Part shown: piece by piece, positions 1-32,833 of the stretch | How the letters are laid out: each line of letters starts with the position of its first letter | Numbering within the stretch: position 1 is the first letter of the stretch | Assembly: GCA_031285925.1 (NCBI GenBank) | Contig: JAITVG010000272.1 | Coordinates: 1 to 32,833 of the forward strand | Length of the DNA: 32,833 bases | Direction: 5' to 3' | Source of the DNA: Tannerellaceae bacterium | GTDB taxonomy: Bacteria; Bacteroidota; Bacteroidia; Bacteroidales; Tannerellaceae | Notes under the pieces: generated by a model | What the model was told of the DNA's origin: nothing | What the model saw: the letters and a program-made list of their open reading frames with translations, nothing else | The model's database searches: none | Made by a program: the position numbers and the translations under genes

Positions 1-123
1 CTGCGCGACAGGAAGCTGGAAACCGGCGGAAAGACATTCAAGCTGTTAATTCCGCAACCGGAAGATATGTATTACCGGACTCCGAACACTTATGTGCATA
101 ATCCGGCGTGGACGAATAATTAA
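1..123 (+). CDS. 3' end of a CDS truncated by the window start (ends ...KLLIPQPEDMYYRTPNTYVHNPAWTNN*); possibly a SusD/RagB-like C-terminus
   Basis: Open frame from base 1 to TAA at 121-123. The 'IPQPE...NPAW' ending loosely resembles SusD-family C-termini. Too short for firm assignment. Confidence 0.45.
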   Translation: MRDRKLETGGKTFKLLIPQPEDMYYRTPNTYVHNPAWTNN

Positions 124-297
124 TTTGATTTTCGTCATTTGTAATTGATGAGTTGTTGTATTTGCGTGAAAATATCAAATATGATCGATGAAATCATAGA
201 ATTCATAGAGCATCTTGAAACGATAAAAGCCGAATCTCTAAAAACAGGTGAGTTCAACCTATAGAAAAGCCAAATACTATAAATTGCTTATTTTTCG

Positions 298-305
298 TAG
301 CTTTG
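298..305 (+). promoter_or_regulatory. Candidate Bacteroidota -7 box (TAGCTTTG) upstream of mfd
   Basis: Matches TAnnTTTG; no convincing -33 TTTG at 19-21 nt spacing. Confidence 0.35.
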
Positions 306-327
306 CACCTTTAAAATTCAGATAACG

Positions 328-3300
328 TTGAAAATACAGGAATTACTCCGTTTGTATGCCGCGCATCCGCAGGTTTCGGCACTGCAAACCCTGCTCCGGA
401 ACGGGACTGTCCGGAATATTTCCCTGAAAGGGCTTAACGGGTCGGCGGCGGCTATGACGATAGCTTCGCTTTTTTCCAAGAGGGAAGACAGTTTTGTTTG
501 CATGATGAATGATCAGGAAGAAGCCGGATATTTTTATCACGACCTGATGCAGATCACATCCGATCCTCATATTTATTTTTTCCCGTCGGCCTACCGCCGT
601 TCCATCAAATACGGGCATATCGACGCAGCGAACGAGATACTTCGCACGGAAGTGCTGAGCATGTTGCAGCATCCGGAAAGCCCTTTCGTGATCGTGACTT
701 ATCCCGATGCCATAGCGGAGAAGGTCGTTGCTCAAAATATATTGAAGGAAAACACATTGAAAATACATACAGGCGAACGGTTGGACAATATGTTTGTAGC
801 CGACGTGCTGGAAAGCTATGGTTTTGAACAGGCCGACTACGTGTATGAACCGGGGCAGTATGCGTTGCGGGGCAGCATTCTCGATGTTTTTTCCTACTCT
901 CACGAATATCCCTACCGCATCGACTTTTTCGGCGACGAAGTGGAAACCATACGCTCTTTCGATGTGGAAACCCAGTTGTCGAAAGACAAACTGGAGAGTA
1001 TTTACATTGTCCCTCGAATGAGCAAAAGCAAAGGAGTGGATGCGTCTTTGTTTCAATCCCTTCCGCCCGGCACGGTCCTCACGGTAAAAGATATTGCTTG
1101 GGTAAAGGAACGGATCGAAGGCCTGTGGCATGAGGAACCGGCGCAGGGAGATGAGGAATCATTTGCTTCGCAGGAGGATATGAGAGATAAACTTATTACA
1201 TCCGAAATCTTTTTGAAAAACGCTTTGGATTTCCGCCGTATCCATACCGGAGCGCATCCCGCGGGAGTGCCCGACGCTACCATTACTTTCCAAACCCGCG
1301 TGCAGCCGATTTATCATAAGAATTTCGACCGGGTGAGCGAGTCTTTCCACAATTATCTTGTTACAGGATATACGCTTTACATGCTGAGCGATACGGAGAA
1401 ACAAACGACACGCATCAAGGTGATCTTTGAAGACCGCGGCGATCAATTGCCGTTTACCCCCGTAGATAAAACCATACATGAAGGGTTTACGGACGAAACA
1501 TTAAAGATTTGCCTTTTTACCGATCATCAGTTGTTCGACCGCTTCCACAAATTCAATCTCAAAAGCGAAAAAGCGCGCAGCGGCAAAATAACTCTGTCGC
1601 TAAAAGAACTCAATCAGTTTGCTACCGGCGATTATATTGTTCATATCGATCATGGGGTCGGACAGTTCGGCGGCTTGGTGCGCATGGAGATGAACGGGAA
1701 AATGCAGGAAGTCATTAAATTGATCTATCAAAACAACGATGCGATCTTCGTCAGTATTCATTCACTCCACAAACTATCCAAATATAAAGGAAAAGATAGC
1801 GGAGAAGCACCGAAACTAAACAAACTCGGAACGGGCGCCTGGGAGCGGATGAAGGAGAAGACGAAAAAGAAAGTCAAGGATATTGCCCGCGACCTGATTA
1901 TTCTCTATTCCAAACGCAAGCAGGAGAAAGGATTTGGATATTCGCCAGACAGCTATCTTCAGGCGGAACTCGAAGCGAGTTTTATCTATGAAGATACGCC
2001 GGATCAGGTAAAGGCCACCACCGACGTGAAGGCCGATATGGAAGATATGCGCCCGATGGACAGGCTGATCTGCGGAGATGTAGGCTTCGGAAAAACCGAA
2101 GTCGCCATACGCGCCGCCTTTAAAGCCGTTACCGACAACAAGCAGGTGGCCATACTCGTACCGACAACCGTACTGGCTTTCCAGCATTATCAAACCTTCT
2201 CGGAGCGCTTGAAAGATTTCCCCTGCACAATAGAATATATCAGCCGTGCACGATCGGCGGCGCAAATCAAAGAAACGTTGGATAGAGTGAAGGAAGGAAA
2301 GGTAGACATACTGATCGGCACACACCGTATAGTGAGCAAAGACGTCCGCTTCAAAGACCTTGGCCTGCTGGTCATAGACGAAGAACAGAAGTTCGGCGTA
2401 TCGGTAAAAGAGAAACTGCGCCAAATGAAAATCAATGTGGACACATTGACCATGACAGCTACACCTATTCCGCGCACCCTGCAATTCTCCCTGATGGGAG
2501 CGCGCGATTTAAGCAATATTACAACCCCGCCACCTAACCGCTACCCGGTGCAAACGGAAGTGCAGCGTTTCAATCCGGATATTATCCGCGAAGCCATAAA
2601 CTTCGAGATGAGCCGGAACGGGCAGGTTTTCTTCATCAATAACCGGATACAGAATATTCATGAGATAGAAACGCTGGTTCGCCGGGAAGTACCCGACGCG
2701 CGAATAGCCGTAGGACACGGGCAGATGGATCCGGCGGTGTTGGAAAAAACACTTCTCGATTTTGTGAATTACGAATACGACGTACTGATTGCCACCAGCA
2801 TCATCGAAAGCGGAATAGACGTTCCCAACGCAAACACAATCATTGTAAACAATGCACAGCAGTTCGGCTTGTCCGATCTCCACCAGCTGCGCGGACGGGT
2901 AGGCAGAAGCAACCGGAAAGCTTTCTGTTACCTCCTCTCTCCTCCCCTTTCTTCCTTGAACCGGGAAGCCGTGCGGCGATTGCAGGCCATTGAGAATTTC
3001 TCCGAACTCGGAAGCGGTATGCACATTGCCATGCAGGATTTGGACATTCGCGGCGCCGGCAATCTTCTGGGCGCCGAACAAAGCGGCTTCATTGCCGACC
3101 TGGGATATGAAACGTATCAGAAAATACTGGAAGAAGCCGTTGCCGAACTGAGAGCGGAGGAGTTTTCCGGCCTTAACGATACGACAGAAGGAGAAAAGCG
3201 TGAAGCAGGCAATGATTACGTGTACGATACCCATATCGAAAGCGATCTGGAACTGATGTTCCCGCCAACGTATATTCCCAATGATTCGGAACGCATATCC

Positions 3301-3687
3301 CTCTACCGCGAGCTGGACAATATGACAGAAGAAAGGGACATCCTGTCATTTACCGAACGCCTGATAGACCGCTTCGGCAAGATACCGAAAGAAGGGAAAG
3401 AACTGATACGCATCGTCCGCCTGCGGCGAATGGCCAAGAATCTGGGTATGGAAAAATCAGTGCTGAAGCAAGACCGGATGAATATCTACCTTGTCGCCAA
3501 TCCCGAAAGCCGCTATTATCAAAGCGAAGCATTCGACAAACTACTTGCCTATATCCGGAAATATCCCCGCGACTGCAACCTGCGCGAACAAAACGGCAAG
3601 CGCAGCATTGTGATAAAGAATGTTCCGACCGTTGAAAAAGCAGTCGCCATTTTGGAAGAAGTAGAGAAAATGCCTTTATATTTGTAG
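328..3687 (+). CDS. mfd: Transcription-repair coupling factor Mfd
   Basis: 1119 aa; UvrB-like N-terminal region, CarD/RID-like 'GDYIVHIDHGVGQFGGL', helicase motifs GDVGFGKTEVA, DEEQ, TATPIPRTL, QLRGRVGR; TRCF C-terminal domain. TTG start in the supplied ORF. Confidence 0.97.
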   Translation: MKIQELLRLYAAHPQVSALQTLLRNGTVRNISLKGLNGSAAAMTIASLFSKREDSFVCMMNDQEEAGYFYHDLMQITSDPHIYFFPSAYRRSIKYGHIDAANEILRTEVLSMLQHPESPFVIVTYPDAIAEKVVAQNILKENTLKIHTGERLDNMFVADVLESYGFEQADYVYEPGQYALRGSILDVFSYSHEYPYRIDFFGDEVETIRSFDVETQLSKDKLESIYIVPRMSKSKGVDASLFQSLPPGTVLTVKDIAWVKERIEGLWHEEPAQGDEESFASQEDMRDKLITSEIFLKNALDFRRIHTGAHPAGVPDATITFQTRVQPIYHKNFDRVSESFHNYLVTGYTLYMLSDTEKQTTRIKVIFEDRGDQLPFTPVDKTIHEGFTDETLKICLFTDHQLFDRFHKFNLKSEKARSGKITLSLKELNQFATGDYIVHIDHGVGQFGGLVRMEMNGKMQEVIKLIYQNNDAIFVSIHSLHKLSKYKGKDSGEAPKLNKLGTGAWERMKEKTKKKVKDIARDLIILYSKRKQEKGFGYSPDSYLQAELEASFIYEDTPDQVKATTDVKADMEDMRPMDRLICGDVGFGKTEVAIRAAFKAVTDNKQVAILVPTTVLAFQHYQTFSERLKDFPCTIEYISRARSAAQIKETLDRVKEGKVDILIGTHRIVSKDVRFKDLGLLVIDEEQKFGVSVKEKLRQMKINVDTLTMTATPIPRTLQFSLMGARDLSNITTPPPNRYPVQTEVQRFNPDIIREAINFEMSRNGQVFFINNRIQNIHEIETLVRREVPDARIAVGHGQMDPAVLEKTLLDFVNYEYDVLIATSIIESGIDVPNANTIIVNNAQQFGLSDLHQLRGRVGRSNRKAFCYLLSPPLSSLNREAVRRLQAIENFSELGSGMHIAMQDLDIRGAGNLLGAEQSGFIADLGYETYQKILEEAVAELRAEEFSGLNDTTEGEKREAGNDYVYDTHIESDLELMFPPTYIPNDSERISLYRELDNMTEERDILSFTERLIDRFGKIPKEGKELIRIVRLRRMAKNLGMEKSVLKQDRMNIYLVANPESRYYQSEAFDKLLAYIRKYPRDCNLREQNGKRSIVIKNVPTVEKAVAILEEVEKMPLYL

Positions 3688-3721
3688 AATTACTAAACAT
3701 CTAATATCTAATATCATTATC

Positions 3722-5623
3722 ATGAGTAATAACACAATTCTCGACCTGTTCGGTAATGCCGTGGAAGAATATGCCGACAATACTTTCCTTTTGGAGAAAA
3801 CAAATGACAGGTATGAACCGATGTCTTATATTGAAGTGGAGAAAGAAGTTCTTTCTATCGGGCTCGGATTAGCGCTGCTGGGCGTTAAAAAGGGGGACAG
3901 AATGGCGCTGCTTAGCGAAGGGCGAAGCACATGGATCATCGGGGAGCTGGCGATGTTTTATGCAGGAGCAGTCAATGTTCCCTTATCGGTCAAACTGGAA
4001 GAAGCGAACGATCTTCTTTTCCGCCTGACACATGCCGGGGTGAAATATATTATGGTGTCCGGTTCGCAGTTGAAGAAGATAAGAAATATCGTCGATCAGC
4101 TGCCTTTGCTGGAAAAGGTCATTATTTTCGATGAACAGGAAGTCTATCTGGAAAATGAAATATCCCTGTCGGAACTTGGCCGGATGACAACGGAAGGATA
4201 TACGGATGATCTCTTTGAAGATTTCATGAAAGCCGGCAGTACACTAAAGGGCGACGATTACGCAACGATCACCTACACATCCGGCACAACCGCCGACCCG
4301 AAAGGCGTGATCCTTACGCACCGGAACTATGCGGCCAATGTGGAGCAGGCGCTTTCCTGCGTGGATATAGATTCCACCTGGCGCACGCTTATCATTCTTC
4401 CCCTCGATCATTGCTTTGCGCACGTGGTCGGCTTTTATATCTTCATGTCCAAAGGAGCTACCGTGGCGTTCGTGCAGGCAGGCAAGACGGGAATGGAAAC
4501 GCTGAAGAACATCCCGCTTAATATCAAGGAGGTAAAACCGCATCTTATCCTCAGCGTACCGGCTTTGGCTAAGAATTTCAAGAAAAACATCGAACAGGGA
4601 ATCCGCGCCCAAGGCAAAATAGTGACCGCACTGTTCTATTCAGGCCTCCACGCGGCGATAGCATACTACGGAGAGAGCGACGACGAGCACGGACGCGGTT
4701 GGCGTTTCCTTTTGAAGCCTTATGTTTCGCTGATCGACAAACTTGTCTTCGCCAAAATTCGCCAAAACTTCGGCGGCGAACTCAAATTCTTTATCGGCGG
4801 CGGCGCTCTTTTGGACAAAGACCTGCAAAAGTTCTACTACGCACTCGGAATGCCCATGTATCAGGGATACGGATTAAGCGAAGCAACCCCGGTGATCTCA
4901 ACCAACGGGCCGCGCCGTTATCGCTTCGGAAGCAGCGGCGTGCCGGTTCAGCCGTTAGAATTGAAAATATGCGACAGCGACGGCAAAGTGCTTCCGGCAG
5001 GAGAAAAAGGCGAGATAGTGATCCGTGGCGAGAACGTGATGGCCGGCTATTGGAAAAATCCGGCATCTACGGCGGAAACCGTAAAGGACGGATGGCTCTA
5101 CACCGGAGATATGGGCTTTATGAAAGACGGACTGTTGCACGTGCTTGGCCGTTTCAAAAGCCTTCTGATCTCAAGCGACGGCGAGAAATACAGTCCGGAA
5201 GGGATCGAGGAAGCGTTGGTGGAGCACTGCTCTACGATCGAGCAGGTCATTCTTTACAACAATCAAAATCCGTACACTGTCGCTTTGATCGTTCCGAATA
5301 AAGAGGCGCTGAAGAAACATTTGTCACACGCCGGATTATCTTTGGACACCGAAGAAGGCAAAGCAGAAGCAATCAATCATATTCAAAATCAGATCGGACG
5401 CCTGCGTAAAGGCGGCGATCTGGCCGGCCTGTTCCCCGACCGCTGGTTGCCGACTACCTTTGCCGTATTGCCGGAGGCGTTCACGGAGCAAAACGGCATG
5501 GTGAACAGTACAATGAAAATAGTACGTGGGAAAGTGGAAAAACGCTACGCTGACCGCATCGAACATCTCTATACACCGGAAGGAAAGAACCCGCAAAACG
5601 GTAAAAACATAGAGTCTTTATAA
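3722..5623 (+). CDS. AMP-dependent long-chain fatty-acid--CoA ligase
   Basis: 633 aa; ANL motifs 'ATITYTSGTTADPKGVILTHRN', 'YQGYGLSEATPVIS', 'GWLYTGDMGFMKDGLLHVLGRFKSLLI'. Confidence 0.93.
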   Translation: MSNNTILDLFGNAVEEYADNTFLLEKTNDRYEPMSYIEVEKEVLSIGLGLALLGVKKGDRMALLSEGRSTWIIGELAMFYAGAVNVPLSVKLEEANDLLFRLTHAGVKYIMVSGSQLKKIRNIVDQLPLLEKVIIFDEQEVYLENEISLSELGRMTTEGYTDDLFEDFMKAGSTLKGDDYATITYTSGTTADPKGVILTHRNYAANVEQALSCVDIDSTWRTLIILPLDHCFAHVVGFYIFMSKGATVAFVQAGKTGMETLKNIPLNIKEVKPHLILSVPALAKNFKKNIEQGIRAQGKIVTALFYSGLHAAIAYYGESDDEHGRGWRFLLKPYVSLIDKLVFAKIRQNFGGELKFFIGGGALLDKDLQKFYYALGMPMYQGYGLSEATPVISTNGPRRYRFGSSGVPVQPLELKICDSDGKVLPAGEKGEIVIRGENVMAGYWKNPASTAETVKDGWLYTGDMGFMKDGLLHVLGRFKSLLISSDGEKYSPEGIEEALVEHCSTIEQVILYNNQNPYTVALIVPNKEALKKHLSHAGLSLDTEEGKAEAINHIQNQIGRLRKGGDLAGLFPDRWLPTTFAVLPEAFTEQNGMVNSTMKIVRGKVEKRYADRIEHLYTPEGKNPQNGKNIESL

Positions 5624-5804
5624 GTCAAAGACCACGTTACCCAATTCCCGGCCTTATTATTCAGGGATTAGTATATAAAAATAATTTCCTCTTCGAGTTC
5701 TTTGCTTCAGACGCAATTCCTTGCCAGAGTGCTTCTTTATACCAAGGAGCCAAAAGAGGTTGTGATCGGTATGAATAATACAGCTTCTCCCCTTTTGTTG
5801 CTTG

Positions 5805-6317
5805 TCATTTTCCTCTATCTATAAAATCAAACAGAGGCAATTCGGCTATATCCAAATATTCCTTTGTTATTTTATCAAGAATTGAGCCTGTAATAATATC
5901 TTTTTCCAAAAACATTTCAATATCAGGAAATACTTCAGCAAACACTTCTACTATTCTTTCATCATCGATTCGAAGCCTGTATCTTATGTTTTTGAAGAAT
6001 TTAATTTCCGAATACTCCACTTGTTCGTCTGCGTATATTGTTTTAATCGCAAGTTCTATCAACATCAATTCTTCCTTTTCTGTAAGATCAGATTTGCCGA
6101 GCAAGTCGAAATAGTCTTGAATGAACTGTTTACCATTTCTGTTTATCTCATCCACCAGTTGATTGAATACTTCCTGAAAATCAAGTTCTTTGAATAATTC
6201 AGACTCCCGGCACAGGGATTGAATCATTTCAATTTCCCGCCGGTCGATATCTCCATCCGATGCCATACAGCAGAAAGCTGTTTTAAGCAATAATTTGTCA
6301 AATTCTGTTACGTTCAT
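5805..6317 (-). CDS. TerB-like (tellurite-resistance TerB / DjlA N-terminal-like) protein
   Basis: 170 aa, mostly helical, with the TerB-like pattern 'LLLKTAFCCMASDGDIDRREIEMIQSL' and a second acidic repeat 'LAIKTIYADEQVEYSEIKFFKNI'. Last gene of a five-gene operon. Confidence 0.75.
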   Translation of the reverse strand: MNVTEFDKLLLKTAFCCMASDGDIDRREIEMIQSLCRESELFKELDFQEVFNQLVDEINRNGKQFIQDYFDLLGKSDLTEKEELMLIELAIKTIYADEQVEYSEIKFFKNIRYRLRIDDERIVEVFAEVFPDIEMFLEKDIITGSILDKITKEYLDIAELPLFDFIDRGK

Positions 6318-6329
6318 ATTCTTATTTTT

Positions 6330-8132
6330 TTAAGTATAACCTATCCGCGGCCTGTCATTTTTCTTTTTAACGTTTTCTCCATCCATTTTCACTTTAATAC
6401 TTTCATATTTTTTGAGTTCATGCAAAGGGACGGATGGTTTGGTGTTTTTGATTACGCTTTTCAGCATATCCATTGAGATTCTGGATTTGGTTTTCAAAGC
6501 GAGTACTGAAGCCTCCTTTACTAAAAATTCAATGTCGGCCGAAACATAATTTTCCGTAAGTGTAGACAATTCTTCGTAATCCATCCCGAAATCCAGCGGG
6601 CGACTCTTTAGATACATCTCAAACATGGCTTTCCTTGCCTCAAAATCGGGTGGCGGCAAATAGAATTTCTTCTCCAAACGGCCGGCACGAAGCATTGCCG
6701 GATCAATCATATCAGGATAATTGGTTGCGCCAATGATGAAAATTCCCTTTTCGCCTGTCCTGTCCATCTGCGCCAACATTTCGTTTACGGCGCTTTTCGC
6801 CATTTCGTGGGCATCGCTGTCGCGCTTGGGCAACAGCTCATTTATTTCGTCAATGAAAATTATAGTCGGTGCATTCTTTTCGGCTTCCTCAAACATTTTC
6901 GCAATATTTTCCTGCGTTGCATTTATATAGCGGCTTTTCAATGTACTTGGTGTGGCCGGTATAAAATTGAATCCAACCTCTTCGGCAAAATGTTTGGCAA
7001 AAAAAGTTTTCCCACAGCCGGGCGGGCCATACAATAACATTCCGTTTGGAATTGTAACACCATATTTTGCGTATTCTTCGGGGTTATGTAAAGCGTCGAT
7101 CACATCCAATTGCAATTGTGCTTTCAATTCCTTCATTCCCGCTATCGCGTCAAAACCTTTCCCTACCGCCTTTCTGCCTTGTATTTTCTTTTCCGGCTTG
7201 TCATCCGATTTTATTTTTTGAACTTTATCTATATCCTCAATATCTATTTTCCCGTTTAATGCCTGAATAAATTCATCCGCACTTTGAAAACGGTTTTCCA
7301 TATCTCCGCTTAACGCCTTTTTCAAAAGCAAATTTATTACATCATCATAACCGATAAAATCCTTTGCAATTTCCGGAAACGACAAAGGCTTGCTTCTTTC
7401 CGTCAGAACGCTTTCTTCCGCATTTATCCGGTCTGCCCGGAATCTCGAAATATCCTTAAACCAGGGCGGCAAGCCGAAAAGCAGTTGATACATTACGGCA
7501 CCGATCGAAAAAATATCGCTCTGCGGCGAATACAAACCATTGAAACACTCCGAAGCCACATAGTTCAAGTTCAAACCGGCTTTGTTGTATGCCTTAGTCG
7601 ATGAATGAAACGACCGGGCAAAACCAAAGTCGATGATTTTCGCTTTTGGAATATCGCCCGACAAATCCAGCATAATGTTTTGCGGTGTGATTTCGTTGTG
7701 AATAATCGGTTCGGGCATTTTGTGCAGATAACTCAAACCTTTCAACACATCGGATATAATTTGCCGGATGTCGTAATAATTGGTAAACGATTCACGGCTT
7801 ATTCTTTCCGACAGCGTTTCGCCGACAATGAAATCCAAAACCAAATGGCCGAATTTCCTGTTCTCAAAAATCATTTCGCCACTGTCTTTCCAGGAAACAA
7901 TGTTCTCCTGTTTTATTTTTTTCAAAAACTCAATTTCCAGCAAATTGTTTTCGCTGTCAAAAGCCGAACGGTGTAATTTGGCATAATCAAACAACTTCAG
8001 GAAATACAATTTCCCGTCCGAACCTTTTACGCGATACGTTTCGGCATTGCTTCCCTGTTTGATGAAAAGTAAAACACTGTATTTTCCATCAATAGAAAAT
8101 CCTTTTGGTAATATGCCTTTGTAATTATTCAT
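6330..8132 (-). CDS. Fusion of an N-terminal protein kinase-like domain and a C-terminal AAA+ ATPase
   Basis: 600 aa. Kinase part: 'YFLKLFD' Lys, catalytic-loop position 'HNEITPQNIML', 'IIDFGFA' (DFG), 'SDIFSIGAVMYQLLFGLPPW'. AAA part: Walker A 'GPPGCGKT', Walker B 'IIFIDEIN', sensor 1 'IIGATN', SRH 'DPAMLRAGRLEKKF'. Start overlaps the upstream stop (TAATG). Confidence 0.93.
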   Translation of the reverse strand: MNNYKGILPKGFSIDGKYSVLLFIKQGSNAETYRVKGSDGKLYFLKLFDYAKLHRSAFDSENNLLEIEFLKKIKQENIVSWKDSGEMIFENRKFGHLVLDFIVGETLSERISRESFTNYYDIRQIISDVLKGLSYLHKMPEPIIHNEITPQNIMLDLSGDIPKAKIIDFGFARSFHSSTKAYNKAGLNLNYVASECFNGLYSPQSDIFSIGAVMYQLLFGLPPWFKDISRFRADRINAEESVLTERSKPLSFPEIAKDFIGYDDVINLLLKKALSGDMENRFQSADEFIQALNGKIDIEDIDKVQKIKSDDKPEKKIQGRKAVGKGFDAIAGMKELKAQLQLDVIDALHNPEEYAKYGVTIPNGMLLYGPPGCGKTFFAKHFAEEVGFNFIPATPSTLKSRYINATQENIAKMFEEAEKNAPTIIFIDEINELLPKRDSDAHEMAKSAVNEMLAQMDRTGEKGIFIIGATNYPDMIDPAMLRAGRLEKKFYLPPPDFEARKAMFEMYLKSRPLDFGMDYEELSTLTENYVSADIEFLVKEASVLALKTKSRISMDMLKSVIKNTKPSVPLHELKKYESIKVKMDGENVKKKNDRPRIGYT

Positions 8133-10663
8133 TAGCCTAATGTATTTGTCGGTCTTTCATTATCAGGCATTAAACCGATCACTTGAATGAGAATGTTGCG
8201 GATGCCCGAAGTGTTTCCGTTTGCCGCCATTTGCAAGCCTTGATTAAGCAGCTGTCTTGCTTTGTTGGCATCTTTCCAATGATAAGAGCCGAAACTGTCG
8301 TTTATGTGGCGCAGGAACTGAACGTCCATTGCGTTTCCTGTAACAAGATTGCGCAATTCAAAATCCAACTGTGCGATTTCTATTTTGAGTCCTTTCGCCT
8401 CTTTGATGTTTTTTTCTTTGATGGCATGTTCCACTTTCTTTCTGTATTCTTCCAAGTTATCTTCCACTTGCTTCATATTCACGCTATTGGCAGTGCCGAG
8501 TTGTTTGATTTTTCCAATTAAATTTTCCAACTCATAGAACGCATTCTTCAGTTCTTCCTCAACCTTTGGATATTCTGCCGATTTCTCTGCGCTGTCCAAC
8601 TTCAACAACTCTTTACGCAAACCGTCCAGTATCTTCATTTTGCCGTCGGCACTTCCTTTTTCGTTTTCAAGTTGATCTTCAAAAGCATTCAGTTTTTCCG
8701 CAATATTATCGGCTTTTACTTTTTGCGCTACCTGTTTTGCCTTTGAAATTTCGTTTGTCAAAAAATCTTCTGTCGGAGGTTCGGTTTGCTTTATTTCTAT
8801 TTTCAATTCTTCCGTGTGCTCTATTGTCGGAAACTCTGCCGTAAATTGCATTATTTGCGACCTGTCCACTTTGATTGTAATGTTTACATCGCTTCCTTCC
8901 GGCAACAGTTTCGGCAAACTTTCACCGCTAATGATAACTTCCTTTATCAAATTGTTCAGTACGGGATTTGTTCCCTCTGCATTATGATCGCCCTGATAAA
9001 TAGGAATACGAATAAAGTCGCTTGCCATTCCGGGGCGAATTGTCGTCCTTGTTTTCAAACCGTTTACTACGCCCGTAACCGGTACTTTTTTGTTCTTTTC
9101 CAATCCCTTTACCGGCAGGAACAAATCTTTTTCTTCGGTGTGGAAATACTTCGCTATACCAATGTGATACGGTAAAACCTGCATCCCATCCAGTCCGCCG
9201 ATACCTTGCAAAATACTGAACTTGTTGGGCTGACATTCCAGTTTGTTTCCGGACTCATCGTAAACGTTTACATCAAAAGCATTGGATTGTCCTTCATTCA
9301 AAACAACTTCCACAATCGACGATTTTTCGCCGATCTGCCTCTTTCCGCTACTCCAGGCACGGTCGGAACGTACCACATCGACATAAATCTTTTCGGGGAA
9401 AGAACCTTCCGTTTTTTCTTTCAGCACTTTGATATTTATCATTTCCTCCAACTCAACGCTTGTGGCTTCGTATTTAATATCCAACTGCAATTTTGTTTTA
9501 TCCCGCGTTTCTTCTTTCACTTCGTCGGAAACCGTAATTGTAGAAGCAAACAATGCCGCACCTTTTGAAACTACGGTCATCGGATCGACGGAAGCATCAA
9601 CGTTTTCCGTAATTTGTTCTTTCAGCATTCGTCGCAGGATCGGCGAAAAAGTCGGGCCGCCGACCAAAATCAAAGCGTCCAGATCAGAACCGTTCAGATT
9701 ATTGCGTTTCAACAAGTCCTTGGTTATGTCAATCGCCTTTTGAAAAATCGGCGCAACGGCATTTTCCATATCTTTTTGTGTAACTGCCACATCTATTTCA
9801 GGCTCTTCTCCGTTATCGTCTTCAAAAGGCAAATCGCCCAGATTGGAAAGAATATGGTGTGTGTCTTTAAACGATAACTGAATTTTCGCTTCTTCGGCAA
9901 AAGGTTTAACCGCATTACGCAGAATTTCCTTTTTTGTTGCGTTCCCCAAAATACTTTCGATGGCGTAACTTGCCCGCAAATTCGGAATGATCAATTGGTC
10001 AACGATTGCTTCATCCAAGTTTTTACCGCCCAGCCAATTATCTCCGTCCGTATCTTTTACCGACAAAATACCTTCTTCCGATTTTACCAAAGCGGCATCA
10101 AACGTTCCGCCTCCAAAATCGAATACACACCAGAAACCGTCTTTATTTTTTGCCGTCAAACCGTAGGCCGTTGCGGCAGCAACAGGTTCCTGTAATAATT
10201 GAACGTGTTTGAAACCTGCCATTTTTGCGGCTTTCATCGTGGCTTCGTTTTGTGGATTCAAGAATTTAGCAGGAACGGTAATAACGATTGAATAGATATT
10301 TTCGTCTTGAATATAGGATTTCAATTTTTTCAACACTTCGGCCGACAGTTCTTCCGGCGATAATGCCCTGCCCAAATTGGAACTTTCGTAAGTATGCGTC
10401 GTTCCCATGGTTCGCTTAAACTCGATAAACGTGTTTGTTTGTCCTGTTTCAAACGATTTCAACGCCCTTGTGTTGTCGTTTTTCATCACATTGAAAGCCG
10501 TGTCGCCAACTAAAACAGCCTTACGCTTGTTGAAATGAACACACGACGGTGTAGTGTCTTTCAATGTGTCGGACTTTTTAATGGTAGGCTGTCCGTTTTC
10601 CATTCTTGCAATTGCCGAATTGGTTGTCCCCAAGTCAATGCCGTAGTCAATTTTATTTCTCAT
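8132..10663 (-). CDS. Hsp70-family protein (DnaK-like ATPase domain, divergent C-terminal region)
   Basis: 843 aa; 'YGIDLGTTNSAIA', 'VFDFGGGTFDAALV', 'LILVGGPTFSPILRRML'. The DnaK-type 'LLDVTPLSLGIET' linker/SBD signature is not recognisable. Long helical C-terminus. Confidence 0.93.
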   Translation of the reverse strand: MRNKIDYGIDLGTTNSAIARMENGQPTIKKSDTLKDTTPSCVHFNKRKAVLVGDTAFNVMKNDNTRALKSFETGQTNTFIEFKRTMGTTHTYESSNLGRALSPEELSAEVLKKLKSYIQDENIYSIVITVPAKFLNPQNEATMKAAKMAGFKHVQLLQEPVAAATAYGLTAKNKDGFWCVFDFGGGTFDAALVKSEEGILSVKDTDGDNWLGGKNLDEAIVDQLIIPNLRASYAIESILGNATKKEILRNAVKPFAEEAKIQLSFKDTHHILSNLGDLPFEDDNGEEPEIDVAVTQKDMENAVAPIFQKAIDITKDLLKRNNLNGSDLDALILVGGPTFSPILRRMLKEQITENVDASVDPMTVVSKGAALFASTITVSDEVKEETRDKTKLQLDIKYEATSVELEEMINIKVLKEKTEGSFPEKIYVDVVRSDRAWSSGKRQIGEKSSIVEVVLNEGQSNAFDVNVYDESGNKLECQPNKFSILQGIGGLDGMQVLPYHIGIAKYFHTEEKDLFLPVKGLEKNKKVPVTGVVNGLKTRTTIRPGMASDFIRIPIYQGDHNAEGTNPVLNNLIKEVIISGESLPKLLPEGSDVNITIKVDRSQIMQFTAEFPTIEHTEELKIEIKQTEPPTEDFLTNEISKAKQVAQKVKADNIAEKLNAFEDQLENEKGSADGKMKILDGLRKELLKLDSAEKSAEYPKVEEELKNAFYELENLIGKIKQLGTANSVNMKQVEDNLEEYRKKVEHAIKEKNIKEAKGLKIEIAQLDFELRNLVTGNAMDVQFLRHINDSFGSYHWKDANKARQLLNQGLQMAANGNTSGIRNILIQVIGLMPDNERPTNTLG

Positions 10664-10714
10664 AACGTATGTATTTATATGTTTTCCTTGCTGATTTGAA
10701 TCCTTTGTGAATAA

Positions 10715-11581
10715 TCACATACCGACAGAAACCTCTATTTGTGCGGTTTGTATCATCTTATCGTTGAAATTCACCTGCGGTATCAATACTTTAGTAATGA
10801 CTTCCGATCCTTTCTCCAGGTTTTCGTCGGGAATGGAACTTGTAACGATTATTTTCATTCCCTGATGATACTGCTTACCCAAAAGTTCGGGTATTTCGTA
10901 ACCGTTTGCCGAAAGGTTGTCTTTCAATTTTCCGACGGAACGTTCCAATTGTTTCAATCCTTTCGTGCCTTTATCCATCAAATTAATGTTGCGTTCGATC
11001 AAATTGATTTCACTTGCAACTTTCAAGGCCAAAGAATGATCGGGTTCGACAAATTGAGGCGATGATCCGGGCATTTGTGACAATACTTCCAGCACTTCCG
11101 TGCTTTTCGCAAATTCATTCACCAATTTCTCGTCTATCGATTGCTTGGTTTGGCTCAACTGTGCGACAATATCCGTTTTGTCTTCCTGCTGCTTTCTGCG
11201 AAGCAGCAAATACAGAACGCCTGAAATAATAACGGCAAAGAGCAATCCGATAATCACCCAAAGAGTTCTTTTACCGAGCAATTTATCTATTTCGGCAATT
11301 TGCTTTTCGGCGTTGGTGCGGGTATTGCTTATTTGTGCATCGAGCCTGTCCGCACGAGCCACAATCGCTTCTTTTTCGCTTTCTACTTCTGTTTGCAACT
11401 CTTCGATAGCGTCATTTACCGTTTTGATTTGTTTCTCCAACTCATTTTTCTGATTTTTTAATTCACTTTGCAACTTCCCGACTTGCTGTTGCAGTTGAAC
11501 GAAAGCAATACTGTCGGGCGTTTGCGAAAATACGGTCAGCGAAAACAGTATCAGGCTGATTGTGAAGATTGATGGTTTCAT
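10715..11581 (-). CDS. Membrane-anchored coiled-coil protein with a GrpE-like C-terminal region (putative nucleotide-exchange factor)
   Basis: The supplied ORF begins at 11686, but the likely start is the Met at 11581 (MKPSIFTISLILFSLTVFSQ..., signal-peptide-like). Its ATG overlaps the upstream TGA (ATGA, 11578-11581). Coiled coil, TM 'LWVIIGLLFAVIISGVLYLLLRRK', then C-terminus 'GYEIPELLGKQYHQGMKIIVT...EKGSEVITKVLIPQVNFNDKMIQTAQIEVSVG', similar in layout to a GrpE beta-domain. Confidence 0.7.
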   Translation of the reverse strand: MKPSIFTISLILFSLTVFSQTPDSIAFVQLQQQVGKLQSELKNQKNELEKQIKTVNDAIEELQTEVESEKEAIVARADRLDAQISNTRTNAEKQIAEIDKLLGKRTLWVIIGLLFAVIISGVLYLLLRRKQQEDKTDIVAQLSQTKQSIDEKLVNEFAKSTEVLEVLSQMPGSSPQFVEPDHSLALKVASEINLIERNINLMDKGTKGLKQLERSVGKLKDNLSANGYEIPELLGKQYHQGMKIIVTSSIPDENLEKGSEVITKVLIPQVNFNDKMIQTAQIEVSVGM

Positions 11582-13050
11582 ATATAAGACAATATAATAT
11601 TTACAAGTATGATTATTCCGATTATTCCGATTGTCCACAATATCGCAGCAGCACATCCTTTGTTTTTTGTTTGTGTAGGCGTCCAATAGTCCAAATATTG
11701 AATCTTGGACTTTTGTGCATATCCTACTTTCCCCATCAGGAAATTGACCAGGTTTTTGTATTCATTTATTTTCGTTTGATCTTCAACTGCCTTGATTTTA
11801 TCAATATAAGTCGGTGGTATTGCCTGTTTGATTAAATCTGCGACTTTACTCCAGTCGATAGAATTGTCAATCATTTCATTGACCTTGACCCAATTGATCG
11901 TTTGTCCCCAGGGCAATGATCTTTCCTGTATTCTGACCTGTGCCGTAATTTTTTCCTTATTGGCTTCATACGCTTCCTTTACTGATTTCAACAACGCTAT
12001 TGCTTGCGAAATCTCTTTATCCTTCATTGATCTGATCGTACTGAGGTTGTCTTTGATCCTGCCTTTTACAAGATTTCCGATAGCGACAGTTTCCGCTTTT
12101 TGGGCTAATTTTATTGCTGCCTCAACATAATCGGTATTACTGTTCTTTTCCACGTTGTCATTAAAGTACTCGATGCTGCATTGCAGGATTTCGTTGGCAA
12201 CCTTGTCTGCTATTGATGAATATTTTAAATCGCCTGTGCCAACAATATCTTTAAGTTGCGACAGGTCGTTTGCTGTTTCCACAAACAATTCTTCGCCTGC
12301 CTTTAGTGCATTGGTTTTGTCGGTTTTACGTTTGTTTTTGGTCGATTCTATTTTTTGTTCAATTTGTGTAATCGGCTTCCGGACTAAGTTCTTTAAGAAA
12401 TCCTGCTTTGCCGCAAAATCGTAATTATTCAAATACTTTACAAGTTCAGCCGTTTTTTGGTTGTCGATATTGTCGGAAATTGCTTTTAGAAAATCCAGTT
12501 CGATATCCCCCTTTACTACCTTATATGTTTCATCAACAATACCTTTTATAAAGTTTTCAAAGTAATCACATTCTATAAATTTGATATTTGCCAATACCGC
12601 ATCGGGGAATGATCTTTCAGCCGTAATTAAGGAAAGAACCGCGCTGTTGTGGAAAGCTGAAAAATTCTTCTTTGTAACATCATTCCATAATCTATTTCCC
12701 GATTCATCGGTCGTGCCGGTCAATTTGTCCCAAATTTGGTATGCTGCTTCAATATTTCCTTCTTTCAACGCCTCGAATGCAACTTCGTCGGTAATTGGGC
12801 TTCCGGCCCAAAACCAAAACAACGCTGCATTTATCCTGTCGCTGTCAAGATTGATTTTTGAAGCAGCTTCTTCAACACTCTCAAGCGTTCTGTGTAAATT
12901 TCCAAGTGCGGGGAAACTGAAGTCGCCCTGTGGCTCTTGCTCGGCTTCAATGAATTGTTTGAGTCGCTTTATTTGCCGGGCTTGTTCTCTTGCGGTTGTA
13001 CCGGCAAGTATTCCGACGATTCTGTACGGGTTGTTTTTGACTGTATTCAT
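11578..13050 (-). CDS. Tail-anchored protein with J-domain-like N-terminus (no HPD), first gene of the Hsp70 operon
   Basis: 490 aa; N-terminus 'NPYRIVGILAGTTAREQARQIKRLKQFIEA' resembles J-domain helix I/II layout ('NPYxILG') without HPD. Long helical middle; C-terminal TM 'AAAILWTIGIIGIIILVNIILSYI'. Confidence 0.7.
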   Translation of the reverse strand: MNTVKNNPYRIVGILAGTTAREQARQIKRLKQFIEAEQEPQGDFSFPALGNLHRTLESVEEAASKINLDSDRINAALFWFWAGSPITDEVAFEALKEGNIEAAYQIWDKLTGTTDESGNRLWNDVTKKNFSAFHNSAVLSLITAERSFPDAVLANIKFIECDYFENFIKGIVDETYKVVKGDIELDFLKAISDNIDNQKTAELVKYLNNYDFAAKQDFLKNLVRKPITQIEQKIESTKNKRKTDKTNALKAGEELFVETANDLSQLKDIVGTGDLKYSSIADKVANEILQCSIEYFNDNVEKNSNTDYVEAAIKLAQKAETVAIGNLVKGRIKDNLSTIRSMKDKEISQAIALLKSVKEAYEANKEKITAQVRIQERSLPWGQTINWVKVNEMIDNSIDWSKVADLIKQAIPPTYIDKIKAVEDQTKINEYKNLVNFLMGKVGYAQKSKIQYLDYWTPTQTKNKGCAAAILWTIGIIGIIILVNIILSYI

Positions 13051-13109
13051 AATGTTTTAGAAATTTCCACAGAAAGTAATTTAAATTTAAAACAGCTTCT
13101 AATAATTCA

Positions 13110-13140
13110 CAAAATTACTCCTGCCATCCATGCGTGTCAA
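13110..13140 (-). promoter_or_regulatory. Predicted Bacteroidota-type promoter for the five-gene operon
   Basis: Minus strand reads TTG (13140-13138), 20-nt spacer, TAATTTTG (13117-13110), fitting -33 TTTG / -7 TAnnTTTG. About 60 nt upstream of ATG 13050. Confidence 0.6.
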
Positions 13141-13258
13141 TCCCCCAAAAGGGTACTTTTTCAGATAAAAAAGCAAGTTCGGCAGGGTTAAGGAAGAAAT
13201 AACCCTAACAAACAAAGGCTCAACGTATTAATCAATCGTTAAAAAGTGTTTCTATATA

Positions 13259-13327
13259 TAGTACGAGCGCGTAGTACCTATTCAACGGCGTCGTACTATA
13301 GGTAGTACGCGCTCGTACTACCTATAG
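13259..13327. repeat. Nested/alternative inverted repeats built from 'gtacgagcgcgtagtacc' / 'ggtagtacgcgctcgtac' / 'ctataggtagtac'
   Basis: Arms 13259-13280 and 13299-13320 are reverse complements with one mismatch. A second perfect hairpin pairs 13296-13309 with 13314-13327 (14 bp, 4-nt loop). Confidence 0.85.
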
Positions 13328-13343
13328 AAAATCCGGATACTAT

Positions 13344-13424
13344 TTTGGGGTGATATACCGGGGCGACCGCTTTGGGATGATATACCGGGGCGACCGCTTT
13401 GGGGTGATATACCGGGGCGACCGC
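13344..13424. repeat. Three tandem 27-bp repeats (tttggggtgatataccggggcgaccgc)
   Basis: Units 13344-13370, 13371-13397, 13398-13424; the middle unit differs by one base (g to a). Followed by inverted repeat ggggcgacc-gcaag-ggtcgcccc (13414-13436). Confidence 0.92.
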
Positions 13425-13611
13425 AAGGGTCGCCCCTACGCAAATCAATATTGCTTCAAAAAATACCACATTTGCTTCAATACCTGTATTCTGCGCGTCA
13501 AAATACTTCAAATGCTTCAAATGTGTTAATTATTGCAGAATTTGCGCCTGTCCGATTAGAGGTATTCCTCATAGTTTTGCAGTATATAAAAAATCTAATA
13601 ATACCATAACC

Positions 13612-15648
13612 ATGGGAAATCTATCTATTATTAAAACATTCGCCGCTGCATTCGCGTTTGTTGTCGCCGGAAACCTGTTTTCGGGATGCGTACCCGGCAG
13701 TAAACAACTGGATGCGGGACACTGGTCGCTGTCTTATGATGTAGAGGCAAACGCTATCGACATCCGCAAAGACACGCTTCTTGTATACAATAATATATAT
13801 GCAACATTCCGGCTTTCCGCCCATGCGGAGCAAACTGTCCGCAGTTGCAACTATCCCAAACCCAAGATCACCGTAGCCCCCCTGTCGGATGCTTTCGGAA
13901 ACGGGTTTATCTATACGGCGGTCTATACGGCGGACAATCTGCCCAAACTTACTCAAGTATTTTATGTATACCCGGAAAGGGATTACGTGCTGACGGACTT
14001 CATGCTGGAAAGCGAAACGGAAATAGCTTCCAACTACATGGCTCCCCTGAACGTGGATCAAACACCGAAGCTCTTTGCTGAGAACGGAAGCAGCCGGGCG
14101 CTGTTCGTTCCGTTCGACAACGACAAATGGATCAGGTACCAGTCGCATCCGCTGGATTTCAACAGCCTGACGAGCTACGAGGTAACCGCCATATTCAACA
14201 ATCAGGATCGCAACGCACTGGTTATCGGCTCGGTGGAGCACGATAACTGGAAAACAGCCGTAACAATAGGTAAAGGCAATTCACATAATGTAGGTTCGTT
14301 GGTGTGCTACGGTGGAGCCGCCGACGAACTTACCCGCGACTCGAAGCCGCACGGCGCACTGAAAGGCACGAAAGTGAAGTCGCCTAAAATTCTGCTGGCC
14401 TACATGCCCGACTGGCGGAAAGGCCTAGAAAACTACGCCGCCGCAAATGCCATCGTCGCCCCTCCCAAAACGTGGAACAAGGCTGTTCCGTTCGGCTGGA
14501 ACAGTTGGGGCGTACTCAAGTTCGGCCTCACCTACCCCAAAGCCCTTGAGGTTTCCGATTACTTCAAGGCCAAACTGCAGAACAATCATTTTCTCAATCC
14601 TGACCGGACGCTGTATGTCGGGCTTGATTCCGGCTGGAACAGCTTCACGGAAGAGGAGTTGAAGTCGTTCGCCGACCGCTGCAAAGCCAACGGGCAGGTT
14701 GCCGGCGTATACTGGACGCCGTTCACGGATTGGGGAAAGAAGCCGGAACGCGAAATCAAGGATGCGCCCGGATACAAGTACAGTGACGTTTACCTCTATG
14801 CCAACGGCAAACCACAGGAACTGGACGGCGCTTATGCCTTAGACCCCACCCACCCTGCCGTTGAAACCATGATGCAGAAAATATCCGCCCTGTTCCGCCG
14901 GGCAGGATTCGAATACGTGAAGATGGACTTCATGACCCACGGCGCCATGGAGGCCGACAAATGGCACAACCCTGCCATCCAAACCGGTATTCAGGGCTAC
15001 AATTACGGTATGCAGTTGCTGAACAAGTATTTTGGCGATATGTACATCAACCTGTCGATCTCTCCGGTGTTTCCCGCCCACTACGCACAGTCGCGCCGCA
15101 TTGCCTGCGATGCGTGGAACAAGATAAAGGATACGGAATATACGCTGAACGCCACTTCCTACGGCTGGTGGCAGGACAGGGTGTACCAATTTAACGATGC
15201 CGACCACGTAGTGCTCGGCGGCGGCGCAACCGAAGGAGAAAACCGGGCGCGGATCACCTCGGCGGTCATTACCGGTATATTTATTACCGGCGACGATTAC
15301 AGCCTCGCCGGCCCGGCCGAAGGCAAAGCGCGTTCGGAACGGTTCCTGACCAATGCCGATGTGAATGGCATAGCCAACGGCAAAGCGTTCCGTCCGGTAG
15401 AAGGCAACGGCAAACATTCGGAGAATGTGTTCGTACGCTTTGAGGCAGACGGAACGTGCCACCTCGCCGTGTTCAACTATTCGGACAGCGAACAGGCCTT
15501 TAGCCTTTCCCTCGACCGTTTGGGGTTGAATGCAACAGATTCCCGCTCCGTCCGCGAGCTGTGGCGGGGAACGGAAACCACCGCAGGAAAGACGCTCGAC
15601 TTCAGCGTGCCGGCCAAAGATGCAATGCTATTTCGCATTTCAAAATAA
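13612..15648 (+). CDS. Secreted/lipoprotein clan-D glycoside hydrolase (GH27/GH36-like alpha-galactosidase)
   Basis: 678 aa; lipobox-like 'LFSGC', 'PFGWNSWG', 'LYVGLDSGWNS', 'VAGVYWTPF', 'FEYVKMDFM' typical of the alpha-galactosidase (beta/alpha)8 barrel. Confidence 0.8.
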   Translation: MGNLSIIKTFAAAFAFVVAGNLFSGCVPGSKQLDAGHWSLSYDVEANAIDIRKDTLLVYNNIYATFRLSAHAEQTVRSCNYPKPKITVAPLSDAFGNGFIYTAVYTADNLPKLTQVFYVYPERDYVLTDFMLESETEIASNYMAPLNVDQTPKLFAENGSSRALFVPFDNDKWIRYQSHPLDFNSLTSYEVTAIFNNQDRNALVIGSVEHDNWKTAVTIGKGNSHNVGSLVCYGGAADELTRDSKPHGALKGTKVKSPKILLAYMPDWRKGLENYAAANAIVAPPKTWNKAVPFGWNSWGVLKFGLTYPKALEVSDYFKAKLQNNHFLNPDRTLYVGLDSGWNSFTEEELKSFADRCKANGQVAGVYWTPFTDWGKKPEREIKDAPGYKYSDVYLYANGKPQELDGAYALDPTHPAVETMMQKISALFRRAGFEYVKMDFMTHGAMEADKWHNPAIQTGIQGYNYGMQLLNKYFGDMYINLSISPVFPAHYAQSRRIACDAWNKIKDTEYTLNATSYGWWQDRVYQFNDADHVVLGGGATEGENRARITSAVITGIFITGDDYSLAGPAEGKARSERFLTNADVNGIANGKAFRPVEGNGKHSENVFVRFEADGTCHLAVFNYSDSEQAFSLSLDRLGLNATDSRSVRELWRGTETTAGKTLDFSVPAKDAMLFRISK

Positions 15649-15697
15649 ACACTATTAATAAATTATATAAATACACACATGTTTAATCTTTAGAATT

Positions 15698-18600
15698 ATG
15701 AGAAAATTCAAATTAATCAATTTGATCCTCTTGCTGTTTTGCTGCTGCAAACTAATGGCGCAAGACATGACAATGACTAATGTTGTATCCGGGAAGGTCA
15801 CGGATACGGCTTCGGAACCGATTATCGGCGCCAATGTTCTGGTAAAGGGAACGACGAACGGTACGGTAAGTGACTTTGACGGAAACTTTACGCTGAAAGC
15901 CGTCAAAGGGGATGTGATCGTGGTTTCCTACATCGGTTACACCACGCAGGAAATCACAGTGGGCGATGCCGCTACCCTGTCGATCGTATTGCGTGAAGAC
16001 AGCGAAATGCTGGAAGAAGTTATTATCGTCGGTGTTTCCATGAGCAAAAGCGACCTGACCGGCGCCGTAGGCAGCGTCAGCAGCAAGGTGCTTCAGGAAA
16101 GGCCGGTGACGAACATCAACCAGGCACTGCAAGGCCGCGTGGCCGGTGTGAACATCAGTTCGGCCGCTCGCCCCGACCAGTCGGCCAGTATCAAAATCCG
16201 CGGTATCAACACCATCAACGGAGCAACCGATCCTATCTATGTAGTGGACGGTTTGGTTGTGGACAACTACGGCGGCGGCTTCAATGCCGTGAACCTGAAC
16301 GACGTGGCAAGCGTCGAAATCCTGAAGGATGCGTCGGCAACTGCACTCTACGGTTCGCGGGCGTCTAATGGTGTCGTGCTTATCACCACCAAGAAGGGGC
16401 AGAAAGGCGAAGGTAAAGTAAGCTACGACGGCTGGGTAGGTTTCCATACGTATGCCAAGACGCCCGAAAAGATGAACTCGCGCCAGTTGTTTGAACTGCG
16501 CAGGGACGCCGCAATGAACTATTACGATGCTGCCATCGCTCCGCTCGACCCGTCGAACAGCAAGTATATGACGCGGGAAAACTTCCTGAACAACCGCGTA
16601 ATGACGGCCTATAACCCCACAGGTGGCGGCGGATATGTGTTCGGCCAGTACGAGCTGGACGCTTATGCCAATCCCAACTTTCAGGATGTGGACTGGCTCG
16701 GCGAAGTTACCCAAAACGGCATGGAGCATAACCATTCCGTAGGCTTCTCAGGCGGGAACGAGAACGGAGCATATTTCCTTAGCTTCAATTATTCGCAGCA
16801 GGAAGGTATGGTGAAGAAGTTGAGCAACGAAATGATTTCGGGACGTATCAACGCAGACTACAACATCAAGCCATGGTTGAAGGTAGGTACCAACACCACA
16901 TTCAGCAAGACGCAATCGGAAATGTTCGACAACGACGATGTGTTCGACAAGGCACGCGGCGCCAACCCGATGTTGCCCATCAGCGACAGGCTGGTGCTGA
17001 ACTACCGCGATGTGTTCGACAATAACTATTTCAACCCCATCAACACTTTGCGGATCGATAATGATCGTGCGCGCCACCGTATCATATCAACCAACTTCCT
17101 TTCCATTAACCTGATGAAAGGATTGACGTTCCGTACGACCTACTCGCTGAACCATCTCGAAGAGTCGCGTTTCCGCTACACTCCCAACGATATTCAGCAG
17201 GCCGACCGTTATGATCACAACGGCGAGGCCAACCACAACCGCGACCAGCGCACCGTATGGCAATGGGACAACACGTTGGCCTACGACAATACTTTTGGCC
17301 TGCACCGCATCAATGCCATGATCGGTACAAGTGCATCGAAAGTGAGCCGCAACTATACCAGCGCCACCGGACAGAGCTACGACAGCAACGTGTTTGGCTA
17401 TCACCACTTGGGCGCATCCAACTTCATACAAAGCCGCAGCATCGGTTCTGATTTCTCGGGATCGTCGCTGATGTCGTATCTGCTGCGCGCCAACTACGTC
17501 TATGCCGGCAAATATTCGGCTACGGCAACAGCCCGCTACGACGGCTCGTCCAAATTCGCCAAAGGCAACCGCTGGGGGCTTTTCCCCTCATTCGCATTGG
17601 CATGGAACATGGCCGAAGAAGATTTTATGAAGGAACAGAACATATTCGATCAGTTGAAGGTGCGCCTCGGCTTCGGTATGGTAGGTAATCAGGAAATCTC
17701 AGACTATGCCTACATGACACTCTACTCGGCCAACGTTACGCAGGGCAGTACGACCTACACCGCCGATTCCAGAAGAGGCAATCCCGACATTGCATGGGAA
17801 TCGCAGCGGCAGTGGAACCTGGGTGTGGATATGGGCTTTATGAACAACCGCCTGCGGGCTTCGGTAGACCTCTTCCACATCACCAACGACAACTTGCTGC
17901 TGACCCGCGACCTCAACAGCTCATCGGGTTTCCGCACGATGGTTGAAAATATCGGAGCTATCGAAAACAAAGGGTTGGAGCTTACGCTCGACTTCCGCGC
18001 CATAGAAGCGAAAGACTTTGAATGGAACATCTCGGCAAACATCTCGGCCGACAGGAACAAGGTTACGAAGCTGTATGGCGAGAACGAACAGATATTGAAC
18101 TACGACGGCGACCAGAACCTGCAAAAGACAGGTAACCTGTTTATCGGACAGCCGCGCAATACAATATATATATGGCGAACAGGCGGCATCGCACAGGTTG
18201 TGAACGCAGGATACAGCGACATGAACTGGGCAGGACGCAACGTTAATCCCGGCGACCTCTATCCGCTCGACCTGTCAGGCCCCGAAGGAACCCCCGACAA
18301 CCGCATGGACGACTACGACCGCGTGGTGATTGGTTCCAGCGACCCCAAATTCTACGGTGGTTTCTCTACCGACGTCAATTGGAAAGGCCTTTCGCTCGGC
18401 GTGGTGTTCAACTATTCCGTCGGCGCCCAAAAATTGAGTTCGCTCTACGAAAGCATGATACAGAGCAACGGAGTGGGGCTTGCCTCGGCAGACCTTACCG
18501 ACCGCTGGACAACGGAAAACACCGATGCCAAGTTCCCGCGCCCGATACTCGGCGACCCGAGCGGAAGCGCTTACAACACCTTCTCGGCAAGTAACATGGA

Positions 18601-18823
18601 TCATTCCGTGCAGGATGCTTCTTTCCTCCGCCTGTCTACGGCAACGTTGGCCTACAACTTCCCGAAGACGATCGCCAACAGCCTCAAGCTGGATGCACTG
18701 CGCCTGTATGCCACCGGCACCAACCTCTTCTGCCTGACACCCTACAAGGGATATGATCCGGAATACGGCGACTGGTATCCACCTACGCGCATGTTCGTAC
18801 TCGGCGTAAATCTTTCGTTCTAA
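15698..18823 (+). CDS. SusC/RagA-family TonB-dependent outer-membrane receptor
   Basis: 1041 aa; signal peptide, carboxypeptidase-regulatory-like 'VSGKVTDTASEPIIGANVLVKGTTNGTVSDFDGNFTL', plug 'VTNINQALQGRVAGV', 'IRGINTINGATDPIYVVDG', 'LKDASATALYGSRASNGVVLITTKKG'; ends in aromatic F. Confidence 0.97.
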   Translation: MRKFKLINLILLLFCCCKLMAQDMTMTNVVSGKVTDTASEPIIGANVLVKGTTNGTVSDFDGNFTLKAVKGDVIVVSYIGYTTQEITVGDAATLSIVLREDSEMLEEVIIVGVSMSKSDLTGAVGSVSSKVLQERPVTNINQALQGRVAGVNISSAARPDQSASIKIRGINTINGATDPIYVVDGLVVDNYGGGFNAVNLNDVASVEILKDASATALYGSRASNGVVLITTKKGQKGEGKVSYDGWVGFHTYAKTPEKMNSRQLFELRRDAAMNYYDAAIAPLDPSNSKYMTRENFLNNRVMTAYNPTGGGGYVFGQYELDAYANPNFQDVDWLGEVTQNGMEHNHSVGFSGGNENGAYFLSFNYSQQEGMVKKLSNEMISGRINADYNIKPWLKVGTNTTFSKTQSEMFDNDDVFDKARGANPMLPISDRLVLNYRDVFDNNYFNPINTLRIDNDRARHRIISTNFLSINLMKGLTFRTTYSLNHLEESRFRYTPNDIQQADRYDHNGEANHNRDQRTVWQWDNTLAYDNTFGLHRINAMIGTSASKVSRNYTSATGQSYDSNVFGYHHLGASNFIQSRSIGSDFSGSSLMSYLLRANYVYAGKYSATATARYDGSSKFAKGNRWGLFPSFALAWNMAEEDFMKEQNIFDQLKVRLGFGMVGNQEISDYAYMTLYSANVTQGSTTYTADSRRGNPDIAWESQRQWNLGVDMGFMNNRLRASVDLFHITNDNLLLTRDLNSSSGFRTMVENIGAIENKGLELTLDFRAIEAKDFEWNISANISADRNKVTKLYGENEQILNYDGDQNLQKTGNLFIGQPRNTIYIWRTGGIAQVVNAGYSDMNWAGRNVNPGDLYPLDLSGPEGTPDNRMDDYDRVVIGSSDPKFYGGFSTDVNWKGLSLGVVFNYSVGAQKLSSLYESMIQSNGVGLASADLTDRWTTENTDAKFPRPILGDPSGSAYNTFSASNMDHSVQDASFLRLSTATLAYNFPKTIANSLKLDALRLYATGTNLFCLTPYKGYDPEYGDWYPPTRMFVLGVNLSF

Positions 18824-18857
18824 CATGTCCTATTCATCAATTAATATAGATAAACAC

Positions 18858-20537
18858 ATGAAAACTATCAAATATATATTGGCAGTAACATGCTGCTACC
18901 TGTTGGTGGCGAGCACCACCTCGTGTTCCGACTTTCTGGACGAAATGCCCACCAGCAAGATGACTTCCGAGCAGATCAACACCGATCTATCGCTGCTTGA
19001 ACCTGCCGTAGACGGCCTCTATACCTCGTGGCGGGGATCAAAGACCAGCCGCCCCGGTTTTGTACTCAACATGTGCGGGATCGACGAAACCAAGCAGGGC
19101 ATGGTGCAAATGACCAACGCCAGCCAGGCCGGTCTGGACAAATACGACGGAGCGCTCAACGGCACATCGCCGCAGGTCAGCGAATCCTGGTATTCACGCT
19201 GGCCGGTGATCAACAGTGCGGCACGCTCCATTCGCGGGCTGGAGATGCTGGCCGAACAGGAAACCGATGAGGCGCAACTGAAAAAGCTCAACCTGCTCCG
19301 CGCACATGCCTGCTTCGTACGCGCCGTGATGTCGTTTGAAACAACGATGCTCTGGGGCGAAGTTCCGGTGATCGAAATCGAAGACTTCAACGCCAGGATC
19401 AACATGGCCAGGCAGCCACTCGACGTGGTATGGAAACAAATCTTCGACGACCTCACCTTTGCTGCCGCCAATCTGGAAGACGGACGGCAAACAGACGACC
19501 GCGCCCGCAAAGGGGCTGCCATCGCCATGCTGGGGAAAATCCACATGTATGCGCCCGTCGAAAGCGGATACCGCGATTTCGCCAAGGCGATCACCTACTT
19601 CGACCAGATCAAAAGCACTTACTCGCTGCACGGCAACTTCGCACAGTTGTTCGATGAGTTCGGCTGGCTCGACTTCAACTCGGATGAATCCATCTTCGAG
19701 ATCGACTACGATCCCAACAATGCACGCCGGAGCGGTTGGATGTGGGACTTCGGTTCACGCACGCTTGCCGATCGTCGTGGCGGAATAGGTACTGATCCCG
19801 ACGGTAACAGAAATCCGGGCTGGGGTGGCGGCGAAGGCTGCTACATGGGCGGCTACGAAGTGGTAGTACCCACCGAATACGCGCATAAGATGAAAGACGC
19901 CGGCGGTGTGTGGGAAGAAGGCGACCTGCGCAGGGCTGCCAGCATCCGCGAAGACTACACGTATTACACCGACGTCAATGACCTCACCAAGTTTATCCCC
20001 GCTCCTACCTCACCGGCATGGATGGCCGACGAACTCGAACCACACGTAAAGAAGTGGGAAGACCGCCGCATCGACCAGTTTGCTCCGAACGATCTGGCTG
20101 TTGAAGCCACCAACGGAAGGAGCATGTACCGTAGCGGCAAGAATTACATGTACCTGCGCTACGGCGACATCCTGCTGTGCTATGCCGAATGTCTGAACGA
20201 AACCGGCAAATCCGCCGAAGCGATGGCTATGGTCAATCAGGTACGCGCCCGCGCATGGGGCGGAACACTTCCGGCAGATAAACAATGGAGCGGCCTGTCG
20301 CAGGAACAGTTCCGCGTACAGATCATGGACGAGCGTATCCGCGAACTCTGCTTTGAGAACTGGCGCCGCATGGATCTTATCCGCACCGGCATGTATGTGC
20401 AGTTAGTGAAGGAACGCAACCCGTGGACAAAAGAAAGCGGCCTTATCAAGGAGCACCACGTGCGCTGGCCGATACCCGAAGACGAGATCAAGAACAATCC
20501 GGACATGGAAATGACCGATCAGAACCCGGGGTATTAA
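18858..20537 (+). CDS. SusD/RagB-family nutrient-binding outer-membrane lipoprotein
   Basis: Supplied ORF starts at 18825; likely start is the Met at 18858 (MKTIKYILAVTCCYLLVASTTSCSDFLDE, lipobox before Cys). Ends 'RWPIPEDEIKNNPDMEMTDQNPGY', typical SusD. Confidence 0.95.
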   Translation: MKTIKYILAVTCCYLLVASTTSCSDFLDEMPTSKMTSEQINTDLSLLEPAVDGLYTSWRGSKTSRPGFVLNMCGIDETKQGMVQMTNASQAGLDKYDGALNGTSPQVSESWYSRWPVINSAARSIRGLEMLAEQETDEAQLKKLNLLRAHACFVRAVMSFETTMLWGEVPVIEIEDFNARINMARQPLDVVWKQIFDDLTFAAANLEDGRQTDDRARKGAAIAMLGKIHMYAPVESGYRDFAKAITYFDQIKSTYSLHGNFAQLFDEFGWLDFNSDESIFEIDYDPNNARRSGWMWDFGSRTLADRRGGIGTDPDGNRNPGWGGGEGCYMGGYEVVVPTEYAHKMKDAGGVWEEGDLRRAASIREDYTYYTDVNDLTKFIPAPTSPAWMADELEPHVKKWEDRRIDQFAPNDLAVEATNGRSMYRSGKNYMYLRYGDILLCYAECLNETGKSAEAMAMVNQVRARAWGGTLPADKQWSGLSQEQFRVQIMDERIRELCFENWRRMDLIRTGMYVQLVKERNPWTKESGLIKEHHVRWPIPEDEIKNNPDMEMTDQNPGY

Positions 20538-20548
20538 TAGAAACAAAC

Positions 20549-22558
20549 ATGAAAGCAAAATCAATCAACCTGAGAAGGATCGTTGCCCTGTCGGCAATGA
20601 TCCTGTTCGGCTTCGGCGCACGTGCACAGGAAAAGGAAGCCACATTGAAGTCGCCCGACGGCAATCTGGAAATCACATTCCGCACGGAAATCGTCAAGCC
20701 AAGAGGCAACGCCTCGGAAACATCGACACTGAAATATGAAGTCAAGTTCGGCGGCAAGCCCCTCATCGCACCCTCGGCTATGGGGCTGGAACTGGAAGGA
20801 AATCGCGTGCTGGGCGCGGATGTGCGCATCGCCGACAATATCGTGGCCACGGAAGGCGAAGATAACTACCGCCTCATCACCGGGCGCACCGGCGCAGTGA
20901 ATGAAAAATACAAGGCCGTAAAGATCGAAATAACCGACCGCCGCGACAACGGGCGCAAGATGTTTATCGAAGCCCGCGCCTACAACGATGCAGTGGCTTT
21001 CCGCTACCTCGTTCCCGAGCAGCGGGGCATGACAGAGTTTCGCCTGAAGAGCGAAAAGACCGAGTTTCGCCTGCCCATGGATGCCACCGTCTGGGCGCAG
21101 ACGTTGCCCAACTACCGGTCGGGCTACGAGAGCGAGTTCCACCAAATGCCCGTTTCCGCACTCGGCAATCAAGGCGGCGTAGGCAGTCATCACCTCGTGG
21201 GGCTGCCCCTGTTGATGGAGATGCCCGGCACCGGCTGGCTGGCTATCTCCGAAGCCGATATTGAAGGCAACCCCTCCATGTATCTGATGAATCCCGGCGC
21301 GGGATGGACAGGCTACCGTTTCGATGCCATGCTGGCTCCCGGCCGCACCGAACCCGAACTGACAACCGTTGCACCGCTTCCGCACAAAACGGCATGGCGC
21401 GTAATCATGGCGGCAAACAATCCCGGCCATTTCTCACAGGCCAACACGCTCACGAACCTGAACCCCGAATGCAGAATCGACGACACGTCGTGGATCAAAG
21501 CAGGCAAGTCGGCGTGGGACTGGTGGAACGGAAGCCTCAACAAGGAAGGCGAGAAAGCGTATACTACCGAAACGATGAAATACTACGTGGATTTCGCCGC
21601 CGAATCAGGCCTCGAATACATGACCATCGACGCAGGATGGAATACGGGCGACATCACCGAATGCCGCGAGCATCTCAACGTGCCCGAAGTGGTGGCCTAC
21701 GCCAAAACAAAGGGCGTAAAGGTGTTCATCTGGCTATATTCCACACACGTGTGGAACCAGATGGCCGAAGCCTTCCCGCTGTACGAAAAGTGGGGCGTGG
21801 CCGGTATGAAGATCGACTTCGTTGAACGCGACGATCAGGCGGCCATCGACTGGTATTATCGCGTAGCCGAACTTGCTGCTAAACACAAGCTGATGGTCGA
21901 TTTCCACGGATGCACCAAACCGTGGGGACTGCAACGCACCTGGCCGAACGTGGTAGGATTTGAAGGCATCATCGGCATGGAGCAGTCGAAAGCCGGACGG
22001 CGCGACAGCCCCTACAATCGCTTGGTGATACCCTTCACCCGCATGATCGGCGGCCTGGCCGACTATACGCCGGGCGGATTCGAGAACGTGACCGAAGAGG
22101 AATTTGTCGCCCGCATGGAAAGCCCGATGGTACGCGGCACACGGGCACATCATCTGGCCATATACGTGGTGTACGAATCACCCTTCCAGATGGTTTCGGA
22201 CTGGCCGGAAACCTACCGCAAGGAGGCCGCCTCGTTTGCCTTCATAAAGAAAGTACCCGCCTCGTGGGACATCACCAAAGTGCTCAACGGCTACCCCGGT
22301 AAATACATCACCATCGCCCGCAAGAGCGGCAACGACTGGTATCTGGGCGCCATGACCGACGATGCGCGCAGCTACGAAATAACGCTCGACTTCCTCGAAC
22401 CCGGCAATTACTCGGCCGAAATCTATGCCGATGCCCCCGATTCGGGAACGTCGCCGAAGAAGATCAATATAAAAACCGTAAAAGTAAAGAATGGGAGTAA
22501 GTTCAAAATTGATATGGCGAAAGCCGGCGGCGTAGCCGTCCATTTCAAGCGCATGTAG
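20549..22558 (+). CDS. Glycoside hydrolase family 97 enzyme (probably retaining, alpha-galactosidase-like subgroup)
   Basis: Supplied ORF starts at 20423; likely start is 20549 (MKAKSINLRRIVALSAMILFGFGARAQ signal peptide). 'LKSPDGNLEITFRTE', 'YMTIDAGWNTGDI', 'GVAGMKIDFVERDDQ', 'LMVDFHGCTKPWGLQRTWPNVVGFEG'. Confidence 0.9.
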   Translation: MKAKSINLRRIVALSAMILFGFGARAQEKEATLKSPDGNLEITFRTEIVKPRGNASETSTLKYEVKFGGKPLIAPSAMGLELEGNRVLGADVRIADNIVATEGEDNYRLITGRTGAVNEKYKAVKIEITDRRDNGRKMFIEARAYNDAVAFRYLVPEQRGMTEFRLKSEKTEFRLPMDATVWAQTLPNYRSGYESEFHQMPVSALGNQGGVGSHHLVGLPLLMEMPGTGWLAISEADIEGNPSMYLMNPGAGWTGYRFDAMLAPGRTEPELTTVAPLPHKTAWRVIMAANNPGHFSQANTLTNLNPECRIDDTSWIKAGKSAWDWWNGSLNKEGEKAYTTETMKYYVDFAAESGLEYMTIDAGWNTGDITECREHLNVPEVVAYAKTKGVKVFIWLYSTHVWNQMAEAFPLYEKWGVAGMKIDFVERDDQAAIDWYYRVAELAAKHKLMVDFHGCTKPWGLQRTWPNVVGFEGIIGMEQSKAGRRDSPYNRLVIPFTRMIGGLADYTPGGFENVTEEEFVARMESPMVRGTRAHHLAIYVVYESPFQMVSDWPETYRKEAASFAFIKKVPASWDITKVLNGYPGKYITIARKSGNDWYLGAMTDDARSYEITLDFLEPGNYSAEIYADAPDSGTSPKKINIKTVKVKNGSKFKIDMAKAGGVAVHFKRM

Positions 22559-22616
22559 ACGTAGTAGCTTGAGATTATTCGCTGAAACTATACATTAGAA
22601 AAAGTTAGCACCCTCC

Positions 22617-22655
22617 CCTGTGCCGGATATCCCTTATCCGGCACAGGTTTTTTTT
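22617..22655 (+). terminator. Rho-independent terminator after the PUL
   Basis: Perfect 13-bp stem cctgtgccggata (22617-22629) / tatccggcacagg (22635-22647), 5-nt loop, then 8 T. Confidence 0.92.
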
Positions 22656-22755
22656 ATTCCTGCCTTGTTTTCTATTGCACAATTAAAAAATACTTTAGAT
22701 ATTTGGCGCTTCAACAGAATTGTTGGATTTATCTAATATTTTAAAACACATATTT

Positions 22756-23967
22756 ATGAAGAAAAATGTATTTGAGTTGAGCACACAGCAATTGAAAGAG
22801 ATTGCCGAAGCGTTGCAAAGAGAAGTGGAAAAAGGCTTGGAACGGCCGAACTGCCAGATCAAGTGTTTGCCTACCTACATCTCTCCCAAAGCACCGCAAG
22901 AAAAGGACAAGGCCGTGGTGCTCGACCTTGGGGGGACGAATTACCGGGTAGCCACTGTTGATTTCTCCGAAAAGAAAGCGGCTATACATCCGCAAAACGG
23001 ATGGAAAAAAGATCTTTCCGTGATGAAAACCGAAGGTTTTACGCAGGACGACCTGTTTAAGGAGCTTGCCGACCCGATTTTGGAGATCAAGCGGGAGGAC
23101 GAAATGCCGATCGGCTATTGTTTCTCCTACGCGGCCGAGTCGATGACGGATGGCGACGGTGTTTTGCTGCACTGGACGAAAGGGGTGAACATAAATGAAA
23201 TGATCGGCAAACCCGTCGGCAAGCCCCTGTTGGAGTATTTGAACGAAAAAAGCCCCAAGGTGCCTTTCACGGGGATAAAAGTGATCAACGACACGGTTGC
23301 CAGCCTGTTTGCCGGCTACGAAGGCGAGAAGTTCGATGCATACATCGGGCTGATCGTAGGTACGGGAACGAATATGGCCACGTTCATTCATTCCGAAAAG
23401 ATCGGCAAACTGAACGAGGCCGACAAGAACTTCGGTGCGATGCCGATCAACCTGGAATCGGGAAACTTCTGCCCTCCCCACCTCACATCCATAGACAATA
23501 CGGTAGACGCGCTGTCGGACAGCAGGGGCAAACAGCGGTTTGAAAAAGCCATCTCCGGCATGTATTTGGGAGAAATCCTCAAAGCCGTGTTCCCACTGGA
23601 AGAGTTTGAAAAGAAATTTGACGCCGAGCGGCTGACCAGCATGATCAGTTATCCGGATATATATAAGGAAGACCATGTACAGGTGGCGAACCAAATCTAT
23701 GTCCGTTCGGCCAAATTGGTAGCCGCTTCGCTGGCAGGACTGGTCAAAGTGTTGATCGCGCATAATCCGAAAGTAAAGAAAGTATGCCTCACGGCCGAAG
23801 GAAGCCTCTTCTGGAGCAGCGTGCGATTCGGAAGAAACTACAAGGACATGTGCATGGAAGAACTTCAGAACCTGCTGAATGAATTCGGCTATCCCGACGT
23901 TCGCGTATACGTTGAACCGGTTGAAAATGCCAACCTGATCGGAACGGCGATAGCGGCCATCAGCTAA
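22756..23967 (+). CDS. Hexokinase (eukaryotic-type hexokinase family)
   Basis: Likely start at Met 22756 (MKKNVFELSTQQLKEIAEALQREVEKGL). 'AVVLDLGGTNYRVATVDF', 'KVINDTVASLFAGYE', 'GLIVGTGTNMATF', 'INLESGNF'. Confidence 0.9.
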   Translation: MKKNVFELSTQQLKEIAEALQREVEKGLERPNCQIKCLPTYISPKAPQEKDKAVVLDLGGTNYRVATVDFSEKKAAIHPQNGWKKDLSVMKTEGFTQDDLFKELADPILEIKREDEMPIGYCFSYAAESMTDGDGVLLHWTKGVNINEMIGKPVGKPLLEYLNEKSPKVPFTGIKVINDTVASLFAGYEGEKFDAYIGLIVGTGTNMATFIHSEKIGKLNEADKNFGAMPINLESGNFCPPHLTSIDNTVDALSDSRGKQRFEKAISGMYLGEILKAVFPLEEFEKKFDAERLTSMISYPDIYKEDHVQVANQIYVRSAKLVAASLAGLVKVLIAHNPKVKKVCLTAEGSLFWSSVRFGRNYKDMCMEELQNLLNEFGYPDVRVYVEPVENANLIGTAIAAIS

Positions 23968-24030
23968 ACATCGAAACAGCAGCCTGCACAAGGTAATGGT
24001 GTGAAAAAAGTAAATAATTTTCAAATATTT

Positions 24031-24061
24031 TGCGTGTGTTCAAAATGTTCGTATATTTGAA
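24031..24061 (+). promoter_or_regulatory. Predicted Bacteroidota-type promoter for the exbB operon
   Basis: TTTG (24031-24034), 19-nt spacer, TATATTTG (24054-24061); about 100 nt upstream of ATG 24162. Confidence 0.6.
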
Positions 24062-24161
24062 CCCGAAAAATAGCATCAAAAGCGACATGCAGGATGTGAA
24101 CAACAAATCAACAATAACAAACAAATAAATAAAAGTATTAATCTTAAAAATTAAACACACA

Positions 24162-24893
24162 ATGAAAAAGTTATTTACAAGAGCATTCTTGGGTTTGTGC
24201 GCCCTTGGAACTTCTACAACTGTAGCCTTCGCGCAGGAAGCTGTAATCGAAGCCGGTTTTCATCAGGAATTAAAAAGATACTTCATCGAAGGTAGTGCAA
24301 ACTTCATGAGTTTGGTTGCTATCGCTTTGGTTCTTGGTTTGGCTTTCTGTCTGGAAAGAATCATTTATCTTAACTTGGCGGATGTTGATCCTACCAAATT
24401 ATTAAATGGTATAGAAGACGCGTTGGAAAAAGGGGATGTAGAAGGAGCTAAAGCTATCGCTCGCGATACAAGAGGCCCGATCGCTTCTATCGCATACCAG
24501 GGTTTGATGAGACTTGACCAGGGCGTAGACATCGTGGAAAAATCAATTGTTTCCTATGGTGGCGTACAAAGTGGTTTGCTTGAAAAGAACTTATCATGGG
24601 TAACTCTGTTTATCGCAATGGCCCCGTCGTTGGGATTCCTTGGAACTGTAGTAGGGATGGTAATGGCATTCGACAAAATCGAACAGGTAGGTGATATTAG
24701 CCCGACGGTTGTTGCCGGTGGTATGAAAGTAGCCTTGATTACAACGATCTTCGGTCTTGTTGTTGCGTTGATCCTGCAAGTATTTTACAACTATCTGCTG
24801 AGTAAGCTGGAAGGCATCCTGAACAAAATGGAAGATGCATCTATTACTTTGGTGGATACCGCTATAAAATACTATGTAAAATTCAAAAAATAA
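24162..24893 (+). CDS. exbB: MotA/TolQ/ExbB proton-channel family protein
   Basis: 243 aa; three TM segments, 'LSWVTLFIAMAPSLGFLGTVVGMVMAFDKIEQVGDISPTVVAGGMKVALITTIFGLVVAL' typical ExbB/TolQ. Confidence 0.95.
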   Translation: MKKLFTRAFLGLCALGTSTTVAFAQEAVIEAGFHQELKRYFIEGSANFMSLVAIALVLGLAFCLERIIYLNLADVDPTKLLNGIEDALEKGDVEGAKAIARDTRGPIASIAYQGLMRLDQGVDIVEKSIVSYGGVQSGLLEKNLSWVTLFIAMAPSLGFLGTVVGMVMAFDKIEQVGDISPTVVAGGMKVALITTIFGLVVALILQVFYNYLLSKLEGILNKMEDASITLVDTAIKYYVKFKK

Positions 24894-24902
24894 CTCCCGA
24901 TT

Positions 24903-25379
24903 ATGGCTGTAACTAAAATAAGAAAATTTTCAAGCTGGGTTCTGATCCTTTGCACCATCGTTACGCTGGCTGTATTGGGATTGTTCTTCTTCGGAGGAGA
25001 TCTTGAACTGTACAAGGGAGATATGTGGAATCCTAAATACATTGACGTTTTGCTTTACTGGCAATACATTTTGTTTGGATTGACCGTATTCGCAGCAATT
25101 GTTCTTGGCCTCTACCAATTCGCGGCTTCTTTCAAGAGTAATCCGAAAGGAGGTGTGATGGGATTGGTTGTGCTCTTACTGTTCTTTGCTTTGTTGTTCC
25201 TTACCTATTCATTCGGAGATGCAACTCCTTTGAATATATTGAACGTCGATGCACAGGCATTTAATGTTCCTTTCTGGTTGAAAATAACCGATATGTGGTT
25301 GTATACCACCTATACTCTTACCGGACTGGTTATTCTCGCTATTATCGGAGGAAGCATAAAAAGAATCTTTGACAAGTAA
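24903..25379 (+). CDS. Uncharacterised four-TM membrane protein between ExbB and ExbD
   Basis: 158 aa with four hydrophobic segments; 9-nt gap to exbB and 12-nt gap to exbD. Confidence 0.85.
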   Translation: MAVTKIRKFSSWVLILCTIVTLAVLGLFFFGGDLELYKGDMWNPKYIDVLLYWQYILFGLTVFAAIVLGLYQFAASFKSNPKGGVMGLVVLLLFFALLFLTYSFGDATPLNILNVDAQAFNVPFWLKITDMWLYTTYTLTGLVILAIIGGSIKRIFDK

Positions 25380-25391
25380 ATAAAAAGCAAA

Positions 25392-25976
25392 ATGGGTAAA
25401 AAGAGAAAAGCACCGGGTATTAATGCTACTTCTTCAGCCGACATTGCTTTCATGTTGCTTCTTTTCTTCCTATTGACTTCATCAATGGATACCGACCGTG
25501 GTTTGGCAAGACGCTTGCCGCAACCGGTGCCTAAAGATCAGGAAAAGGAAGATACTGACATTAAGAAAAGAAACCTGATGGTTGTTCTTATCAACAGCTC
25601 GAATCAAATTCTGGCAAATGGCGCGCCTATCGAGTTGAGAAACATGAAAGAGATGGTTAAGGAGTTCATTGAGAACGCTACTAACGATGCGAGTAAACCT
25701 GAAAAAATAGAAGTGGATGTTCCTTTCTTTGGCGCCATGCAGGTGACCAAGAACCATGTAATATCATTGCAAAATGACCGTGGTACGGAATATCAGGCTT
25801 ATATCGATGTTCAGAATGAGCTGGCAGCAGCTTACAAAGAACTGAGAGATGTGGTTTCAAACAGGAAATTCGGAAAAGCTTTTATGGATTTGGAGCCTGA
25901 GCAACAGGAAGCTGTTCAGATGATCTATCCGCAACATGTTTCCGAAGCTGAACCTAAAAATTATGGAGATAAATAG
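25392..25976 (+). CDS. exbD: ExbD/TolR-family biopolymer transport protein (copy 1)
   Basis: 194 aa; N-terminal TM with conserved Asp 'SSADIAFMLLLFFLLTSSM'. Confidence 0.92.
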   Translation: MGKKRKAPGINATSSADIAFMLLLFFLLTSSMDTDRGLARRLPQPVPKDQEKEDTDIKKRNLMVVLINSSNQILANGAPIELRNMKEMVKEFIENATNDASKPEKIEVDVPFFGAMQVTKNHVISLQNDRGTEYQAYIDVQNELAAAYKELRDVVSNRKFGKAFMDLEPEQQEAVQMIYPQHVSEAEPKNYGDK

Positions 25977-25978
25977 TA

Positions 25979-26446
25979 ATGGGAAAATTTAACAAAACAG
26001 GCGGCCGTGAGATGCCCGAATTGAATACATCGTCATTACCTGACTTGGTGTTTGCTTTCCTGTTCTTTATCATGATGGTAACTACCATGCGTGAGGTAAC
26101 GCTGAAAGTTGTTTTCAGAGCTCCTCAGGCAACGGAACTTCAGAAACTGGAAAAGAAATCATTGGTTACATTTATCTATGTGGGAGAACCGATGCAGGAA
26201 TTTCAGGCACAGATGGGTACTTCAACCCGTCTTCAATTAAATGATCAATTTGCTGAAGTTTCCGAGATACAGGATTACATCGCCCAGGAAAAATCGAGTA
26301 TGAAAGAAGAAGACGCTCCGTATATGACAGTATCCATTAAAGCCGACAGGCAAACTACTATGGGTATAATTACTGACGTAAAACAAGCGCTTCGTGAAGC
26401 TTACGCATTAAAAATCAGCTATTCGGCTCAACCAAGAATCAATTAG
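25979..26446 (+). CDS. exbD: ExbD/TolR-family biopolymer transport protein (copy 2)
   Basis: 155 aa; 'NTSSLPDLVFAFLFFIMMVTTMREV' TM with Asp, 2 nt after copy 1. Confidence 0.9.
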   Translation: MGKFNKTGGREMPELNTSSLPDLVFAFLFFIMMVTTMREVTLKVVFRAPQATELQKLEKKSLVTFIYVGEPMQEFQAQMGTSTRLQLNDQFAEVSEIQDYIAQEKSSMKEEDAPYMTVSIKADRQTTMGIITDVKQALREAYALKISYSAQPRIN

Positions 26447-26465
26447 TTGTTTTAAGCACAATAAC

Positions 26466-26502
26466 AAAAAGAGGGGATGCCGAACGGTATTCCCCTTTTT
26501 TT
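26466..26502. terminator. Probable bidirectional terminator between convergent exbD and tolC-like genes
   Basis: aaaaagaggggatgccgaacggtattccccttttttt: gggga/tcccc stem flanked by A-run and T-run. Confidence 0.75.
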
Positions 26503-26510
26503 GTGTATAC

Positions 26511-27854
26511 TTAATTATTCGCATCTTCCGGGTCGGAAGTGAAGTAAGAGAGGATTTGCCCGCTCAATTGAAGAAGTGATATTTCACAAAGTTTTGTATT
26601 GTATTCAGCTATCGAACGCCTTTCTTCTGCATCAAGCAACTGATTTTGAGCTTCCCGCAGTTCAATACCCGACAATTCCCTTAGCCGGTAGCGGTCTATA
26701 GCCACGTTGTAATATTCCTGGGCGACAACTACGTTTTCCTTTTCCAAAGCCCACAGGCCAAGATTATTCTTATAAGCCATCCAAAGTGTGCTCAGGTCTG
26801 CCCGCAGGGACAATTCCAATTCCTGCGCCTGCAAGTTTCTGTTTTCGATTTCCAGGCGGGCATTCCGCTGTTCACGACGACGGCTAAATCCGTCGAAAAG
26901 GTTAAAACCGACAGTTACTCCGTAGTTCAATCCCAACCTTTTTTGCAGTTCGGTCGTGCCGGATTCATACAGGTTTGCCGTGTAGCCATAGCCGGCATTT
27001 AAGCGGACATAAGGGTAATTACGACTTTTCGCTTTTTTGTAATCCAGTTCGGAGAGCGTTCTGTTCTTTTGTGCGATCAACAAAGACGAGTTGGCCGCAA
27101 GTGTATTTTTCCAAATATCGACTTCATCGAGGAATGAGTTGGGAGAAATCGCCGAGTCGCGCACATGGATTTCTTCTTCCACATTATCCAAAGCCATCAA
27201 TTCGTTCAGGCTGATGCGGGTACGATGTACGGTTTCCAGTTGATTGAGCACATTCGAACTGTCCGCATTGAAGTCTACCTGCGCCTGCTGAAGGTCAAGA
27301 CGCGACATCGCCCCGATGAAATAACTCTGTTCCACAATACGCACACGCTCCCTGGACAGTTCCAGTGAAGCGCGAAGATTCCTAAGGCGGATATTCTGGC
27401 GGATCATATTAAAATACTCCGCCGACAATTGGGCGACAAAATCCTCAATAGTCATCCGGGTGTTTAATTCTCCCATCCGTTCCAACTCTTTCAGGCTCTC
27501 ATAAGTTGCCTGTATGCCGAAGCCGTCAAAGACAGTCCAGTTCATGTCCACTCCGATATTGGCCGTTTCGGAATTTACGGCGGACAGTTTTTCCGTACCT
27601 CCTTCACGCAAGTTGTTTTCCGTGTCGTAAACAGTGCCGCTGAAACCTCCGTTTAAATCGAATGTAGGCAAATAACCCGCATTGCCCGGTATGGCATTGT
27701 TTTCACTTATTTTTTGTTCATTCCTGATGATCCGGATGGAATAGTTGCGTTCCAGTCCTTTTTCTATACAGTCTTTCAAACTGAAGACCTCTTGAGCGTT
27801 CAGGGAAAAAGAGGTTAATCCGATCACAGAGAGGAGATATATTCTTTCTTTCAT
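26511..27854 (-). CDS. TolC-family outer-membrane efflux protein
   Basis: Supplied ORF begins at 27881; likely start MKERIYLLSVIGLTSFSLNAQ at 27854, one base after the RND stop. OEP pattern 'SLKDCIEKGLERNYSIRI', duplicated helical domains. Confidence 0.92.
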   Translation of the reverse strand: MKERIYLLSVIGLTSFSLNAQEVFSLKDCIEKGLERNYSIRIIRNEQKISENNAIPGNAGYLPTFDLNGGFSGTVYDTENNLREGGTEKLSAVNSETANIGVDMNWTVFDGFGIQATYESLKELERMGELNTRMTIEDFVAQLSAEYFNMIRQNIRLRNLRASLELSRERVRIVEQSYFIGAMSRLDLQQAQVDFNADSSNVLNQLETVHRTRISLNELMALDNVEEEIHVRDSAISPNSFLDEVDIWKNTLAANSSLLIAQKNRTLSELDYKKAKSRNYPYVRLNAGYGYTANLYESGTTELQKRLGLNYGVTVGFNLFDGFSRRREQRNARLEIENRNLQAQELELSLRADLSTLWMAYKNNLGLWALEKENVVVAQEYYNVAIDRYRLRELSGIELREAQNQLLDAEERRSIAEYNTKLCEISLLQLSGQILSYFTSDPEDANN

Positions 27855-27855
27855 A

Positions 27856-30800
27856 TTATACATTATTCTCTTTCGATTCAATTAAATCAGCAGGTGAAGC
27901 AAGCTGTTCTCTTTTGCTTCTGTCGGTTGAAATATAGGAATACATGGCAGGCACGATAAAAAGAGTAAGGAACGTGGAAACGAGCATCCCTCCTACTACT
28001 GCAGTACCCATCGCTATACGCTGGTTAGCCCCTTCGGCCGAAGCAAAAACGAGCGGAATAAGCCCCAGTATCGTAGAAGTGCTGGTCATTAGGATCGGGC
28101 GCAGACGCTGGAGCGAAGCCATACGGATCGCTTTCGAAAGCGACAGTCCGGCCTCCTGCCTCTGATTGGCAAACTCTACAATCAATATCCCGTTTTTAGC
28201 CACCAATCCGATCAACATAATGATACCGATCTGACTGAAAATATTCATTGTAATGTCTGCCATGTGCATAAATAGCAAGGCTCCTGCGATTGCCAGCGGA
28301 ACTGTAAACATAACGATCAGCGGATCCTTAAAACTTTCGAACTGGGCGGCCAGCACAAGGTAGATCATCACTAATGCCAAGACAAGAGCGAACATCAAAC
28401 TGTCGGAACTTTCGCGAAACTCTTTCGATTCACCCGATAAGGCAGTACGGAAAGTGTCGTCGAGCACTTCTTCGGCAATCCTGTCCATCTCATTCAATCC
28501 ATCCCCCAAAGTATATCCTCTGTTCAAACCACTGGATACCGTGGCGGCAATAAACCGGTTATAGCGATAAAGCTGTGGCGGAGCTACCTCTTCCCGAAGG
28601 GTAACCAGATTGTCGAGCTGGATCATAGCGCCGGATTCACTTCGCACATAGATCGACTTCAGGTTTAGCGGAGTGTTTCTCTGCTGCCTGTTAATTTCTC
28701 CCAATATTTGATATTGTTTTCCGTTCAAATAGAAATAACCCATACGCTGGCCGCTCAACGCATATTGCAGCGTTTGGGCAATATTGCGCGTACTTACTCC
28801 AAGAAGCGAAGCCTTATCACGGTCGATTTCAATGCGGGTTTCCGGCTTGGTGAACTTCAAATTCACATCGGCCATCTGGAAAACAGGACTTTCGTTCACT
28901 TTTTGCATAAACTCAGGAAGGAACTCACGCAGTCTTTCAATATCATTCGCCTGCAATACATACTGCACAGGCATACCTGCACGACGGCCGCCAAAGGTGG
29001 ACTGTTGCTGAACGAAAGCACGCGCCTGCGTTTCCTTACTGACAGCCTCCGAAAGCACTTCGGCTATTTCCATCTGTGAGCGTTCACGCTCCCGAATATC
29101 CGGCAGGAATACATTCATAAACCCGGCGCTTCCAAACGAACGTGTCATAACAGACTGCCGTTCGGGCACCAGCGAATCGGAAACAAATTCAATCCGGTCG
29201 GAAAAATCGCGGATAAACTCGAAAGTCGTGCCTTCCGGGCCACGCATATTGACTGTCAGTATCGAGCGGTCTTCCAGCGGAGCAAGTTCCGACGGTATAT
29301 TGTTCCATAAATACCCAATCGCCCCTGCCAGTACAACCACCACGCAGATTGCCATCCATCTCCGGTTCAGGAAGAAGTTGAGTCCTGTTTCATAGATATG
29401 ATTGAGCCACACGAAGAACGGTTCGGTCTTGCGGTAGAACCAGTTTTGCTGTTCTCTTTTCTTCAACAGTTTGGTTGCCAGCATCGGAGTAAAGGTTAGA
29501 GCCACAAAAGCAGAAATGGCCACCGACCCGGCGATCACGATACTGAATTCGTTAAACAACCGGCCGGTCATTCCCTCCATAAAGACGATAGGTATAAACA
29601 CGGCGATAAGCGTGATCGTGGTAGATATTACCGCGAAGAATATTTCTATCGCTCCTTCTATACCCGCCTCTTTGGGATTCATTCCGTTCTCGATGCGGAC
29701 ATAGATGTTTTCCGTAACCACAATCGCGTCGTCCACCACCAGACCGACCGATAGCACAACGGCCAGCAGAGAAAGTACATTTATGGAGAATCCGGCAATA
29801 TACATCACAAAGAATGCACCGACAAGTGAAACCGGAATAACCATTATCGGAACCAGCGTTACGCGCCAGTCGCGCAGGAAGAGGAAGATTATAAGCACCA
29901 CCAGCAGGAAAGCCACATAAATCGTTTCCTCAACCTCGGCAATGGAAGCGCGGATAAAACGGGTATTGTCGTATACCATTTCGATTTCCACATCTTCCGG
30001 CAAATCTTTCCGGAGTTGTTCGATACGCTTATAGGCTTCGTCGGCAATTTCGATATGATTGGCTCCCGGTTGAGGGATAATAATGTCGATAACCATCGGT
30101 TCGCCGTTCCTTTTGAGAACGCTCCGCAGGTCTTCGGGTGCAAGTTCAGCCCGGCCTACATCCTGAAAACGGACAATACGTCCCTTGTTTTCCTTGATGA
30201 TCAGGTTGTTAAATTCCTGTGCGGTAGTCATCAATCCCATCGTACGGATGGAGAGGTCTACCGTATTCCCTTCGATACTGCCCGAAGGAAGTTCCACGTT
30301 CTCGGCCGTAACCGCGTCGAGCACATCTATCGGAGTAACTCCATATCCTCCCATCTTGGTCGGATCGAGCCACAGACGCATGGAATAGCGCTTTTGTCCC
30401 CATATTTCCACTCCGCTCACATTCGGGATAGTCTGCAAACGCTCTTTTACGATAATTTCCGCGAGTTCACTCAGTTCCATCAACGAGCGTGTTTGGCTGC
30501 GAATACCGATCTGCATGATCGGTGTGGCGTCGGCGTCGGCTTTGGATACGGTCGGCGGGTCGCAGTCGCGCGGCAGGTAACGCTGGGCGCGGGATACTTT
30601 GTCGCGCACATCATTGGCAGCCGTTTCCAGATCGACCGAAAGTTCAAATTCAACCGTGATGCGGCTGTTTCCTACACTACTGCTACTGGTCAGGGATCGG
30701 ATACCCGGAATACCATTGACGTTCTGTTCCAGCGGTTCGGTAATCTGATTCATGATCACTTCCGCATTCGCTCCCGGATAGGTAGTGGTTACCGTAATGA

Positions 30801-30933
30801 TAGGCCGGTCTACGCTGGGAAATTCCCGTACTCCCAACGACTGGTATCCTATAAAGCCGAACAAAAGGATAACGATCACCATTACGGTGGAAAGAACGGG
30901 ACGTTTTATGCTAAGTTCTGAAATATTGGCCAT
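27856..30933 (-). CDS. RND-family efflux permease (AcrB/HAE1-like)
   Basis: 1025 aa; 'SIKRPVLSTVMVIVILLFGFIGYQSLGVREFPSVDRPIITVTTTYPGA', 'GLVVDDAIVVTENI', 'MIYLVLAAQFESFKDPLIVM'. Confidence 0.96.
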   Translation of the reverse strand: MANISELSIKRPVLSTVMVIVILLFGFIGYQSLGVREFPSVDRPIITVTTTYPGANAEVIMNQITEPLEQNVNGIPGIRSLTSSSSVGNSRITVEFELSVDLETAANDVRDKVSRAQRYLPRDCDPPTVSKADADATPIMQIGIRSQTRSLMELSELAEIIVKERLQTIPNVSGVEIWGQKRYSMRLWLDPTKMGGYGVTPIDVLDAVTAENVELPSGSIEGNTVDLSIRTMGLMTTAQEFNNLIIKENKGRIVRFQDVGRAELAPEDLRSVLKRNGEPMVIDIIIPQPGANHIEIADEAYKRIEQLRKDLPEDVEIEMVYDNTRFIRASIAEVEETIYVAFLLVVLIIFLFLRDWRVTLVPIMVIPVSLVGAFFVMYIAGFSINVLSLLAVVLSVGLVVDDAIVVTENIYVRIENGMNPKEAGIEGAIEIFFAVISTTITLIAVFIPIVFMEGMTGRLFNEFSIVIAGSVAISAFVALTFTPMLATKLLKKREQQNWFYRKTEPFFVWLNHIYETGLNFFLNRRWMAICVVVVLAGAIGYLWNNIPSELAPLEDRSILTVNMRGPEGTTFEFIRDFSDRIEFVSDSLVPERQSVMTRSFGSAGFMNVFLPDIRERERSQMEIAEVLSEAVSKETQARAFVQQQSTFGGRRAGMPVQYVLQANDIERLREFLPEFMQKVNESPVFQMADVNLKFTKPETRIEIDRDKASLLGVSTRNIAQTLQYALSGQRMGYFYLNGKQYQILGEINRQQRNTPLNLKSIYVRSESGAMIQLDNLVTLREEVAPPQLYRYNRFIAATVSSGLNRGYTLGDGLNEMDRIAEEVLDDTFRTALSGESKEFRESSDSLMFALVLALVMIYLVLAAQFESFKDPLIVMFTVPLAIAGALLFMHMADITMNIFSQIGIIMLIGLVAKNGILIVEFANQRQEAGLSLSKAIRMASLQRLRPILMTSTSTILGLIPLVFASAEGANQRIAMGTAVVGGMLVSTFLTLFIVPAMYSYISTDRSKREQLASPADLIESKENNV

Positions 30934-30942
30934 AAGGATCGA

Positions 30943-32082
30943 TTAGTTGATATTATCAATGGAAACTTTCATCCCGGTTCGAAGCTGCATCACGCCGGTA
31001 GTGATCAGCGTATCCCCCACACTAAGCCCTTCCAGTATCTGAACCCTTTCCGGCGTTCGCATTCCGAGAAGCACTTCCACCGGGTGGGCTATTCCGTTTT
31101 CATACCTGTATACCAGGTTTTTCCCCATCTCCGGGATAACCGCTTCACTTGGAATAGCCAAAGCCTCTTTGATCTCATCGCGCGCTACTTCAATAGACAC
31201 ATAGCGACCCGGGACAATATGTTCGTTCGGATTGGGATAATAAGCGCGCGCCGTCAGGGTCATAGTTTCCTGTTCCACCTTGCTTTCCAGCGCGTATACG
31301 GTTGCCTGATAAGAGAGATTCATTCCTTCGGAATCCATCAGGCTGAAGGTGATCCGGGTGCCGTTGCGCATGTCGAAACTATATTTTTCGGGAACGGAAA
31401 ACTCGATCTTCAGCGGAGTAATCTTGGTCAGCTTCACGATCATGGTCGTCGTGGTGACGTAAGCCCCTTCGCTAACCGTACGCAAGCCGATGATTCCGTC
31501 AAAGGGAGCACGCAATTCGGTTTGGGCGATGTTGGCTTTTACCAGATCGATGTCGGCCATCAACTTTTCATATTCGGTGGTCACCTGCTCGTAAGCTTCC
31601 TGGCTGACTGCATCACGCTCCAAAAGCGCATGTTGGCGATACACCCGGTCGCGCGCCAGCGGAATTTGCGCTTCGAGTTTCTTCAATTGCGCCTGTAAAG
31701 GTTTATCGTTGATTTTCGCCAGCAGATCGCCTTCCTTTACATGAGTACCTTCCGTAAAGTAGATAGCCACGACCTTGCCCGACGATTCAAAGGAAAGGTC
31801 TACCTCTTCATCCGGAATTGTGGTGCCCAACACGATCCCCTTATCCGTTAGTGTTTGATATTTTAATACTTCCGCATTGATGTTCAACACTTGATTTATT
31901 GCCGCCACATTGGTTGGAGTGGGAGATTCATCCTGTTCCGGTGTCATAAACTTGCTTTTCAGTTTAGGAAAAGCGATTATACCGATTATCACTAAAACGA
32001 TAATCACCATCAATCCCCATCGTACTTGTTTTGTCATCTTATTTCCGGTTTTTACTTGTATTTCGAAGCTCATGTTTAACAC
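30943..32082 (-). CDS. Periplasmic adaptor (membrane-fusion protein, HlyD/AcrA-like) of the RND pump
   Basis: 'VVAIYFTEGTHVKEGDLLAKINDKPLQAQLKKLEAQI', 'ELRAPFDGIIGLRTVSEGAYV'. Start could be 32082 or the internal Met at 32037 (MTKQVRWGL). Confidence 0.93.
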   Translation of the reverse strand: MLNMSFEIQVKTGNKMTKQVRWGLMVIIVLVIIGIIAFPKLKSKFMTPEQDESPTPTNVAAINQVLNINAEVLKYQTLTDKGIVLGTTIPDEEVDLSFESSGKVVAIYFTEGTHVKEGDLLAKINDKPLQAQLKKLEAQIPLARDRVYRQHALLERDAVSQEAYEQVTTEYEKLMADIDLVKANIAQTELRAPFDGIIGLRTVSEGAYVTTTTMIVKLTKITPLKIEFSVPEKYSFDMRNGTRITFSLMDSEGMNLSYQATVYALESKVEQETMTLTARAYYPNPNEHIVPGRYVSIEVARDEIKEALAIPSEAVIPEMGKNLVYRYENGIAHPVEVLLGMRTPERVQILEGLSVGDTLITTGVMQLRTGMKVSIDNIN

Positions 32083-32276
32083 AATACAGGAAACGATCAG
32101 ACTATTTTAATGCAAAAAAGTTTAATCCTCGTTCCATCGTATTAGGCAAATATAAGGAATTCAGGCCTAACCCGGTCGGTTATTTAGACAATTTAACAAA
32201 AAATATTGCGCCGACAGGAGTTTTTTTTTCTCCCTTCGGGGGATGCAAGGAAACGGATTATGTGCTTTCCAAAAAT

Positions 32277-32393
32277 CATCTAATTGCCTTTGGAAAGTCA
32301 TCTAAACGGTTTTAAAAATCATCTAAATGGTTTCGGAAAACCATCTAAATAAATTTCGGGAAAGCATCTAAATGGTTTTCGTAAAACCATCAC
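32277..32393. repeat. Degenerate short tandem array, about 22-nt period (consensus catctaaatggttttcggaaaa)
   Basis: 'catcta' recurs at 32277, 32299, 32320, 32342, 32365 and degenerate 'catcac' at 32388 (spacing 22, 21, 22, 23, 23). Confidence 0.85.
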
Positions 32394-32405
32394 ACCTCTC
32401 CCAAA

Positions 32406-32480
32406 CCCTCCCCACAAGGGAGGGCTTAGATACCTAAGAGGGGATTTCTTTCACCCTTCTCTTGAGAGGGGACGGGGGAC
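32406..32480. repeat. Cluster of short hairpins / REP-like intergenic sequence
   Basis: ccctccc-cacaa-gggaggg (32406-32424), cttag-atac-ctaag (32425-32438), and a cccttctc/gagagggg stem immediately downstream. Confidence 0.6.
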
Positions 32481-32571
32481 AGGTGACGGCAAAAGACAGG
32501 CTTGCGGCCACTCGCTACGCTCGCTTCAGGAGATGTGTATAGAGAGTTGCTTTGTTTTATGGGAAAGATGA

Positions 32572-32833
32572 TCAATGATTGATAATAATCTTATGCGATT
32601 CCGGTTTTGCACCGTTTCCGGCATCTATCAACAGATAATAAATTCCGTTAGGCAATCCCGACACATCGAGCCGCACTTCCCCGCCTTGCCGGGAAACAGC
32701 CTGCTTCACAACTGCTCCGCCTGCGTTATACAGGTAAACCGTATAATTGTTGGTCGCTGCTCCGCTTGAAGGCAAAAGAGGTGATAATTGCGAAACCGAC
32801 GTATCCGGGGTTACCGTCAATTCATTGGATGCG
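32572..32833 (-). CDS. C-terminal part of a secreted protein with a T9SS (Por secretion) type A sorting domain; 5' end outside window
   Basis: 'VYLYNAGGAVVKQAVSRQGGEVRLDVSGLPNGIYYLLIDAGNGAKPESHKIIINH*'. Frame stays open to the window end. Confidence 0.82.
   Translation of the reverse strand, partial: ASNELTVTPDTSVSQLSPLLPSSGAATNNYTVYLYNAGGAVVKQAVSRQGGEVRLDVSGLPNGIYYLLIDAGNGAKPESHKIIINH

Follow-up and report, generated by a model that had tools for sequence, protein, structure and literature searches.

Genetic organization of the locus

The gene analyzed here lies on the minus strand at positions 10715-11581 of the window, by which we mean the whole stretch of 32,833 nucleotides of Tannerellaceae bacterium DNA. 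Its stop codon occupies 10715-10717 and it encodes a protein of 288 amino acids, counted from the ATG, in which a signal-like N-terminus, a coiled coil, a transmembrane (TM) helix and a GrpE-like C-terminal domain follow one another. Five co-oriented genes are found at this place, in what is also the usual order among relatives: a J-like gene, the gene of the GrpE-like protein, an Hsp70 gene, a kinase-AAA+ fusion and a TerB-like gene. The first two overlap by an ATGA, 51 bp separate the GrpE-like gene from the Hsp70 gene, the latter overlaps the kinase-AAA+ gene at 8132, and 12 bp precede the TerB-like gene.

The conserved first gene of the operon (11578-13050, minus strand) encodes a J-like protein of 490 amino acids with an NPYRxxG N-terminus and a C-terminal TM segment. 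This NPYRxxG start recalls helix I of J-domains. The identification of the protein as a J-domain protein is nevertheless not supported, as it has no HPD motif and hhalign gave a Prob of 8% with 16 DnaJ J-domains. The Hsp70 (8132-10663, minus strand, 843 amino acids; Pfam HSP70, E 8.1e-65) has an intact nucleotide-binding domain (NBD) at residues 8-404 and a divergent C-terminal half. It retains the beta-hairpin of subdomain IIB, slightly extended and richer in acidic residues relative to the DnaK of the same genome. The next gene (6330-8132, minus strand) encodes a fusion of 600 amino acids between a Ser/Thr-kinase-like domain and an AAA+ ATPase (Pfam Pkinase 2.9e-34 and AAA 1.2e-37). Its catalytic HRD is replaced by HNE, with the Lys and the DFG kept, in the window as well as in loci L011-L015 and L047, which may point to an atypical kinase or to one devoid of activity. 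The last protein, of 170 amino acids (5805-6317, minus strand), is conserved in the operon and matches Pfam TerB with an E-value of 1.3e-4, just under the cut-off.

The same gene order is observed in Bacteroidota MAGs (L011-L015), on the Haliscomenobacter plasmid pHALHY02 and in L057, L059, L107 and L108, with two variants: no TerB-like gene is seen in L011, and L014 has a second Hsp70. Such a second Hsp70 paralogue is present inside the operon at L014:12512-14587 and L107:3798-6251. Its phosphate loop is degenerate (AIYLNSSF and GIYFNDSF vs GIDLGTTN), and it is perhaps a catalytically dead partner.

Architecture and topology of the protein

The protein starts with a signal-peptide-like segment (residues 1-20, positions 11522-11581, minus strand) that reads MKPSIFTISLILFSLTVFSQ; the N-terminus is hydrophobic in relatives too. 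Residues 24-104 (11270-11512, minus strand) form a predicted extracytoplasmic coiled coil, on the basis of hydrophobic period, composition and matches to coiled-coil families. This region contains 33% of charged residues and just 2 Pro/Gly, and its hydrophobic period of 3.58 residues was equally strong in 2 of 1000 shuffled sequences. The sole TM helix of the protein follows at about residues 107-127 (11201-11263, minus strand), as assigned by hydropathy in the window protein and its relatives, and is itself followed by RRK. Since the N-terminus is signal-like and positive charges lie after the TM helix, an N-out/C-in topology is predicted from hydropathy and charge, which would place the coil on the outer side of the membrane and the GrpE-like domain in the cytoplasm, together with the Hsp70.

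Beyond the membrane, a putative cytoplasmic helix (residues 134-168; 11078-11182, minus strand) was predicted with low confidence by AF2 and could take the place of the GrpE stalk. The GrpE-like domain itself, of 113 residues, covers residues 176-288 (10718-11056, minus strand), as delimited by AF2, Foldseek and profile tests. It comprises two short helices (183-201 and 209-225), so that the GrpE-like region takes in residues 183-225 besides the beta-domain, the five to six strands of which run up to the C-terminus. The C-terminal sequence cited in the earlier reading is indeed there. In an alignment of 14 relatives, the coil varies in sequence and length and the invariant residues sit in the C-terminal domain: DH 181-182, GYE 227-229, PQ 268-269 and IQxA 277-280. 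Because this domain is conserved across phyla, a chance ORF is ruled out. An hmmscan of the whole protein returned nothing beyond coiled-coil and TM noise.

The C-terminal domain has the fold of GrpE

The original prediction, made by eye, was that the C-terminal region resembles the GrpE beta-domain, and it proposed to look for a GrpE-type fold by AlphaFold and for homology by profile searches. The AF2 model of the window C-terminal domain, obtained with a divergent alignment of 12 rows, reached a pLDDT of 91.8 and a pTM of 0.79. It displays two helices followed by strands 69-77, 85-92, 95-97, 100-103 and 105-112 (domain numbering). When this model was compared with the PDB by Foldseek, ranks 1-13 were all GrpE or GrpEL1 chains (best E 2.6e-6, TM-score to the query 0.43-0.63) and the earliest non-GrpE fold came at rank 14 with an E-value of 0.38. 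The fold is thus of the GrpE type and not another one. The five AF2 models were uneven: two scored well (91.8 and 83.8), the other three poorly (40.8-48.5), and the good result depended on the presence in the alignment of divergent soluble relatives with 15-20% identity. With eight close relatives, AF2 gave a pLDDT of 52.6 and Foldseek no significant match, GrpE being even so at rank 2. A BFVD fold search was negative and PDB sequence searches gave no useful match.

At the sequence level, no member of the family reached the gathering cut-off of Pfam GrpE (PF01025): the best relative had an E-value of 0.0066 and the window protein no match. A GrpE signature pattern was dropped as a yardstick, as it matched only 4 of 37 true GrpEs. 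Profile-profile comparison gave a different picture. A profile of the TM-type C-terminal domains alone aligned by hhalign with 37 GrpEs collinearly across 93 columns (Prob 55%, E 1.2e-4). A mixed profile, built from TM-type and soluble versions with no Pfam GrpE included, gave a Prob of 92% and an E-value of 6.8e-7; on reversal of the profile the Prob fell to 0.1%, and no block permutation, out of 150, attained the score. The search for GrpE homology that had been proposed therefore became significant once diverse relatives were added, even though the Pfam cut-off was not reached. Among 3,130 ORFs, those that an HMM of the TM type alone picked out at E<=0.1 were members of the family, soluble versions and 11 GrpEs, and not a single unrelated one. 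When whole genomes were searched with the mixed profile, 14 canonical GrpEs came up with E-values between about 2e-5 and 2e-8, the majority being neighbours of dnaJ. In the reverse direction, a GrpE-only HMM hardly detects the TM type (best E 0.17). Altogether, the C-terminal domain is a remote but real homologue of GrpE, and the protein is a divergent GrpE branch outside the Pfam-defined GrpE family. In one Bacteroidota genome, we also noticed a second divergent GrpE (E 4.6e-8) beside a short divergent Hsp70 (L055:24-2468, minus strand), unlike the present family.

TM-type and soluble relatives

Relatives of the TM type share the architecture seen in the window, which is also the layout that had been read from the ORF, including the unusual position of the membrane segment between the coiled coil and the GrpE-like domain. 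A single TM helix precedes the C-terminal domain in all 23 of them and lies mid-protein after a coiled coil in 22, the exception being a shorter form (L080) with its TM helix at the N-terminus. The immediate proximity of the Hsp70 gene, noted earlier for the window, holds for the whole group: Hsp70 is the next gene downstream in 22/22 TM-type loci with downstream DNA, a count in which L003, nearly identical to L016, was not taken separately and from which L017 and L053 are absent because they stop at a contig edge.

Related Hsp70s also occur on proteobacterial plasmids, where a hypothetical protein of about 115-125 amino acids is encoded immediately upstream of each. In other Bacteroidota, soluble versions of the domain of 95-118 amino acids precede related Hsp70s, and a soluble version is likewise found upstream of related Hsp70s on IMG/VR contigs. 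The TM-type C-terminal profile matched the soluble versions with E-values of 1.6e-9 (Bacteroidota) and 6e-6 (Proteobacteria); by this sequence criterion, the small upstream proteins are soluble versions of the TM-type C-terminal domain. These hypothetical proteins of 95-125 amino acids (such as L065, L069, L081-L090 and L110-L115) thus have the same GrpE-like domain in the same place before Hsp70s of the same family, of about 830 amino acids, but, unlike the window protein, they have neither signal, coil nor TM helix. As the TM helix is present in 23/23 TM-type members vs 0/11 soluble members, anchoring is a novel trait of the TM-type branch. In Proteobacteria, links to the membrane and the wall seem to be carried by other proteins of the loci (TM, PG_binding_1 and SH3_3 proteins).

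The smallest of these proteins, stalkless and of 95-118 amino acids, accompany Hsp70s of about 830 amino acids in L110, L113, L114 and L115 as well as in L081-L090, and a further conserved protein of about 450-540 amino acids adjoins them in several loci. The minimal versions of 95 amino acids raise the question of whether GrpE can act without a stalk. Scans of viral sequences gave no match to the TM-type profile or to the window Hsp70, whereas they did return proteobacterial versions. On IMG/VR contigs L067 and L069-L073 (and L057), such proteobacterial-type versions are accompanied by an AAA ATPase, a TM protein and an NPF-LG J-like protein.

An accessory Hsp70 module

In the same genome, contig C277 carries canonical grpE and dnaJ genes, and a canonical dnaK is found on contig C15. 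Since the canonical genes are kept elsewhere, the operon is an extra dedicated Hsp70 module and does not replace the housekeeping system. Its distribution is patchy: it was found in 7 of the 397 genomes of a phylum-wide sample and in 9 of 61 near relatives, one of these nine matches (L010) aligning to the coil only. We conclude that the operon is an accessory module, which may serve either in defence or in a response to envelope stress.

Proteins with domains of the cell envelope recur around related Hsp70s. PG_binding_1 is found in related operons of Vibrio, Aeromonas and Aminobacter and SH3_3 in those of Polaromonas, and two Bacteroidota operons are immediately preceded by genes that also encode SH3_3. 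Peptidoglycan-binding or SH3_3 proteins were thus seen in or beside Hsp70 operons of several lineages (L062, L063, L064, L065, L013 and L015), a recurrence pointing to an envelope link.

Possible functions of the anchored protein

We propose that the protein is probably a membrane-anchored GrpE homologue acting as a nucleotide-exchange factor (NEF) dedicated to the adjoining Hsp70. The functional tie between the two consists in the genetic linkage described above, from which we infer the choice of partner. In Escherichia coli, the beta-domain of GrpE contacts subdomains IA/IB of DnaK and its short helices contact the IIB beta-hairpin (DnaK 276-302), which opens the cleft (PMC10825016), and human GrpEL1 works like E. 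coli GrpE (PMC11685456). By analogy, the cytoplasmic GrpE-like domain could dock on subdomains IB/IIB of the Hsp70 NBD, so that the cleft would open and ADP leave, the TM helix keeping exchange at the inner membrane. The coiled coil, predicted to be periplasmic, could pair two copies of the protein and would then be a dimerizer in place of the GrpE stalk. The Hsp70, the J-like protein, the kinase-AAA+ fusion and the TerB-like protein would form with it an accessory envelope-linked module apart from the housekeeping DnaK/DnaJ/GrpE. If this is true, the resetting of an Hsp70 would be controlled in space, and possibly by signals, through a GrpE domain borne by a TM helix and a periplasmic coil.

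One could go further and assume that the coil relays an envelope signal to the NEF through the TM helix. Such a transmembrane chaperone switch, in which the periplasmic coil would sense the envelope and control the GrpE-like domain, exchange on the dedicated Hsp70 becoming an envelope-to-cytoplasm signal through the Hsp70 and the kinase-AAA+ protein, is a speculative extension that we hold only tentatively. It fits with the recurrent envelope domains (PG_binding_1 and SH3_3) of related operons. Were it correct, an Hsp70 switch could be coupled directly to the cell envelope, an arrangement not described before.

A second possibility, doubtful to about the same degree and compatible with the NEF reading, is that the same protein with the same activity belongs to an anti-phage defence module, the periplasmic arm of which would sense phage attack or a breach of the envelope. 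Several relatives indeed have defence genes as neighbours (BREX pglZ/brxL with SIR2, zorA, Tn7-like tnsD/tnsE, a NACHT-FGE protein and restriction-type genes), some lie on IMG/VR contigs, and the patchy presence in phylum-wide genomes goes in the same direction. However, the operon is matched by no PADLOC model, no effector nuclease or toxin was recognised, and the window and most of the Bacteroidota loci L011-L015 lie among metabolic or unannotated genes rather than defence genes. PADLOC returned only generic kinase/AAA matches (PD-T4-6, IetA and mad6) for the kinase-AAA+ protein and matches to the coil of the GrpE-like protein, and none for the Hsp70, TerB-like and J-like proteins. In L057, the NACHT-FGE gene adjoins the operon.

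One would also wonder whether the protein has kept any exchange activity. A GrpE-derived anchor devoid of it, a pseudo-NEF that would bind the Hsp70 NBD and merely tether the Hsp70 to the membrane, could account for a sequence that has drifted far from GrpE, for a short stalk helix and for anchoring as the new feature of the branch. We nevertheless consider it improbable, given that the parts that would touch the NBD, the beta-domain and the short helices, are the most conserved region of the protein and that soluble versions without an anchor persist next to Hsp70s of this kind, suggesting that the domain does something else than tether. Finally, it is hardly conceivable that the protein would be an ordinary coiled-coil membrane protein unrelated to GrpE: its top Pfam match is ZapG-like (PF06295, E 1.2e-4), which was rejected at 22.5 bits vs a cut-off of 33.5, and a plasmid relative is annotated as 'septum formation initiator', but these matches span the coil and the TM helix only, the C-terminal domain, which folds as GrpE, has no ZapG match alone, the gene is linked to Hsp70 in every locus that shows its downstream DNA, and the GrpE matches of Foldseek together with the TM-type-only profile and HMM results refute this view.

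On the NEF reading that we prefer, the present operons would also make up a family of modules, each with its dedicated Hsp70, found in at least two phyla as well as on plasmids and IMG/VR contigs. Their small GrpE-like partners currently bear the annotation 'hypothetical protein' or 'septum formation initiator'.

Comparison with known systems

According to a review (PMC12987570), GrpE-like NEFs are soluble and belong to the cytoplasm of bacteria, the mitochondrial matrix and the chloroplast. The window protein has in common with GrpE and mitochondrial GrpEL1 (PF01025; PDB 1DKG, 4ANI, 3A6M, 8GB3 and 9BLS) the two short helices of the four-helix bundle, the beta-domain and a collinear profile. 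As for GrpE, its gene adjoins that of an Hsp70 that carries the IIB beta-hairpin. Unlike soluble GrpE, it has a TM helix, a signal-like N-terminus and a predicted extracytoplasmic coiled coil. Moreover, GrpE is a dimer with a long stalk of about 70 residues, whereas the window protein would have a short cytoplasmic helix of about 35 residues, and its putative partner is a divergent Hsp70 of about 840 amino acids and not DnaK. ZapG-like and septum formation initiator proteins resemble it by their TM helix and coiled coil but have neither a GrpE-like domain nor a linkage to Hsp70.

The fold and the probable activity of the protein are known ones, whereas the literature searched gives no account of its architecture, of the family to which the partner Hsp70 belongs or of the operon. 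No description of the operon or of a membrane-anchored GrpE was found there, in a search that covered open-licence papers only and is weak evidence of absence. A parallel can also be drawn with the conflict systems of actinobacteria and firmicutes that are centred on a GAP1-N2 GTPase and contain Hsp70, GrpE and DnaJ-fusion proteins (Kaur et al. 2020, PMC7159879). Like these systems, the present module associates an accessory Hsp70, a putative NEF and a J-type protein in a conflict-type operon, in some cases with a second Hsp70-like gene. It differs from them in that it occurs in Bacteroidota, has no GAP1-N2 GTPase, contains a kinase-AAA+ fusion and a TerB-like protein, and carries its putative NEF on a membrane anchor.
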